This document shows positions 1 to 64,000 of a stretch of DNA of 64,000 bases, in pieces. This DNA is from Salinivirga cyanobacteriivorans. GTDB taxonomy: Bacteria > Bacteroidota > Bacteroidia > Bacteroidales > Salinivirgaceae. The stretch lies in contig NZ_CP013118.1 in NCBI RefSeq assembly GCF_001443605.1, positions 3,591,501 through 3,655,500 on the forward strand, given 5' to 3'. The position numbers and the translations under genes are program-made. Positions within the stretch are counted from its first letter, which is position 1, and each line of letters opens with the position of its first letter. A model generated the notes under the pieces. The model did no database searches. It saw only the letters and a program-made list of their open reading frames with translations, and was not told the DNA's origin.

Positions 1-177
1 GCGGCGAGTGAGAATTTTGCGCTGCAGCTGGTTTTAAGGTTCGAGGAGTTAAATAAACATCGCCAAAACTTCGTTTTGACGATTAAATGAATAAATTTGT
101 AAAACAAAGTTTTGGCTACATGCAGATTTTTAGGATATTACAAGTAAACAAAACTCTCACCAGCCGCAACGTTAGCG
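1..177. repeat. attC-like recombination site (left part cut by window edge)
   Basis: Positions 1-19 and 149-167 form an imperfect palindrome (16 of 19 pairs). The right arm is followed by the core-like heptamer GTTAGCG at 171-177. Inside the site a second nested palindrome is visible (GCCAAAACTT near 62 and AAGTTTTGGC near 107) with TTCGTTTTGACGATT between its arms. This layout (outer palindrome, nested variable palindrome, core ending in GTT) is that of an integron attC site. GTTAGCG fits the GTTRRRY consensus only partly. The left core lies outside the window. No integrase gene is in the window. Confidence 0.55.
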
Positions 178-199
178 TTCATATTAACAACTTGGCACG

Positions 200-931
200 A
201 TGAATAGAAACAAAACAATTAAAACTTTAATACTCGCCTTAATTCTGTTTGTGGTTATTTATATAATTATTTATACCATTTTCATTATTGAAGGACCTTT
301 CCCGATTGGAAAAGGAATTGAAAAAAGTGATTGGTTGATTTTCACAAGTGGTTATCTGACATTAATTGGAACTTTGATAATCACTTTCGCAGTCTATTAC
401 CAAAATAAAAAGTTTAAAGAAATTGAATTTGAGAAAGCGAGATACAGTCAATTGCCATATTTTAAACTTATTAAGGCAGAAATAGACAAAGAGTTTGAAT
501 TATTAGAAGAGGGTTATCTATTAGATTGCCCATCGCTCGTTAATGAAAACGATGTATTAAAATGGTATGGAAAAGAGACTAATGGTAATGTTGCCGTTTG
601 TCCAAAAAATAAAATAAAATTTGAAGCTGTTTATAAGATAAAAAACTTTGGAATCGGAACTGCAATGAAGGTTTCTTTAAAACATAATGACAATGAATAT
701 CATTACAAGGAACATTTAAAAATTGATGATTCAGTTTTCTTTAGAATAGACATAGGTAATTTAAAAAAAGAATCTCAGTCATTGATTCTTACTTTTCACT
801 TTTACGACATTTACAACAATGAATATAAACAAAAATTGATTTGCGATTTTAAAATTGAAGGTTCAACATTTTCATTTGGAATTTCTCAAAAGCAGTTTGA
901 GCCTGAATTAATAAAAAATACGAAACGCTAA
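200..931 (+). CDS. Two-TM membrane protein of unknown function, candidate cassette gene
   Basis: A 243-residue protein that I do not recognise. Residues about 7-32 and 45-67 are strongly hydrophobic and read as two membrane helices. The remaining C-terminal part is polar, with a likely cytoplasmic domain containing an 'AVYKIKNFGIGTAMKVSL' stretch that looks like a beta-sandwich. The ATG lies 23 bp after the GTTAGCG core of the upstream attC-like site, and the TAA stop lies inside the CGCTAAC core of the next one. The gene therefore fills a cassette exactly, as expected for an integron cassette. Base composition is AT-rich, like many cassette genes. Function unknown; similar two-helix proteins are common in phage-defence and mobile contexts, but nothing here proves that role. 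Confidence 0.75.
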   Translation: MNRNKTIKTLILALILFVVIYIIIYTIFIIEGPFPIGKGIEKSDWLIFTSGYLTLIGTLIITFAVYYQNKKFKEIEFEKARYSQLPYFKLIKAEIDKEFELLEEGYLLDCPSLVNENDVLKWYGKETNGNVAVCPKNKIKFEAVYKIKNFGIGTAMKVSLKHNDNEYHYKEHLKIDDSVFFRIDIGNLKKESQSLILTFHFYDIYNNEYKQKLICDFKIEGSTFSFGISQKQFEPELIKNTKR

Positions 932-1116
932 CAAAAGCTATATGTAATGCGGGGTTCAGCGGGTACTTCAACCGCAGTTCTTCGTTGCAACAACGCCAAT
1001 TCGTCTTTGACGATTTGGCTATAAAAACTAAAATATGAATAAACGAATTGGCTCAGTGGCAGCCTGACAGTGAAACATTTCAAAGTCCCGCACTCCACAT
1101 AGCCAAACCGTTGGGC
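926..1116. repeat. attC-like recombination site
   Basis: CGCTAAC at 926-932 and GTTGGGC at 1110-1116 bracket an imperfect palindrome: the arm at 937-953 pairs with 1087-1103. GTTGGGC matches the integron R' consensus GTTRRRY exactly. A nested palindrome (GCCAATTCGT near 995, ACGAATTGGC near 1053) again contains a GACGATT segment, as in the first site. The two sites share design but not arm sequence, which is typical of attC sites, whose recognition depends on structure. The total length of about 190 bp is long for attC but compatible. Confidence 0.6.
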
Positions 1117-1414
1117 AAAATATGATAAGCACAGCCGAACATATTCAATGGGTGAGTATAGAAAGTATTGCATAGTTAATGCAGAAACCTGAATTATGAT
1201 ATGAATGACAAAATATTAAATTAATATTAATAGTGTAGTTAATGTGGAGATTTTTATGTTAAAACAAGATAATTCTAATTATAAACAATTATCGGTCTGA
1301 CTTACTCCATACAAAACAGTATTATGAATGAATCCAATATAATATCATGAAGTTAACTAGTGTCATGTCAAGTTTGATATTTCGGGTAAAAGTATTATCT
1401 TTGAAGAAACTGCC

Positions 1415-1903
1415 ATGAAAAAATATAAGGTTACATTGACAGAATCAGAGATAGAAATCTTGGAAGAAATCACAAGAAAAGGTAAGCGTAGTGCGATGAT
1501 AATAAGGAATGCCTATATCTTGCTTAATAGCAACCAGGGTTCTAATGGAAAAAGTCAAAAGGATGAAGATATCGCCAGCTTTCTCAATATTACAGTCCGT
1601 ACTGTAGAGAACATACGGGAGAAATTTGTGTTAGATGGTTTTGAAACAGCCTTGTATGGTAAATCAAGCCCAAGGGAATACAAGGCTAAGGTTGATGGCG
1701 ATGTGGAAGCCCACTTAATAGCATTGAGTTGCAGTGAGCCACCCAAAGGCCGTGTCAGGTGGTCGTTACGCTTGCTTTCTGATAAAATGGTGGAACTTCA
1801 ATACATCGATAAAATATCCCACGAAACGGTGCGAACCGTTTTAAAAAAACGAATTAAAACCGTGGAAAGTAAAGGGTTGGCTAATATCACCACGCAACAA
1901 TAG
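1415..1903 (+). CDS. IS630 transposase, N-terminal part (orfA)
   Basis: A 162-residue N-terminal half with helix-turn-helix character: 'DEDIASFLNITVRTVENIREKF' reads as an HTH, followed by the linker typical of IS630 transposases. The frame closes at TAG 1901-1903, shortly after an A7 run at 1843-1849. The alternative frame after that run reads ELKPWKVKGWLISPRNNSAF, which is the expected continuation of an IS630 transposase, so the natural protein spans both ORFs. Either a frameshift mutation or slippage at the A7 run separates them. Confidence 0.85.
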   Translation: MKKYKVTLTESEIEILEEITRKGKRSAMIIRNAYILLNSNQGSNGKSQKDEDIASFLNITVRTVENIREKFVLDGFETALYGKSSPREYKAKVDGDVEAHLIALSCSEPPKGRVRWSLRLLSDKMVELQYIDKISHETVRTVLKKRIKTVESKGLANITTQQ

Positions 1904-1919
1904 CGCATTTGTCGCCCAA

Positions 1920-2546
1920 ATGGAACAAGTACTCGATGTATATAAATTGCCATACAGTGAGGAATTCCCGGTGGTGTGCATGGATGAATCGCCTAAGCAA
2001 CTGATAAAGGAAACGAGGCTATCAATAAACATGAAGCCTGGACAAGAAAGAAAAGTTGATTTTGAATACGAACGATGTGGCACCTGTAACATCTTCATAG
2101 CCAACGAACCTCTAGCCGGAAAGAGGTTTGTGGAGACAAAAAGCACCAAAACTAAAAGAGATTGGGCTTATTTTATCAAGGGGCTTGCAGACAACCATTA
2201 TAAGAATGCAACAAAGATAAAATTGATCATGGATAACCTGAATACACATGCGCCATCTGCATTATATGAGGTTTTTGAGCCAGAAGAAGCCAAACGCATA
2301 TGGGACAGGTACGAATTTATTTATACCCCAAAACATGGCAGTTGGCTGAATATGGCAGAAATAGAACTTAACGTATTGAATAGCCAATGCCTATGCCGCA
2401 GGATCGACAATATTGAAACTGTAGAAGAAGAAGTTCAAGCATGGTGTGAATCTAGAAATAATATGGATGCAAAAATAAATTGGCAATTTACTACAGACAA
2501 AGCAAGGATTAAATTAAGGTCACTTTACCCGAAAATAGACGCTTGA
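1920..2546 (+). CDS. IS630 transposase, catalytic DDE part (orfB)
   Basis: The 208-residue catalytic half. The DDE triad is visible as VVCMDES (first Asp), LIMDNLNTH (second Asp) and SWLNMAEIELNVL (Glu), matching the DDE_3 domain of IS630 transposases. The frame is open well upstream of the ATG at 1920, back to about 1851, and this upstream part encodes conserved family sequence. The ATG is therefore probably not the true start; the product is likely a fusion with the upstream ORF made by frameshifting, unless the copy is dead. Confidence 0.85.
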   Translation: MEQVLDVYKLPYSEEFPVVCMDESPKQLIKETRLSINMKPGQERKVDFEYERCGTCNIFIANEPLAGKRFVETKSTKTKRDWAYFIKGLADNHYKNATKIKLIMDNLNTHAPSALYEVFEPEEAKRIWDRYEFIYTPKHGSWLNMAEIELNVLNSQCLCRRIDNIETVEEEVQAWCESRNNMDAKINWQFTTDKARIKLRSLYPKIDA

Positions 2547-2828
2547 CATGACACTAGTAAATTCATAAAATCTAACAAAATAACAATTTCACTTATCTTT
2601 CTGACTTTTATAATATTGATTTCGCTTGCTATATTTTTATTTGCATATAAGGTACAGAATATTTATCAAAGTCCTTATGGAAATTGTGTCATTAAGGAGG
2701 GTAGTCGACTTTATTACTATGGAGTTGAAACAAGAATAGAGACTGTTGGTTCAGATATAGAATATAATATTCGAATACCTGACGAATCAGCAAAAATAGA
2801 TGATATTAATTCTACTTTAACAGATTAA

Positions 2829-2850
2829 AAAAAACGAAGTTTTTTTAAGT
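2829..2850. terminator. Possible A/T hairpin after the interrupted gene
   Basis: Immediately after the TAA stop an A-run, CGAA and a T-run can fold into a short A-T stem. It could act as a weak bidirectional terminator, but with A-T pairs only the support is poor. Confidence 0.25.
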
Positions 2851-2994
2851 GAATAACAGTGATAATCCGTTAATTTTTAGTATATTGCGCATGTTAAAAA
2901 ATGTAATTTTATTTGCAATGGGTAACGAGCGAATCACTTAAAAAAAGATTATAACAATGGTAAAACACTGCTTGCGGTTAACGACCGTCTTGAA

Positions 2995-4302
2995 GTGTAT
3001 TTGTCTGAATATGAGTATTTTTTCAAAAATAAAACAAAGACAAACTTCGATAAAGCCTCTCAATATGTCGAAGGACTTGCATTAAGCGATTTGAAAAACA
3101 TAGAACGCATAAGTGAAACATTGAATGCCAACTATCATCAGATGCAGCATTTCATAACAGAATCTAACTGGGATGCTCGGGCTGTCATCGATCAAACTGC
3201 AAAAAATGTAGACCAAGCATTGCCCAATCGGAAGTTAACAGGACTACTCATCGATGAAAGTGGTTGGGTTAAAAAGGGAAAGAAAAGCGTTGGTGTTGAT
3301 CATCAGTATTGTGGGAATGTAGGAAAAACAGCAAACTCACAGGTAGCCGTTTTTGGCTGCCTTTGTAATGACAAATACGCCTCGTTGGTCGATACCAGGC
3401 TTTATTTACCAAAATCATGGATCGATGATCAGGGTAGATGTGAAGCTGCAGGTATACCCCGTGAAGATAGGATTTTCCGCACAAAACCAGAGTTGGCAAC
3501 AGAAATAGTAAAGCATCAACTTGAAATGGGTATATCATTTGATTACGTTGGAGCGGATGGCCTATATGGAAATGACATTGTATTTACCCGTTCTGTGGCT
3601 GATTTGGGCTTAATTTATATGCTTGATATTCATAGTAATCAAAAGATATATTTAGAAGAGCCGGAACTTTATTTGCCCGAACGCAAGAGTAATCGGGGGC
3701 GCGCCCCAAAAAAGCTAAAAGCAAGTACATCAGCAGTTAATGCCGACACCTACATTAAAACCCTGTCCGCAAAGGATTGGAAGAAATTAAATATTCGCGA
3801 TTCTGCAAAAGGCAAACTCAAGGGGCTCTTTCATTTCAAGACTGTTTACATTTGGGACAAAGCCTCCAATGCCGTTGAAAAACGTTTATTGGTTGTTTCG
3901 AAAAGAAAAACAAATGATTGCGTAGAGACTAAATATTCATTCACAAATGCCGAACTTGTCCAGTACACCGAACAAGCACTGGCATATATGCAGGCACAGC
4001 GTTTTTTTATAGAGCACAGTTTCAAAGAACAAAAGCAAATATTGGGGATGGACCATTTTCAGACTCGTAAATGGAAATCATGGTATCATCAAGTTGCATT
4101 AAATATGATTGTAGGCAGTTTTATGTTAAAGGAGAAAATTTTAAATCAGGACCAGATTCCATTGCTTTCTGCAAGGGACATCATGGATTTTTTGGTATAT
4201 AAGTTTTACCGTGAAATGACAGATGAGCGTATGTTGGAAAAATTGGAACATCGACACAAAAAAAGGCAACGGGATATAGATTACTGTTATTCAAAACAAT
4301 AA
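2995..4302 (+). CDS. IS701-type DDE transposase
   Basis: A 435-residue transposase of the IS701 / DDE_5 group. Catalytic residues are visible: Asp in LLIDESGWVKKG (about 82-93), Asp in GADGLYGND (about 182-190), and Glu in HSFKEQKQILGM (about 339-350). The GVDHQYCGNVGKTANSQV segment is typical of the group. The frame is open back to 2926 without an ATG, so the annotated GTG start is uncertain. I could not find convincing terminal inverted repeats or a target duplication. A weak match exists between GAATAACAGT at 2851-2862 and its reverse complement overlapping the end of the gene near 4285. The ends of the element remain undefined. Confidence 0.85.
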   Translation: MYLSEYEYFFKNKTKTNFDKASQYVEGLALSDLKNIERISETLNANYHQMQHFITESNWDARAVIDQTAKNVDQALPNRKLTGLLIDESGWVKKGKKSVGVDHQYCGNVGKTANSQVAVFGCLCNDKYASLVDTRLYLPKSWIDDQGRCEAAGIPREDRIFRTKPELATEIVKHQLEMGISFDYVGADGLYGNDIVFTRSVADLGLIYMLDIHSNQKIYLEEPELYLPERKSNRGRAPKKLKASTSAVNADTYIKTLSAKDWKKLNIRDSAKGKLKGLFHFKTVYIWDKASNAVEKRLLVVSKRKTNDCVETKYSFTNAELVQYTEQALAYMQAQRFFIEHSFKEQKQILGMDHFQTRKWKSWYHQVALNMIVGSFMLKEKILNQDQIPLLSARDIMDFLVYKFYREMTDERMLEKLEHRHKKRQRDIDYCYSKQ

Positions 4303-4387
4303 ATGTGTTAAAGTAGAATTAGTAAAAAGAATTAAAAAACAAATGGCTAAATTTGACATAAAGACTGAAGATATTAATTTGGGTAAC

Positions 4388-4422
4388 TCGCTGAGCCCCA
4401 ATTACAATTTTTAACGTTAGTC
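4388..4422. repeat. Possible right half of a third attC-like site
   Basis: The sequence CGCTGAGCCCCAATTACAAT, then an AT-rich step, ends in AACGTTAGTC (GTTAGTC at 4416-4422). It looks like the right arm and core of the two attC-like sites at the start of the window, where AACGTTAGCG occurs. No matching left arm is present nearby; the IS701-type insertion may have separated it. Weakly supported. Confidence 0.3.
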
Positions 4423-4478
4423 AGAATAAAAAAGCAATACCGAAACAAACAGAATTATAAATCCTAAAATTTCAAATT

Positions 4479-5483
4479 ATGCAACAAAAACACAACCTTT
4501 TAACAATTTTAATGCTGGCTTTAGTAAGCACACTATTAATTTTCACAGCTTGTGAAAAAGATGAAGATGATGAGCCAATAACAGAAGAACCCACAAACAG
4601 CGCCCCAACATGCACCATAACCAGTCCGGAGGATGGTGCTGAATTTACACAAGGTGAAACCATTACAATTGCAGTGGAAGCAGAAGATGAGGATAATAAT
4701 CTTGAAGAAGTACGTTTTTATGTAAATGATGTTGGCATAGGTTCAGCCAGCAGTTTTCCTTATAACTTTGATTGGGATACAAATGAAGAAGAACCTGGCT
4801 CGTTTACCATCAAGGCCGAGGCCATTGATGAATTACAGGAAAGAACATCGTATGAAATAAGTATTACATTAGAAAGTAGTATTACTGGTGGAACCCTAAC
4901 CGACAATGACGGTAACGTTTATTCCACCGTTCAGATTGGTGACCAGGAATGGATGGCCGAAAACCTTAAAACCACCACTTACAACGATGGTACTTCCATT
5001 GATTTGGTTACAGATAATACTGCATGGTACAACAACACCACCGGAGCTTACTGCTGGTACGATAACGACCAAGCCACCTATGCCGATACTTACGGCGCAC
5101 TGTATAACTGGCATGCTGTTAATACTGGCAACCTGTGTCCCGATGGCTGGCATGTCCCCACCGATGCGGAGTGGACAGCTTTGGAAGATTATATTGGTTC
5201 CGACGGGCATAGTGGAACTGAAGGAACTGCCTTAAAAGCTACTTCTGGTTGGAACAACGATGGAAACGGAACTGATGATTATGGTTTTACAGCCCATCCG
5301 GGAGGCTACCGTACCAGCAATGGAGCATTCGACAACGTTGGCTACTACGGTCTCTGGTGGAGTGCTACCGAGACCAATACCTACAATGCCTGGCGCCGGT
5401 ACCTGTATTACAGTTACAGCTCTGTGAACCGGAGCAGCTACTCTAAGGAGGGTGGGTTTTCGGTGCGTTGCTTGAGGGATTAA
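4479..5483 (+). CDS. DGR target protein: lipoprotein with Ig-like and FISUMP (C-type-lectin-fold) domains
   Basis: A 334-residue surface lipoprotein. The signal peptide ends in the lipobox LIFTAC (Cys about 25) followed by an acidic DEDDE segment. Residues about 38-130 form an Ig/cadherin-like beta domain (PTCTITSPEDGAEFTQGETI). Residues about 140-334 are a FISUMP domain (Fibrobacter succinogenes major paralogous domain): DNDGNVYSTVQIGDQEWMAE, LCPDGWHVPTDAEW and the closing GGFSVRCLRD. The C-terminal 65 residues are encoded by the variable repeat of a diversity-generating retroelement. Codons that are AAC/AAT in the template have become Tyr, Ser, Thr, Leu, Arg, Asp and Gly here. The predicted role is a diversified outer-surface ligand-binding protein; the ligand cannot be inferred. 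The avd-like gene follows at 5552. Confidence 0.9.
   Translation: MQQKHNLLTILMLALVSTLLIFTACEKDEDDEPITEEPTNSAPTCTITSPEDGAEFTQGETITIAVEAEDEDNNLEEVRFYVNDVGIGSASSFPYNFDWDTNEEEPGSFTIKAEAIDELQERTSYEISITLESSITGGTLTDNDGNVYSTVQIGDQEWMAENLKTTTYNDGTSIDLVTDNTAWYNNTTGAYCWYDNDQATYADTYGALYNWHAVNTGNLCPDGWHVPTDAEWTALEDYIGSDGHSGTEGTALKATSGWNNDGNGTDDYGFTAHPGGYRTSNGAFDNVGYYGLWWSATETNTYNAWRRYLYYSYSSVNRSSYSKEGGFSVRCLRD
5285..5481 (+). repeat. DGR variable repeat (VR)
   Basis: A 197-nt segment at the 3' end of the lipoprotein gene that matches the template repeat at 6594-6713 plus 7003-7079 at equal length. There are 34 substitutions, 31 of them where the template has A (to T, C or G). The three others are T to A in codon ctt/cat, T to C in aat/tac and C to T in aac/tat. 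The last 28 nt, gggttttcgg through gagggatt, are identical, as expected of the initiation-of-mutagenic-homing region. The VR ends next to the stop codon. Confidence 0.96.
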
Positions 5484-5551
5484 TTTATTTGATTCATTTG
5501 ACAATTTGATTTATTTGTTTATTTCCCGCGAAGCGGTCGAATTTTTTTTGA

Positions 5552-5946
5552 ATGGCACAGTATAACGAACTACCTGTTTATAAAGCAACTTATGATTTGC
5601 TTTTAGCAATATTCCAATTTACAAAGGAATTTAGCAGGGAGTATTCACCCCGTTAAATAGCTCTATGGCTCACGCAGTGATTTAACGGGGTAAATATACC
5701 GTTGGCGAGAGTTTGAAGAAAGAAACAATTGAACTACTTACCTTGATATACCGTGCCAATACGAGGCATCAAAAAACCGATGTGTTACAAATTGCACGAG
5801 AGCAAATAGAAGTAATACGTTTACTGATACGGGTAATGAAAGATATGAAACAAATAAATATGGCAAAATTTGTAAAAATAAATCAATCCGTCGAAAATGT
5901 ATCAAAACAATTGAACGGATGGCAAAAGTCAGTTAAAAGTTTATAA
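5552..5946 (+). pseudogene. avd: DGR accessory variability determinant (avd), interrupted by a 47-bp element
   Basis: The four-helix-bundle accessory protein that partners the DGR reverse transcriptase. The first part (5552-5644) reads MAQYNELPVYKATYDLLLAI and continues to FSREY. The second part (from 5692) reads KYTVGESLKKETIELLTLIY and continues to GWQKSVKSL, with stop at 5944-5946. Removing 5645-5691 joins them as ...FSREY-KYTVGESLK..., the usual Avd sequence. As it stands, the insertion adds SPR and a TAA stop and shifts the frame. No other lesion is visible, so the interruption is either recent or bypassed. Position between target gene and TR/RT is the normal DGR order. The gene product is small and basic, as required to bind template RNA and RT in known DGRs. 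Confidence 0.85.
5645..5691. mobile_element. 47-bp palindromic mini-element inside avd
   Basis: Begins TCACCCCGTTAAAT and ends ATTTAACGGGGT, so 12 bp at the ends are perfectly inverted around a 21-nt centre (AGCTCTATGGCTCACGCAGTG would be 21 nt; its core is CTATGGCTCACG). The same termini, with CCCTG/CAGGG instead, bound the GIY-YIG element in the TR. The boundaries are fixed by restoring the Avd reading frame and sequence. No target-site duplication is seen; the target reads TAT^AAA. It looks like a non-autonomous derivative of the GIY-YIG element. Confidence 0.75.
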
Positions 5947-6524
5947 AGTTTGTAAAGATGAAAGTATGAGGATTGAACGGTTTGAGGATATTATTGCATG
6001 GAAAAAATCAAAAGAACTTACGGTTCAGGTATATCAATTATTTGAAAACAGTAAGGATTTTGGTTTTAAAGACCAGATACAAAGAGCATCTGTTTCTATA
6101 ATGAATAACATTGCCGAAGGTTTTGAACGAAAAACAAATAATGAGTTTAAACAGTTTTTTGTTTATTGCCAAAGGTTCATGCGGTGAAGTTCGTTCAATG
6201 CTGTATTTAGCAAAGGAAATGAAAAGAATAACAGAAAAAGATTTTGTATTTCTTTTTTCTTTATCAGAAGAAATATCTAAAATACTTTCAGGCTTAATCA
6301 AAACTTTATGAACTTTCAACTTTACAAACTTGTAACTAAATTCGTTTTCCGCCAGAGTCCCAGTGGACAAGTTCACCGGGAGCGAGCAATTTTTAATCCG
6401 GTAACCCGCTGGCAAAGTAAATACCAATAAAGTATGAAAGTTTTAAAGTTCATAAAGTATTTAAAGTTTGAATACAGCTTTGCTGTTTCTACTTTTAACT
6501 TTCCACTTTACTAACTTTTAACTG
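5930..6524. mobile_element. Inverted-repeat-bounded S23/IVP module between avd and TR
   Basis: Outer inverted repeats: CAGTTAAAAGTTTATAAAG at 5930-5948 and its near-complement at 6506-6524 (17 of 19). Inner inverted repeats: AAGTTTGTAAAGATGAAAGT at 5946-5965 and its complement at 6312-6331 (19 of 20); these abut the start and stop of the S23-type gene exactly. Between 6332 and 6505 lie further palindromic pieces (CCCAGTGGAC/GTTCACCGGG near 6359-6380, GCCAG/CTGGC, and ACAGCTTTGCTGT near 6476). The layout of a gene enclosed by complementary ends is like that of intervening sequences found in some 23S rRNA genes, which encode the same protein family. Confidence 0.6.
5966..6311 (+). pseudogene. 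S23 / 23S rRNA intervening-sequence-type four-helix bundle protein, frameshifted
   Basis: The N-terminal part MRIERFEDIIAWKKSKELTV through NIAEGFERKTNNEFKQF and the C-terminal part FIAKGSCGEVRSMLYLAKEM through SGLIKTL are in different frames. One extra T in the T6 run at 6155-6160 explains the break: with five T the protein reads straight through as FKQFLFIAKGSCGEVR, the family consensus. Corrected length is about 114 residues, normal for this family (TIGR02436). The family is structurally related to Avd, but this copy is a separate module flanked by its own inverted repeats. It may be a hitch-hiking element rather than a DGR component. Confidence 0.8.
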
Positions 6525-6713
6525 ATGTGGTTTTTGTTAGCTATAAAAGATTGTATTGCCTGCAAATGGTGGTACAACAAATTAAGTGGTTACTTTTACA
6601 GCCCTTCCGGGAGGCAATCGTAACAACAATGGAACATTCAACAACATTGGAAACAACGGTAACTGGTGGAGTGCTACCGAGAACAATACCAACAATGCCT
6701 GGAACCGGAACAT

Positions 6714-7002
6714 TCACCCTGTTAAATAATTTCAAATCTTAATATTATGTGGTACTATGTTTATGTTTTAAAAAGCCAAAAGGATGGCAAATTTTACACT
6801 GGCTATACAAAAGATTTGAAATTACGATTTGAGCAACATACTAATGGGGAAGTGTCTTCCACCAAAGATAGAAGGCCTTTAGTTCTGATTTACTTTGAAG
6901 GATGTTTAAACCAACAAGATGCTACTCACCGTGAGAAATATTTGAAAACCCATCATGGTAAAATGTTTCTTGGCAATCGGCTCAAATCGTATTTAACAGG
7001 GT
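6714..7002 (+). mobile_element. 289-bp palindrome-ended GIY-YIG element inserted in the TR
   Basis: Begins TCACCCTGTTAAAT at 6714 and ends ATTTAACAGGGT at 7002. Boundaries are determined by the TR/VR alignment, which becomes gap-free at 197 nt only if exactly these 289 nt are removed. The element is little more than its ends plus one GIY-YIG gene, with about 19 nt between left terminus and start codon. No target-site duplication is seen; the target reads CAT^GAA. It shares termini and target pattern with the 47-bp element in avd. Confidence 0.85.
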
Positions 7003-7004
7003 GA
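6747..7004 (+). CDS. GIY-YIG endonuclease of the UPF0213/YhbQ-like small family
   Basis: An 85-residue single-domain GIY-YIG nuclease. WYYVYVLKSQKDGKFYTGYT contains the motif pair (YVY ... YTGYT), followed by the conserved LRFEQH and the catalytic-type Glu in REKYLKT. The C-terminus YLTG is encoded by the right palindromic end of the element. The stop codon TGA uses T7002 from the element and G7003-A7004 from the host TR, so the gene depends on the target for its stop. The likely role is cutting or nicking DNA to move the palindromic element, by analogy with GIY-YIG homing endonucleases; this is inference. The gene lies inside the DGR template and is not a known DGR component. Confidence 0.85.
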   Translation: MWYYVYVLKSQKDGKFYTGYTKDLKLRFEQHTNGEVSSTKDRRPLVLIYFEGCLNQQDATHREKYLKTHHGKMFLGNRLKSYLTG

Positions 7005-7091
7005 ACTACAATAACAGCAATGTAAACCGGAACAACAACAATAAGGAAAATGGGTTTTCGGTGCGTTGCTTGAGGGATTTAAAGGAAAACA

Positions 7092-7120
7092 AAGCCACGG
7101 AGATTTTTTCTCCGTGGCTT
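7092..7120 (+). terminator. Strong hairpin after TR
   Basis: AAGCCACGGAGA pairs perfectly with TCTCCGTGGCTT (12 bp stem, T5 loop), starting 12 nt after the TR end. A short T-run follows. It could terminate a TR transcript or be a structured part of the TR/spacer RNA that the reverse transcriptase recognises. Known DGRs often have a hairpin near the VR rather than the TR. Confidence 0.65.
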
Positions 7121-7188
7121 TTACAAAAAATCAAATGCAACAACTCAATTTATTTTCATAAACCGATAGCGAAAAAATTACGTTTGAT

Positions 7189-8358
7189 ATGTTCCGGGCA
7201 TATTTCGATGCACGTAAAAATAAAAGGAATACGATTAACCAACTTGTTTTCGAGAAATGCCTTGAATCCAATATTTTTGAACTTGTCAATGAAGTATTAA
7301 AATATCAATACATACCAAAATCGTCCATTTGCTTTATCGTGAACAACCCTGTAAAACGAGAAATTTTTGCGGCAGATTTTCGCGACAGGGTTATCCATCA
7401 TTTTATTTACAATTATATATCCCCTGTTTTCGAAAAAACCTTTATAAATGACAGCTATAGCTGTCGTTTGGGCAAAGGAACACATTATGGCATAAAACGC
7501 ATTGACCATTTTATCCGTTCCTGCTCTCAAAATTATACGAAAGATTGCTATATCCTAAAACTCGACATTAGAGGCTATTTTATGGCTATGAACAAAAAAC
7601 TGCTGTTTCAAAAAGCCAAGCAGGAACTCATTAAGCAAAAAAATAAACTCAGTTTTGATTTGCCACTTGTGCTTTACCTCATTGAAAAAACCATTTTTAA
7701 CGATCCCACAAAAAATTGCATCGTAAAAGGACAAAAATCCAACTGGCAGCATTTACCCACAGACAAAAGCCTATTCCATGCAAAAAGGAATTGTGGCCTG
7801 CCCATTGGTAACCTAACATCTCAATTGTTTGGCAATGTGTACCTCAATGAATTTGACCACTGGGTTAAAAAAGAACTGGGCATAAAATATTACGGCCGCT
7901 ATGTTGATGATTTTGTGTTGATACACGAAAACAAAGGCTATTTGAAATTTTTAATACCAATACTTTCAAACTTTTTGCATTCAACTTTAAAACTCGATTT
8001 ACATCCGCGCAAAATATACCTGCAACATTACACCAAAGGCGTAAAATACCTTGGTGCCATGATCAAACCGCACCGAATATACTTAGGCAACCGCACCAAA
8101 GGCAATTTTTACAATACGCTACAGCAGTATAACCAAATAATTGCCCGGCGCACACCGGATAAAGATGACATACAGGCATTTCAAAGCAGCATGAATTCTT
8201 ATCTTGGGATTGCCAAGCATTACAAAACCCGTAAAATACGCAAAAAACTTATTTTTCAACACATGGACAACCGCTGTTGGCAATACGTTTATTTGTTGAA
8301 TTACGACAAATTTGTTATAAAACCCAAAAGCAGGAACGCAGTTAATTACGTTGGGTAA
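7189..8358 (+). CDS. DGR-type reverse transcriptase
   Basis: A 389-residue reverse transcriptase. It copies the TR RNA into adenine-mutagenised cDNA that replaces the VR. Motifs in order: RDRVIHHFIY (about 65-74), LKLDIRGYF with the first catalytic Asp (about 126), GLPIGNLTSQLFGNVYLNEF (203-222) carrying the DGR-type IGxxxSQ motif, and RYVDDFVL (237-244) with the catalytic YVDD. A thumb-like region with GVKYLGAMIKPHRIYLGNRT follows. There is no maturase or endonuclease domain, unlike group II intron proteins. The frame is open from 7162 but 7189 is the only ATG near the expected N-terminus. The gene looks intact while avd and TR are interrupted. Confidence 0.96.
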   Translation: MFRAYFDARKNKRNTINQLVFEKCLESNIFELVNEVLKYQYIPKSSICFIVNNPVKREIFAADFRDRVIHHFIYNYISPVFEKTFINDSYSCRLGKGTHYGIKRIDHFIRSCSQNYTKDCYILKLDIRGYFMAMNKKLLFQKAKQELIKQKNKLSFDLPLVLYLIEKTIFNDPTKNCIVKGQKSNWQHLPTDKSLFHAKRNCGLPIGNLTSQLFGNVYLNEFDHWVKKELGIKYYGRYVDDFVLIHENKGYLKFLIPILSNFLHSTLKLDLHPRKIYLQHYTKGVKYLGAMIKPHRIYLGNRTKGNFYNTLQQYNQIIARRTPDKDDIQAFQSSMNSYLGIAKHYKTRKIRKKLIFQHMDNRCWQYVYLLNYDKFVIKPKSRNAVNYVG

Positions 8359-8668
8359 TAAGTAAGTCTTCTAACGGCACGTAGTGCCAGGTTTGAAGAT
8401 CGGTTGGACGAATCAGCGGTTTATCTATGTGGATTTAAAGAACTGAAGGAGTTTTTTCAGGTTTGTTTTACACGGCTTTTTGCTCAATAATTTGGTATCC
8501 CCACTACCGCGCGTTTTTATCGCAAGGCATATCTAATTATTCGGAGAATTAACACTCATAACCTTTTTCTCCCTAAGAAAGGTTTTATCTAACCATTGAA
8601 AAAAAATTATAAACAGATAAAATTTTCACTTAATATTGTAATTTGTCATTTTAAAACAAATAATAGAA
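8359..8668. other. Intergenic, no gene seen
   Basis: About 310 bp after the reverse transcriptase. It contains a small perfect palindrome GGCACGTAGTGCC near 8380 and nothing else that I can assign. It marks the right edge of the DGR island. Confidence 0.5.
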
Positions 8669-9292
8669 ATGATTATGGGTTTCAGATACATGCATAAAAC
8701 TGTTGTAGCTTTAACGCTTGTATTTTCTTCACTTGCTTTGTTGGCACAGGAAGATGCCGCTGTGAACCATACAGATTCAAGAGGCCTGAAGCAAGGCCTT
8801 TGGAAGTATTATAAGTACGATACCCTGGTGTTTGAGAATCTTCGAACAGACAGGTTCGATACCGTTGTAAGGAAAAAGTTGTGGAAAACAGGAGATTATA
8901 TAAATGGTGAAAAACATGGTGTTTGGAAGATTTACACCTATAACCTGAGGAAAAAACGACCGGAAAATACGCTGGTTATCGGAGATCTTTTGTATGAAGT
9001 GGTGTTGAAAAATGGTGTAATGAACGGACCTTTAAAAGTTTATCAAAAAGATGGATTAAAATGCTTAACAATGGTTCATAATGATACGATAAACGGGCTT
9101 TTTGTACAGTTTCATCCCAATGGGGAAATGAAGTATAAAGGTCAGATTGATCAAAGTCAACAGTTCTTCGAAGGCACTGAGTTTTATGATACTGGCGCAA
9201 AGTATCGCGATCGAAAATTCAATACCGACATCATAATCAATCAATCCATCGACATTGATAGGGTTAGGCGTGAGTTGGAAGCATCTGAGTGA
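8669..9292 (+). CDS. Secreted MORN-like / YwqK-type repeat protein
   Basis: A 207-residue protein with a signal peptide (MHKTVVALTLVFSSLALLAQ) and repeated G-x-W-K-x-Y type motifs: GLKQGLWKYYKYDTLVFE, GEKHGVWKIYTYN, MNGPLKVYQKDG, INGLFVQFHPNGEMKYKGQ. This pattern is like the MORN-variant repeats of YwqK-type proteins common in Bacteroidota. The role is unknown; such proteins are usually periplasmic or surface-exposed. ATG codons at 8669, 8675 and 8690 are all possible; 8690 gives the most typical signal peptide. Confidence 0.75.
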   Translation: MIMGFRYMHKTVVALTLVFSSLALLAQEDAAVNHTDSRGLKQGLWKYYKYDTLVFENLRTDRFDTVVRKKLWKTGDYINGEKHGVWKIYTYNLRKKRPENTLVIGDLLYEVVLKNGVMNGPLKVYQKDGLKCLTMVHNDTINGLFVQFHPNGEMKYKGQIDQSQQFFEGTEFYDTGAKYRDRKFNTDIIINQSIDIDRVRRELEASE

Positions 9293-9509
9293 TCGCCGAA
9301 ACAAAGAGGCAGCTCCAAATAAGTTCCGGGATTTATGCCATAAACAAACTATCTGTTTAAAAAGTAATAATTCTCACACATTTCGATCTGTATTACTTAT
9401 TTTAGTGCGGCCAATAATGCATGCATCATAAATATTTTGTGCATTACCTACCAGAATCATTGTTTAGTTTTATATACTTTCTTAATTTTATTGACAAATA
9501 AAATAAGTT

Positions 9510-9893
9510 ATGGAAAAAAGTAATATTTTGGTGGCTGCCCTGGCCATAATCATAGCTGTATTATTGGTGTTCTTTTTCAAAGGAAGGGCAGATCTGAAAG
9601 ATTTAAGAGGGTCTGTGCGCAAAATTGAAAAAACAAACAAACAGCTTCAAACAGAAAACGCTAAGCTTAAAGCCTCTTTGTTGCGCTACATCCAGGTGGC
9701 CGATTCGTTGAATGCGGCTATTGAAAATTTCAACGATCTCAGTGATGACGTGAACAATGTAATTTCGGGTTCTATTGCATCTTTCAGTGCCATAAACAGC
9801 AAAATAGAAGATATTTTGGCCGAAAGTAATACGGCTATAAACAGCTCTGAAGGTGCTACGTCAGATGATTCGCTGCAACCCATAATACCCTAA
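9510..9893 (+). CDS. Single-TM coiled-coil protein
   Basis: A 127-residue protein with an N-terminal membrane helix (ILVAALAIIIAVLLVFFF, residues 6-23) and a long heptad-like region after it (LRGSVRKIEKTNKQLQTENA). The tail is low in complexity and acidic. Not recognised. It is followed 11 bp later by another membrane/coiled-coil gene, suggesting a two-gene operon. The two may form an envelope-spanning complex. Confidence 0.65.
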   Translation: MEKSNILVAALAIIIAVLLVFFFKGRADLKDLRGSVRKIEKTNKQLQTENAKLKASLLRYIQVADSLNAAIENFNDLSDDVNNVISGSIASFSAINSKIEDILAESNTAINSSEGATSDDSLQPIIP

Positions 9894-9904
9894 AGCAATT
9901 GATT

Positions 9905-10462
9905 ATGAGAAATTTATTTTTGTTGATCCTGTGTTTACTGGCACTGGCCGGCCGGGGGCAGGAAACCATTGATTTTAAATCCCGCTCAAAAGCCATTGTC
10001 GTCGCCAACGGCGATCTGGTATCAATAAAGGCCGATACGGCCTACGTATTGAGCTATTCGAGCGGGCAGGTGGTGAAACAAAGAAGACTGGAACTCCTGC
10101 GCATGCGGAGCATAAACGATTCGCTGGAATCGATTCTGATATCGAATACTGCGAAACTCAGGGCACTGAAATCTTTAATTGACAGTTTGCAAAAGCAAGC
10201 AGTTGCAGATAGCATATCCATAGCAAGTTCCTTTAATCATTATATTGATAAACTAACCCAAATAAACAACCGTTTAGAAGATGAAAATTCGAGTTTACAA
10301 GAAATCCAAACTAAGCAGGAGCAGTTGCTTATAGAACAGGAAAACGAAATAAACGAACTACAGAAAAAAGCAAAAGGCGTATGGTGGAATGGCGTAAAAG
10401 ATAAGGTAGCAGCCTTTGGTGGAGGAGTGCTTGTGGGCGCAATCATTATATTGCTGATATGA
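9905..10462 (+). CDS. Secreted coiled-coil protein with C-terminal membrane anchor
   Basis: A signal peptide (MRNLFLLILCLLALAGRGQ) is followed by a short beta-like domain with VVANGDLVSIKADTAYVLSY, then a coiled coil from about residue 55 to 155 (INNRLEDENSSLQEIQTKQE and more). It ends in a hydrophobic segment, AAFGGGVLVGAIIILLI. I use ATG 9905; the frame is open from a TTG at 9899. Length about 185 residues. Domain order resembles proteins that tether to a membrane at both ends. Family not recognised. Confidence 0.65.
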   Translation: MRNLFLLILCLLALAGRGQETIDFKSRSKAIVVANGDLVSIKADTAYVLSYSSGQVVKQRRLELLRMRSINDSLESILISNTAKLRALKSLIDSLQKQAVADSISIASSFNHYIDKLTQINNRLEDENSSLQEIQTKQEQLLIEQENEINELQKKAKGVWWNGVKDKVAAFGGGVLVGAIIILLI

Positions 10463-10715
10463 TAATTTTTACCATGTGCCCTATGCATCGTCAGCATCAT
10501 GCCTCACTGCCTTTATTTGTAGCATGTTGCATTTCTGGCCGGGAAATGAACACCAGTTTAAAACTATTGCACACTTTTTTTTCTGTGCCAATTCCAGAAT
10601 TACCAGCTTATTTGTTTGCCAATTCACACGTAATTATAATAATGTTTAATAAAAAAATTGGATTTTCTGTTAATGAATTGTAAATTTGGTTAGTGAAGTA
10701 TATTTTTTAGTCGGA

Positions 10716-11093
10716 ATGCGGGAGAATAATCCATATAACGAAATTGCTACTGCTGAAGCGTTGAAACACCATGAGGGTTTGTATGAAAAGGTTTTAAACA
10801 TTGCCCAATTCGAATCAGAACTCGACATGGGTGTCAATCCAAGAAACTTCGATCAGGCCGATGTTAGTAAACTTTCAGAGCGGGATGCTGAATACATCAG
10901 CAAGGTATGCCTGCTGGCTGAGCAACGTATGAGTAATTCAGCATGGATTACCAATACCCTGAAAGCAATTGAGCGGAAATTCCGATCACATTCACCAACA
11001 CAAAAAGGTATCCGGTTCAATGATGAGTTATTCAAAGGTGGCAGAGGTATTTTGGAGCATTACCTTGAAGAACTGGAAAAAGAAAATTATTGA
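10716..11093 (+). CDS. Hypothetical protein, paralog A of a tandem pair
   Basis: About 125 residues from ATG 10716 (frame open from TTG 10686). It shares with the next gene the pattern IAQFESELDxGVNPxNFDQA, EYISKVCLLxExR, AWIxxT, GIRFxDELFKxGRGILExYL. It is soluble, with no signal peptide or membrane helix, and mostly helical in appearance. The family is not recognised. Duplication with about 60% similarity suggests a maintained function. Confidence 0.6.
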   Translation: MRENNPYNEIATAEALKHHEGLYEKVLNIAQFESELDMGVNPRNFDQADVSKLSERDAEYISKVCLLAEQRMSNSAWITNTLKAIERKFRSHSPTQKGIRFNDELFKGGRGILEHYLEELEKENY

Positions 11094-11410
11094 CAAAACA
11101 TCAGGCGGTTTTACTAATTACCTGTTTTTAGACTATTTTGAGCAACTAAATTTTTCGAGTGTGTTTATAATGATGCACGCTTTTACCTGTGAATTTTAAT
11201 CTCCCTTAAATTGTGTACGGTCAGCTTCCATTTAAAAGACTTTGTTGATTTTATTTAATCACAGAAAAACTTTCGTATTCGTGTAATGCGTTGTAAATTT
11301 ATAGAATGAAGTTTTACATTAGGGTAAAGTTTTTCGTTGAAATGAAGGCACATGCTTAGTTGCCCGGTTTCCGGCGGCATTTGTATAGTTCCGGCAAAAA
11401 AGGAATACAC

Positions 11411-11785
11411 ATGAACGAGGCAAAAAAAAATAGAACAATAAAAACGGTTCAGGAGCTGAAAAACAATGGCCCTTTGTTCAAAAAAATCATTAAAATTGCG
11501 CAATTTGAGTCGGAGCTTGATTTGGGAGTTAATCCCAAGAATTTTGACCAGGCGAAAGTGGGCAATCTTACAGAAAATGATTTTGAATATATAAGTAAAG
11601 TCTGCCTTTTAGTAGAAAAACGATTGAGAGACCCGGCCTGGATCAGGAAAACAATGGATGACATAGAGAACTTATTTAAAATAAAATCGGGTTCCATCAG
11701 AGGTATACGCTTCGATGATGAACTGTTTAAAGCCGGCAGGGGTATTTTGGAAACTTACCTTAGGGATTTAAAAAATGATAAGTAA
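11411..11785 (+). CDS. Hypothetical protein, paralog B of a tandem pair
   Basis: About 124 residues from ATG 11411 (the frame is open from 11360, but the upstream part has no similarity to the paralog). It carries the same conserved blocks as the gene at 10716: IAQFESELDLGVNPKNFDQA, FEYISKVCLLVEKRL, GIRFDDELFKAGRGILETYL. The intergenic gap of about 320 bp suggests each has its own promoter. Function unknown. Confidence 0.6.
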   Translation: MNEAKKNRTIKTVQELKNNGPLFKKIIKIAQFESELDLGVNPKNFDQAKVGNLTENDFEYISKVCLLVEKRLRDPAWIRKTMDDIENLFKIKSGSIRGIRFDDELFKAGRGILETYLRDLKNDK

Positions 11786-12055
11786 AGTATCGAAGTACTT
11801 TTTGGAAATTTATCTGTACTAAATTCCTGCTTTAATTGTCAGTATAACCAGAGCGCGGGTTAAAATATGTTTTATTGCCATTTCTTTAATGTAATCCGGG
11901 TATGACAGGACATAATCGATATAATCAATGAACCATCGTGGAGCGCCGCTCTTAAAAAATCACAGCTAAACAAAAGCAAAGGTTTCTAACCGTCAAAGAA
12001 ATGATTATTTTTACCGCTTGATTAACCTTAAAGACACATAAACAACGAACAATCA

Positions 12056-14830
12056 ATGAAACATATTTCTATAATTTTTTCGGTTCTTTTTATTAGCGTT
12101 AGCGTTATTGGCCAGACCATAGATCAACAGGCAGACAGTATTTTAAACTTAATGACCATTGAAGAGAAAATCGGGCAAATGACTCAGGTGGAGCGCAATG
12201 CACTGATCATCGATCAGGACATTGCTACCTACAGCATTGGTTCGCTGCTGAGTGGGGGTGGTTCGTCGCCGGAACCCAACACCCAGGAGAGTTGGGCCAA
12301 TATGTACGACAATTATCAGGGCATAGCACTGCAAAGCAACCTGGGCATTCCCATGATTTATGGTATAGATGCCGTACATGGGCACAATAATGTTCAGGGA
12401 GCCGTTATTTTTCCACACAACATCGGTATGGGTTGTACCTGGAATACAGAACTGATAAAAACAGCAAATGAAATTGTGGCCAGTGAGGTGGCAGCAACAG
12501 GTATTGACTGGACTTTTGCACCCTGTATAGCCGTGGCACGTAACGAGCGTTGGGGCCGAACCTATGAGGGTTTTGGCGAAACACCCGAAATACAAAAACT
12601 CATGGCTGAAGCATCGGTACTTGGATTGCAAGGCACTGATCTGAGCCTGAACGAGACTATATTGGCCTGCGCCAAGCACTATGTAGGCGATGGCGGTACC
12701 GCCGACGGTATTGACCAGGGCAACACCCAAATGTCTGAAGACTCATTGCGGCAAATTCACATGCAGGGCTACATCGATGCCATTGATGCTGGTGTAGGCA
12801 CTGTAATGGCTTCATTCAACAGCTGGAATGGCGAAAAACTTCACGGCCACGATTACCTTTTGACCGATGTGTTAAAAAACGAACTGGGTTTCGAAGGCTT
12901 TGTCATTTCTGACTGGGCCGGGGTGGACCAGATCGATGAGGATTATCGGACTGCCATAAAAAGGGCCATCAATGCAGGTATCGATATGGTGATGGTTCCA
13001 GACCGTTACGAGGTATTCATAAGCCATTTGACCAGTCTGGTTAACGATGGAGAGGTAAGTGAAACCCGTATAGACGATGCTGTGCTGCGTATACTTAAGC
13101 AAAAATTATTACTCGACCTGTTTGAAAATCCTTATTCAGATAATGCAACAGCCGGCGATTTCGGGTCACAGGCGCACAGAGATGTGGCCCGCCAGGTGGT
13201 GCGCGAATCCATGGTATTGTTGAATGCCAAAAATGATGTTTTACCATTGCAAAAAAATGGTCAAAATATTTTAGTAGCCGGTGAGTTGGCTGCTGATCTT
13301 GGCGCACAATGCGGCGGATGGACCATCTCATGGCAGGGAAATAACGGCGATATTACTACAGGTACCAATATTTTGACCGGTATAAATAACCTCGCAGAAA
13401 CCAGCACCATAACCTATGCCCCCGATGGGAACTACAGTACAGCTCCTGATGTGGCTGTGGTAGTGGTGGGCGAAAAAACACCCTATGCCGAAGGCCAGGG
13501 TGACCGCACATCGTTAAATCTCGGTGAAACCGATATTCAATTGATGAAAAAACTCAAAAAAGCTGGAATTCCTACTGTGGCTGTACTCATTTCAGGTCGG
13601 CCAATGATTTTTGGCGAATTGTTACCTTATACCGATGCGGTTTTGGCAGCCTGGTATCCCGGCACAGAAGGCGACGGTGTTGCCGAAGTGCTGTACGGCG
13701 ATTATCAACCCTCGGGTATGCTGACGCACTCCTGGCCCAAAGCCATGTGGCAGGTACCTGTCAATTTTGGCGATAACCTGTATGATCCCCTGTTTGCGTA
13801 TAAACATGGTCTGCAAGAATTTCCTGCCAGTGCCGGAGCAGCTGAACTATTGGCTTATGCAGCCACTACATACAATGGTGGTGATTCAATAATATTGACG
13901 CTTTCAGATGAAATTACAACCATGAATGCCACGCTTTCTGATTTTACTATTGAGATTGACGGTGTTACGATTCCCGACATGTTGGGCGGTGTAAGTATTG
14001 CCGGGTATGATGAGAGTGCACTCGTGTTCACGTTAAATACACTGATTGAACCCGGACAAAAAATAACCATATCTTATTCCGGTAACAATATTACTGCTTC
14101 GGATCTTGTACTTGGCAATTTCGATGGATTTTATGTGCATAATGCCGTAGGAGGTACTGGTATTTGGTATGCTGTCCCGGGCAGACTTGAAGCTGAACAT
14201 TTCTTTGAAATGGAAGGTATACAGACCGAAGCATGTTCAGACGTGGGTGGCGGTGAAAATGTAGGCTACATTGACCCGGGCGATTGGATGAAGTATAAAA
14301 TTCAGGTTGCTGAATCAGGTTTTTATACCATCACCGGCCGCTTGGCGGGATATTCAAATGGTACATTACTCATAAGATTTAACGACACTATAGAAACCGG
14401 AATTGATTACACTGCTACCGATGGCTGGCAAACCTGGCAGGACTTTTCAACCTGGGATTATCTGGAAGCTGGTACTTACACCATGGAGGTGATTGCACAA
14501 ACCAATGCTTTAAATATCAATTATTTCGATTTTGAATTGTACGAAACCGGAATTGATCAACCTGTTGCCCACATACAGAATATTACGGTTTATCCTAATC
14601 CTGTAAGCAACAATGTGACAGTAGATTTTTCAAATACACTCAGTCACCAGGCTTCCATCAAACTTATTGATGCAACAGGTAAGTACGTTGAAGAGCTTTA
14701 CCATGGAAGTTTAACCCGGGGCGATAACAGCTTTACATTTCGTGTAAATGAAGCTTTGCCGGAAGGCATTTATTTTATTGAAATAAAGGATGGTGTCAGA
14801 AGGTATTTTGAGAAAATAATAAAGCAATAA
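12056..14830 (+). CDS. Secreted GH3 beta-glucosidase / exo-glucanase with CBM6-like and T9SS domains
   Basis: A 924-residue enzyme. The signal peptide (ending VSVIGQ) is followed by the GH3 barrel: YGIDAVHGHNNVQGAVIFPH, FAPCIAVARNERWGRTYEGF, CAKHYVGDGGT and the nucleophile motif GFVISDWAG with Asp about 286. The alpha/beta sandwich domain follows (VVVVGEKTPYAEGQGDR, about 470). After that come a SwmB-like beta domain (about 600-700), a CBM6-like domain (AEHFFEMEGIQT ... GENVGYIDPGDWMKYKI) and a T9SS sorting domain starting VYPNPVSNNVTVDF. The KHYVGDGGT and SDWAG motifs resemble ExoI-type enzymes that act on beta-1,3/1,4-glucans or cello-oligosaccharides. It stands alone, without a SusC/SusD pair nearby. 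It is likely exported through T9SS and anchored or released at the surface. Confidence 0.92.
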   Translation: MKHISIIFSVLFISVSVIGQTIDQQADSILNLMTIEEKIGQMTQVERNALIIDQDIATYSIGSLLSGGGSSPEPNTQESWANMYDNYQGIALQSNLGIPMIYGIDAVHGHNNVQGAVIFPHNIGMGCTWNTELIKTANEIVASEVAATGIDWTFAPCIAVARNERWGRTYEGFGETPEIQKLMAEASVLGLQGTDLSLNETILACAKHYVGDGGTADGIDQGNTQMSEDSLRQIHMQGYIDAIDAGVGTVMASFNSWNGEKLHGHDYLLTDVLKNELGFEGFVISDWAGVDQIDEDYRTAIKRAINAGIDMVMVPDRYEVFISHLTSLVNDGEVSETRIDDAVLRILKQKLLLDLFENPYSDNATAGDFGSQAHRDVARQVVRESMVLLNAKNDVLPLQKNGQNILVAGELAADLGAQCGGWTISWQGNNGDITTGTNILTGINNLAETSTITYAPDGNYSTAPDVAVVVVGEKTPYAEGQGDRTSLNLGETDIQLMKKLKKAGIPTVAVLISGRPMIFGELLPYTDAVLAAWYPGTEGDGVAEVLYGDYQPSGMLTHSWPKAMWQVPVNFGDNLYDPLFAYKHGLQEFPASAGAAELLAYAATTYNGGDSIILTLSDEITTMNATLSDFTIEIDGVTIPDMLGGVSIAGYDESALVFTLNTLIEPGQKITISYSGNNITASDLVLGNFDGFYVHNAVGGTGIWYAVPGRLEAEHFFEMEGIQTEACSDVGGGENVGYIDPGDWMKYKIQVAESGFYTITGRLAGYSNGTLLIRFNDTIETGIDYTATDGWQTWQDFSTWDYLEAGTYTMEVIAQTNALNINYFDFELYETGIDQPVAHIQNITVYPNPVSNNVTVDFSNTLSHQASIKLIDATGKYVEELYHGSLTRGDNSFTFRVNEALPEGIYFIEIKDGVRRYFEKIIKQ

Positions 14831-15030
14831 TCAGTTTTTGTTTATTGAACAACCTGAGTTCCTGGATTAAAAATAGAACACAGATTAAGCTGTTAATTCA
14901 AAAATATTTGAGTTGGAGAAATTGATTCCTGTTTTGTGCATTGGGGCAGCCTTAGTAAAAGAAGCCTTATATTATAATTTTTACTGCAATTTGTGAGGTA
15001 ATAATAATTAGAAGATGCTTCTGTATGATT

Positions 15031-15485
15031 TAAAAAAGTTGTGGATATTATTGACTAAACTTTTTTTCTTGCGATGCACTGAGCTTGTCGAAGTGAAAAA
15101 AAGTTACAAAAAATAGAAGATCAAATTATGCTTCCACCCGCTCTATTCAATTAATCAAATGACTTTTAAAAGCTGGACAAGCCTCTTTTATGTCATTTAT
15201 ATTAATTGAACCCCGATTAGAAAAACATTGTGCAACAGCTGAGGAATTTGCTAATATTTTCTATATCGGGATTTGTTCTCTTACAATCCATAATTATGAT
15301 TTTCAATCATTTTATGTATTAATTCGAGTAGAACATTCACTTACGCTAGCCCGGCAACGGCTTTAGCCCTCATGAGTTTACGAGTAATTTGGTCTGGCCA
15401 ACCCGCCTTGGGTCTTGTCGTTGATCAGCAGTAAAAAGTAGGGTTATGCCAAAATTGAGTGCCCCATTGCACAAAACACGAAAGA
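15031..15485 (+). repeat. Dispersed intergenic repeat, copy 1
   Basis: Within a 750-bp gene-free stretch (14831-15582). Shared blocks: TTTCTTGCGATGCACTGAGC with TTGTCGAAG; GATCAAATTA ... CCCGCTCTATTCAAT; AGCTGGACAAGCCTCTTTTA and TGTCATTTAT; ACGCTAGCCC ... GGCCAACCCGC; CATTGCACAAAACA. The same blocks recur in reverse orientation at 31889-32372 and in each tandem unit at 43.4-45.3 kb. No coding potential is seen. Confidence 0.75.
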
Positions 15486-15582
15486 TTTTCTGAGCTGAGT
15501 ACATCCTTCGTCCCCGGTTCATGAATAAAGGTGGGTTAAGCATTTAATTTAATAAATATGTGCGCGGGAGTAATTAATTGAA

Positions 15583-17073
15583 TTAATCCATGCCTTGTGA
15601 AACAGCACGTTCAATCTGCTCAATTTTCTTAAGATCATTGATTACTTTGTCTGAAGGTTTAAAGTAGTCATATTGTCCCCAAAATTCGGGGGTGTAATCA
15701 AAAGTTTCATCAGAAAAAATTACGCTCGGATTAATCGATTCACGCCTCCTTGGTTTCTGTATGTTTGTGGTGTCGGTATTGACCACATAAAAGGCCGTTT
15801 GTGAGGTGTAGGGTTTATAAAACCAGTTGCCGCTTTTTTTAACCTTTACAGAGAGTAGCGTTTCAGTGCGTTGCAGGTACCAGGTGTTTCCGATTCGTTT
15901 ATAGCGCACTTTGTAACTGGCCTGGTTGAATTTTTTCTTTACACCCCGGGAACGTTTCGATACCAGTTCTTCGAGGGCATCTTTACGGGATTCGGCATAG
16001 GCAAAGTCTACGCCTTCGAGGGCGAAGTTTTCTGCATTAATTACCATCTGGCCCTGGTAACGTACTTTAGTTCCTGCAATGGGATTGAAATTAATGATGT
16101 ACACCATCTCGCCATTGATATATGAAGTGCGTTCTATTTTGTAGGTGTAATGTTCGAGGGTAAGCGGATGCATGAACGAGGGCCTGTTACGTACCACATC
16201 GAGGTAGAGTGATGTGCGCAGCCCTGATTTAATTTTTAGCAAAACCGAGTCTTTTTTACTGGCCGATTTTATGGTGCGGCTCTGTATACGCTGGATGCGC
16301 TCTGTGTTAATCGTTTTTTGGTAATTGTTTTTATAAACCTTCAGCACTGCTTCTGAAAAATACTGGTAATCGTTGCCCCGCTTTACCTCTTCGCGATAAA
16401 AACCAGTGTAGGCCACATCTTTTTTCGGATAGTGAGCATTCAGATTTTCCATCATTTTTTTGACAATTGTCCGGGCACTGGCACCACTGACAATGATTTC
16501 TTCCAGCTTAATGCTGTGTGTTTTAAGCGTCACATCAATGTGGTTGTTCTCAATTTCCTGTAAAGGAATTTCCATGCTGTAATAACCAAGGTGCGAGAAT
16601 ACAAGGGTGTCTTCCTTAGATTGCGATTGTACTTTAAGTACAAATTCACCATCGGCATTGGTGATTACGCCCTGAAAGGTATTTTTAAAATATACCGAAG
16701 CTGCAATTAAGGGTTCTTTGTTGCTCTTGACCGACCCGGTAAGGGTAAAATAATTTTTCCGGGGCGCTTTTTTTATGATGATGTGCTGGTTTTTTCGAAC
16801 CAATTGTATCTCGCGGTCGTTTGCTATGAGTTTTATGATATCGCCAATAGAAGCACTATCAACGTTAATATCAATTTTTGTAGTATCGTTCAGGTATTGG
16901 CTGTTGTATGAAAACAGATAACCCGAAGATGCTGAAATGGTATCCAGCACAGTACGTATGTTAGTTTGCTCAAGTTTTAATGAAATAAGCGTATCGTTTG
17001 CTTTTTCCTGGGCATTGGCAAATACCGGTAAAAGCAAAATCAAAAATAGCCATATTCTGCGCGGTTCAATCAA
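15583..17073 (-). CDS. STN plus CarboxypepD_reg-like outer-membrane-associated protein
   Basis: A 496-residue protein with a signal peptide (LFLILLLPVFANA). An STN (secretin/TonB N-terminal short) domain follows at about 30-100 (ISLKLEQTNIRTVLDTISAS), then a CarboxypepD_reg-like domain at about 108-195 (FTLTGSVKSNKEPLIAASVY). The C-terminal 300 residues contain GFYREEVKRG and YRYQGQM-like beta stretches, similar to DUF5686-type proteins. It lacks a plug and TonB beta-barrel, so it is not a SusC transporter. It is translationally coupled to the upstream FecR gene: a TTG start overlaps the FecR TGA stop. The sigma/FecR/STN order suggests it is the signal-sensing output protein of this trio. The paralog at 18738-19991 shares the GFYRE/AFYRE region. 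Confidence 0.8.
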   Translation of the reverse strand: MIEPRRIWLFLILLLPVFANAQEKANDTLISLKLEQTNIRTVLDTISASSGYLFSYNSQYLNDTTKIDINVDSASIGDIIKLIANDREIQLVRKNQHIIIKKAPRKNYFTLTGSVKSNKEPLIAASVYFKNTFQGVITNADGEFVLKVQSQSKEDTLVFSHLGYYSMEIPLQEIENNHIDVTLKTHSIKLEEIIVSGASARTIVKKMMENLNAHYPKKDVAYTGFYREEVKRGNDYQYFSEAVLKVYKNNYQKTINTERIQRIQSRTIKSASKKDSVLLKIKSGLRTSLYLDVVRNRPSFMHPLTLEHYTYKIERTSYINGEMVYIINFNPIAGTKVRYQGQMVINAENFALEGVDFAYAESRKDALEELVSKRSRGVKKKFNQASYKVRYKRIGNTWYLQRTETLLSVKVKKSGNWFYKPYTSQTAFYVVNTDTTNIQKPRRRESINPSVIFSDETFDYTPEFWGQYDYFKPSDKVINDLKKIEQIERAVSQGMD

Positions 17074-18035
17074 TTCCTCTGTTTTAGTACCACATTTTCA
17101 TCGGCAAAGTTGTATTGCAGATTGTGTGTTTCAGAAATAATGTCAACAATTTCTTTCAGGGATTGATTTTTAAAGGTAGCAGATATTTGCATTTTTCCAA
17201 TTGATGAATCAGCGAAAACCACATTTTTACCAAATGCTTCTTCCAGTTTTGTGGCTACAAAGTCCAGCGTGGCATTTGAAAAATAGAAGTCCTGCAGGGC
17301 CCAGCTTAGGTAATTGGGATTAACTTTTGTAATGGCATACAAACTTTTCTTGTCTGCTTCGGCATATTCATCGGCCTGCAATAACATGCTGCCTGCAGTA
17401 TATTTATGTTTTACTTTTACGGTGCCCGATTTTACGATAATAAGGTCTGGTCTGTTAGGGCGGGAATCCACACTGAAAGCAGTCCCTACCACCTCAATTT
17501 TTGTTCTGGCTGCCTCAATTATAAAGGGTTTATTATCATTGGCTGCCACATCGAACCATGCCTGGCCTTTAAGGTTGGTATTGCGTGTTTTTTTATTGAA
17601 CCGTTCATCGAGTGTAAGTTCGCTGCCTTTTTTCAAAATAACAGTACTGTTGTCAGGCAGGGTTATTTCCATGCGTTGTTCTGCCACATAGCGTATTTGG
17701 TTATGTCCGGGCAGAAAATAGGCCACTAACAGTGTCAGGAGCCCAAATCCCAAAATTATGGCAGCGGCAATGGCCATTTTGGGTGCTTTGATGAATTTTT
17801 TACGTTTTTCATCCTGCTGGTTGGCTATTCTGTGTTCCAGTTTGCTCCATGCTTGCTCAGAATCGAACCGGGTTGATTTTTGATCATCCATTTTATTCCA
17901 GTATTGTGCTATTGTCTGAAACTCTTTATTGAGTTCCTGGTTTTGGTTTATTTGCGCTACAAACGCTTCATGTTCAGAAGAATTTAACTCTCCGGACAGG
18001 AAACGGGCAGCTTGTATATAAAATGCATCATTCAT
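17070..18035 (-). CDS. FecR-family anti-sigma factor
   Basis: A 321-residue protein. A cytoplasmic N-terminal region is followed by a membrane helix at about 88-110 (AIAAAIILGFGLLTLLVAYF). The periplasmic FecR domain carries the family hallmark stretch MEITLPDNSTVILKKGSEL and GQAWFDVAANDNKPFIIEA. A C-terminal DUF4974-type domain (ISATFKNQSLKEIVDIISET) resembles STN. The start ATG overlaps the sigma-factor stop by 4 bp, so the two are translationally coupled. It most likely binds and controls the adjacent ECF sigma factor and takes its signal from the downstream STN protein. Confidence 0.93.
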   Translation of the reverse strand: MNDAFYIQAARFLSGELNSSEHEAFVAQINQNQELNKEFQTIAQYWNKMDDQKSTRFDSEQAWSKLEHRIANQQDEKRKKFIKAPKMAIAAAIILGFGLLTLLVAYFLPGHNQIRYVAEQRMEITLPDNSTVILKKGSELTLDERFNKKTRNTNLKGQAWFDVAANDNKPFIIEAARTKIEVVGTAFSVDSRPNRPDLIIVKSGTVKVKHKYTAGSMLLQADEYAEADKKSLYAITKVNPNYLSWALQDFYFSNATLDFVATKLEEAFGKNVVFADSSIGKMQISATFKNQSLKEIVDIISETHNLQYNFADENVVLKQRN

Positions 18036-18583
18036 TTTTGTGCTGTTTTGAGTGCTTCTCTTAGGGCTTTTAGGGTACTACCCATATCTGCTTCAACGGT
18101 TTTGATTGATATGGATAATTCAATGGCAATTTCTCTGTATTTTAGGCCCTGTTCCCGGCTCAGATTAAAAATCTTACGACACCGCTCGGGCAGTTGCATC
18201 AGGGTTTGGTTAAATAGGTTCTCCATTTGTGTGGCTTCCAGTAACTCAAGCGGGCTTTCCGGCGTATGGCTTGTGTTTGGATCTTGCTCGTACTGCTGTT
18301 TAATTTTAAGATGCCTGCCATAAGCTGTACACTTGTTGCGAATGGTTTTGAATAGATATCCCCTGAGGTTTTTTTGAATGATTAACTGCTTTCTTTTTTG
18401 CCACAATTTGTAAAAAACGTCCTGCACAATCTCCTCTGCTTCATCCGGATCTTTTACAAAGCTATTTGCAAAGTTGCAGAGCTCGTTATAATGGGTTTTA
18501 AACAGGTGTTCAAACGCTGTTTTATCTCCTTTTCTTATTTGTTTTATTATGTGCTTGTCAGACTTTTCCATTCGTAACCGCAA
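18032..18583 (-). CDS. ECF RNA polymerase sigma factor (FecI-like)
   Basis: A 183-residue sigma-70 family protein with region 2 (AFEHLFKTHYNELCNFANSF and EEIVQDVFYKLWQKR) and region 4 (LPERCRKIFNLSREQGLKYR and IAIELSISIKTVEADM, the helix-turn-helix). The start is ATG 18583 or the second ATG 18571 (MEKSDKH). It heads an operon with the FecR anti-sigma factor and the STN protein. Expression probably responds to an extracellular or periplasmic substrate. Confidence 0.93.
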   Translation of the reverse strand: MRLRMEKSDKHIIKQIRKGDKTAFEHLFKTHYNELCNFANSFVKDPDEAEEIVQDVFYKLWQKRKQLIIQKNLRGYLFKTIRNKCTAYGRHLKIKQQYEQDPNTSHTPESPLELLEATQMENLFNQTLMQLPERCRKIFNLSREQGLKYREIAIELSISIKTVEADMGSTLKALREALKTAQK

Positions 18584-18737
18584 TAGCCCAATGGCCTAAG
18601 TTTGCCAGCCTTTAGTTTTTAAAGGTTGGCAAACTTTACCGGGGTTTGTTAATCAGTATTGGCCATGGTTTTTATTTCTCAGATAAAGGTACAATTATTT
18701 TGTTAAACTTTATACTGGCAATGGGTACACTCATCTT

Positions 18738-19991
18738 TTACTTAATTAGTTGCTTAACGGCTTTTCTGATGTCGCTACTTGGGTCAATAATGTTATTGCT
18801 GCCCCAAAAGTCACCATTGGTAAAACTATCGATTTCTTCTGAGAGTATGTCGCTGCTGTAAAAACGGTGATGACGCGGGAAGGGCTGAATATTATCAAAC
18901 TTACGGTCTGTAATAACCATCTCAGATGTAATGGTGTATTTGTTTTTGAAGAGCCTCCTGCGGTAGTCGCATTTAAACTCAACGGTAGCACGGGCGTAAT
19001 CGAATAACCATTTACCATCTATATTTTCGTAACGTATATGGTAATTAGCAGATAATGGTTCGAAGATCATCCCAATGGGTTTTTTCCGGATAAAACGCCT
19101 TTGTGTTTCAAGGTCATTTACCATATTCATGGAGAATATAGCTTCTTTAAGTGCTAGTTTTTCAACATCGACATAAAACTTTCCATTATAAAGCGGGAAG
19201 TTAACATGTGGAAGCTGCATAAATGATACAATGTAGTGTGCGCGGTTATTTACCATTACAATATCTTCGAGCTTGTATTCATAAAATTTCATGTATTCCT
19301 CGTTCAAAATAAGTGAAGGGTTTTTTATAAGGTCGAGGTACATCAGAACCCTTGGACCGCCGCGCAGCTTTACTAAAAGCGTATCAATTTCGCTGTGGTT
19401 TACTTTTTTACGGCCTTTTTGAATACTTACCTGGTCGGTGCCAAATATGGCGCCCAACGGAGCTTTATATATGTCTACCACTGCTTCTGCCAAAATCTGG
19501 TATTTCCAACGCTCTTTTACACTTTCTCGATAAAAGGCTTCCAGCATTGCAGGGTCCGAATAGTATTTCTCTTTGATGTTGCGAAACATAGCCTTTACAA
19601 TGGTTTCAGGGTCTTTTGGCGTGGCTGTAATTTCAGATATCTGAATACTGTTGGATTCAATTGCAATGGTATTAATTTTATCTTTTTTCAGGCTTTTAAC
19701 TGGCACTACAGCATTTTTATAACCTATATACGAGACCACAAGATTTGCATCCATGAGGGTTTCTGGTAGTTTTAAAACAAATGTCCCCTCACTGTTGGTT
19801 ACCGTACCAATGCTGGTGTTTTCTATAGCAACCGAAGCATAATATTTAGGATCCTCTGTTTGCTTGTCTATAATTTTGCCCTCGAATGTATGTGTTGCTG
19901 GTTGGGCAATAGTTTGGAATGCAGAGACTGCGATCAGTAACAATATCATTACCGATGCTTTTAATGGTTTATAGGAGTTTTTTGGTTTCAT
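18738..19991 (-). CDS. CarboxypepD_reg-like / DUF5686-type secreted protein
   Basis: About 417 residues from ATG 19991 (MKPKNSYK; the frame is open from 20015). The signal peptide ends AFQTIAQ. The CarboxypepD_reg-like domain lies at about 36-120 (FEGKIIDKQTEDPKYYASVA). The rest contains AFYRESVKERWKYQILAEAV and FDYARATVEFKCDYRRRLF, similar to the protein at 15583-17073 but without an STN domain. It lies directly upstream of the sigma-factor operon on the same strand, so it could be a regulon member. The exact role is unknown. Confidence 0.75.
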   Translation of the reverse strand: MKPKNSYKPLKASVMILLLIAVSAFQTIAQPATHTFEGKIIDKQTEDPKYYASVAIENTSIGTVTNSEGTFVLKLPETLMDANLVVSYIGYKNAVVPVKSLKKDKINTIAIESNSIQISEITATPKDPETIVKAMFRNIKEKYYSDPAMLEAFYRESVKERWKYQILAEAVVDIYKAPLGAIFGTDQVSIQKGRKKVNHSEIDTLLVKLRGGPRVLMYLDLIKNPSLILNEEYMKFYEYKLEDIVMVNNRAHYIVSFMQLPHVNFPLYNGKFYVDVEKLALKEAIFSMNMVNDLETQRRFIRKKPIGMIFEPLSANYHIRYENIDGKWLFDYARATVEFKCDYRRRLFKNKYTITSEMVITDRKFDNIQPFPRHHRFYSSDILSEEIDSFTNGDFWGSNNIIDPSSDIRKAVKQLIK

Positions 19992-20332
19992 AATTCTATG
20001 GATTAAATTATACAATTTGGGGCCCTTTTATCATAATGACGTTTCAGAATGATTTTACCCTATAAAAAAACTAAAAAAAATTTTATCAGAATTATTGCTG
20101 ATAGATATGCTTCAACTTACAACTTTGAAAATCAGAATATTTTATTAAATTTGAATTGTATTATACTATTCTTTTACAAAAAAAGAAACGCTATGAAACG
20201 AACATGAATTTTTTTAATCAAAAAATACACACACGATTATGATTAAAATAAATTCATGTGAGTTGCTGAATGTGAAGTCCACCAATTGGTGGATAGTTTC
20301 TTAATTTTCAGAAATCTAAAAATTTTAAACAG

Positions 20333-21943
20333 ATGAAACACTACTACACTTTTGTTCTTTTTACGCTTTTTGTTTTTAATTCTTCTTTTGCCCAGGAACT
20401 ACCTGAACAATTTGATTTACGCGATTATAACGGCGAGAATTTTGTTACCTCAGTGAAAAGCCAGATTGATGGCACCTGCTGGACACACGGGGCCATGGCT
20501 GCCATTGAAGGTAATCTGATGATGAACGCAAACTGGACCAATGCCGGTTTGGACGGTGAGCCCAACCTGGCCGAATACCATCTGGACTGGTGGAACGGGT
20601 TTAACCAGGAGTTTAACCAGGATACCATGCCCGATGATGGGAGTGGTCTTGAAGTACATTATGGCGGCGACTACCTGGTTACCTCAGCCTACTTGTCGAG
20701 AGGTGAGGGGGCCATTCAGGATACTGCGCTCGAAGGTTATTGGCATTCGAATATGCCACGGCGTGCTGATACCAGTTACAATTATTTTTATGTGCGCAAC
20801 ATCGAGTGGCTTACCATTGGGGATAGTCTGGAGCGTATTAATTTACTAAAGACGAAAATAATGGAAAATGGCGTCATGGGAACATGCATGGCTTACGACG
20901 GTCAGTTTATTGATTATAACTACAACCATTATCAACCGCCCAGTTCCGATGTGTTGCCCAATCATGCCATTGCTATTGTAGGGTGGGACGATACCCATAC
21001 TACAGGAGCCCCGCAACCGGGGGCCTGGCTGTGTAAAAACAGTTGGGGTACAAGCTGGGGCTATGATGGATATTTTTGGATTTCTTATTACGACAAATGG
21101 GCTGGCAAGGAGCCTGAAATGGGCGCAATCTCATTTTCAAATACAGTTGAGCCGTTTTTCGATACCATTTATTATCACGATTATCACGGATGGCGCGATA
21201 CGTGGACCGAATCTAATACAGCAATGAACGCCTTCTCAGCAGTTGATTCAATGTCTCTTAAAGCTGTTAGTTTTTATACCGCTGCCGATAGCGTGAATTA
21301 TACCTGCACCATTTATGATGATTTTGATACAGAGCTTTCTAATAACCTCGGACAGGTAGCGGGTTTTATTGAAATTAAAGGTTTTCATACTATAGATTTG
21401 CCTGAATTGATTGGTATTCCCGAAGGAGATGATTTTTACATGGAATTGGAGTTCGATAAAGGAGGACAACCTTTTGATCGCACTTCTGAAGTACCCGTAC
21501 TGCTTTGTGCAGAAAATACCCGTACGGTAGTACATTCAACCGCTTCGGAGGGTGAAAGCTTCTATAAAGATGATCAAGGCCACTGGATTGATTTTTATTC
21601 GGAAGGTGACGCATTCTGGGAGCATTCGGGCAATTTTTGCATTAAAGCTATTGCCGATAAAGGTATGGAGGCCGGCAATGGTATTATATCCGAACCACGG
21701 ACAAATATCGATATAAACGTTTGGCCACAGCCAGCAAAAGATAGAGTTACCATAGCCTTAGAAGGTACTCACCAGGGTGGAAAGCTTTATATTTCTAATC
21801 TAAGCGGACAGATTGTAAAATCGATACATTTTGGAGGTAAAGCACAGTTGCAGGTTGATATGAGTCATTTGGCCAGTGGTATTTATTTATACCAAATACG
21901 CACTGAAGATGGCATGGCTACCGGTAAATTAATTAAACAATAA
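20333..21943 (+). CDS. Secreted papain-like (C1) cysteine protease with T9SS sorting domain
   Basis: A 536-residue enzyme. After the signal peptide (ending NSSFAQ) comes the mature-type start LPEQFDLRDYNGENFVTSVK. Catalytic residues: Gln/Cys in SQIDGTCWTHGAM (Cys about 49), His in PNHAIAIVGWDD (about 211), Asn in CKNSWGTSWGYDGYFWIS (about 236). There is no propeptide. A lectin-like beta domain follows (about 275-425; SMSLKAVSFYTAADSVNYTC), as in C1 proteases of anaerobes. It ends in a T9SS domain (VWPQPAKDRVTIALEG). The likely role is extracellular protein degradation. A strong terminator follows. Confidence 0.92.
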   Translation: MKHYYTFVLFTLFVFNSSFAQELPEQFDLRDYNGENFVTSVKSQIDGTCWTHGAMAAIEGNLMMNANWTNAGLDGEPNLAEYHLDWWNGFNQEFNQDTMPDDGSGLEVHYGGDYLVTSAYLSRGEGAIQDTALEGYWHSNMPRRADTSYNYFYVRNIEWLTIGDSLERINLLKTKIMENGVMGTCMAYDGQFIDYNYNHYQPPSSDVLPNHAIAIVGWDDTHTTGAPQPGAWLCKNSWGTSWGYDGYFWISYYDKWAGKEPEMGAISFSNTVEPFFDTIYYHDYHGWRDTWTESNTAMNAFSAVDSMSLKAVSFYTAADSVNYTCTIYDDFDTELSNNLGQVAGFIEIKGFHTIDLPELIGIPEGDDFYMELEFDKGGQPFDRTSEVPVLLCAENTRTVVHSTASEGESFYKDDQGHWIDFYSEGDAFWEHSGNFCIKAIADKGMEAGNGIISEPRTNIDINVWPQPAKDRVTIALEGTHQGGKLYISNLSGQIVKSIHFGGKAQLQVDMSHLASGIYLYQIRTEDGMATGKLIKQ

Positions 21944-21963
21944 ACAAGTAATTTATAAAAGGA

Positions 21964-22000
21964 GAGGGACTGCTCATTTATTTATGAGCAGTCCCCTTTA
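21964..22000 (+). terminator. Rho-independent terminator
   Basis: GGGACTGCTCAT (21966-21977) pairs perfectly with ATGAGCAGTCCC (21984-21995), with a 6-nt loop and a T-rich tail. It ends the C1 protease transcript. Confidence 0.85.
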
Positions 22001-22232
22001 TTTATGCCGTTTTTGTATAGGTTTTTTAAATATTAGTACAGCCCGGACACTATCACCTGGTCACACTTCATTTGACAATGCTTTCATGATTTTTCGATAA
22101 TCTCTGAATAAATATTAATATTTTATAGATTCCTTAATATCAAATGTTAAGTTGCTTTATTTATATTGAGTTTAACATAATTATAGTATATCTTTATAAG
22201 TTCAATCACATCATTACCCAAAAAATCCCAAA

Positions 22233-25200
22233 ATGAAAGCACTATTTATTTTTATCATTGTTTTGGTCACTACGGTGAATGCATTTTCCCAGTTAAGTGG
22301 CTCATATACCATAGGCGCTTCCGGCGATTATGGTACTTTTAATGAGGCTGTTGAAGCGCTCTCAACTCAAGGCATTTCTGCAGCAGTTACGTTTAATGTT
22401 GAACCCGGTATTTACGATGAACAGGTCGTAATTCCTGAAATAACAGGCGCTTCAGCCGCAAACAACATTACGTTTCAATCTACCACAACAGACAGCACCG
22501 ATGTTGAGTTAACCTACGCTTCCACTGTTGGTGATTCTTCGTTTGTTGTAAAATTCGATACAACACAATATATCACTTTGCGATATATTACCATAAAATC
22601 GGAGAGTCATGTGTATAACAATAATGTAGTGGAAATTTCCAATTCTCCAGATATTCATTTTTATAATTGTCAATTTATTGGATCAATTAAAGAAGAAAAT
22701 AATTACAATTATTCTTATCATTTAATTATCTCTGATGAGGTTGACACAAACTGTAATAATTTAAGAATCGAAGACAGTTATTTTTATGGCGGATATTATG
22801 CTACTATACAAACTGGTAAAAGTGAATCAGAAAAAACCGCTAATGCCGTAATTACAGGCAATATTTTCCATAATCAGGTTTATGGAGGAGTTGAACTGAA
22901 CAATTACAGCGATGCAAGCATTAATACTAATCTCTTTACAGGTTCGCCCAGTTATTCAGCTATTGAGTGCGACCATTGTTTTAATGTGGATATAGAAGCT
23001 AATGAAATATTGGCCAATTCTCCTACTGGAACAACTGTAGATATGAACACAGGTATTTATTTATACTACCCTGCTCAAATTGATATACGGCGGAATACCA
23101 TAAGCAATTTTGCAGTTTATGGAATACAGATATATTATGGCGATGATGACGGCACCATAAACCCACGCATTTCAAATAATTTCATATCGGGCGATGGCGA
23201 AGGGTTAAGTATAAGTTATTCTGATTACTATGAAATATATCATAATAGCGTATATTCAACAGGTAAATGTCTTAGGTTAGAATCAGATGAAACGGTAGTA
23301 AAGAATAATGTTTTTTACAATTATGCTGATGGGCAAGTTCTAAGCACTTATTCTGATTTTCATAATATTGATTTTGATTATAACGACTATTACACAGAAG
23401 GAACCCAATTAGCCTCGTGGAAAGGTACAGATTGTGCAACACTGAACGATTTGCAAACTACCTCCGGGCAAGATGCCAATTCCATTTCAGAAAATCCGGA
23501 ATTCCTGTCTGCCGATGATCTCCATACATCTTCTCTGAATTTGAATGGTGCTGCTTTAGCCGGACTGGAATCTGTCGATATTGATGGAGAAACCCGCGAT
23601 GGCTCCAACCCGGATATGGGTGCCGATGAGTTTACACCGCTAACTTATAATTTAGCCATGATTGATGTCGTGCTACCTTCCGACTGTGATTTATCGCCTG
23701 CAGAACAGGTTCATATTAAACTGGTCAACCGTGGAACAGCCAATTACGGAAGTGTTCCGGTCAAATATACACTTGATGGCGGTGCAACATACATAAGCGA
23801 AACTATTTCGCAAGCCGTAAATTCCGGCGATACCGTAGAATATACTTTTGCGAACACCGTAGATATGACAACCCCGGATGAATATGTATGTACGGCCATT
23901 GTAGAACAACCCGATGACGAGCTGCCCGATGATGATTCAATTACCAGGGCATCTCTCAGTTTCGGTTCAATAAACAGCTATCCTTTTCTGGACGATCTCG
24001 AAGAGAATAATTCATATTTTTTCAAGTTATCTGCAAATTCTGATGCCGATGTTTTCGTAAGTTCAGGAGCCGCAAATGAGAGTGATTATGGTCTGCAATT
24101 TACCTATAAAAGTGGCGGGCATTTGCACGACTGGCAGGGTGGCGATACGCCCGACTCTACTCAACTTTGGATAGAAAATGCTTATTTTCATGGCTTTGCA
24201 ACTTCTTGCAATGTAGATATTTCAGGGATGACAAACCCGGCTTTGCAATTTGACATGAAAATACATGTTGAATCTTATAGTAAGCAGGCATGGTTCAGGG
24301 TATTAACTGATGGAACGACTGAATTAGTCGATGTAGAAGGAGTAAAAGAGTATCACGTAACGCAAGCAACCCCTTTTGAAACGAAAGTATTTGAGCTCAA
24401 TCAACTAAGTACAGATAATTTTGAACTTACATTTCAATCGTGCGTAAGAAGCTGGCCGTACATCGCTGTAGATAACATAATTATTGGCGAAAAACCTGTG
24501 GTTGAGCTGGGCGCCAACCAAATAACCTGCGAAGGAGCACCAATTGTTTTCGATGCCGGGGCAGGAGCAGGATACAAGTACGCATGGTTCAAAGAGGGCC
24601 GCGCCGACACATTGGTAAAAACTCAAACCTATGAAACCGATGTGGAGGGAACCTATTTTGTACATGTGTATTCCGGAGCAGGAATTATTTCCAGAGATAC
24701 TGTAAGTCTGTTTGTTAATCCGTCATATTCATTTGTGGAAGATGCCGAAATTTGCGATAGCGAAACACTTGAATGGCACGGTCAGGTTTATGATGAAACA
24801 GGAACCTATTATGATAGTCTGCAAACTGAAGAGGGCTGTGATAGTATATTCACCCTAAACTTAACGGTTAATCCCACTTACACTTACACAGAAACTTACG
24901 CCATTTGCGATAACGACAGTCTGTTGTGGCATGAAGATTATTACAAAGAACCGGGAATTTATTACGATAGCCTGTTTACGGTTGATGGTTGCGACAGTGT
25001 TTACGTACTTCAATTAGATAACAATCCAACATTTCTCGATGAACAGTCAGCAACCATTTGCGGAAACGACAGCTTGCTATGGCGCGTCAGTTATTACAAT
25101 GAAACCGGAACTTATTACGACAGCCTGCAATCAATAAGTGGTTGCGATAGTGTCTATGTGCTCGATTTGTTGGTGAATCCGACATACAGCTTTTATGAAT

Positions 25201-26558
25201 CGTCTACGATTTGCGATAACGACAGCCTCTTGTGGCGGGGCGATTACTACAAAAATGCCGGCACCTATTATGACAGCCTCGTAACCATCAACTCATGCGA
25301 TAGCGTGTACGTGCTCGATTTGTTTGTAAACCCTGCATTTTTCAGCTCTGAGGCTTACACAATTTGCTCCAACGATAGCCTTTTGTGGCATGACAATTAT
25401 TACAGCGAAACTGGTTTTTATTACGACAGCTTATTGTCGATAGAAGGCTGCGATAGCGTAATTATGCTCGACTTAACCGTTAATCCGGCGTATGAATTTA
25501 TTGAAGCATCCGCAATTTGCGATACCGATAGTGTGTTATGGCGAGGCGATTACTTCAAGACTACCGGTATCTATTTCGACAGCCTCACGACTGTATTAGC
25601 CTGCGATAGTGTTTTCGTGCTAGACCTGACTGTAAATTCAACTTTCTATAATGAGCAAGTTTATACTATTTGTAGTGATGACAGTGTGTTCTGGCAAAAT
25701 AATTATTACAGTGAAACCGGCATTTATTACGATAGTCTCGTTACCCAGCATGGTTGCGACAGTGTGTATATGCTCGATTTAACCGTAAATCCGGCTTATC
25801 ATTACCTCGAAACAACATCAATTTGTGATAACGACAGCGTTTTCTGGCAGGGGAATTATTATTTCGATGCAGGTACTTATTACGATAGCCATACTACAAC
25901 ATTAGGCTGCGATAGTGTTTATGAACTTCATGTTACCGAGAATCCAACGTATGAATATTACGATAGTGAATTTATTTGCAATGGCGATAGTATATTCTGG
26001 CATGGTTCGTACCTGACTGAACAAGGTGATTATTTCGATGAATATACAACCGTTTTGGGTTGTGACAGTGTTTATAACCTGTTCCTCGAAGTCCATACCA
26101 TTGATACATCAGTTGACGTTACAGACAATGTGCTGACTGCCAATGCCACGGGAAGCGTCATATACCAGTGGTTTGACTGTAATACCGGGTTTTCCGTAGG
26201 TTTCAATCAAGTGTTCGAAGTTACCGAAAGTGGAACCTACGCTGTTGCACTTGACCAATACGGATGTCGCGATACATCATCCTGCTACACAATTATTTTA
26301 GATGGTGTAGAACACTATGATGCTGTTTCAGGAACTTACCATATTTATCCGAATCCGGCACAAGAATCAGTTACAATTGAAGGCATTTTAATATACGAGA
26401 TTAAGGTCCAGGATATGCGTGGCAAAATTGTGACGACAAAGAATTATGCCGGTAAGTCAAAAGCAAATATGGATATTTCCTCGTATCAACCAGGAGCTTA
26501 TATTTTCCAAATCAATACCGGGAAATACATCATATCGAAACTCGTTTTTATAGAATAG
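22233..26558 (+). CDS. Large surface protein: beta-helix, Cys-paired 51-aa repeats, T9SS domain
   Basis: A 1441-residue secreted protein. The signal peptide ends VNAFSQ. Residues about 20-420 form a right-handed parallel beta-helix of pectate-lyase type (TFQSTTTDS, EISNSPDIHFYNCQFIG and GIQIYYGDDDGTINPRISNN). Residues about 470-560 form a CARDB-like domain (VHIKLVNRGTANYGSVPVKY). A jelly-roll-like domain follows (about 585-750), then an Ig/PKD-type domain. Nine tandem 51-residue repeats cover about 832-1290. It ends in a T9SS sorting domain (HIYPNPAQESVTIEG). The likely role is adhesion or polysaccharide binding at the cell surface; no catalytic residues were recognised. Confidence 0.85.
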   Translation: MKALFIFIIVLVTTVNAFSQLSGSYTIGASGDYGTFNEAVEALSTQGISAAVTFNVEPGIYDEQVVIPEITGASAANNITFQSTTTDSTDVELTYASTVGDSSFVVKFDTTQYITLRYITIKSESHVYNNNVVEISNSPDIHFYNCQFIGSIKEENNYNYSYHLIISDEVDTNCNNLRIEDSYFYGGYYATIQTGKSESEKTANAVITGNIFHNQVYGGVELNNYSDASINTNLFTGSPSYSAIECDHCFNVDIEANEILANSPTGTTVDMNTGIYLYYPAQIDIRRNTISNFAVYGIQIYYGDDDGTINPRISNNFISGDGEGLSISYSDYYEIYHNSVYSTGKCLRLESDETVVKNNVFYNYADGQVLSTYSDFHNIDFDYNDYYTEGTQLASWKGTDCATLNDLQTTSGQDANSISENPEFLSADDLHTSSLNLNGAALAGLESVDIDGETRDGSNPDMGADEFTPLTYNLAMIDVVLPSDCDLSPAEQVHIKLVNRGTANYGSVPVKYTLDGGATYISETISQAVNSGDTVEYTFANTVDMTTPDEYVCTAIVEQPDDELPDDDSITRASLSFGSINSYPFLDDLEENNSYFFKLSANSDADVFVSSGAANESDYGLQFTYKSGGHLHDWQGGDTPDSTQLWIENAYFHGFATSCNVDISGMTNPALQFDMKIHVESYSKQAWFRVLTDGTTELVDVEGVKEYHVTQATPFETKVFELNQLSTDNFELTFQSCVRSWPYIAVDNIIIGEKPVVELGANQITCEGAPIVFDAGAGAGYKYAWFKEGRADTLVKTQTYETDVEGTYFVHVYSGAGIISRDTVSLFVNPSYSFVEDAEICDSETLEWHGQVYDETGTYYDSLQTEEGCDSIFTLNLTVNPTYTYTETYAICDNDSLLWHEDYYKEPGIYYDSLFTVDGCDSVYVLQLDNNPTFLDEQSATICGNDSLLWRVSYYNETGTYYDSLQSISGCDSVYVLDLLVNPTYSFYESSTICDNDSLLWRGDYYKNAGTYYDSLVTINSCDSVYVLDLFVNPAFFSSEAYTICSNDSLLWHDNYYSETGFYYDSLLSIEGCDSVIMLDLTVNPAYEFIEASAICDTDSVLWRGDYFKTTGIYFDSLTTVLACDSVFVLDLTVNSTFYNEQVYTICSDDSVFWQNNYYSETGIYYDSLVTQHGCDSVYMLDLTVNPAYHYLETTSICDNDSVFWQGNYYFDAGTYYDSHTTTLGCDSVYELHVTENPTYEYYDSEFICNGDSIFWHGSYLTEQGDYFDEYTTVLGCDSVYNLFLEVHTIDTSVDVTDNVLTANATGSVIYQWFDCNTGFSVGFNQVFEVTESGTYAVALDQYGCRDTSSCYTIILDGVEHYDAVSGTYHIYPNPAQESVTIEGILIYEIKVQDMRGKIVTTKNYAGKSKANMDISSYQPGAYIFQINTGKYIISKLVFIE
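24726..26102 (+). repeat. Nine in-frame 153-bp coding repeats
   Basis: Nine copies of a 51-residue module with consensus ICDNDSLLWHGDYY, then GTYYDSL, then GCDSVYVLDLTVNPT. Each copy has one Cys near residue 10 and one near residue 38, suggesting one disulfide per module. Copies differ by many substitutions, so the array is old and not freshly amplified. Confidence 0.9.
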
Positions 26559-27224
26559 TGTAATGAGAAGAGTTGTTTGGCAAGAAGTTGATATAGGAAA
26601 GGAGTTGGAGGTAGTAAAATAAAAGGGGTTGTCCGAAAGGTTCGGATCCGTCAGCTTATGGAGAAGTAATATTTTAATTCTAATTAGTGTCAGCAAGAAC
26701 CGTAGTGCAACGAAGCTCAGCGAAGCTAAAACCCCTTGTTTTTGGGTCTTTGATAAAAAAGCGTCAAAGACAAAGCTTGTTCCGATGAAATCGGAAGCTT
26801 TCGAAGTTTTTGAAAATTAGTAATCGACTGTTTCAAAAACGAGAACCTTTAGCTCACGAGCAACGCGAGTAATACCGCAGTATTTGGCGTTTTCTTGCAA
26901 AGACTAATTATCAATAATTTGCTTCGTTGTATCTTCTACCAATGACGCCCTCGAATATTATTTTCACGCAACGCCCGGAAAGATTGCGCAACGTTCGCAA
27001 CGTAGGAACCCGTGGCGTGCGTTGTCTATTATCATTGTGGCGTTCGTGGCGAGAAAACATTTCTATTAACGGGAGCATGTAATTTGCAAAGCAGCAGCGA
27101 CGCTTGCCCCAGTGTGGCTGTTTAGCGTCATTCAGCATTACTAAATATACTTTTTTTGCCTTCGCAATGAACTAAAAAAATTGACTTCTTTGAAAGCCTG
27201 TTTTATTTATATTGCAACGCAACT
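26559..27224. other. Intergenic 666 bp with short palindromic sequence
   Basis: No convincing gene. Around 26970-27060 it contains TTGCGCAACGTTCGCAACGT and CGTGGCGTGCG/CGTTCGTGGCG, repeated G/C-rich motifs of the kind seen in small non-coding repeats of Bacteroidota. An open frame on the minus strand (26911-27138) looks like a by-product of this composition. Confidence 0.4.
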
Positions 27225-27602
27225 TTATTTAAGCACAGCTTCGTGAAAGGCAAATGGAATTTTTACAAGTTCCTTGTAATCTTCTGCCAAATCAAGAATA
27301 TCCTCGTCGTTATAAAACCAGTTTACTTTCACCTCAAAGTTTTGGCGGTGTAGCTCCTCAAGTTTTTTTAAAATTTGTAATATAAATTTGCTTGAACTGG
27401 TATTGAAAAATTCGATTTTAAAATTAAGGGTTGTGGTTTCTTTGGGTTGTACTGAATATTTATCCAGCCAATTGAGCACTGGTTTATAAACATTCATTGC
27501 ATTTTCAGGTATTGAGCGGCCATACAATTCAATAGTTCCGGTACTGCTGTTTAAAGCAATGCCCGGTGTGGAATGTGTAGCTTCATAAAATAGGTCTTCC
27601 AT
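27225..27602 (-). CDS. SiaC-family regulatory phosphoprotein (DUF1987)
   Basis: A 125-residue protein of the DUF1987/SiaC family, recognised by FYEATHSTPGIALNSSTGTI, IELYGRSIPENAMNVYKPVL and TLNFKIEFFNTSSSKFILQI. In Pseudomonas, SiaC is switched by phosphorylation at a Ser/Thr near the NTSSSK segment and controls a diguanylate cyclase; the segment is conserved here. No SiaA/B/D partners are adjacent. It lies 4 bp after the flavodiiron gene on the same strand, so the two are probably co-transcribed. The connection between them is not understood. Confidence 0.85.
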   Translation of the reverse strand: MEDLFYEATHSTPGIALNSSTGTIELYGRSIPENAMNVYKPVLNWLDKYSVQPKETTTLNFKIEFFNTSSSKFILQILKKLEELHRQNFEVKVNWFYNDEDILDLAEDYKELVKIPFAFHEAVLK

Positions 27603-27606
27603 GGTT

Positions 27607-28803
27607 TTAATTCTGGTTTTTTATTGCATTGGCTACTTCTGTGGCAATTTCTTCACAAAGGGCCAGGTCGTCGGTATTGGGTGCACATCGTGCTTCTGCT
27701 TTAGGTCCTAGAGGCTCAAGTTTGAGCTCTTCTGCCCATTTTTGCAGGGTGCGATGGCCTCCGCCACCCCATGAGGAGTTGCCGAAAATACCCAAATGCC
27801 GGTTCTTAATATACATGTTTTTGAGTTTATCGAGTAGCGATCCAACAGGTGGAAAAATACCACCATTGTATGCAGCACTACCGATAATTAATCCGTTGTA
27901 TTTCCAAATATCACTTATAATGTATGATGCATGGGTTTTTGATGCATCGTATATACGAATATTTTTAATGCCTTCTTCTGAAAGTTTGCGGGCAATATGG
28001 TCGGCCATTTTTTCGGTATTGCCGTACATAGATCCAAAAACGATTACCACACCGTCTTCTTCTGCCTCATATTTCGACCATTTTTGATATTTATCCATGA
28101 TGTAGTTGATGTGGCAACGCCATACGGGACCATGTGTGGCTGCAATTTGCTTAATCTCCAGCGTACTGAGTTTGGCAAGTGCTTTTTGGGTTTGGTTGCC
28201 GTATTTTCCTACTATGTTGCTGTAATACCTGCGCAGTTCATCGTGGTAAAAGTCTAAATTGAGTTCATCATCGAACACACCACCATCGAGGGTACCAAAA
28301 CTGCCAAATGCATCGGCTGAAAACAGTGTTTTGGTTGTGCTTTCATAAGTGACCATTGTCTCTGGCCAGTGTACCATTGGTGCCATGTAAAAACTCAGTT
28401 CATGTTTTCCGAGTTTAAGCGTATCGCCTTCGGCTACCTCTTTCTTACCTTCTTCTATGCCGAAAAAGCCTTCCAGCATGGGAAAGGTTTTTTTGTTGCC
28501 CACAATTTCTATGTCGGGGTACTTGTTTACAATTTGTTTAATGGCACCACTGTGGTCTGGCTCCATGTGGTTCACAACAAGGTAGTCAATGGGAGTTTGC
28601 CCGAGAATTTCTTCAATTTTGAGCAAAAAATCTTCCATATGACCGTATTCGACGGTATCTATCAGCGCGACTTTTTCATCTACAATGAGATACGAATTGT
28701 AGGCTACGCCATTTGGCAATGGCCATGCATTTTCAAATAAATTTGTACGGCGGTCATTAACGCCAAGGTAATAAATATCATCTGAGAGTTTTACGTGCTT
28801 CAT
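27607..28803 (-). CDS. Flavodiiron protein (A-type flavoprotein)
   Basis: A 398-residue protein with an N-terminal metallo-beta-lactamase-like diiron domain and a C-terminal flavodoxin domain. Diiron ligands are visible: His79, Glu81, Asp83, His84 in VVNHMEPDHSG, His145 in MVHWPETM, Asp164 in FSADAFGSFG and His224 in AATHGPVWR. FMN binding is expected at VIVFGSMYGNTEKMAD (about 253-268). These enzymes reduce O2 to water or NO to N2O using electrons from rubredoxin or a reductase; no rubredoxin lies next to it. It fits an anaerobe or facultative organism that must scavenge oxygen. Length is normal for class A. Confidence 0.95.
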   Translation of the reverse strand: MKHVKLSDDIYYLGVNDRRTNLFENAWPLPNGVAYNSYLIVDEKVALIDTVEYGHMEDFLLKIEEILGQTPIDYLVVNHMEPDHSGAIKQIVNKYPDIEIVGNKKTFPMLEGFFGIEEGKKEVAEGDTLKLGKHELSFYMAPMVHWPETMVTYESTTKTLFSADAFGSFGTLDGGVFDDELNLDFYHDELRRYYSNIVGKYGNQTQKALAKLSTLEIKQIAATHGPVWRCHINYIMDKYQKWSKYEAEEDGVVIVFGSMYGNTEKMADHIARKLSEEGIKNIRIYDASKTHASYIISDIWKYNGLIIGSAAYNGGIFPPVGSLLDKLKNMYIKNRHLGIFGNSSWGGGGHRTLQKWAEELKLEPLGPKAEARCAPNTDDLALCEEIATEVANAIKNQN

Positions 28804-28838
28804 GTCTCTATAATTTACTATTTTTTATCTATTATGTT

Positions 28839-29318
28839 TCACTTTTCATAAAAAGCATCGCGGCCCGGGTAATATAATTTTTTGGCCGCTACTTGTGGAG
28901 GAAACAAATAATACACCACTTTTCCTTCTGAACATAAATCGCCGGCAAAATTAAAAATTTGAGCCTGAATTTGAGCCTTTTTTCGGTTTTTTTCTGTCAA
29001 TCTGGCACGTATGGTAATAGGGTGGCCCTCTTCAATCATTACAGGTTTATGGTATTGTGTGGTCATCTCAATAGTCATCCCCGAGGTGTCGGTTTTTACA
29101 ACTACTACCCAATTAGCTATTTCATCCATTAATGTGGCCTGTATGCCTCCATGGAGCACCTGATAGAAGCCTTCATACTGCTTGGTGGGCTGCCATTCAG
29201 TTACGATTTCTTCACCATCTTCATAAAACGTAAGTTTAAGGCCTTCCTCATTATCCGGCGCACAGCCAAAACAGTTATAGCCGTCTAGTTTTGCATAGGG
29301 GTTGTTGAGTTTAATCAT
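28839..29318 (-). CDS. PaaI-type hotdog-fold thioesterase
   Basis: About 159 residues from ATG 29318 (MIKLNNPYAKLDGYNCFGC); the frame is open to 29354, but the upstream residues are not family-like. The hotdog core is LHGGIQATLMDEIANWVVVV (with the conserved HGG and Asp/Glu) and ITIRARLTEKNRKKAQIQAQ. The N-terminal CFGC pair is usual in this subfamily. It probably hydrolyses an acyl-CoA; the substrate is unknown. Confidence 0.82.
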   Translation of the reverse strand: MIKLNNPYAKLDGYNCFGCAPDNEEGLKLTFYEDGEEIVTEWQPTKQYEGFYQVLHGGIQATLMDEIANWVVVVKTDTSGMTIEMTTQYHKPVMIEEGHPITIRARLTEKNRKKAQIQAQIFNFAGDLCSEGKVVYYLFPPQVAAKKLYYPGRDAFYEK

Positions 29319-29766
29319 AGAAGTTTGGTTAAATTGATGAGATTCAGATTTCAAATCTAATTAAATTTCAAAATTTTAGTGATCTTCCTTCGACTGATTA
29401 ATTGCCTGTGCGTACCTTTTTCATTCCTTGAAGGTAGCTGCCGGGCAATTTTGATTTTGCATCAGCATGTACTTTCGCCGATGACTTTTTGGGATGAAAC
29501 CTCCATGGTTAAAACACTGCAATTGCCCGCAAAGAGACTTATGCGCAACTCAGCAAGAAAATAACGTGTACACGAAGGTTCCACCTAACGGTCGAAAAAA
29601 AATATTTCTGTGAAATGCTGCGTTTTTGCTTTGAATACTCTATCCCGGGTTGTTTCCATGGGTTAGAGGTAGCAGCTTTTTCAGGGTGATGCATATAGAA
29701 AACTTCCAATTTGAATCCCAATGCGTTCCCATACCCCTTAATGCTTTTTGCTTTTGTTTGGTGTCT
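29319..29766. other. Intergenic about 450 bp, nothing recognised
   Basis: No open frame with family-like content and no strong hairpin was noticed between the thioesterase start and the pyrI stop. Confidence 0.4.
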
Positions 29767-30222
29767 CTATATGATTTCCAGATTTGGCTTATCGGTTACT
29801 TTTTCGCAATAGTGACACTTTAAGTCCACATGTTTTTTATCGATAACAGTAAACCGGGTTACTATACTTTCATGGTTTGTTACGCATTTCGGATTCATAC
29901 ATTTGGCTATGCCTTCTACTTCGTCGGGGAGGCCCACATCTTTTTTCTCCACTACGTGGTAATCTTCAATAATGTTTAGTTTGGCATCGGGTGCCACCAG
30001 GGCGATGCGGTTGATCTCATCAGCCTTGAAAAATTTACCTTCAAGCTTAATAATGGCTTTTTTGCCGTATTTCTGGCTTTTCAGATTCGTTCCAAAGGTA
30101 ATCTGGCTGTCAAGTTCGTCGAGTTTTAATATGGAAAGCACGTCAAAAAGGCTGTCTGCCGGAATATGGTCTATTACAGTTCCCCTTTGAATTGCACTTA
30201 CACTGAGTGTTTTATCTTTCAT
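29767..30222 (-). CDS. pyrI: Aspartate carbamoyltransferase regulatory subunit
   Basis: A 151-residue PyrI. The allosteric domain (VSAIQRGTVIDHIPADSLFD) is followed by the zinc domain with four Cys: CMNPKCVTNHE (two) and LKCHYCEKV (two). It binds CTP/ATP and holds catalytic PyrB trimers together in the first committed step of pyrimidine synthesis. It lies 13 bp after pyrB on the same strand, the normal pyrBI order. Confidence 0.97.
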   Translation of the reverse strand: MKDKTLSVSAIQRGTVIDHIPADSLFDVLSILKLDELDSQITFGTNLKSQKYGKKAIIKLEGKFFKADEINRIALVAPDAKLNIIEDYHVVEKKDVGLPDEVEGIAKCMNPKCVTNHESIVTRFTVIDKKHVDLKCHYCEKVTDKPNLEII

Positions 30223-30235
30223 AATTAATTGCGTT

Positions 30236-31144
30236 TTATTTAAGTCCCAAAATCGAAGAAATAATTGCCTGTCTCATATATACACCGTTGAGAGCCTGTT
30301 GAAAATAGTATGCTTTCGGATTACTGTCCACATCTTCGTGAATTTCGTTTACACGGGGTAGTGGGTGAAGAATGCGCATATTATCTTTGGTTTGATCCAG
30401 CATTGAGTTACGCAGCACATAACTGTTTTTTACTTTTTCGTACTCAATCGGGTCTGAGAACCGCTCTCTCTGAACTCGTGTCATGTAAATGATATCGGCA
30501 TGCGGAATGGCTTCTTCCAGGTTATCATGCTCGTAATACGGGATTCCCTGATCATCAAGATAATTTTTATAGGTATCGGGCATGCTTAGTTCGTCTGGTG
30601 AGATGAAATTAAATGTGGCATTGAAATTCGACATGGCCATCATTAATGAGTGCACCGTACGGCCATATTTTAAATCTCCAACAAGCGCCACATTCAGGTT
30701 ATCAAGGGTGTTTTGGGTCTTTTTTATACTGTAAAGGTCGAGCATGCACTGGGTTGGGTGCTGGTTGGCGCCATCTCCTGCATTAACCACGGGTACAGGA
30801 GCAATTTCACTGGCAAAGCGGGAGCTTCCTTCCAACGGATGGCGCATTACAATGAGGTCGCTGTAGTTACTCACGGTCAGAATAGTGTCTTTAAGCGATT
30901 CGCCCTTTTTTACACTGGAGGAAGCAGCATCGGTGAAGCCTACTATTTTGCCACCAAGTCGGTTAATGGCGCTTTCGAAACTTAGTCGTGTGCGCGTAGA
31001 AGGCTCAAAAAAAAGGGACGCGATAACGACCCCTTCTAATAATTGCTGTTTTGGATTTTGCTCAAATTCTTCGGCAATTTCAATTAACCTGAGATATTCC
31101 GCTTTGGAATAATCGGTGATTGAAATCAGGCTTTTGTTCTTCAT
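30236..31144 (-). CDS. pyrB: Aspartate carbamoyltransferase catalytic subunit
   Basis: A 302-residue PyrB. Carbamoyl-phosphate binding motifs are visible: [20 protein letters not shown] (about 48-67), and [12 protein letters not shown] and [20 protein letters not shown]. The C-terminal [20 protein letters not shown] carries the 240s-loop HPLPR motif. It catalyses carbamoyl phosphate plus aspartate to N-carbamoyl-aspartate. It is co-transcribed with pyrI. I see no obvious attenuator upstream. Confidence 0.97.
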
Positions 31145-31557
31145 AGGATTCGTTTTGTTTACGTTTTCAATAGCAATTTTAGGTTCGCAGTCATCTTATG
31201 TAACGTTAATAAGGTCTGTGTTGTATTGGCTTTTTCATGCACAAAAATCAGGTAAAATTAAGGCAAGATATTTCACGAGTCAATATAGGATATCAACTTT
31301 GTTTTTCGTACTTTTGTAGTCTTTCCCCATTAATTTTTTTACCTAAATTCCTGGCTAACGGCGGAAACGTAGCGGGTTCTTTTCTTATCATGGTGCAAGT
31401 TATGCATCTTTTTCCCAAATTATTATATAGTAATTAAGCTTAATTTTCTCTGACTTACCTGAGTTACCAGGTCATTTATGGCGAGGAACTGGCAGCCTTT
31501 AATACCTGTTAGACTTTGGCCAGGATTGCTATATAGTGCCTCTTAGAAAACATTTAA

Positions 31558-31803
31558 TATTTTGCGTCTATAAAAGCAACTATTACCTATGTTGAGCGAT
31601 TTGAACGTAATGAACCGAGCCATGACGAGTTTTTGATACGCAACTATATTTTAATTAATGGAGGAAAAAGGTTATACGGTGTGCAATTGAAACATCATGG
31701 GGAACTCTATATGGCCTATAAAATCAAAATACAAACATATAAAATAGCGCTTTATTTTTGGATTAATCCCGACTTAGAAATTGTTGATTTTTCACCGAAT
31801 TGA
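31558..31803 (+). pseudogene. Possible protein-gene remnant in intergenic region
   Basis: An 81-codon open stretch with no usable start codon: it reads YFASIKATITYVERFERNEP, continues through RLYGVQLKHHGELYMAYKIK and ends at TGA 31801. Its composition is protein-like, unlike the surrounding sequence, and it may be the 3' end of a lost gene. I do not recognise the family. It lies in a 1.3-kb region (31145-32454) that otherwise holds only the dispersed repeat. Confidence 0.3.
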
Positions 31804-31888
31804 TAAGGTGAAAATCTTACAATTTCTTTATCCGCGAAACTTTGGGTACGAGCCAGTGAGCGAAAATCGCTCAATTCAGGTGTTATCC

Positions 31889-32372
31889 ATCTCATCAACG
31901 ACAAGGCTTAAAGCGGGCTGGCCTGATCAAATTGGCGGGCCAGCGTAGGAGTGAATATCCAATCGATATAAATGACGTAAAAGAGGCTTGTTCAGCTTTT
32001 TCAGGTCATTTAATCTATTGGATAGAGCGGGCTGAAGCGTAATTTGATCTTGATTTTTTGCCCCACTTTTTCATCAAGAAAAAAGTGGGGACCTTAATGG
32101 TTTACCAGAAGTTACCATAAACTTGTTACCGATCAAATTGACGGGCTGAATGGCGAAACCTTGCTCCGTTGTATCTTCGCGAAGGCTCAACCCTCATGAG
32201 CGATAGGCGAATAACCGTAATTTGATCCTGATTTTTTGCGCTATCCTTCGGTCGCCGAAGGCTTGCCGCAGGTGAAACGCTGAAGCTAAGGCGACATGCG
32301 ATTGTACTTTTTTTCACTTCGACAAGCTCAGTGCATCGCAAGAAAAAAAGTTTAGTAAAAAAAGTCCACAAC
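31889..32372 (-). repeat. Dispersed intergenic repeat, copy 2 (reverse orientation)
   Basis: The reverse complement shows the same ordered blocks as at 15031-15485: GACTTTTTTTACTAAAC-like start, TTGCGATGCACTGAGCTTGT, GATCAAATTACGCTTCAGCC, AGCTGAACAAGCCTCTTTTA, GCTGGCCCGCCAATTTGATC and CTTGTCGTTGATGAG. An extra partial duplication (a second GATCAAATTACG block) lies at about 32130-32240. It is flanked by the possible gene remnant and queG. Confidence 0.75.
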
Positions 32373-32454
32373 TTTTTCATCTGATCCATTTTGGGTGCCA
32401 GGTATTTTCCTGTTGTTTTTAAAACCGGAGTGGTTGTAATATCTGGAGCTCTGG

Positions 32455-33384
32455 CTATTTGTCAGGCTTTTGTTTTTCTATACGGTTCATATTCCTACGC
32501 AGCCTTCTTAGTCCGGTACGAAAAAGCACAGTATTGCCAAATTGCTTTTTGAACTTGCTACTGCCTATTTGTTTCCATTCCTCATCGCTTAAATTGAGTA
32601 TCTCAGGTTTGCCCCTGAACTCCTGCCAGCCAATTTTTGGTGCGTTTTTGTTAAATGGGCACACGTTTTGGCAAATATCGCAACCAAAAATATGTTTTGA
32701 CAGGTTTGCTTCTGCTTCGAATTCACCTTTATGCTCAATGGTTTTGTAAGATATGCATCTTCGGCTGTCGACCTCTCCCGGCGCAACAATAGCGTTGTTC
32801 GGGCAGGCTTGCATGCAGCGGGTGCATTCGCCACAGCTGTATCCTTCCAGTGGTTTATCGTATTTGAGTGTGGCGTTGATATACAGCTCTCCTATAAAAA
32901 CATATGAACCAAGTTCGGGATTAATCAGCATGCCGTTTTTGCCTATAAAGCCCAGCCCGGCCTGTGCTGCCAGAAAGCGTTCAGGCACCGGTGCTGTGTC
33001 GGTAAAGGCCCGGCCTTCTGTTTTAGGATCGATGCTTTTTATGAAGCTGAGCAACTCGGCTAATTTTTGTTTTACTACGAAATGATAATCCACACCCACA
33101 GCATATCGTGAAATTTTGTAATGGCTTGCCAGCCGTGGTTTTCCGTGATTATATGGTGCCAGTACAACTATGGCAGATTTGGCATTATGGAGCAGTAAAT
33201 CGGGCTGAAACCTCTGTGCGGCATTTTTCTTCAGGTATGCCATGTCGCCATGAAAATCTTTTGCCAGCCATGTATCGTAAAATTTTTTCAATTCCCGGCT
33301 TATTTGGCTTAAATCCACAAAACCTGCGGCATGAAATCCCAGCTCAATCGCTTTGTTTTTTATGTCTTCGCTATACTTTTCCAT
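32455..33384 (-). CDS. queG: Epoxyqueuosine reductase
   Basis: About 309 residues from ATG 33384 (MEKYSEDI; three more codons are open upstream). QueG converts epoxyqueuosine to queuosine in tRNA using cobalamin and two 4Fe-4S clusters. Cluster ligands are visible as CGECTRCMQACP and CDICQNVCPFN. The N-terminal domain contains HGDMAYLKKNAAQRFQPDLL and SRYAVGVDYHFVV. AGLGFIGKNGMLINPELGSY is the conserved cobalamin-site region. Length is normal for the short Bacteroidota form. Confidence 0.95.
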   Translation of the reverse strand: MEKYSEDIKNKAIELGFHAAGFVDLSQISRELKKFYDTWLAKDFHGDMAYLKKNAAQRFQPDLLLHNAKSAIVVLAPYNHGKPRLASHYKISRYAVGVDYHFVVKQKLAELLSFIKSIDPKTEGRAFTDTAPVPERFLAAQAGLGFIGKNGMLINPELGSYVFIGELYINATLKYDKPLEGYSCGECTRCMQACPNNAIVAPGEVDSRRCISYKTIEHKGEFEAEANLSKHIFGCDICQNVCPFNKNAPKIGWQEFRGKPEILNLSDEEWKQIGSSKFKKQFGNTVLFRTGLRRLRRNMNRIEKQKPDK

Positions 33385-33602
33385 AGAGGCCATTTGCGAA
33401 ATTAATGAAAAAATGGGAGGTGCAATATTAATTCTGAAATGCCTAAGTAAGGCGTATAATAAAACTCGAACATGCTTGTTAACAGTGCGATAACTTATTA
33501 TTAACGTTTTTAGTGGTTTTATAAAATCTGTATTAAGGCATTGAAATTTAATAGATTAATATATTGATGGTTTCTGGATAATTGACATTTGTCATACTTT
33601 AA

Positions 33603-33633
33603 TTTGAATAAACATAAAAATAAATTAAATTTA
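33603..33633 (+). promoter_or_regulatory. Bacteroidota-type promoter
   Basis: TTTG at 33603-33606, then 19 nt, then TAAATTTA at 33626-33633, close to the -33 TTTG / -7 TAnnTTTG consensus. The 5' leader after it (GAGAGTGAATTTT ... ATTATTAACCAAA) is nearly identical to that of the gene at 38844. Confidence 0.6.
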
Positions 33634-33681
33634 CAGGTGAGAGTGAATTTTCAAAATTATTAACCAAAAGTTAAAATTATT

Positions 33682-36600
33682 ATGAGACACAAATTATTTA
33701 CACTTGCCATTAGTATGCTGGTTTTTGCCTTTGCAGCTAATGCGCAGAAAATGATTTCTGCGAACCAACTGTCCCCTGGAAAGCAGGAAATGGAGAAGAA
33801 AACACTTACTCCTACAAATCAAACTCAAATCTATTACAGTCAGGGCAACTCAAAAGCCCAGCTCTTCGCAGAAGACTTTTCTTCTGGAGCTTTACCAACA
33901 GATTGGCAAAACATAGATAATGATGGTTCTGGTCAAATATGGGAATTTGATAACCCCGGAGGTCGAACTGTAAATACCTCAACAAGCGCGAATGGTTTTG
34001 CAATCCTTGATAGCGACAATTATGGCTGGGGTGGGACTCAGGATGCAGATTTAATAAGTCCAACCATGGATTTGTCCGCTAATTCCACGGTTGTTGTAGA
34101 GTTTGAGCATTATTTTAATCATTATTCTGGATCCTCTGCAACCCTTTCTTATTCTATTGACGATGGTACAACCTGGACAGTTTACCAAACCTGGTCCGCA
34201 GATACTGATAATGCTGCGCTTTTCAGTGCCGACATGAGCACTGAGCTAGCAGGAGAATCAACTGTTAAAATTAAATGGAATTATGTTGGTTCTTGGGGAA
34301 TGTATTGGGCAATTGATGATATTAATATCTATGAGCCAGAAACATATCAATTTGCACTTTCTGTGCCAACAGGTATTGCTGTGGAAGCAGGCTCAACACA
34401 CTCCTATACCGTTACAATTAATAACACTGGTATTAACGGTGATGATTTTACACCTGCTATTGATGGTGGTGGAAGTTGGACCTATGAACTCGTTGATGCT
34501 GCAGATAGTGTAACGGCGCTTACCACACCAATTACAATTGCAGCCGGAGAGTCGTATGATTTTGTAATCAATGCAACTGTTCCTGCCACAGGTGTTGCTT
34601 TAGGTGATACCGATACCGAGTCATTTACAGTGACTTCAGCAGAAACGGGCAAAGCAGTAGAGACATTTGATATCACTACATCAGCAATTGCTCCTGCAGC
34701 AGTGCCGTTTACAGAAAATTTTGATGCCGGTTATCCTCCAGCAGTATGGACAGAAACACAAGGTTTACTTGCAGATCCCGTTGTTACTGATGGTACAAGC
34801 TCTTTATGGACAGGAGATGATTTTGCAAATGATGAGGGCGCCACAACAGCAGCCCGACTTAATAATTATGGAGAATCCAGCGATGAATGGATGATTACAC
34901 CTTCTATTGATCTGGAAGGAAAAACTTGTTTGCTAGCATTTGATCTGGCACTGACTCCTTATAATGGTACCGATGTTGGAACTTTTGGAGCTGACGATAA
35001 ATTTGCTGTTGTGATTTCAACAGACGATGGTGCAACGTGGACCGATGCCAATGCATTGCTTGTTTATGACGGTACACATGAGTTTAGTTTGAATGAGCAT
35101 GTAGTGCTTGATTTAACAGGTTACAGCGGAGTTGTAAAATTTGGTTTCTATGGCGAAAGTACAGAATCTAATGCAGACAACGACTTGTTTGTTGACAATG
35201 TGAGCGTAATAGAAATGCCAGCCAACGATGGTGCCATATCAGATCTAATGGTTCCTATGTCAGGACTAATTGGAAATCCTATTCAGGTTAGTGCCGAGGT
35301 AACTAATTATGGTAGTGATGTTTTAGCTACAGGTACCACTGTTTCATTTAAAGAAGAAGGTACTGAATTTGCTACAGCAACCACGACTGCCGATCTTGCA
35401 TGGGGTGAGACTGAAGTACTCACAGTAGATTATACGCCTTCAGCAGCTGGTACATTAACAATTGAAGCAAGTGTTCCTGCTGATGACAATACGGCCAATG
35501 ATGCAATGTCTACAACAATTGATGTTATTCCCGCCGGAGCTTTACTGGAAGATTTCAGTGCCGGTATGGCAGTTCCTAACGGATGGGCAACATCAGCCGG
35601 GCCAAATGATTTTACATGGGAATTAGGTGACGAAAACACCTGGTTTGGCCCAATGGATGGATATTTTACCTATACACAAGCCGATGTTAATACAACAGCA
35701 GATACACTTGTAACACCACAGCTTACTTTAGACGGAACAGTTACAATGTTGACTTATGATGTTATAGGTGGAAATAATATTTATGGATTAGGTAGTAATT
35801 CAATTCAGATAAAATATTCTGCAGATGGTGCAACATGGACTGATGTTGGTACTCCATTTGACCTTGCCGCGGATGAAACACTTCAGACTGTAATGGTTGA
35901 TTTGAGTAGTATACCTGATGGAGACTATTATTTTGCATTTGAAGTTACTTCTACTTTTGAGTCTGAAGGATTTACTGCCTGGGTAGGTATTGATAATGTA
36001 ATGGGTCCGGTAATGACCAATGTTCAGGCCAACGATCTGGGCGTAGTTTCAGTAGCTTATCCACAGCAATTTGTGATGGATGGAGACGAAATAACCATTC
36101 CTGCAGAAATTAAAAACTTTGGTACTGATACACAAGATGGTACCGAAGTTACATTAAATTTGGATGGAAGTCCAGTTGGAACAGCAAATATTGGTTCTTT
36201 GGCTTACAGTCAAAGTGAAGTGGTTGAATTTACATGGACTGCCACAGCAGGACATCATGTATTTGAAGTAGCCGTTCCGGCTGATGATGCTACAGGAAAC
36301 GATACCAAATCAATTGAAGGTGTTGTAGTAGGAGACGGTATGCTTTATGAAGGATTCGAAACTGATTTCCCGGCAGATGGTTGGGTTCTTGATACAGGTG
36401 GTATTTGGTTCCAGTGGGCCGATCCATTTGTAGGAGCTTATGAAGGAACAACAGTAGCCGGTACTTCAGTAGCAGAAGCTGCTACAGTTGAGAATGTAAT
36501 TATGGCAACTCCAAAAGTAGCTCTTAGTGAAACCGATGAAATGTTCCATTTCTATGGTGCATTAGGTAATGGAGGTGTTGGAGAACATCAATTGGATCTT

Positions 36601-38697
36601 GTTTATTCTGCCGATGGTGAAACATGGACAGATATAGCAGTTGATATTCCAGTTACAGGTGGTATGGAGCTTTATTCTTATGACCTGAGCGCTATACCAG
36701 CAGGAGCCTATCACATTGGATTCAGAGCTAAAGTTACAGGTGACGGAACTTATAGTACGCTTTATGCCATTGACCACGTGGTAGGTCCGGAATTAGCCCC
36801 GGTTGTTACCTTTAACGTAGATATGAACAAGCCAATTGTAATGGGTGAGTTTGATCCAGCTGTGGACACAGTAATTTTAGGTGGAGATATGAACGGATGG
36901 GCTGAACCAGGAACTGATCCAGCAATGTTTATGGAAGACGCCGATGAAGATGGCATCTATACCTTAAGTATGGAGCTTGCCGACGGTGATTATGAGTACA
37001 AGTATTTCGACGGCGCCGGATGGGACAGCGGCGAATGGGAAGGCGGAGACAACCGCATGTTTACTGTTGCCGGAGCACCTGTTACGCTTAACGATGTTTG
37101 GGCCAATGAATATTTGGTAACTTTCAATGTAATGCAAGATGGAAATCCTGCAGAAGGTGCAACAATCAACATTGATGGACAGGATTTGACAACAGATGTT
37201 GACGGAATGGCATACATCGGACTGATGGATGGTGATTATCCTTATACTGTTTCACTTACCGGATTTGATGATATGACCGGTACTGTTACTGTTGATGGTG
37301 GCAACGAAACTGTTATGGTTGAGTTTATTACTCCAATACCATTCCCATTTATGGATGACTTCGAAGGTTATGCTGAAGGTGACTATGTAGCTGATAACTC
37401 TATTGCATGGACCACATGGTCAGAAGCTCCAGCTACTGCTGAAGATGCTGTTGTCTCTACAGTACATGCTTCAAGTGGCGTAAACTCTATGTTAATTTCA
37501 GGTACCAATGATATGGTGCTTCCATTTGGAGACGCTACTTCTGGAAAATACCACGTGGCTTTTGATATTTATGTTGGTACAGATAGCAGTGCTTACTGGA
37601 ATATTCAGCATGTCTTACTTGAAGAATGGGCATTTGAGGCTTATATGAATAGTGACGGAACAGGTGAGCTAAATGCTGATGGTCAGACAATTGAATTTGA
37701 TTTTGAACTTGATGCATGGCATACGCTTGAGCATTATGTCGATTTAGATAACGATGAAATCATACTTATGCTTGATGGTGCTGTACTTCATACATGGCAA
37801 TTTAGTTTACAATCAGACGGTAGCGCTGGCACAAACCAACTTGCTGCATTGAATCTTTATAATGGCGGATCCACCGGAACAGCAGCATATTATGTTGATG
37901 ATGTTATGTTCCAGGCATTGTATCCTGTTACATTTAATGTAGACATGAATGCTGCAATTACCGATGGCGATTTTGATCCGGCTAATGATACGCTTATTTT
38001 GGCAGGTAGCATCAACGGATGGATGGAACCAGGTATGGATGAAAGCATGTTTATGACTGATGATAATACAGATGGAATCTATACTCTTACAAAGCATCTT
38101 CCAGATGGTAGTTATGAGTACAAGTATTTCAACGGTGCTGGCTGGGCCGGCGGCGAATGGGAAGGCGGCGAAAACCGTGTATTCGTAGTTTCAGGTGAAG
38201 CGCTTACCATTAACGATGTTTGGGGATTAGAAGAATATCTTGTTACTTTCATGGTAACTGAAAATACTGTTGGTGTCGAAGGAGCAGTTGTTAATATTAA
38301 CAGCACTGATCTTACTACTGATGCTGATGGTTATGCTTACATTTCATTACCTGATGGTGATTATCCTTACACTGTTACATATGCCGATTATCCAGAGGCT
38401 ACAGGTACTGTTAACGTTGCAGGTGCTGCAGTTGAAGAGGCTGTTAATTTTGTTGGATTAAATGATATAGCTGAGGTTGACTTCAGTATCTATCCAAACC
38501 CAACAAGAGGAATTGTAAATGTAATGGCTGATGGAACCAATACTGTTATTGTAATGAATGCAATTGGTAAAGTTGTAACTACACAGCAAATTACAGACGA
38601 AGGTGTTATTGACCTTACAAACAACGCTTCTGGTATTTACTTTATCCGTTTGCAAGATGGAAATAAAGTAGCCACAAAACGCGTAATTGTACAATAA
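33682..38697 (+). CDS. Large T9SS-exported multidomain surface protein
   Basis: A 1671-residue protein. The signal peptide is MRHKLFTLAISMLVFAFAANA. It contains three or four 'choice-of-anchor J'/cleaved-adhesin type jelly rolls (AEDFSSGALPTDWQNIDNDG; FTENFDAGYPPAVWTE; LEDFSAGMAVPNGWATS; YEGFETDFPADGWVLD), CARDB-like linkers (ANDGAISDLMVPMSGLIGNP) and a LamG-like part (about 1220-1400). Two copies of a CBM/E-set domain start VTFNVDMN (about 1036 and 1414) with DYEYKYFDGAGWDSGEWEGG, each followed by a PEGA-like module. It ends in a T9SS domain with SIYPNPTRGIVNV. It is probably an adhesin or glycan-binding scaffold. Confidence 0.87.
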   Translation: MRHKLFTLAISMLVFAFAANAQKMISANQLSPGKQEMEKKTLTPTNQTQIYYSQGNSKAQLFAEDFSSGALPTDWQNIDNDGSGQIWEFDNPGGRTVNTSTSANGFAILDSDNYGWGGTQDADLISPTMDLSANSTVVVEFEHYFNHYSGSSATLSYSIDDGTTWTVYQTWSADTDNAALFSADMSTELAGESTVKIKWNYVGSWGMYWAIDDINIYEPETYQFALSVPTGIAVEAGSTHSYTVTINNTGINGDDFTPAIDGGGSWTYELVDAADSVTALTTPITIAAGESYDFVINATVPATGVALGDTDTESFTVTSAETGKAVETFDITTSAIAPAAVPFTENFDAGYPPAVWTETQGLLADPVVTDGTSSLWTGDDFANDEGATTAARLNNYGESSDEWMITPSIDLEGKTCLLAFDLALTPYNGTDVGTFGADDKFAVVISTDDGATWTDANALLVYDGTHEFSLNEHVVLDLTGYSGVVKFGFYGESTESNADNDLFVDNVSVIEMPANDGAISDLMVPMSGLIGNPIQVSAEVTNYGSDVLATGTTVSFKEEGTEFATATTTADLAWGETEVLTVDYTPSAAGTLTIEASVPADDNTANDAMSTTIDVIPAGALLEDFSAGMAVPNGWATSAGPNDFTWELGDENTWFGPMDGYFTYTQADVNTTADTLVTPQLTLDGTVTMLTYDVIGGNNIYGLGSNSIQIKYSADGATWTDVGTPFDLAADETLQTVMVDLSSIPDGDYYFAFEVTSTFESEGFTAWVGIDNVMGPVMTNVQANDLGVVSVAYPQQFVMDGDEITIPAEIKNFGTDTQDGTEVTLNLDGSPVGTANIGSLAYSQSEVVEFTWTATAGHHVFEVAVPADDATGNDTKSIEGVVVGDGMLYEGFETDFPADGWVLDTGGIWFQWADPFVGAYEGTTVAGTSVAEAATVENVIMATPKVALSETDEMFHFYGALGNGGVGEHQLDLVYSADGETWTDIAVDIPVTGGMELYSYDLSAIPAGAYHIGFRAKVTGDGTYSTLYAIDHVVGPELAPVVTFNVDMNKPIVMGEFDPAVDTVILGGDMNGWAEPGTDPAMFMEDADEDGIYTLSMELADGDYEYKYFDGAGWDSGEWEGGDNRMFTVAGAPVTLNDVWANEYLVTFNVMQDGNPAEGATINIDGQDLTTDVDGMAYIGLMDGDYPYTVSLTGFDDMTGTVTVDGGNETVMVEFITPIPFPFMDDFEGYAEGDYVADNSIAWTTWSEAPATAEDAVVSTVHASSGVNSMLISGTNDMVLPFGDATSGKYHVAFDIYVGTDSSAYWNIQHVLLEEWAFEAYMNSDGTGELNADGQTIEFDFELDAWHTLEHYVDLDNDEIILMLDGAVLHTWQFSLQSDGSAGTNQLAALNLYNGGSTGTAAYYVDDVMFQALYPVTFNVDMNAAITDGDFDPANDTLILAGSINGWMEPGMDESMFMTDDNTDGIYTLTKHLPDGSYEYKYFNGAGWAGGEWEGGENRVFVVSGEALTINDVWGLEEYLVTFMVTENTVGVEGAVVNINSTDLTTDADGYAYISLPDGDYPYTVTYADYPEATGTVNVAGAAVEEAVNFVGLNDIAEVDFSIYPNPTRGIVNVMADGTNTVIVMNAIGKVVTTQQITDEGVIDLTNNASGIYFIRLQDGNKVATKRVIVQ

Positions 38698-38720
38698 TTC
38701 ATTCTCAATAGATGATATTA

Positions 38721-38749
38721 AAGCCGCCGGTTTCCGGCGGCTTTTTTTT
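38721..38749 (+). terminator. Rho-independent terminator
   Basis: AAGCCGCCGG-TTT-CCGGCGGCTT followed by T8. The terminator and the preceding 24 nt (ATTCATTCTCAATAGATGAT) are repeated after the next gene at 41434. Confidence 0.93.
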
Positions 38750-38765
38750 ATATTTTTGAATATTG

Positions 38766-38795
38766 TTTGTAGTATGAAAAAAAGTTGTATATTTG
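38766..38795 (+). promoter_or_regulatory. Bacteroidota-type promoter
   Basis: TTTG at 38766-38769, 18-nt spacer, TATATTTG at 38788-38795: a perfect -7 TAnnTTTG. It lies just after the terminator of the preceding gene and drives the 855-residue protein. The leader is near-identical to that of the gene at 33682. Confidence 0.75.
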
Positions 38796-38843
38796 TTTAT
38801 GAGAGTGAATTTTAAATATTATTAACCAAATGTTAAATTTATT

Positions 38844-41411
38844 ATGAGACACAAATTTTTTACGCTAGCAATTAGTATGCTTGTTTTTGCTTTTGCAGCT
38901 AACGCGCAGAAACAGTCAACAAGTTTGGACAAAACCCCTTTAGCACCAACACAAATTGAAACGAGTGCAAAAGCACAATGGGATGTGCTGTTTACTTTTG
39001 ATGCTGTAGAAGCAGCCTCACCCGGTATAGAAACAAACGGTACTTATTTTTATACTACTACCTGGAATGCAGGTAATTTTCATAGGTATGATATGGATGG
39101 CGCAAATGCTGAAACATTTACCATCACTGGTGTAAGCGCCATCAGAGATATGGCTTATGCAGAATCAACTGGCTATTTTTATGGTTCAGATGCTTCAATG
39201 ACAATTCAAATTATGGACCTGGATAATGAAGCATCTATAGGTACCATTACTGTTGACGGAGGATCCGGCGTCACCGGTGTTCGTCACATTGCTTATGATC
39301 CAACTCTTGATGGTGGAGCAGGTGGTTTTTGGGTAGGAAACTGGGACGAGCTGGCAGCTATTGATATGTCAGGAAATTCACTTGTGGCCAACTCTGAAAC
39401 ACCTGCAGTAACAAGCGCCTATGGCTCAGCTTATGATAACTGGTCAGATCCTTCTAATCCAAAATTGTGGATCGCGACTCAACCTGGATCACCAAGCGAT
39501 GCAGTTTTTGCTGAATTTGATATTAATACCTTATCACTTACCGGAGTAACTCATGATGCAGTTGCAGATGTACCCGGAGCTGATGCTGCTGCCCTTAGCG
39601 GTGGTGCATGTACTTATGAGGCCGATGGCTTGTTTATCCTGGCCGGCTCATTACAACAAGAGCCAAACCTTGTTTTTGGATACGAACTAGCTGTTACCGC
39701 AGACCCAACTGCACCAGCTGGACCTACAGCTTTCACTGCAACCCCAGACGCAGGCGGAGCACTTACAGTAGACCTTGCCTGGACAAACCCTGATGTGGAT
39801 GTTAATGGTGACGCCCTGACTGATCTTACCAGCATCGACGTTTATCTTAATGACGATCCAACTCCTATTTACACAAATGCTTCACCCACAATCGGTGGAG
39901 ATGAAACATATACTGCAACAGCACCTGTTGGTGGAATGCATACCTTTAAAGTGGTTGGAACCAATGGATCTGGTGAAGGTATACCAGTTACAGCTTCTAC
40001 TTTTGTTGGTGTAGATGTGGAAGTAACAAGCCTAACAATGCCTGGTGTTGGTGCTGTTGGAGATGTAGTTACTCCTACAGTAACTGTTAAAAATAATGGT
40101 GTTGGTGACCAAACATTTGACGTTACTTTAGATGATGGGGACGCATATTCTGAGACATTATCAGTTACTGATCTTGCATCGGGCGCAGAGGAAGTATTGA
40201 CTTTCCCGGACTGGACAGCCGCAGCTGCTATGACTTATACTTTCACAGCTTCAGCTAGCGATCCTGGAAGTGATATAGATATGACGAATAATACCGCAAT
40301 GCATGACTTAACTATTTTCGATGGTTGTGAGCATACACTTGTGCTGACTGATTCATACGGAGACGGTTGGAATGGTGCCACTGCTTCTGTAAGTGTTGGT
40401 GGTGTGGTAGCAGTTAATAGCGTTACAATTGAAACAGGTGATACTGAGTCATTTGTTTTCCTTGCTGAAACTGGCGACGATATTTTATTTGAGTTTGATG
40501 GCGGTGGTAGTTACCCGGGAGAATGTAGCTGGGAAATTTTTGATGGCGAAGGAACTTCAATTCTAACTGGTGAAGGTCCGGATGCAGCTTCAACAAACGT
40601 ATCGGGTAATTGTGGTGGCCCTGCTTATCTAGTGACATTCAATGTAGATGATGGTGCTAATCCAATTGAAGGTGCCAATATTAATATTGCCAGCACTGAT
40701 ATTACAACGGATGTTTCCGGAGTTGCCACAATTGAGCTTTCAGATGGTGAATATATTTACACAGTAACCATGACTGGCTACGCTTCATTTACAGATACAA
40801 TTAATGTTGCGGGTGAGGCAATTTCTGAAAATGTTAGTTTAAGCCCGGTTTATTCCGTTACATTTAATGTAGACATGAGTGATGCTATTATAGCTGCAGA
40901 TTTTGATCCTGCAATGGATACCTTAATTGCTGCAGGAAGCATGAATGGATGGATGGAACCTGGTATGGATGAAGCTATGTTCATGGACGATGCGGATGAA
41001 GATTCTATTTATACCCTGATGATGTATCTCGCTGATGGTGACCATGAATATAAATATTTCAATGGTGCCGGCTGGGATGGCGGCGAATGGGAAGGTGGCG
41101 ACAATCGCTCTTTCACAGTTGCTGGCGAAGCTGTTGTACTAAATGATATCTGGGGTCAGGAAGTTGGTATTGGTAATACAGCCGCAACTTTAGACTTTAA
41201 TATTTATCCAAACCCAACAAATGGCGTATTGCATATCGAGGTTGATGGAAATAGCAAGGTTTCTATTATAAACGCTATTGGCCAAACTATTAACACAATA
41301 GACGTTAACGGTCATAGCACCATTGATTTATCTAATAAAGCAAAAGGTGTATACTTCATCAGAATCGCTTCTGATAATAAAGTAGCCACAAAACGCGTTA
41401 TTGTACAATAA
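38844..41411 (+). CDS. T9SS-exported surface protein, paralogous ends to the preceding gene
   Basis: An 855-residue protein. Signal peptide MRHKFFTLAISMLVFAFAANA differs by one residue from the preceding gene. The N-terminal part (about 45-270) looks like a beta-propeller-type domain (GTYFYTTTWNAGNFHRYDMD), followed by a fibronectin/Ig-type domain, a CARDB domain (VEVTSLTMPGVGAVGDVVTP) and a small domain with LVLTDSYGDGWNGATASVSV. Next come a PEGA-like module, one VTFNVDMS CBM/E-set domain (HEYKYFNGAGWDGGEWEGGD) and a T9SS domain (NIYPNPTNGVLHIEV ... VATKRVIVQ). Exported through T9SS and probably surface bound. Confidence 0.87.
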   Translation: MRHKFFTLAISMLVFAFAANAQKQSTSLDKTPLAPTQIETSAKAQWDVLFTFDAVEAASPGIETNGTYFYTTTWNAGNFHRYDMDGANAETFTITGVSAIRDMAYAESTGYFYGSDASMTIQIMDLDNEASIGTITVDGGSGVTGVRHIAYDPTLDGGAGGFWVGNWDELAAIDMSGNSLVANSETPAVTSAYGSAYDNWSDPSNPKLWIATQPGSPSDAVFAEFDINTLSLTGVTHDAVADVPGADAAALSGGACTYEADGLFILAGSLQQEPNLVFGYELAVTADPTAPAGPTAFTATPDAGGALTVDLAWTNPDVDVNGDALTDLTSIDVYLNDDPTPIYTNASPTIGGDETYTATAPVGGMHTFKVVGTNGSGEGIPVTASTFVGVDVEVTSLTMPGVGAVGDVVTPTVTVKNNGVGDQTFDVTLDDGDAYSETLSVTDLASGAEEVLTFPDWTAAAAMTYTFTASASDPGSDIDMTNNTAMHDLTIFDGCEHTLVLTDSYGDGWNGATASVSVGGVVAVNSVTIETGDTESFVFLAETGDDILFEFDGGGSYPGECSWEIFDGEGTSILTGEGPDAASTNVSGNCGGPAYLVTFNVDDGANPIEGANINIASTDITTDVSGVATIELSDGEYIYTVTMTGYASFTDTINVAGEAISENVSLSPVYSVTFNVDMSDAIIAADFDPAMDTLIAAGSMNGWMEPGMDEAMFMDDADEDSIYTLMMYLADGDHEYKYFNGAGWDGGEWEGGDNRSFTVAGEAVVLNDIWGQEVGIGNTAATLDFNIYPNPTNGVLHIEVDGNSKVSIINAIGQTINTIDVNGHSTIDLSNKAKGVYFIRIASDNKVATKRVIVQ

Positions 41412-41433
41412 TTCATTCTCAATAGATGATATT

Positions 41434-41463
41434 AAAGCCGCCGGATTTCCGGCGGCTTTTTTT
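41434..41463 (+). terminator. Rho-independent terminator
   Basis: AAGCCGCCGG-ATTT-CCGGCGGCTT followed by T-run; duplicated copy of the terminator at 38721. Confidence 0.93.
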
Positions 41464-41517
41464 GTGGTAACTGTATTTAGATATTCTGGCCGATTGCGGC
41501 AGGAGTGCTTTAGGTAT

Positions 41518-43014
41518 CATACCGTCCAAAAAAGTGTGTCTAAAACACATGGTTCCCAACTATTATTAGTTTTGCAATGAATTAAAAAGTAAAACAATAA
41601 AAGTCAGAAACCATGATGTTTACAAAGAAACAAACAGAAGAAGTATTAAGCAAGTTTATTTCACGAGAAAATGGTCTTCATGATGTAATGGAGATGGTCT
41701 TAAATGCAATGATGTATTCAGAAAGGGAAGCCTTTCTGTCAGGAGCAAAAAGCAATAAGGGAAATGGTTACAGACCCCTAAGCGCCTTAGGTCATGGACA
41801 CCAACTTGAGCTGCAAGTCCCTAGAGATCGCTTAAGTCAATTTACTCCAAAAATATTAGCTATATTTCGAGAACAAGAATCTTACTTAAAAGAAGTCTCC
41901 TTTAAGCTATATTCAAAAGGTTTAACCACGCGTGATATATCCTCAGTCATGGATACCATTTATGGCGGACATTATAGTAAAAGTAAGATTAGTGATATTA
42001 GTACCAGTTTTTATGATCAAATGCAAGCATGGAGAAACAGAGAACTGGACTCCCATTATCTTGCACTTTATATTGACGGCCTTCATGTAAAATTAAAAAG
42101 AGGAAATAAATATGAAACAGAATGTTTTTATATCATTCTTGGCTTGCGTGAAGATTTTAAGCGAGAAGTCATATCTATCGTTAATTTTCCCGTAGAATCA
42201 GCTAATTCATGGGAAATAATATTTGATCAAATCAAAGCAAGAGGAATAGAGACTGTTGGTATTATAATATCAGACGCTCTAAGCGGTATTGATAAGAGCA
42301 TAGCAAAAAAATTTAGTTGCCCGCATCAGAAATGCATTTTACACCTGCAACGTAACCTATTAAGTTATGTCCGCATGAGTGATAAAAAAGAGGTTGCTAA
42401 TGACTTTAGAGAAGTTCTCAGTGCTGCTGATCCGCACCATAACAAAGCTATAGCTGTGTCAAAATTTAAAGAATTTAAAGAAAAATGGCGAAAGAAATAC
42501 AGGTCTTTTGGGCAATATCTTGATAACCTGGATATTTACCCATATTTAACCTTTTTAGATTACGATGTCAGAATACGTCGTATGCTTTATACGACCAACT
42601 GGATAGAGCGATTTAATAAAAGCGCCAGAAGAACATTGAAAATAAGAGGTGCATTACCATCTGAAGAGGCAGTTCTATCACTGATAACAAGTGTGGCAAA
42701 AGAACAAACAGAGGGTCATTACTCATATCCTATTTATAATTTTAGATATGAAGAAAAACTATTAGCAAACAAATATTAACCTGGATTTGATTTATTATCT
42801 CAAATGCAAAATTAATTTGACTAGGAAAGTTGTCAAGAGCAAGACAAGTGGCCCCACATGCCACTACACAACACCTAAGCCACTATTGACAACATCCTTC
42901 GTCAAATTTTAAAAGCATTTAGAACAAATAAATCAACGAAAAAATATAAGTTTGTATTGAAAGAATGCATTACTAATAATAAGTCAACCCAGACACACTA
43001 ATCTGGACACTACC
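41518..43014 (+). mobile_element. IS256-family insertion sequence with 8-bp target duplication
   Basis: TTAGGTAT occurs directly at both sides (41510-41517 and 43015-43022). The ends pair as CATACCGTCCAAAAAAGTGT and the reverse complement of the right end GGTAGTGTCCAGATTAGTGT (17 of 24 matches, including GTCCA and AGTGTGTCT). Length is 1497 bp. One transposase gene plus about 235 bp of non-coding 3' sequence. The element looks complete and recent. Confidence 0.92.
41613..42779 (+). CDS. IS256-family (mutator-type) transposase
   Basis: A 388-residue DDE transposase. The N-terminal MMEMV/ALMYSER-type region is followed by GNGYRPLSALGHGHQLELQV (here without the usual GNSRNGY tail), FKLYSKGLTTRDISSVMDTI and the catalytic core: first Asp in ALYIDGLHVKLKR, second Asp in IIISDALSGIDKSI, and Glu in TTNWIERFNKSARRTLKIRG. 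CPHQKCILHLQRNLL is the conserved C/H motif of the family. The second Met at 41616 is an equally possible start. Confidence 0.95.
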   Translation: MMFTKKQTEEVLSKFISRENGLHDVMEMVLNAMMYSEREAFLSGAKSNKGNGYRPLSALGHGHQLELQVPRDRLSQFTPKILAIFREQESYLKEVSFKLYSKGLTTRDISSVMDTIYGGHYSKSKISDISTSFYDQMQAWRNRELDSHYLALYIDGLHVKLKRGNKYETECFYIILGLREDFKREVISIVNFPVESANSWEIIFDQIKARGIETVGIIISDALSGIDKSIAKKFSCPHQKCILHLQRNLLSYVRMSDKKEVANDFREVLSAADPHHNKAIAVSKFKEFKEKWRKKYRSFGQYLDNLDIYPYLTFLDYDVRIRRMLYTTNWIERFNKSARRTLKIRGALPSEEAVLSLITSVAKEQTEGHYSYPIYNFRYEEKLLANKY

Positions 43015-43277
43015 TTAGGTATATTAAATTAGAGTTGCTTCATAACGTTTTGAAATTGTTTTAGTTAGAAACAGAACGCCGATCAAGCAGATAATTAACG
43101 TGAGCTCGAGCTATGCGAGCTTATCGTAGGTAAATTCATGTTAATTGGGGAGAATAGAACACGGATTAGGAAGGTTGTCGTTTTAGGTATTTATTTTCTT
43201 CTCAGCTTATCTTTCTATATTGCTTTGATCTGAAATTGAAAAAACAATATCGTTGATAAGCGGATTTTCGCATATAA

Positions 43278-44076
43278 GACCTGAAACGGTATCCGTCTTA
43301 ATCAGCTTATCTAAGATATTTTTACCAACCGTGCAAAGAGCTAAACACCCCCCGATTATGCTATCCCGCTTGTCTCTTATTCCTGTTTTGTGCAATGCAT
43401 TACCCGTTTAACTGTTTTCCATAAGGAAATTTTCTTCTACCACTTTTTCTTGAAAAAAAGTGGCCAAAATTCAAGATCAAATTACGCTTCAACCCGCTCT
43501 GTTCAATAAACTAAATGACATATAAAAGCTGGACAAGCCTCTTTTATGTCATTTATGTTTATTGACCATTCACGCTAACGCTAGCCCGCCAATTTGATCG
43601 GGCCAACCCGCTTTGGAGGTGCTATTCATTTACTAAAACGGTTAATTTTAGTCGGCCTAAGTGTTTTGAGCGGGCACCTTCATCTTGAAATAAGCGTAAA
43701 ATTAAAATCTGTTTGAACGGATGCGTAGTATTATAGTTGGATGTAATTACGTAAACAGCATCCGTGAGTTATTTTAATTTAGCTTATGAAAGAAATGAAG
43801 GTCGCTCAAAATACTAAGCCTTGACTTTTTTGCTTCGTTTTTGGGTCAAGCCAAAAATGAAGAGCCCAGCCGGCTGGAGGCGATGGTAATTAATGTTATT
43901 TCATTTTAACATTAGTACATCATTTCAAGAAAAACGACTTAGTGATAAATCCGAATTTTTAAGTCAATGACCCTTAAAATTTGTTCCGCATGACCCAAAA
44001 TGCATATTTGTTACTCATAACTTACTGATATTCAGACATGGGTTTTAGGGGAGTCGTCATGGTGCACAAAACAGGA
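43278..44076. repeat. Tandem repeat unit 1 (799 bp)
   Basis: First unit of a head-to-tail array, starting GACCTGAAACGGTATCCGTC. It lacks the 43 nt with TCGCCGTTAGGCGCTGAGCT that units 2 and 3 carry. It includes the dispersed-repeat blocks at 43440-43660 (GATCAAATTACGCTTCAACC; AGCTGGACAAGCCTCTTTTA; CGCTAGCCCGCCAATTTGAT). No conserved gene; an antisense open frame of 62 codons over the start is not preserved in the other units. Confidence 0.92.
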
Positions 44077-44918
44077 GACCTGAAACGGTATCCGTCTTAA
44101 TCAGCTTATCTAAGATATTTTTACCAACCGTGCAAAGAGCTAAACACCCCCCGATTATGCTATCCCGGATGTCTCTTATTCCTGTTTTGTGCAATGCATT
44201 ACCCGTTTAACTGTTTTCCATAAGGAAATTTTCTTCTACCACTTTTTCTTGAAAAAAAGTGGCCAAAATTCATGATCAAATTACGCTTCAACCCGCTCTG
44301 TTCAATAAACTAAATGACATATAAAAGCTGGACAAGCCTCTTTTATGTCATTTATGTTTATTGACCATTCACGCTAACGCTAGCCCGCCAATTTGATCGG
44401 GCCAACCCGCTTTGGAGGTGCTATTCATTTACTAAAACGGTTAATTTTAGTCGGCCTAAGTGTTTTGAGCGGGCACCTTCATCTTGAAATAAGCATAAAA
44501 TTAAAATCTGTTTGAACGGATGCGTAGTATTATAGTTGGATGTAATTACGTAAACAGCATCCGTGAGTTATTTTAATTTAGCTTATGAAAGAAATGAAGG
44601 TCGCTCAAAATACTAAGCCTTGACTTTTTTGCTTCGTTTTTGGTTCAACCGAATCGCCGTTAGGCGCTGAGCTCATGACCGAAGGGAATAACCCAAAAAT
44701 GAAGAGCCCAGCCGGCTGGAGGCGATGGTAATTAATGTTATTTCATTTTAACATTAGTACATCATTTCAAGAAAAACGACTTAGTGATAAATCCGAATTT
44801 TTAAGTCAATGACCCTTAAAATTTGTTCCGCATGACCCAAAATGCATATTTGTTACTCATAACTTACTGATATTCAGACATGGGTTTTAGGGGAGTCGTC
44901 ATGGTGCACAAAACAGGA
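44077..44918. repeat. Tandem repeat unit 2 (842 bp)
   Basis: Almost identical to unit 3 and to unit 1 apart from the 43-nt block near 44643 and a few bases (CGGATGTCTC instead of CGCTTGTCTC). It contains the same dispersed-repeat segment and the CCAGCCGGCTGG palindrome. Non-coding. Confidence 0.92.
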
Positions 44919-45760
44919 GACCTGAAACGGTATCCGTCTTAATCAGCTTATCTAAGATATTTTTACCAACCGTGCAAAGAGCTAAACACCCCCCGATTAT
45001 GCTATCCCGGATGTCTCTTATTCCTGTTTTGTGCAATGCATTACCCGTTTAACTGTTTTCCATAAGGAAATTTTCTTCTACCACTTTTTCTTGAAAAAAA
45101 GTGGCCAAAATTCATGATCAAATTACGCTTCAACCCGCTCTGTTCAATAAACTAAATGACATATAAAAGCTGGACAAGCCTCTTTTATGTCATTTATGTT
45201 TATTGACCATTCACGCTAACGCTAGCCCGCCAATTTGATCGGGCCAACCCGCTTTGGAGGTGCTATTCATTTACTAAAACGGTTAATTTTAGTCGGCCTA
45301 AGTGTTTTGAGCGGGCACCTTCATCTTGAAATAAGCATAAAATTAAAATCTGTTTGAACGGATGCGTAGTATTATAGTTGGATGTAATTACGTAAACAGC
45401 ATCCGTGAGTTATTTTAATTTAGCTTATGAAAGAAATGAAGGTCGCTCAAAATACTAAGCCTTGACTTTTTTGCTTCGTTTTTGGTTCAACCGAATCGCC
45501 GTTAGGCGCTGAGCTCATGACCGAAGGGAATAACCCAAAAATGAAGAGCCCAGCCGGCTGGAGGCGATGGTAATTAATGTTATTTCATTTTAACATTAGT
45601 ACATCATTTCAAGAAAAACGACTTAGTGATAAATCCGAATTTTTAAGTCAATGACCCTTAAAATTTGTTCCGCATGACCCAAAATGCATATTTGTTACTC
45701 ATAACTTACTGATATTCAGACATGGGTTTTAGGGGAGTCGTCATGGTGCACAAAACAGGA
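44919..45760. repeat. Tandem repeat unit 3 (842 bp)
   Basis: Same period and content as unit 2. Near-perfect identity points to very recent unequal crossing-over or replication slippage, or to an assembly effect. Non-coding. Confidence 0.92.
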
Positions 45761-45865
45761 GACCTGAAACGGTATCCGTCTTAATCAGCTTATCTAAGAT
45801 ATTTTTACCAACCGTGCAAAGAGCTAAACACCCCCCCGATTATGCTATCCCGCTTGTCTCTTATT
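45761..45865. repeat. Tandem repeat unit 4, partial (about 105 bp)
   Basis: The first 105 nt of the unit, ending with CGCTTGTCTCTTATT, the unit-1 variant, then unique sequence. The sharing of this variant by the outer copies places the recombination boundaries. From 45866 to 46158 nothing else was recognised. Confidence 0.85.
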
Positions 45866-46158
45866 GAATTTAACAGCTTGATCCACGTTCTAGTTGTTGT
45901 GCTTAAATACTTACATAGCAGTTGATGTAAATTAGAAAAGCAGACTGCAACTTTATCTGATTTATAAATGACTTTTTTTGATACCTGTGCCGGTCGATTT
46001 TGCTATAGTTGCTGCATTTACGGGTGAAAGACTGAGTAACCCCGGTTAAAATAAATTGTAATTTTTACGGCTTCTAATGCTTTTAAAGGAATATAATAAT
46101 TGATTTACCGCTTCAGTTGCTGTTGATAGGTTAGGTATGGGGCGAAATAAAAAGATGC

Positions 46159-46800
46159 TTACTTACCGCTGGCTGCGAGTATATCGATTAAAATCGGTTT
46201 TAATCCGGCAAAAAAGAATTCTACTGCTATTACCATTACAATAAGTCCCATGAGGCGCATCATTACTTTTATGCCCATGTCGCCCATTAGTTTTACCAAT
46301 TTTGACGACGACAATAAAATAATGTAGGTGAGCAGCATAATGCCTGTCAATCCACCGATAAGAATCATTTTGTAGCCAAAAGATGTGGCATCTTCCATGA
46401 GCACAATGCCATTCGTGATTGAGCCCGGACCACAAATCATTGGTATGGCAAGCGGTGTAATGGCGATATCGTTTGAAAACTGGTTCTGGGTTTCATCAGA
46501 TGATTTAATACGTGAAAAGCGCGCCTGTAGCATGTCGAAACCCACATAAAAGAATATTACACCACCCACAATTCTCAGACTGTCAATCGAAATGGAAAAA
46601 AATTGAAAGATAAACTGGCCTCCAAATGCAAAAACCAGGAGCATTGCAAGTGATATAAGTGTGGCCTTGAGTGCTGTAAAATGTCTTTGCCTGTGCGACA
46701 TATCAGCAGTCATGCTCATAAAAACCGGCATTAGTGCCAGCGGATTGATAAGCGTGAAAAACGATGTGATTACAATAAGACCAAATTCATAAGCACTCAT
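46159..46800 (-). CDS. MarC-family inner membrane protein
   Basis: A 213-residue protein with six hydrophobic segments, the family number. Conserved parts: FFTLINPLALMPVFMSMT (1st helix), LRIVGGVIFFYVGFDMLQ and AIPMICGPGSITNGIVLM with the PGSI motif. Function of the family is uncertain; once tied to multiple antibiotic resistance in E. coli but this was not upheld. It lies 6 bp after der, so it may be in the same transcript. Confidence 0.92.
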   Translation of the reverse strand: MSAYEFGLIVITSFFTLINPLALMPVFMSMTADMSHRQRHFTALKATLISLAMLLVFAFGGQFIFQFFSISIDSLRIVGGVIFFYVGFDMLQARFSRIKSSDETQNQFSNDIAITPLAIPMICGPGSITNGIVLMEDATSFGYKMILIGGLTGIMLLTYIILLSSSKLVKLMGDMGIKVMMRLMGLIVMVIAVEFFFAGLKPILIDILAASGK

Positions 46801-46806
46801 AGGGGC

Positions 46807-48114
46807 CTATTTTTTTCTTATGAAAATTTTAATCGGAACACCTGTAAAATTAAATCCTTTGCGTAACTGGTTTACCAGAAACCTGCGATATGGCTCTTTT
46901 ACATACTGGGGCAGGTTACAATAAAAGGCAAATGCAGGATAGGGTGTAGGTAGTTGCGCTACATATTTTATTTTAATGTATTTTCCCTTAATAGACGGTG
47001 GTGGCGTGCGCTCTATTAGCGGGAGCAAATAATCGTTAAGTTGCGATGTTTTAATTTTACGGTTTCGGTTTTCGTAAACTTTTGTTGCCGTCTCAAGTGC
47101 TTTAAATATTCGTTGCTTTGTCAGTGCCGAAATAAAAATAATAGGTACATCCTCAAATGGTGACAACCGGTTTTTTATTTCGGTTTCCATTTTTTTCGCT
47201 GTATCGGTCTGCTTTTCAATTAGGTCCCATTTGTTGATTAACACCACTACGCCTTTGTTATTCCTTACTGCCAGGTGTAAGATATTTACATCCTGACTTT
47301 CGATACCTTTTGTGGCATCAATCATAACGAGGCATACATCGGCATATTCAATTACCCTTACACTGCGCATAACGGAATAAAACTCCAGATCTTCGCGTAC
47401 TTTTGCTTTTTTTCTTAACCCGGCTGTGTCTACAAGATAAAAATCGCGGTCGAATTTATTGTAGCGGGTGTAAATGGCATCGCGTGTGGTACCCGAAATG
47501 TCAGTTACAATATTGCGATCCTCACCAAGGAGTGTGTTTACCAATAGTGATTTTCCTGCGTTGGGGCGTCCTACAACTGCAAAACGGGGCAGTTCTTCCT
47601 CGGTTTCCTCTTCTTTTTGCTCAGGCAGAAGATTGGTTACTTCGTCAAGTAAATCGCCTGTGCCGCTCCCCGAATTAGACGATATACTGTAAAGCTTTTC
47701 GTAGCCAAGGCCATAAAACTCTGTGGCATCCAGGTTTAAATCGTTATTGTCCACCTTGTTTACAACCAACAGTACTGGTTTATTAATTCTTCTCAGAATG
47801 TTGGCTACTGATTGATCAAGGTCGGTAATCCCATTTTGAACATCGACCATAAACAGAATAACATCAGCTTCATCCATTGCAATAGCTGCTTGCTTGCGAA
47901 TGGCCTCTTCAAAAACATCTTCAGAATTGGTAACATACCCGCCGGTATCAATTACACTGAAGGTTTTTCCGTTCCATTCTGAGGTTCCGTAATGCCGGTC
48001 GCGTGTCACGCCCTCCTCGCCATCAACAATGGCTGCTCTGCTCTCTGTAAGTCTGTTAAAAAGGGTCGATTTGCCCACATTGGGGCGACCCACTATTGCA
48101 ACTATATTTCCCAT
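46807..48114 (-). CDS. der: Ribosome-assembly GTPase Der (EngA)
   Basis: A 435-residue tandem GTPase that acts in 50S subunit maturation. The first G domain has [17 protein letters not shown] and NKVD; the second has [23 protein letters not shown] and NKWDLIEK. The C-terminal KH-like domain ([20 protein letters not shown]) is complete. It lies 12 bp after era on the same strand, a common pairing in Bacteroidota. Confidence 0.98.
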
Positions 48115-48126
48115 TTAAGGTATGTT

Positions 48127-49008
48127 TTATTCGATGTAACCAAATTTCCTGAGTTTTTTGTCGTTATCCCGCCATTCAGGATCTACTTTGACAAATAGTT
48201 CAAGAAAAACTTTTTTACCCAGAAATTCTTCAATGTCTTTTCGTGCGGCTGTGCCAACTTTTTTGAGTTTCTCGCCCTGATGACCGATTAAAATCCCTTT
48301 TTGAGATTCCCTGGAAACATATATGTTTCCTTCGATGTGGGCAATGCGCTTATCTTCTTTATATGACGTAATTTCTACCTCGACAGAATAAGGTACCTCC
48401 TGCTTGTAGTAAAGCAATATTTTTTCTCTTACAATTTCGGAAGCAAAAAACCTGAGCGAACGGTCTGTGAGCTCATCTTTTGGAAAATACGGGTCACCTT
48501 CAGGCAAATGATGCATAATATAATCGAACACTTTGTCGATATGCAGCTTGTGCTTCGCGGCAATTGGCAGAATAGATGCCTCGGGTAATTTTTCGGCCCA
48601 TTTTTCCACAAGCGATTCCAGCTCTATCTGATTGGTTTGATCAATTTTATTGATCAATACCAGCGTAGGTTTTTTTTGTCGCGCTATGCGGTCAATACTG
48701 ATCTTGTTTTTTTCAGGATCTTCAACCACATCAGTCATGTAGAGTATGATGTCGGCATCCTCTATCGCAGTATCTACAAAATGCATCATAGATTTTTGGA
48801 GGCGATAGTTTGGTTTTATTATACCGGGTGTATCGGAATAAACAATCTGGAAATCCTCGCCATTCACAATACCCATAATTCTGTGCCGGGTTGTTTGCGA
48901 TTTATTTGTAATTATGGAGAGTTTTTCGCCCACCAATTTGTTCATCAAGGTTGATTTACCCACGTTCGGGTTACCCAAAATATTGACGAACCCTGCCTTA
49001 TGCGTCAT
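48127..49008 (-). CDS. era: GTPase Era
   Basis: A 293-residue GTPase that binds the 3' end of 16S rRNA during 30S assembly. [12 protein letters not shown] (G1), SDTPGIIKP (G3) and NKIDQTN (G4) are present. The C-terminal KH domain has GILIGHQGEKLKKVGTAARK. Length and order are canonical. The gene has an approximately 60-bp gap to the next gene upstream. Confidence 0.97.
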   Translation of the reverse strand: MTHKAGFVNILGNPNVGKSTLMNKLVGEKLSIITNKSQTTRHRIMGIVNGEDFQIVYSDTPGIIKPNYRLQKSMMHFVDTAIEDADIILYMTDVVEDPEKNKISIDRIARQKKPTLVLINKIDQTNQIELESLVEKWAEKLPEASILPIAAKHKLHIDKVFDYIMHHLPEGDPYFPKDELTDRSLRFFASEIVREKILLYYKQEVPYSVEVEITSYKEDKRIAHIEGNIYVSRESQKGILIGHQGEKLKKVGTAARKDIEEFLGKKVFLELFVKVDPEWRDNDKKLRKFGYIE

Positions 49009-49067
49009 ATAATTATGTTTTAATTTTTAACGGCCGCAAAGATAGTATTAATTTAATTGCCAGTAGT

Positions 49068-49922
49068 TTATTCCTCCAGCATTTTTTTCAAATCTATATT
49101 TCTTTCTAAAATTTCTACAGTTTTGGTAGTGCTGCCTTCAGCATACATAAATTCTCCCGTAATAATGAAAGGTATATCTTCTAGTTTTCCTTTATTCGGG
49201 GAGAGAATATAGCTCACAATAAAGTGATCGACTCTGGGCATATTCATCCATAGAAATTTTGCTTTGCGGTTTGATTTATTGTAAATAAATATTGCACTGT
49301 TACTTACCAGGCTATGGGCAGTATAGCCCGGCGGAATGGATTCTTCAAGCTTACCAAAGCCTGTTAAGTCACCTTTGTTTACCAGGATATTCACAACAGC
49401 CTGATTGCTATCGTTCAGGTAAGGTTTTTGCCTTATGGCACTTACGCCTAATTCTTTGATGTAGCTGTATTCGAACACTACACTGTCAGCAGTAGCAATA
49501 TTATCTGTTTTTTTTACAGTGATGATGTGAGGACGGGGCTCAGCTCGATAAGATCCGTCGCCCGTTGCAAGCGACATTTCTCCCCTTATAACTTTATAAC
49601 CTTCCACATTGGGAGCGGCTTTAAGTGCAAAAGAAACAGTGAATTGCTGCTCCTTAGGCATTTCCAGCCATATGATTTTGATTTGAGACCCATCGAATTC
49701 AAATTTCCCGTGTGCCGATTTTTTCTCAACAGGGGTAAAACCACCTGGAATTTTTATGAGCAGCCTGCCAAAGCCTTCTAGGTTTCCCTTTGTGATGTGC
49801 ACATTTACAAGAAAATCAGAACCTGAATAGACTTCCTCAGGAGCTTTTAGGTTGAGTGAAATGCTTTGGGCCTGCAATAGATAGGGTATTATTAATAATG
49901 ATAGCGCAAAAATCTTCTTCAT
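49068..49922 (-). CDS. Secreted protein with two related beta domains, unknown function
   Basis: A 284-residue protein with a signal peptide (MKKIFALSLLIIPYLLQAQ). Two internally similar halves are visible: VNVHITKGNLEGFGRLLIKI ... FTPVEKKSAHGKFEF ... IIWLEMPKEQQFTVSFAL in the first, and VNILVNKGDLTGFGKLEESI ... YTAHSLVSNSAIFIY ... FLWMNMPRVDHFIVSYIL in the second. These look like tandem Ig-like domains. No catalytic motifs are seen. I do not recognise a named family. Confidence 0.7.
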   Translation of the reverse strand: MKKIFALSLLIIPYLLQAQSISLNLKAPEEVYSGSDFLVNVHITKGNLEGFGRLLIKIPGGFTPVEKKSAHGKFEFDGSQIKIIWLEMPKEQQFTVSFALKAAPNVEGYKVIRGEMSLATGDGSYRAEPRPHIITVKKTDNIATADSVVFEYSYIKELGVSAIRQKPYLNDSNQAVVNILVNKGDLTGFGKLEESIPPGYTAHSLVSNSAIFIYNKSNRKAKFLWMNMPRVDHFIVSYILSPNKGKLEDIPFIITGEFMYAEGSTTKTVEILERNIDLKKMLEE

Positions 49923-50098
49923 TTTCTGTTTTTTATTGATTTATGGTGCACCATGGCAATCCATCGCTATTGATGCTTGCTTTTTGCTATTTTCATGAAA
50001 AAAATGTACAAATCCGATGAACCAAATTAACTACCAAACCTAACGAAAAAAATGAAATAGCGAAAATTTTTTAAGTATATCAATGTGCAATAATTAAC

Positions 50099-51988
50099 TT
50101 ATTTTTTTGACTTCTGTGCTAACTGCTCCTGTAAATCTGATAACTCGAGCCAGCGGAGCTCTTTTGTTTCCAGCTCATCATTCACCAGCTCATACAATCT
50201 GGAGTTTTTAGTAATTTTATCGGGATCAGCTTCAGGGCTTTCAAGGGCTTTTTCCAATGTTGCTTTTTGTTCGCTTAAGTCAGCTATATCCTTATCAAGT
50301 TGTTCCAGTTCTTTTTGTTCTTTATATGATAATTTCTGTTTCTCTTTTTTAATACTTTCAGACTTCTTTTGCTTGCTTTTTTTTACTTTTTCAGAATCTT
50401 TTTTCTTCTGAGATTCCTGGTTTTCTCTAAGCTGTGAATAGTTGCCCGGGAAATCTTTTATGTCTCCCTTTTGGTCAAAAACGAATAGGTGATCTACAAT
50501 GCGGTCCATGAAATAACGGTCGTGCGAGACCACCAGCACTGAACCTGTGAATGATTCCAGGTACTCCTCAAGTACTCCAAGTGTCATGATATCCAGATCG
50601 TTGGTAGGTTCATCGAGCATCAGGAAGTTGGGGTTGGTCATAAGCACAGTTAGTAAATATAAGCGCCTTTTTTCGCCTCCACTTAACTTGTGCACCCGTT
50701 GATAATGCATTTCATTTGGAAACAGGAATTGGTTCAGAAATCGCTCAACAGCAAGTGTTTGCCCATTTCCGAGGTAAACTACTTCGGCTACTTCTCTTGC
50801 AATATCTATAACCCGTTTTTGTTCATCGAATTGCATACCTTCCTGTCTGTAGTATGCTATTTTTATGGTTTCGCCGTAGTCCAGCTCACCTATATCGGGC
50901 GTGAGATCGCCGGCAATAATATTTAGTAAGGTGGTTTTTCCTGTTCCGTTTTCGCCCACAATTCCTACTTTCTCCTGTCTTTGAAAGTCGTAGGAGAAAT
51001 CGTTGATGAGTTGTTTTTCATCAAAACTTTTATGAATGTTGTGCAGGTTAATGACTTTTTTTCCCTGTCTTCTTGAGGCACTTTGAATTTTCAGGTCATC
51101 TTCTTTTGTTTGTCTGGCCTCTGTTTTTAGTTTATCGACACCATCCAGACGAAATTTTGCTTTAGTACCTCTTGCCTTAGGCATTCTGTTGGCCCATTCA
51201 ATCTCTGTTTTAAGTTTACTTTGAGCTTTCTGCGTTTGTTGAGCCATGGTTTCATAACGTTCTTTCCTTTTTTCAAGGAAGTAATCGAAATTGCCACTGT
51301 ATGCATGAATACCTTCTTGGTCTAGTTCAAGAATTCGGTTGCACACGCTATCGAGAAAATACCGATCGTGTGTTACCATGAGCATGGTGGTATTTGCGGT
51401 CATAAGATGCTGCTCCAGCCACTCAATGCTCTTTAGGTCAAGGTGGTTGGTAGGTTCATCAAGTATCAGGAAATCGGGGGAATCTATAAATGCTGCAGCT
51501 ATAGACAGGCGTTTACGTTCACCTCCGGATAGCTGCTTTACGGGTTGGTTAAAATTTTCAAGTCCTAAATTGCCTAATATTTGCCTTAGTCGGGTTTCCA
51601 TATCCCAGGCTTCATTGGCATCCATTTGAGCAATTGCTTTATTAATGGCGTTTTCGTCTCCGGTAATCAGGGCTTCTTCGTAATCTTTAATTACCTGTTT
51701 GTTTTTTGAGCACTGCTCCAGCACAGCATCCAAAAGGGTGTGGTTGGCTTTAAAAACAGGCTCCTGGGGTAGGAAACTCACACGAATGTTTTTTTCCATT
51801 ACAACCTGGCCTGTATCGCATGTTTCAAGACCAGCAGTCATTCTTAGCAGGGTTGTTTTCCCTGTGCCGTTTTTGGCAATTAAGGCTGTTTTATCTCCCT
51901 TCTCCAGTGAGAAAGATATTGTTTTGAATAGTGTGCGTTCGCCAAAAGATTTCCCTACATTTTCAACCTGGATAAAGCTCATTTGCAA
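50099..51988 (-). CDS. ABC-F family ATPase (Uup-type)
   Basis: A 629-residue protein with two ABC domains. First: Walker A AKNGTGKTTLLR, signature LSGGERKRL, Walker B FLILDEPTNHLD. Second: GENGTGKTTLLN, LSGGEKRRL and FLMLDEPTNDLD. Between them lies the ABC-F linker (ERYETMAQQTQKAQSKLKTE), and a C-terminal coiled coil with KSKQKKSESIKKEKQKLSYK is of the Uup type. It has no membrane domains, so it acts on ribosomes or DNA rather than in transport. Real start may be the second Met (MSFIQVENV) at 51982. Confidence 0.95.
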   Translation of the reverse strand: MQMSFIQVENVGKSFGERTLFKTISFSLEKGDKTALIAKNGTGKTTLLRMTAGLETCDTGQVVMEKNIRVSFLPQEPVFKANHTLLDAVLEQCSKNKQVIKDYEEALITGDENAINKAIAQMDANEAWDMETRLRQILGNLGLENFNQPVKQLSGGERKRLSIAAAFIDSPDFLILDEPTNHLDLKSIEWLEQHLMTANTTMLMVTHDRYFLDSVCNRILELDQEGIHAYSGNFDYFLEKRKERYETMAQQTQKAQSKLKTEIEWANRMPKARGTKAKFRLDGVDKLKTEARQTKEDDLKIQSASRRQGKKVINLHNIHKSFDEKQLINDFSYDFQRQEKVGIVGENGTGKTTLLNIIAGDLTPDIGELDYGETIKIAYYRQEGMQFDEQKRVIDIAREVAEVVYLGNGQTLAVERFLNQFLFPNEMHYQRVHKLSGGEKRRLYLLTVLMTNPNFLMLDEPTNDLDIMTLGVLEEYLESFTGSVLVVSHDRYFMDRIVDHLFVFDQKGDIKDFPGNYSQLRENQESQKKKDSEKVKKSKQKKSESIKKEKQKLSYKEQKELEQLDKDIADLSEQKATLEKALESPEADPDKITKNSRLYELVNDELETKELRWLELSDLQEQLAQKSKK

Positions 51989-52062
51989 TTATTTTAGTGT
52001 GCAAAATTAAAAAAAAGGGAACGAATTTCTTCATTCCCTGTTTGATGCACTTTAAAAAGTTA

Positions 52063-52434
52063 TTAGATTTCAAGTTTGTGCAACAGATTTAATGCATATT
52101 CAATATCTATCGGTTTGTATAAATACTCAACTGCACCCAGCGCTTTCGCTTTTTGAATATCATCCTGTTCTGTTTTTGCACTTATTATGATAACTGGCAC
52201 ATGTTTGGTTTCGTCGTTTTGTTTTATTTCTGTTAAAACATCAAAGCCCGATTTTTTGGGCATCATTAAGTCCAGAAAAATGGCATCGGGTATTTGTTTT
52301 TGAACTTTCTCTATGGCCTTGTTGCCATCCTCTGCTATACTTACAATATAACCATTTTCTTCAAAGAAGCTTTCCATTAAAAAGGTGCTGGTTGAAGAGT
52401 CGTCTACGACCAATATTTTTTTTCTTGTCTCCAT
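52063..52434 (-). CDS. Single-domain response regulator (CheY-like)
   Basis: A 123-residue receiver domain. Acidic pair in ILVVDDSSTS (Asp 10-11), phosphorylation site Asp in AIFLDLMMPKKSGFD (about 55), Ser in VIIISAKTE and Lys in YLYKPID. It has no output domain and no kinase beside it. The nearest regulatory gene is the Crp/Fnr gene on the other strand. Confidence 0.94.
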   Translation of the reverse strand: METRKKILVVDDSSTSTFLMESFFEENGYIVSIAEDGNKAIEKVQKQIPDAIFLDLMMPKKSGFDVLTEIKQNDETKHVPVIIISAKTEQDDIQKAKALGAVEYLYKPIDIEYALNLLHKLEI

Positions 52435-52634
52435 ATTGTTCAGAGGTTTTTACAAAGTAACAAAAAAACTCATTAGTTGTCACTATTTGGGCTATTACTT
52501 TATTCAGTTGTGTATGACGTTTGGATTATGAAAAAATATGATACAGGTCAGATTTAAATATGATTTGATTGGATTTTTGTTGAAAAAAACTACTTTAGCA
52601 TAAGTTACCTATTATACCACATAAAACAGCGAAA

Positions 52635-53249
52635 ATGTTGAAAGACCTGTTTAAAGAAAAGCACCTGATAAATTATAGCAAGGGCGAAACACTTTGCAAG
52701 CAGGGGGCAATAGCTAATCAATTACTTTTAATTGAGAATGGCTATGCTAAAATATATATTGAGCATAAAAGCAAAAACATAATTCTACGAATTTTAAGCG
52801 CAGGGGATTTCATTGGGCTTCATAACCTTTTTCATGAAGAGATTTACAGTTTTTCTGTCGCTGCTATTGCTGCATGTAGTGTGAGGTCAATAAGTTTTGC
52901 AGAACTGCATAACCATTTAACGCAAAATGCTGATTTGAATAATGAGGTTATTGGGGATATTAACGCTTATACATCAGGATATTTTAACAGATTTATCAGT
53001 TTAACACAAAAGCAATTACATGGCCGTCTGGCTGATGCTATTATTCATTTGGCAGAGGAAGTTTATCAAAGCCATGATTTTGAATTACATTTGAGCCGGA
53101 AAGACATAGCTGATTTTACCGGTATGTCGACAGAAAGCGCCATACGAATCATCAAAGAATTTCATAACGATAAAATTATTGAGCTGTATGGCAAGCGGTT
53201 AAAAATAGTCAGTATGAAGCTGTTAAGAAAGTTGAGTGATTTTGGGTAA
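52635..53249 (+). CDS. Crp/Fnr-family transcriptional regulator
   Basis: A 204-residue regulator with an N-terminal cyclic-nucleotide-binding-type domain (GETLCKQGAIANQLLLIENG and LSAGDFIGLHNLF) and a C-terminal HTH (LSRKDIADFTGMSTESAIRI). No Cys cluster of Fnr type is present, so oxygen sensing through an Fe-S cluster is unlikely. It is followed after 11 bp by yigZ and then the M42-type peptidase, a probable operon. Confidence 0.93.
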   Translation: MLKDLFKEKHLINYSKGETLCKQGAIANQLLLIENGYAKIYIEHKSKNIILRILSAGDFIGLHNLFHEEIYSFSVAAIAACSVRSISFAELHNHLTQNADLNNEVIGDINAYTSGYFNRFISLTQKQLHGRLADAIIHLAEEVYQSHDFELHLSRKDIADFTGMSTESAIRIIKEFHNDKIIELYGKRLKIVSMKLLRKLSDFG

Positions 53250-53260
53250 TTTGATATTTT

Positions 53261-53866
53261 ATGGAAGATTTTGATTTATACCGCACTATTGAAGGTGCTT
53301 CTCAGGGAGTTTTTAAGGATAAAGGCAGTAAATTTTATGCATTTGCTTACCCGATTGAAACCGAAGATGAGTTTAAAGCAAACCTGAGCTACCTAAAGAA
53401 AAAATACCACGATGCAAGGCACCACGTCTATGCATTCCGATTGGGTGCCGATAAAAAAACGTATCGGTCAAGTGACGATGGAGAACCGGCAAATTCTTCG
53501 GGTCCACCTGTAATGGGGCAAATTCAATCTTACAAGCTGACCAATATTATGATTGTGGTAATTCGGTATTTTGGTGGTACCAAACTTGGTATTCCGGGAC
53601 TCATTAATGCCTACAAATCTGCAGCAGCCGATGCCCTGGAGCAGGCTAAAATTATTAAAAAAACTGAAAAAAAGATTGTGGCAGTGCATTTCGAATATCC
53701 TGACATGAATCTTATAATGCGGTTTATTAAAGAGGAAAATCTTGAGGTTGTAGAGCAGGATTTTCAATTGAGTTGCACAATAAAATTAAATGTGCGAAAA
53801 AGAGATGTGGAGAATGTGATTGAACGAGTGAATAAACTTGAAAAAGCAACAGCAGAAATTTTATAA
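53261..53866 (+). CDS. yigZ: YigZ/IMPACT-family protein
   Basis: A 201-residue protein of the YigZ/UPF0029 family. Conserved motif: SKFYAFAYPIETEDEFKANL, KKYHDARHHVYAFRLG, SDDGEPANSSGPPVMGQIQS and IVVIRYFGGTKLGIPGLINA. The C-terminal ferredoxin-like DUF1949 domain follows. The role is not firmly known; related to translational control protein IMPACT. Its stop is followed directly by the next ATG (TAA ATG), so translation is coupled. Confidence 0.94.
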   Translation: MEDFDLYRTIEGASQGVFKDKGSKFYAFAYPIETEDEFKANLSYLKKKYHDARHHVYAFRLGADKKTYRSSDDGEPANSSGPPVMGQIQSYKLTNIMIVVIRYFGGTKLGIPGLINAYKSAAADALEQAKIIKKTEKKIVAVHFEYPDMNLIMRFIKEENLEVVEQDFQLSCTIKLNVRKRDVENVIERVNKLEKATAEIL

Positions 53867-54775
53867 ATGGAACTACTTAAAGAGCTTTGTCAAATACATG
53901 CGCCCTCGGGCGAGGAGTTTCGTGTACGCGATTTTATAATAGACTATGTAAACCGGAATAGTGAACAGTGGGTTCAAAAACCCCAGATGTATTATGGTAA
54001 TGGGTATCAGGATTGCTTAATGCTGGTATTCGGCGAACCCCGTTGTGGCGTAATGGCCCACATGGATAGTGTTGGTTTTACTGCCGGGTACGGAAATGAA
54101 CTAATTCCAATTGGTAGTCCGGCAGCAGGTGAAACTGCCATTATCAGAAATGAACTAAATCATACGGCCGAGGTCTATTACGATAACCTTGACAAAAAGT
54201 GGGTTTTAAAAGATGATTTGCAACTTAACCCCGGATCAACATGGACCTGGATGCCTGATTTTTCCATACAAGATCAAATGGTGCAATCGCCATTTCTCGA
54301 TAATCGCCTGTCGATTTTTATATTGCTTGAATTGGCTCACCAACTTAAAGATACGGTCGTTGCTCTTAGTACCTACGAAGAGATGTCAAATGCCGGGAAG
54401 GCTGGTTTTCTCGCCAAAACCATGTATGAGCAGTGGCAGATAGATAAAATGCTCATAGCTGACATTACCTGGGTTACAGATTATGTGAAGGCGGGCAGGG
54501 GAGCAGTCATTTCTCTGCGGGATGTGGGTATACCAAGAAAAGTTTTTCGAGACAAAATTGTCGATATGGCTAAGGCTTCAGGTGTACCTTATCAGCTCGA
54601 AATAGAAAAAGCCGGAGGTAGTGATGGTACAATAATCGGTGCATCTGATTACCCTGTAGACTGGATTTTTATTGGTGCGCCTGAAATTAATCCACATGGT
54701 GCCATTGAAAAGGTCCATCAGGACGACATTGAGAGTATGTTGCACATCTATAAATACCTTTGCAACAGGTTGTAG
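53867..54775 (+). CDS. M42-type zinc aminopeptidase
   Basis: A 302-residue peptidase, somewhat short for M42 (normally about 340-360). Metal ligands: His in VMAHMDSVGF, Asp in SPFLDNRLS, Glu in TYEEMSNAG, Asp in LIADITWV and His in INPHGAIEKVH. The SGEEFRVRDFIIDYV N-terminus is family-like. It probably removes N-terminal residues from peptides in the cytoplasm, in keeping with a protein-degrading organism. Confidence 0.87.
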   Translation: MELLKELCQIHAPSGEEFRVRDFIIDYVNRNSEQWVQKPQMYYGNGYQDCLMLVFGEPRCGVMAHMDSVGFTAGYGNELIPIGSPAAGETAIIRNELNHTAEVYYDNLDKKWVLKDDLQLNPGSTWTWMPDFSIQDQMVQSPFLDNRLSIFILLELAHQLKDTVVALSTYEEMSNAGKAGFLAKTMYEQWQIDKMLIADITWVTDYVKAGRGAVISLRDVGIPRKVFRDKIVDMAKASGVPYQLEIEKAGGSDGTIIGASDYPVDWIFIGAPEINPHGAIEKVHQDDIESMLHIYKYLCNRL

Positions 54776-54797
54776 CTGATTTTATTTTTCAGTAGTG

Positions 54798-55511
54798 CTA
54801 TTTGATTAAAAAAGCAGCCTGGTAAAAATTATTTACCCCACCCAAAACCTCATAATTTATATAAAAAGATTTACTCCATTCTGTAAAGGCTTTAAATTCA
54901 TGGAGTGGTACATTAAATTCGTCGAAAAACAGAACGTCACCCGGTTTGAGGTAAGGGGTAATTAATGTTAATACATACAATGTAGCAGAATACAAATCTG
55001 CATCCATGTGTATTACTTTACGTTTGTTTGATTTATAGTTACTTAAAAAAGGTAAGAGGGTTTGCTGAAAGAGTCCTGTAAAGTATTCATGCCGGTTGTC
55101 ATCGATTTCGGGTGGCTTATTGCCATTGGCCATGTCGCCCTTTTTGAATGGTCCCCAGGCTTCGGGTAGACCTGTAAATGTGTCGAAGCCATAAAAACGG
55201 GCATTTTCATGTGAAATTCGATTAATCCACCATTTAAATGACTTACCGGCGGCAACACCAAATTCAAGATAATCGATATCGGTATCCAGGTTTTGCTGTT
55301 TTATGACGTGCTCATACAAATCTTCTCTTTTATTGTAAGAGAATTTCCATGAATAGAAATCATGAAATGTACCTTTTTTATTTTTTGCAATCCATTTTGA
55401 GAGTGCTGCCATATGCGCAAAAAAGTTCAGAATTCTTCCGGGAATAAACCTGTCTAACCTTAATACGAAAAATAGTCCTTTTGATTTTCCCCGAAGTCTG
55501 AGTGGTTTCAT
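54798..55511 (-). CDS. TylF/MycF-type SAM-dependent methyltransferase
   Basis: A 237-residue enzyme. DYLEFGVAAGKSFKWWINR is the SAM-binding glycine motif I; ARFYGFDTFTGLPEAWGPF is the TylF-family motif; HMDADLYSATLYVLTLITPY and GDVLFFDEFNVPLHEFKAFT carry the metal-binding Asp residues. It is likely an O-methyltransferase acting on a glycosylated or polysaccharide substrate. It diverges from the next methyltransferase, with no glycosyltransferase alongside. Confidence 0.86.
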   Translation of the reverse strand: MKPLRLRGKSKGLFFVLRLDRFIPGRILNFFAHMAALSKWIAKNKKGTFHDFYSWKFSYNKREDLYEHVIKQQNLDTDIDYLEFGVAAGKSFKWWINRISHENARFYGFDTFTGLPEAWGPFKKGDMANGNKPPEIDDNRHEYFTGLFQQTLLPFLSNYKSNKRKVIHMDADLYSATLYVLTLITPYLKPGDVLFFDEFNVPLHEFKAFTEWSKSFYINYEVLGGVNNFYQAAFLIK

Positions 55512-55734
55512 AATTTTACTTTTTAATGATGCTTTTAAAATTTATAACAGGCGCATATATACCGGCTCACAAAAATAATATTTTTTCTATGGTTACCATA
55601 TTTTGGTACGCTTTAGCTTAGGTGTAGTTAACTCCAGTCTTCGTGCAGTTCTGTATATCTTGTCTGGAATTACAAAATCATTGAAACTTATTGTTTTATA
55701 ATTTGTTTGCAGATTAGTTTAAAACCCCCATACA

Positions 55735-56676
55735 ATGAATAAAACCGATACTATAACTAAGTGTTTATCATGCGATAGTACCCATTTAAAGGCTTTTACA
55801 ACTACAAAGGCACAGATGCACCATAATGAAGAGACATTTACCTTTGTCAAATGTAATAACTGTGGTTTGATAATGCTCAATCCGCGTGTAGCGCAGGAGA
55901 GTTTACATGAATATTATTCAGATTATTATTTACCATTTCGCGGGCCATCGGCATGGGGGCAATATGCCCCTCTTGTGGCTAAGAATTTGGGAAAAACCGA
56001 TAAAAAGCGGGTGAAGATAGCAAAGAGCGCGGTTTCAATTGACCAAAACAGCACTGTTTTGGATGTGGGATGCGGGAAACCTACCTTTTTAAAGAAATTA
56101 CAAGAGGCTACAGGTGCCAGGTGTAAAGGCATTGATTTTACTGATGAGGGCTGGAAAACTGAAACTGATACCTACCGGAATATTGATTTGGAAGTGGCGG
56201 AGTTTCATCAGTTTTCTGCAAGTAAACCATTCGATTTAATTACCATGTGGCATTATTTGGAGCATGATTATCAACCGAAAGCAACTCTAAAGCGCATGAA
56301 GCAGGTGGCCCACCCGGAAACCCGTATGCTGATAGAGGTCCCCAATTTCGGTTCATGGACAAGAAAGTTACAGAGACAACATTGGGAGGGTTACCACACC
56401 CCTCGCCACACAGCTGTCTATACTCCTGAAACAATAACCAAACTCCTTGAAAATAGTGGCTGGCAGGTTGAAAAGATAAAGCCTTATGGCACATTAGATC
56501 CTTATCCCCTCTTTTGGATGGGACGCCAGGAAAAACGAGGCATCGACTGGAGTCAGTCAATGGAGAAAAAGTTTGTTGGTTTTGTAGCAGGCATGTTACT
56601 CACGGCGCCCATATTTATGCTAAAAAAGTGGCTGCCTGCCGGCATAATGACAATTGTGGCGCGTCCTGCTTTATGA
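55735..56676 (+). CDS. Class I SAM methyltransferase with N-terminal zinc ribbon
   Basis: A 313-residue protein. CLSCDSTHL and FVKCNNCGLIMLNPR form a four-Cys zinc ribbon. STVLDVGCGKPTFLKKLQEA is SAM motif I, and LITMWHYLEHDYQPKATLKR is the post-motif region. The C-terminus has two hydrophobic stretches (FVAGMLLTAPIFML), suggesting membrane association. This architecture is common for methyltransferases of lipid or polysaccharide-linked pathways. Substrate unknown. Confidence 0.86.
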   Translation: MNKTDTITKCLSCDSTHLKAFTTTKAQMHHNEETFTFVKCNNCGLIMLNPRVAQESLHEYYSDYYLPFRGPSAWGQYAPLVAKNLGKTDKKRVKIAKSAVSIDQNSTVLDVGCGKPTFLKKLQEATGARCKGIDFTDEGWKTETDTYRNIDLEVAEFHQFSASKPFDLITMWHYLEHDYQPKATLKRMKQVAHPETRMLIEVPNFGSWTRKLQRQHWEGYHTPRHTAVYTPETITKLLENSGWQVEKIKPYGTLDPYPLFWMGRQEKRGIDWSQSMEKKFVGFVAGMLLTAPIFMLKKWLPAGIMTIVARPAL

Positions 56677-56697
56677 TTTAAGTCGAGCTCCCGTTAA

Positions 56698-57396
56698 TTA
56701 AAAGGGTAGTAGTTTTTCGCCGCCCCAGGTACCTTCAGATTTAAATGGTCTGAAACGTGCAAACAGCTCTTCAGCGTACCAGTTCAATTCCCGTGTTTTC
56801 TTTACAACACGCATGTGATCCTGGTTTTTGTAGGCATAGGCCAGCATTGATTTTTCATCTTTCCATAAACTAAATGTAGCCATCTGTTTTACGGGCCATT
56901 CGCCCACACCTTTGGCATAAATCAGCCCATCGTATTTTTCCAGCGATTTACTGGTGCCCGGCACATAACTCCAAAAGCGTATTAAATGCCTGGTTGCAAT
57001 TGTTGCTCTTGTTATTACTGCCGTATAATCACCGGGGATATCTGCTTCAGGTTTAAAGGGATTCTGTTTTGACCACATCCCATGCGATTTGATAGGGTGC
57101 ATATAAACTGTAAATTGCTCAATGCCTCTTTTACGATACAGTTTATGTAACTTCCCATTATGCAGGAAATCATCAGCTTGTTGCTCATTTTCCCATACAG
57201 TAAGCAGGGCATACGTGGAGAAATCTGCAGAGATTTTAAAACCGTTACCCGACCCTGTGCCCATTAGTTTATAAAAGGTAAGTCCGTTAATATTTTTTAA
57301 ATACCTGTGGGCAAACTGCATCATCTGGAAAGCCCAGAATTTATTTCTGAATCCCCTGTACCGGTTTAGTGTGAGAGTTACTACGGGTGGCTGCAT
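56698..57396 (-). CDS. CrtA-like (spheroidene monooxygenase-like) protein
   Basis: A 232-residue protein with two dimeric alpha/beta barrel-like halves: FYKLMGTGSGNGFKISADFS, YALLTVWENEQQADDFL and RHLIRFWSYVPGTSKSLEKY, GLIYAKGVGEWPVKQMATFS. This matches the spheroidene monooxygenase (CrtA) family in carotenoid pathways. No other carotenoid gene is close. In this organism it may instead be a heme-binding monooxygenase-like protein of other function. Confidence 0.78.
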   Translation of the reverse strand: MQPPVVTLTLNRYRGFRNKFWAFQMMQFAHRYLKNINGLTFYKLMGTGSGNGFKISADFSTYALLTVWENEQQADDFLHNGKLHKLYRKRGIEQFTVYMHPIKSHGMWSKQNPFKPEADIPGDYTAVITRATIATRHLIRFWSYVPGTSKSLEKYDGLIYAKGVGEWPVKQMATFSLWKDEKSMLAYAYKNQDHMRVVKKTRELNWYAEELFARFRPFKSEGTWGGEKLLPF

Positions 57397-57561
57397 CTGT
57401 TATTATTTTTAAATTATTCAAATATAATAATATTTACCCGATAAAATGATGCAGTATCTTTTTTCGGTGCTGTTTAACACCTTGAAATGTCTGATTTGAT
57501 ATGGTTACAATATTTTTTTAAGCTATGAGTAATAACTTTTTCTTAACGATATAACAATACT

Positions 57562-57593
57562 TTTGTGTGTTCTTAAATTTTTTTATAAATTCG
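57562..57593 (+). promoter_or_regulatory. Possible promoter for the Glu-rich lipoprotein gene
   Basis: TTTG at 57562-57565, 20-nt spacer and TAAATTCG at 57586-57593, close to the Bacteroidota -7 consensus. Confidence 0.4.
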
Positions 57594-57659
57594 TGTCAAT
57601 TAGGGGAGTAATATTGTTTTAAAATTTTAGATTTATTAATCACAAAAAGAATTACTGTT

Positions 57660-57944
57660 ATGAAAAAGATTTTGTTTGTATTGGTCATGTTTGGGTTATT
57701 CGTAGCCTGCAATAATGCGAAAACCAAAAAAGACCAGGAGGCCACTAAAACCGAAATGCAGGATGAGCAACAACAGGAAGCTGTAGAAAACGAAGAAGCT
57801 GAAGAAGTAGAATCTGATACAGCTAAAGTTGAACAAGAGGTTAATGAAGAAGAGGAGGTTAAAACTGAAGAGGTAAAAACAGAGGAAGTAGAGAAAGAGA
57901 AAAAGGTTGAGAAAAAAGAGGAAGAGACTAATACACCCTGTTGA
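57660..57944 (+). CDS. Small Glu/Lys-rich lipoprotein ending in Pro-Cys
   Basis: A 94-residue lipoprotein with signal peptide and lipobox LFVACN (Cys about 17). The mature part is almost only Glu, Lys, Thr and Val (VKTEEVKTEEVEKEKK), probably extended or coiled. It ends TNTPC; the terminal Cys and the PC ending are shared with the next small lipoprotein. Its own terminator follows. Not a recognised family; a related expressed pair is implied by the matching leaders (MKKILFVLVMFGLFVACN and MKKLLFILAIAGLFAACN). Confidence 0.75.
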   Translation: MKKILFVLVMFGLFVACNNAKTKKDQEATKTEMQDEQQQEAVENEEAEEVESDTAKVEQEVNEEEEVKTEEVKTEEVEKEKKVEKKEEETNTPC

Positions 57945-57959
57945 CCACGCAGAGTGTAA

Positions 57960-58002
57960 TAGGAGGCTGCCCATAAAGATTGGACAGCCTCTTTTTTTTG
58001 TC
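57960..58002 (+). terminator. Rho-independent terminator
   Basis: GAGGCTGCCC and GGACAGCCTC form a stem with one mismatch near the loop, followed by T8. Confidence 0.85.
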
Positions 58003-58165
58003 TTAAATGTCTTATTGGTGAGTGTTTAATTTTTTTTAGTCTATTCAAGAAAAATATATGCAATTCCTATCGATGCGTTATATTTTTAATTATGTTTGCA
58101 TGATTATGGAATAATATATCCGTTATTCCCTTATTTATTTTAAATTATTTTAAAGAAAAACGACT

Positions 58166-58465
58166 ATGAAAAAGTTACTTTTTATTCTGGCAATCGCAGG
58201 TCTTTTTGCAGCTTGTAATTGTTCAGAAGCACAAGATGGAAATGAAAAAGCCACCACAGAGGTCAGTGATAAAGGTGCTGATTGTGCCAACGATAAAGCA
58301 GAGAAAAAGTCGGATTGCGACGGTGAAAAGACAGCAGAAACAAAAGAGCATAAAAGCGATTGCTGCGATAGCAAAAAATCATCTGATTGTGAAGAAGAAG
58401 CAAAAAAATCTGATTGCGATACTGAACAAAAAGCAGAAAACGTTGCAGGGAATGTACCTTGCTAA
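58166..58465 (+). CDS. Small Cys-rich lipoprotein with KSDC repeats
   Basis: A 99-residue lipoprotein with signal peptide MKKLLFILAIAGLFAAC and lipobox LFAACN. The mature part carries a repeated KSDC motif (KKSDCDGEK, HKSDCCDSKKSSDCEEEAKK, SDCDTEQK) and about ten Cys in total, ending GNVPC. Repeated Asp-Cys pairs suggest metal binding or disulfide cross-linking at the cell surface; this is inference. Paralogous leader and PC end with the previous gene. Confidence 0.75.
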   Translation: MKKLLFILAIAGLFAACNCSEAQDGNEKATTEVSDKGADCANDKAEKKSDCDGEKTAETKEHKSDCCDSKKSSDCEEEAKKSDCDTEQKAENVAGNVPC

Positions 58466-58482
58466 AAATACTTAAATAAAGA

Positions 58483-58516
58483 AAGCCTGTTCGCTTTTTA
58501 TCGAACAGGCTTTTTT
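58483..58516. terminator. Rho-independent terminator (convergent genes)
   Basis: AAGCCTGTTCG and CGAACAGGCTT pair perfectly around a short loop, followed by T6. It lies between the Cys-rich lipoprotein and the convergent alaS gene and may serve both. Confidence 0.9.
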
Positions 58517-58533
58517 GTATGAAGAAATTATAC

Positions 58534-61155
58534 TTATTTGACGTATGTCAGCGCCTTGTCAATGGCATTCTGGATTCCTTCAGGATCTTTTCCTCCGGCT
58601 GAGGCAAAGAATGGCTGGCCACCACCGCCACCTTTCATCTCTTTCGCAGCTTCGCGAATGATATTGCCGGCGTGCAGGTCTTTCTCTTTCACAAGGTTTT
58701 CTGATATCATTATGCTCAAATTGGCTTTTCCATTTATTGCCGATCCAAGTACTAAAAACAGATTATCTACCTCATTTTTCAGCTGAAAACTTAAGTCTTT
58801 TAGGTGACCTGCATTATCAACGTCAACTTTGGCTGCAATAACATTGATGTCGTTTATCTGTTCTTTTTGCTTTAGCAGGTCATTCTTTACAGACATGGCT
58901 TTTTCTTTGGCATACTCTTCAAGCGCTTTTTGCATTTGAGTGTGCTCTTCCTGAAGTTTTTCAACAGCTCCGGCCAGGTTCTTTTGGTTGTTAAATAGTG
59001 CACCAATAGCGGCCAGTTCGTGTTGTTGCTTACGCACCATTTCCAGTGCTTTTTTACCTGTAATGGCTTCAATACGCCGTATACCTGCTGCAATGGCTGT
59101 TTCGACAGTAACAATTAGTAACCCGATTTTTCCGGTGGCTGAAACGTGCGTGCCACCGCACAATTCAACTGAATCGCCAAACTGAATAACACGTACCCGG
59201 TCGCCATATTTCTCTCCAAATAGCGCCATGGCACCCATCTCTTCTGCCTTTTTCATTTCCACATTCCTCTGCTCATTTAGCGGAATATCCTGTTGAATAA
59301 GACTATTTACTATGTCTTCAACTTCCTCAATCTGCTCACGGGTCATTTTTTCAAAGTGTGCAAAGTCAAAGCGGAAGCGATCGGCTTCTACAAGGGACCC
59401 TTTTTGTTCTACATGTTCACCAAGAACTTTGCGCAAAGCATAATGGAGCAGATGTGTTGCAGTGTGATTTGCTTCTGTTTGGCGACGTTTCGATTCGCTG
59501 ACTACCAGGGTCATTTCTGCTTCGGTATTTTCAGGCAGTTCTTTGGTAAAGTGCATAGTCAGGTTGTTTTCCGATTGGGTATCGATGATCGAAATTTTTT
59601 GTCCATCAATTTCAATATAACCTGTGTCACCCACCTGACCACCGGATTCTGCATAAAATGGAGTTTCGGCAAAAACAAGTTGGTACAGGTCTTTACCTTT
59701 GGCTTTAATCTTCCGGTACCTTAACAGGTGACTTTTAATGCTTGTTGATTCATACCCTTTGAAGGTTACGTCTGTCGACGGGTTTAGAATTGTCCAGTCT
59801 TTGGTTTCCATCTTCGAGGCCGAGCGCGAGCGATCTTTTTGTTCCTTCATTTCTGCCTCGAAGCCTTTTTCATCAATGGTGTAGCCATTTTCCTTAGCAA
59901 TAAGCGCTGTAAGGTCTGTGGGGAAACCATAAGTATCGTATAGCTCAAAAACCGATTTGCCATCTAATACATTGGAGCCATTTTGCTTGAGTTTTTTCAT
60001 TTTTTTGTCGAGCAAACTGATGCCGGTTTCCAGTGTGCGCAAAAACGTGCTCTCTTCTTCATGTATAACTTTGGTAACGATATCTTCCTGTTTTTTAAGT
60101 TCAGTGAAGGCATCACCCATTTCCTGTACCACTATTTTTACAAGTTTGCTGATGAAAGGCTCGCTTTGTCCAAGGAATGTATATGCGTAGCGTATGGCAC
60201 GGCGAAGTATGCGACGAATTACATATCCCGCTTTATTGTTCGATGGCAATTGTCCGTCGGCAATTGCAAATGCTACAGCTCGCAGGTGATCTGCTACCAC
60301 ACGCATAGCAATGTCGGTTTTTTCATCTTTACCGTAAGTTTTACCTGATATACTGGCAATTTCCTGAATGATGGGCTGGAAAACATCTGTATCGTAGTTC
60401 GATGTTTTGTCCTGCAAAGCCATGCACAGGCGCTCGAAGCCCATACCGGTATCTACGTGCTTTGCGGGTAGTGGTTTTAGTTCGCCACTGTCCAGGCGGT
60501 TAAACTGCATGAACACAAGGTTCCATATTTCAATTACCTGTGGATGATCCTGGTTGATTAATTCTACAGCATCTGTAACCTTGCGTTCTTCTTCGCTGCG
60601 CAGGTCAATATGTATTTCGGAACATGGGCCGCATGGACCTGTGGCCCCCATTTCCCAGAAGTTGTCTTTTTTCGAGCCATTTAGAATCCGTCCCTCCGGC
60701 AAATAAGCGTTCCAGAATTTTGCCGCTTCATCGTCCCGGGGCAGATCATCTTCCGAATCGCCCTCAAAAACTGTGGCATAAAGCCGCTCAGGGGATATTT
60801 TAAACACGTCGGTAAGTAATTCCCAGGCCCAGTCAATTGCCTCTTTTTTGAAGTAATCTCCAAAAGACCAGTTGCCCAACATTTCAAACATGGTATGGTG
60901 ATATGTATCGTGACCTACTTCCTCCAGGTCGTTGTGTTTTCCTGATACACGCAAGCATTTCTGACTGTTGGCTACCCTTGGAAATCTTACCTCTTTTTGA
61001 CCAAGGAATTGATCTTTGAATTGATTCATGCCAGCATTTACAAACATTAAAGTAGGATCATTTTTCACTACCATAGGCGCTGAGTCAACAATTTCGTGCT
61101 GTTTCGATGCGAAAAAGTCCTTAAATGCCTGTCTTATATCATTTGCCTTCATCAT
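58534..61155 (-). CDS. alaS: Alanyl-tRNA synthetase
   Basis: An 873-residue class II synthetase, full length. The aminoacylation core is RQAFKDFFASKQHEIVDSAP, NAGMNQFKDQFLG, FWEMGATGPCGPCSEIHIDL and GMGFERL. The editing domain has NHTATHLLHYALR and the zinc/CGGTH motif ELCGGTHVSATG. The C-Ala domain ends GGGGGQPFFASAGGKDPEGI. Two adjacent start ATGs (61155, 61152) are possible. Confidence 0.99.
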   Translation of the reverse strand: MMKANDIRQAFKDFFASKQHEIVDSAPMVVKNDPTLMFVNAGMNQFKDQFLGQKEVRFPRVANSQKCLRVSGKHNDLEEVGHDTYHHTMFEMLGNWSFGDYFKKEAIDWAWELLTDVFKISPERLYATVFEGDSEDDLPRDDEAAKFWNAYLPEGRILNGSKKDNFWEMGATGPCGPCSEIHIDLRSEEERKVTDAVELINQDHPQVIEIWNLVFMQFNRLDSGELKPLPAKHVDTGMGFERLCMALQDKTSNYDTDVFQPIIQEIASISGKTYGKDEKTDIAMRVVADHLRAVAFAIADGQLPSNNKAGYVIRRILRRAIRYAYTFLGQSEPFISKLVKIVVQEMGDAFTELKKQEDIVTKVIHEEESTFLRTLETGISLLDKKMKKLKQNGSNVLDGKSVFELYDTYGFPTDLTALIAKENGYTIDEKGFEAEMKEQKDRSRSASKMETKDWTILNPSTDVTFKGYESTSIKSHLLRYRKIKAKGKDLYQLVFAETPFYAESGGQVGDTGYIEIDGQKISIIDTQSENNLTMHFTKELPENTEAEMTLVVSESKRRQTEANHTATHLLHYALRKVLGEHVEQKGSLVEADRFRFDFAHFEKMTREQIEEVEDIVNSLIQQDIPLNEQRNVEMKKAEEMGAMALFGEKYGDRVRVIQFGDSVELCGGTHVSATGKIGLLIVTVETAIAAGIRRIEAITGKKALEMVRKQQHELAAIGALFNNQKNLAGAVEKLQEEHTQMQKALEEYAKEKAMSVKNDLLKQKEQINDINVIAAKVDVDNAGHLKDLSFQLKNEVDNLFLVLGSAINGKANLSIMISENLVKEKDLHAGNIIREAAKEMKGGGGGQPFFASAGGKDPEGIQNAIDKALTYVK

Positions 61156-61257
61156 TTTTCTGCTGCTTTATTGATTTAGAATAAATTAATTATTGTAATT
61201 TTAAGCAAATTAGATTAGTTTTGCTTCTTTAATTTTGTGCACAAAGTAAATAAAAAA

Positions 61258-62217
61258 ATGCCAAAGTCCAGATATCGCTTTAATCCGGAAACACTTCATT
61301 ACGAAAAAATTGAGCTTACGCTCAAGGAACGTATTGTTAGAGCACTTCCACGGGTTTTTGCAGTTATGATTATCACTTCTTTTATCATTTTTCTGTTATC
61401 AGACTTTATTGACACACCCCAGGAGTTGCAGCTCAAAAGAGAAAATAGTCAGCTTCGGTTTCATTATGAGATGCTCAATAAACGTATGAATGAAGCCGAG
61501 CAGGCACTTTCAGATATTCAGAGAAGAGATGAAAATATTTATCGAATAATATTTGAGGCGGAACCACTTGCTGATGAATACCGCAATCCCGGAGTAGGGG
61601 GGATAAATAAATATAAAAACATAGACCTTGACCTGATTGCTGAAACGTCTAAAAGGTTGGATGCACTCTCAAGAAGTATGGTTAGTCAATCGATGTCTTA
61701 TGATGATATTATTGAGCTTGCACAAATGAAGAAAAAGTTCTTCAGATCGGTACCGGCCATTAGTCCTGTATCTGACAGGAATTTCAAACGCTTTGCCTCA
61801 GGATTTGGATATCGTATCCATCCAATTTATAAAACCCGTAAAATGCATACTGGCATTGACCTCTCTGCCCCTCGAGGTACAAAAGTATATGCCACAGGCG
61901 ACGGTAAAGTGGTAAAAGCCGGCAAATCGAGTGGGGGATATGGTAAGGTTATTATCATCGATCATGGATTTGGGTATAAAAGTCTTTATGCACACATGCA
62001 CACAGTTGATGTGAAGCGAAACCAGGAAGTTAAACGTGGAGAATTTATCGGTACCATCGGGAATACCGGCCGTAGTATTGCACCACATTTACATTATGAA
62101 GTAAGGTACAACGATAAACCGGTAGATCCTGTCAACTATTATTTTAATGACCTTACGCCTGAAGAGTATGAGCAAATGCTCATCATATCATCACGTCCAA
62201 ATCAGAGTTTTGATTAA
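61258..62217 (+). CDS. M23-family peptidase (LytM-like), membrane anchored
   Basis: About 319 residues from ATG 61258 (MPKSRYRFNPETLHYEKIEL); the frame is open to a GTG at 61237. One membrane helix lies near residue 45 (VMIITSFIIFLLSDFI), followed by a coiled coil and the catalytic LytM domain: HTGIDLSAPRGTKVYATGDG (His and Asp), KSLYAHMHTV and PHLHYEVRYN (HxH). All zinc ligands are present, so it should be an active murein endopeptidase. It diverges from alaS and leads an apparent three-gene operon. Confidence 0.94.
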   Translation: MPKSRYRFNPETLHYEKIELTLKERIVRALPRVFAVMIITSFIIFLLSDFIDTPQELQLKRENSQLRFHYEMLNKRMNEAEQALSDIQRRDENIYRIIFEAEPLADEYRNPGVGGINKYKNIDLDLIAETSKRLDALSRSMVSQSMSYDDIIELAQMKKKFFRSVPAISPVSDRNFKRFASGFGYRIHPIYKTRKMHTGIDLSAPRGTKVYATGDGKVVKAGKSSGGYGKVIIIDHGFGYKSLYAHMHTVDVKRNQEVKRGEFIGTIGNTGRSIAPHLHYEVRYNDKPVDPVNYYFNDLTPEEYEQMLIISSRPNQSFD

Positions 62218-62232
62218 GAGTTGTATTTTAAC

Positions 62233-63270
62233 ATGAAACGATTACTTTTCCTTTCACTTTTATTTTCAATTTCAGTTTTCAGCTTAGTGGCACAAAAAGA
62301 CACTGTAGAAATTGCAGCAGTAGGTGATATTATGCTGGGAACAGATTTCCCCGAGAAAAAATACTTGCCCCCCACGCACAAAGCAGATATTTTACTGGAA
62401 CCGTTGACCCCGTTTATCGATTCTTCTGATATAGCTTTTGCAAACCTTGAAGGGGCTTTTAATGATGGTGCCGAACTTGTGAAGCGATGTAACGACCCAT
62501 CGGTTTGTTATGCCTTTCGTACACCACAACAATATTTTTCGGTTGTAGCAAAAAGCGGACTGAACCTGTTTAGCCTTGCCAATAATCATATGTTTGATTT
62601 TGGAATGCCTGCTGTAGACTCAACTTTGGTTTTAATAGATAGTGCAAAGGCATATGCTGCCGGTATTTATAAAAGACCAAATGCTATTTTTATGCGCGAT
62701 AGCATTACCTATGGATTTACAGCCTTTTCTCCCAATAAAGGGACCAACGATTTTCATGATACCGCCAGGCTGGTGCGTATGGTAAAAGCCCTGGCCGATA
62801 CAGCCGATATTGTGATCGTATCTTTTCATATGGGAGCAGAAGGCAGCAAACACCAGCATATTACGCGTAAGAAGGAGATGTATTACGGTGAAAACAGGGG
62901 AAATCCTTATCAAATGGCCCGGCTTGTAATTGATGCCGGAGCAGATTTGGTGCTTGGGCATGGTCCGCATGTGCCACGTGCATTCGATTTACACAACGAC
63001 CGTTTTATAGCTTACAGCCTTGGTAATTTTTGCACATACAGCCGCATGAACCTCGATGGCCCGAATGGTCTTGCACCACTTGTGAAAATTAGAACTGACC
63101 GCGAAGGCCGGTTTATCGACGGACAAATAGTTTCTTTTAAACAATATTACGGGAAAGGCATTGTGTTGGATAAAATGCATCGTGCAGCCAAAAAAATTCA
63201 ATCGTTGACCCAGACCGATATCCCCGAATGTGTGCTGCGTTTCGAAAAAAATGGTTACTTTAGTAAATAA
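62233..63270 (+). CDS. CapA-family (PgsA-like) metallophosphatase-fold protein
   Basis: About 345 residues from ATG 62233 (MKRLLFLSLLFSISVFSLVA, signal peptide). EIAAVGDIMLGTDFPEKK, SDIAFANLEGAFND, LFSLANNHMFDFG and VSFHMGAEGS carry the metal-site residues of the CapA / PGA_cap family. LVLGHGPHVPRAFDLHNDRF and IAYSLGNFCTYSR are the conserved C-terminal motifs. Members are involved in poly-gamma-glutamate or capsule anchoring; here the context is cell-wall remodelling. It overlaps the M23 gene region with only 15 bp between. Confidence 0.92.
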   Translation: MKRLLFLSLLFSISVFSLVAQKDTVEIAAVGDIMLGTDFPEKKYLPPTHKADILLEPLTPFIDSSDIAFANLEGAFNDGAELVKRCNDPSVCYAFRTPQQYFSVVAKSGLNLFSLANNHMFDFGMPAVDSTLVLIDSAKAYAAGIYKRPNAIFMRDSITYGFTAFSPNKGTNDFHDTARLVRMVKALADTADIVIVSFHMGAEGSKHQHITRKKEMYYGENRGNPYQMARLVIDAGADLVLGHGPHVPRAFDLHNDRFIAYSLGNFCTYSRMNLDGPNGLAPLVKIRTDREGRFIDGQIVSFKQYYGKGIVLDKMHRAAKKIQSLTQTDIPECVLRFEKNGYFSK

Positions 63271-63275
63271 AAATT

Positions 63276-63611
63276 ATGCCCTACAAAGAGCCTAAAATAG
63301 AAAAGCTGTTTTACTCCATGGGGGAGGTGGCTGACATGTTTAACATAAATGCCTCAACCATTCGATACTGGGAGAAGCATTTTGATCATCTCAAGCCACG
63401 TAAAAACAATAAAGGTAATCGGCAATTCACACAAAAAGACTTAGATGATCTGAAAGTTATATACCACTTGCTTAAAGAGCGGGGTTTGACCATTAAAGGA
63501 GCCAAATCGAAACTAAAGCAAAATAAAAATGATGTGGTTGAAAATACAGAGATTGTAGAGCGGCTGCAGAAAATAAAGTCAATGCTCAACGAAGTTAAAG
63601 AAAACTTGTAA
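63276..63611 (+). CDS. MerR-family transcriptional regulator
   Basis: A 111-residue regulator with the winged-helix DNA-binding domain FYSMGEVADMFNINASTIRY, WEKHFDHLKPRKNNKGNRQF. The C-terminal helix (ENTEIVERLQKIKSMLNEVK) is a short dimerisation coil. There is no ligand domain. It follows the CapA gene by 5 bp. This short type is widespread in Bacteroidota next to cell-envelope genes. Confidence 0.93.
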   Translation: MPYKEPKIEKLFYSMGEVADMFNINASTIRYWEKHFDHLKPRKNNKGNRQFTQKDLDDLKVIYHLLKERGLTIKGAKSKLKQNKNDVVENTEIVERLQKIKSMLNEVKENL

Positions 63612-63633
63612 CCGGATTTCCCTCCATACCTCA

Positions 63634-63659
63634 ACCCTGCCACCGGCAGGGTTTTTTAT
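63634..63659 (+). terminator. Rho-independent terminator
   Basis: ACCCTGCC-ACC-GGCAGGGT followed by T6 ends the M23-CapA-MerR operon. Confidence 0.9.
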
Positions 63660-63670
63660 TGAATTAACTT

Positions 63671-64000
63671 TTATTCATAGTGACAATGCGGGCAGGGCAT
63701 TGGTTTGCGTTTGGTTTTGATGTTAGTATTGAAATTAAACATCATTACAATCTCGTGTGCACCTCCGGTACCCGTACCCATGAGTTTAGAAATAGTCAGG
63801 TCGTAGCTGTATGAAATGGTTAAGTTGTCTTGCCTGAACCCGGCAAGAAAAATCACGGCATCTGATCCGGCATACTTTTTAAATACAGGAATCCCCCTGT
63901 AGCGGAGTCCAAAAAGCATAGGTCTTATTTCCCAATAAATACCGGCATCGAGCTGTTTGTATACGCCCTGCCACTTAAACTGAATGTTTGGATATAGGTA
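63671..64000 (-). CDS. PorP/SprF-family T9SS membrane protein (3' part, cut by window edge)
   Basis: The last 109 codons are visible: the frame runs from the window edge (YLYPNIQFKWQGVYKQLDAG) through IYWEIRPMLFGLRYRGIPVF, SDAVIFLAGFRQDNLTISYS and SYDLTISKLMGTGTGGAHEI to the stop at 63671-63673. These beta-strand and GTGGAHEI motifs match the C-terminal part of PorP/SprF outer membrane proteins of the type IX secretion/gliding system. The start lies outside the window, on the right. It fits the T9SS-dependent cargo found elsewhere in the window. Confidence 0.85.
   Translation of the reverse strand, partial: YLYPNIQFKWQGVYKQLDAGIYWEIRPMLFGLRYRGIPVFKKYAGSDAVIFLAGFRQDNLTISYSYDLTISKLMGTGTGGAHEIVMMFNFNTNIKTKRKPMPCPHCHYE

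What the first reader, a model, noticed from the sequence alone, without database searches (positions are those of the whole stretch)
6714..7002. A 289-bp GIY-YIG nuclease element interrupts the DGR template repeat
Removing exactly 6714-7002 makes TR and VR equal in length and gap-free, so the insertion boundaries are known to the base. The element is only a palindromic pair of ends (TCACCCTGTTAAAT / ATTTAACAGGGT) and one 85-aa GIY-YIG gene. No target-site duplication or extra bases are left. The VR does not carry the insertion, so either it is younger than the last retrohoming, the interrupted TR no longer works, or the element is removed from TR RNA. Such an element inside a DGR template is new to me.
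Basis: partly seen in the sequence, partly recalled or inferred. Interest (0 to 1): 0.92.

Follow-up and report, generated by a model that had tools for sequence, protein, structure and literature searches.

The report
Selfish nuclease element inside DGR template
A tiny, probably mobile piece of DNA that carries only a DNA-cutting enzyme gene and can fold on itself has landed inside the template of a bacterial protein-diversifying machine; it belongs to a widespread family of such elements that I found no description of.

Summary
6714-7002 is an exact 289-bp insertion in the DGR template repeat (TR); a related DGR (G767) has the uninterrupted TR.

It is not a private oddity. About 100 loci in Bacteroidota, Patescibacteria, Desulfobacterota and others share the plan: one ~85-aa GIY-YIG gene between inverted ends. 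In 44 of 59 aligned copies the unit also pairs into a three-way junction: terminal stem P1, leader-with-gene P2, gene-with-3'-end P3. Covariation is strong (156 double-changed cells against 45 in shuffles) and P2/P3 hold up in held-out copies. G.T mispairs are not favoured over A.C (28 against 47), so the constraint looks like DNA, not RNA.

Copies interrupt conserved genes, nearly always in sense. Nuclease lineages partly track target families. Three DGRs carry a copy, and this DGR's avd gene holds a 47-bp relic.

Best reading: a selfish, homing-like element that knocked out this template. Removal from RNA is possible but unlikely. Mobility was inferred, never observed.

The parts
6714..7002 (+). 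the inserted element (289 bp); 6713-7001 is equivalent
   Evidence: TR/VR register; empty TR in G767
6747..7004 (+). GIY-YIG nuclease gene, 85 aa, UPF0213-like; stop codon in the right end of the element
6713..6728 (+). P1 left arm (terminal inverted repeat)
   Evidence: 16 nt, 100% complementary to 6990-7005 (I11)
6990..7005 (+). P1 right arm
   Evidence: I11; pairing across copies
6727..6740 (+). P2 left arm (leader)
   Evidence: 14 nt, 100% complementary to 6811-6824 (I17)
6811..6824 (+). P2 right arm (inside the gene)
   Evidence: I17
6820..6834 (+). P3 left arm (inside the gene; overlaps P2 by a few bases at the branch)
   Evidence: 15 nt, 93% complementary to 6980-6994 (I19)
6980..6994 (+). 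P3 right arm
   Evidence: I19
6594..6713 (+). DGR template repeat, left part
7003..7079 (+). DGR template repeat, right part
5285..5481 (+). variable repeat (VR) at the end of a FISUMP-domain gene (4479-5483)
5645..5691 (.). 47-bp palindromic relic of the same kind interrupting avd
   Evidence: sequence; the joined frame reads REY-KYTVGE as in the Avd beside L057; hairpin z -2.9, 3 of 200 shuffles as stable
5552..5946 (+). avd gene in two parts (5552-5644 and 5692-5946)
6351..6600 (+). RT-7-like structured RNA upstream of TR (below the Rfam gathering score)
   Evidence: RF03028, 66.1 bits, E 1.5e-14, 2.6e-15
7189..8358 (+). DGR reverse transcriptase, 389 aa, open

Best explanation
The insertion is one copy of a widespread family of minimal selfish DNA elements. 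Each has one GIY-YIG nuclease gene inside a DNA sequence that can pair into a terminal stem (P1) and, in most copies, a full three-way junction (P1, P2, P3), with the gene in the loops. Proposed cycle: the nuclease is made from the host transcript (inferred from the sense bias). It cuts a conserved motif of a target gene at or next to a T-R-A-A-like tetranucleotide (inferred). Repair then installs the element between two target bases without a target-site duplication (the structure is shown at three sites, the reaction inferred). The palindromic or three-way DNA fold is the recognised feature of the unit (selection on the pairing is shown, its role inferred). Spread is homing-like: lineages partly track target families. 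In this genome a copy entered the DGR template, in sense orientation, and most likely put the DGR out of action; another member left a 47-bp relic in avd.
For: - Exact insertion and an empty TR in a related DGR. G767's own element has the window as empty site: by hand, CAACAAATTAAGTGG and the joined G767 flanks are equally long.
- 97 distinct loci with both ends found, after 20 of 122 loci gave none.
- Covariation: 88.5% of cells paired against 80.8% shuffled, 156 double changes against 45.4 (0 of 500); slid controls 19-33. By my tally of that table 111 of the 156 lie in P2 and P3, which played no part in picking the loci. In 28 held-out copies P2 scores 24.5 against 16.3 (sd 0.79) and P3 23.3 against 18.9 (sd 0.51) when partners are swapped.
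- DNA rather than RNA: 28 G.T cells (44.3 expected) and 47 A.C cells (57.2 expected) among 221 non-Watson-Crick cells.
- The ssDNA fold of this copy shows the three stems, z -4.9.
- Sense orientation 47:3 among interrupted genes named by eye, p 3.7e-11.
- Target labels cluster on the nuclease tree: 32 changes against 48.4, 0 of 200; 7 of 8 RAYT copies in one supported clade.
- In 18 of 20 pairs with the same target family the element DNA is more alike than both flanks.
Against: - No movement was seen, and no strain pair with and without the element was found.
- P1 was part of how ends were found (at least 9 of 12 bases pairing), so its pairing counts lean upward.
- The ends are not identical at all sites: joins that restore a reading frame differ by 1-3 nt between loci, and two sites (L127, L132) lost or changed one base.
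- RNAalifold on the same alignment predicts only P1. By my cut-off 15 of 59 aligned copies lack P2 or P3, among them the DGR copy L057.
- Sense bias counted by target families is only 11:2 (p 0.022).
- Higher likeness of the element than of flanks would also follow if the nuclease simply evolves more slowly; in 2 of 20 pairs it fails, and in L127/L132 and L059/L133 the insertion points differ.
- GIY-YIG chemistry gives no strand transfer (recalled), so another activity must complete insertion.
- The relatives with solved structures (UPF0213) carry no named function.
Confidence: 0.62

Rival explanations
1. RNA-level element: the unit is removed from the transcript (unconventional splicing at the foot of P1) or bypassed by the ribosome, so that TR and interrupted genes stay functional, as with introns or T4 gene 60 bypassing.
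For: Strong sense orientation; a stem brings the exon ends together; many interrupted genes have open frames on both sides; joined frames often read through.
Against: No intron model in Rfam; G.T pairs not favoured over A.C in the stems; three antisense copies; copies between genes are mostly sense as well (34 same, 6 opposite, 4 none; after removing three duplicates), which splicing does not need; excess of non-adenine TR/VR changes here; some interrupted genes look decayed by eye (L066, L086, L141).
Confidence: 0.1
2. Single-strand DNA transposition like IS200/IS605 or REP elements: the folded strand is cut at a foot tetranucleotide and moved, by the GIY-YIG protein itself or by a Y1 (HuH) enzyme in trans.
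For: DNA-type pairing; end polarity two bases outside CCC and GGG: C with A in 34 loci, T with G in 27, C with G in 4, T with A in 16 (Fisher 1e-6); insertion next to a tetranucleotide without duplication at TR, avd and G767. IS200/IS605 ends and REPs carry foot tetranucleotides (PMC6006769, passages).
Against: No HuH gene in the unit; the junctions vary by 1-3 nt; nuclease lineages partly track target genes, which is homing behaviour; orientation follows host transcription.
Confidence: 0.18
3. Ordinary free-standing homing endonuclease gene; the stems are only repeated protein-binding sites in double-stranded DNA and the fold itself has no role.
For: GIY-YIG family, target-linked lineages, same transcriptional orientation as neighbours, as for all but one of the T4 homing endonuclease genes (PMC2988022, passages).
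Against: P2 and P3 pair leader and 3' end with coding sequence and covary copy by copy, also in held-out copies; shared protein sites would rather converge on one sequence.
Confidence: 0.1

Closest known systems
Free-standing GIY-YIG homing endonucleases of phage T4 (SegA-G; PMC2988022, passages read)
   Same: Stand-alone GIY-YIG gene, mostly in sense with its neighbours, tied to target genes
   Different: Cleavage site far from the insertion site; no inverted ends or three-way fold in the passages read; here the unit itself interrupts the target
IS200/IS605 elements and REP sequences (PMC6006769, passages read)
   Same: Palindromic DNA, foot tetranucleotides, no target duplication (the last recalled)
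   Different: They use Y1 HuH transposases; here the only gene is a GIY-YIG nuclease
GIY-YIG proteins encoded in rRNA insertion sequences of CPR bacteria (PMC11270868, passages read)
   Same: GIY-YIG genes in inserts that match no group I or II intron, in a group that also carries the present family
   Different: Inserts in rRNA genes; the word 'inverted' does not occur in the main text, and the authors place these GIY-YIG genes outside spread by homing
Diversity-generating retroelement (avd, TR, VR, RT; Rfam RT-7)
   Same: The host locus is a regular DGR
   Different: TR and avd are both interrupted
UPF0213 proteins (PDB 1zg2, 1ywl)
   Same: Nearest solved sequences, E 2e-10 and 3e-8
   Different: No named function; not known to me to lie between inverted ends

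Membership tests
Diversity-generating retroelement (host locus) | TR and VR differ mainly at TR adenines | tested here: met
   31 of 34 mismatches at A
Diversity-generating retroelement (host locus) | intact RT and avd beside TR | tested here: not met
   RT open; avd interrupted by a 47-bp palindrome
Group I or II intron | catalytic RNA core | tested here: not met
   no Rfam match at gathering score in L030, L054, L127, L149, L181; no intron among 15 matches to E 10 on window 5400-7300
Free-standing homing endonuclease gene | endonuclease of a homing family | tested here: met
   PF01541, E 4e-16; in the alignment of 11 (window and 10 relatives) Y17, G19, R27, H31 and E63 are invariant, Y6 at least 90% (their catalytic roles recalled)
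Free-standing homing endonuclease gene | cuts the empty allele and spreads by repair | not testable with these tools
   only indirect: target-linked lineages and likeness of elements
IS200/IS605 or REP element | Y1 HuH transposase | tested here: not met
   the only gene of the unit is GIY-YIG
IS200/IS605 or REP element | foot tetranucleotide beside a hairpin | tested here: inconclusive
   polarised ends, but junctions vary by 1-3 nt
Classical insertion sequence | transposase and target-site duplication | tested here: not met
   no transposase in the unit; at most one ambiguous base

The most novel reading that the evidence does not exclude
A new class of transposable element: a ~290-bp unit that folds as single-stranded DNA into a three-way junction, encodes a GIY-YIG nuclease that recognises its own branched fold and a foot tetranucleotide, moves between conserved genes of very different bacteria, and repeatedly parasitises DGR cassettes, shutting down a protein-diversifying system by entering its template.
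Probability: 0.35. Interest if true: 0.92.

Novelty: new variant of a known kind. Interest (0 to 1): 0.8.

Why it matters
GIY-YIG genes of this kind are common and, as far as I know, annotated only as nucleases. If the reading is right, many of them are among the smallest self-contained mobile elements, with a gene whose coding sequence is also part of a DNA fold. It would explain a set of interrupted genes (RAYT-like, four-helix-bundle, GxxExxY, integrases). It also gives a natural knock-out of a DGR template, and a testable link between branched-DNA nucleases of the GIY-YIG type and mobility.

Tried and rejected
Introns: Rfam at gathering score on 8 loci, and to E 10 on window 5400-7300, gave no intron. 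Translational bypassing: the avd relic (47 nt) resembles a bypass hairpin in size, but the frame REYKYTVGE returns only by exact removal, and TR is not translated (bypassing is recalled, one search was a listing). A high-copy hairpin (MITE) family: one strict hairpin pattern found only the window relic in 345 genomes; another hairpin stands beside L110. Misassembly: the genome is one contig and the family recurs in about 100 loci. Sense bias from insertion polarity: both end polarities occur in sense. The length rule for orientation (58 sense, 3 antisense, 41 undecided, 20 without ends) counts copies between genes and duplicates as well, and misjudged L108; I therefore counted by named genes. 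The first end-finding pattern was wrong and was replaced; the first swap test failed and was rerun.

Full report
What is there. The window holds a DGR: a FISUMP-domain gene with VR (4479-5483), avd (5552-5946), an RT-7-like RNA (6351-6600, below Rfam's gathering score), TR and an open RT (7189-8358). TR is split by 289 bp, 6714-7002. Without it TR and VR align over 197 columns with 34 mismatches, 31 at TR adenines. The best-scoring DGR RT of another genome (G767, 69% identical) lies beside an uninterrupted TR with the same CCGGAACATGAAC, so the empty site is known from two sources.

The unit. It has 16-nt perfect inverted ends (6713-6728, 6990-7005) and an 85-aa GIY-YIG gene whose stop codon lies in the right end. 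Two more pairs of arms are exact or nearly so: 6727-6740 with 6811-6824 (14 nt, 100%), and 6820-6834 with 6980-6994 (15 nt, 93%). The arms meet, overlapping by a few bases, so together they make a three-way junction. Folded as ssDNA the unit shows it (z -4.9), and as RNA inside TR too (z -4.3 for the whole stretch).

Relatives. Own genome: 11 GIY-YIG matches, of which one besides the window copy is close (79% aa), in a RAYT-like gene; the rest are 34-39% identical. Order: 9 of 295 genomes at E 1e-20, 11 copies. Phylum: 31 of 395 at E 1e-22 with an alignment. Viral contigs: 3. Of 122 loci examined, 20 gave no ends by my rule; without five duplicates 97 remained, one of them (L170) doubtful and dropped later. 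Core lengths (CCC to GGG) run mostly from about 270 to 320.

Pairing. On 59 units (of 93 collected; I chose 59 to keep the alignment small) the three-stem structure, drawn from the window, has 156 double-changed cells against 45.4 in shuffles (0 of 500) and 19-33 when slid. By my tally of that table 45 of these are in P1, 77 in P2 and 34 in P3. P1 was part of how ends were found, so its counts lean upward; P2 and P3 were not. In 28 of the 34 held-out units (6 lacked the anchor motif) each copy's leader pairs with its own gene better than with other copies' genes: 24.5 against 16.3, sd 0.79; for P3, 23.3 against 18.9, sd 0.51. By a fixed cut-off 44 of 59 show both P2 and P3; several of the rest start the gene directly after P1. 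RNAalifold found only P1, which I count against. Among 221 non-Watson-Crick cells, G.T is seen 28 times (44.3 expected) and A.C 47 times (57.2 expected). A selected RNA would be expected to keep G.U pairs, so I read the constraint as DNA.

Ends. Two bases outside CCC and GGG the copies carry C with A (34; mostly TTCA...TAAA) or T with G (27; mostly the mirror TTTA...TGAA); C with G (4, the window among them) and T with A (16) are rarer than chance (Fisher 1e-6; loci are related, so the p value is rough). Where an empty site is at hand (TR; avd by homologues; G767 by the window, aligned by hand) the insert ends before T-R-A-A-like bases, with no loss and no duplication. In the IS transposase pair L127/L132, each the other's empty site, one base differs. 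In RAYT-like genes frame-restoring joins vary by 1-3 nt. So the ends are not perfectly fixed.

Targets. A rule on open-frame lengths gave 58 sense, 3 antisense, 41 undecided and 20 without ends, duplicates and copies between genes included. By eye from the translations I named 50 interrupted genes: RAYT-like 8, four-helix-bundle 15, GxxExxY 5, integrase 6, ORF6N 3, HepT-like 2, Bro/DinD 2, RHS-like 2, another GIY-YIG 2, HEPN 1, an ATPase-like gene 1 (47 sense); and three transposases antisense (L127, L132, L142). L108, antisense by the rule, is a GxxExxY gene in sense by eye; L124, antisense by the rule, lies between genes. Pfam on exons apart was run for 10 of the 50: both halves matched one family in L122, L061, L099 (left half only at E 0.037) and L142; one half only in L153, L133, L065 (weak), L127 and L123; neither half in L129. 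RAYT-like naming rests on the PNHFH motif (recalled) and homologues (which also shows three further RAYT-like genes in the window's genome). 47:3 gives p 3.7e-11; by families 11:2, p 0.022. Copies between genes: 34 of 44 co-directional with the longest open frame downstream, 6 opposite, 4 without (three duplicates removed by hand; one of the 6, L106, also has a long sense frame). Four further copies fetched later, L238-L240 and L243, are sense by eye and not in these counts. Because both end polarities occur in sense, orientation is not set by insertion polarity; need of host transcription is the simplest cause.

Spread. On a tree of 89 nuclease rows (85 columns, many forks unresolved) target labels are clustered (32 changes against 48.4; 0 of 200), with 7 of 8 RAYT copies in one supported clade (97/92). 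The three DGR copies need 3 changes and sit in different places, but the well-supported forks alone do not rule out one origin. In 18 of 20 pairs with the same target family the element is more alike than both flanks (for example 87% against 77% and 68%). Exceptions: L075/L108, one flank more alike over only 38 bases; L153/L155, level with one flank. In L127/L132 and L059/L133 the insertion points differ, so flanks are not strictly comparable. A slowly evolving nuclease would also give this result.

DGRs as targets. Of the 27 RT loci listed (22 of 393 genomes, E 1e-80), two carry a close copy: the window and G767, the latter between avd and TR. A third DGR (G046) has one at the avd start; its RT reads in two frames. 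Of the 11 copies, two lie in DGRs. DGR cassettes are a tiny part of these genomes, so this looks like enrichment; I made no formal test, and the window was the reason for looking.

State of this DGR. Non-adenine TR/VR differences are 3 of 125 here and 2 of 681 in six relatives (p 0.029); six of nine fetched relatives gave a TR/VR pair. Together with the avd relic this points to an idle DGR. It is weak evidence taken alone.

Another architecture. In sugar-epimerase loci (L110, L146, L149, L098; L156 and L169 look alike by eye) the element follows a short copy of the gene's 5' end, and a full gene with its own start follows. The host gene is thus kept.

Literature. Ten searches of the held open-access library listed no paper whose title or abstract start describes such units; one search named one paper holding both GIY-YIG and DGR (PMC5718144, listing only, not read). 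I read passages of PMC11270868, PMC2988022, PMC6006769, PMC1564403 and PMC7610144, and the abstract of PMC3686654. Preprints were not held and most subscription papers are missing. Human ANKLE1, a GIY-YIG nuclease, cuts three-way and other branched DNA (PMC7610144), which makes recognition of a branched fold plausible, no more.

Verdict. Observation confirmed; a homing-like selfish element is the best explanation (0.62); the pairing and its DNA nature are the novel part.

Noticed in passing
L162, L163, L167 (about 1467-1781): A related GIY-YIG gene with 27-29-bp inverted arms stands at the 5' end of the RNase P RNA gene; RF00010 is confirmed in L162 and L167.
   Followed up: partly
L146, L149, L110, L098, L156, L169: In sugar-epimerase genes the element is preceded by a short copy of the gene's 5' end and followed by a full gene, as if the target's start is replaced; L098 appears to have two elements in tandem.
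   Followed up: partly
L110, just left of the GIY-YIG element: A short perfect hairpin with the same TTTACCC...GGGTGAA ends and no gene, like the avd relic.
   Followed up: no
G000:C1 2859937-2861141 and 2872013-2875908 (L043, L044): Arrays of more distant GIY-YIG genes, with a repeated 38-nt imperfect palindrome in the second array.
   Followed up: no
window 5966-6311: The four-helix-bundle gene between avd and TR appears broken by a frameshift (two overlapping frames).
   Followed up: no
L041 769-803 and 2123-2155: REP-like palindromes (ATTCACCAGGTGACT and its complement, one base apart) on both sides of the interrupted RAYT-like gene.
   Followed up: no
L118, L102, L082 and other Patescibacteria loci: The right end (GGGTGA or GGGTAAATG) can serve as stop of the GIY-YIG gene and start of the next gene, so operon insertions look harmless.
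   Followed up: partly
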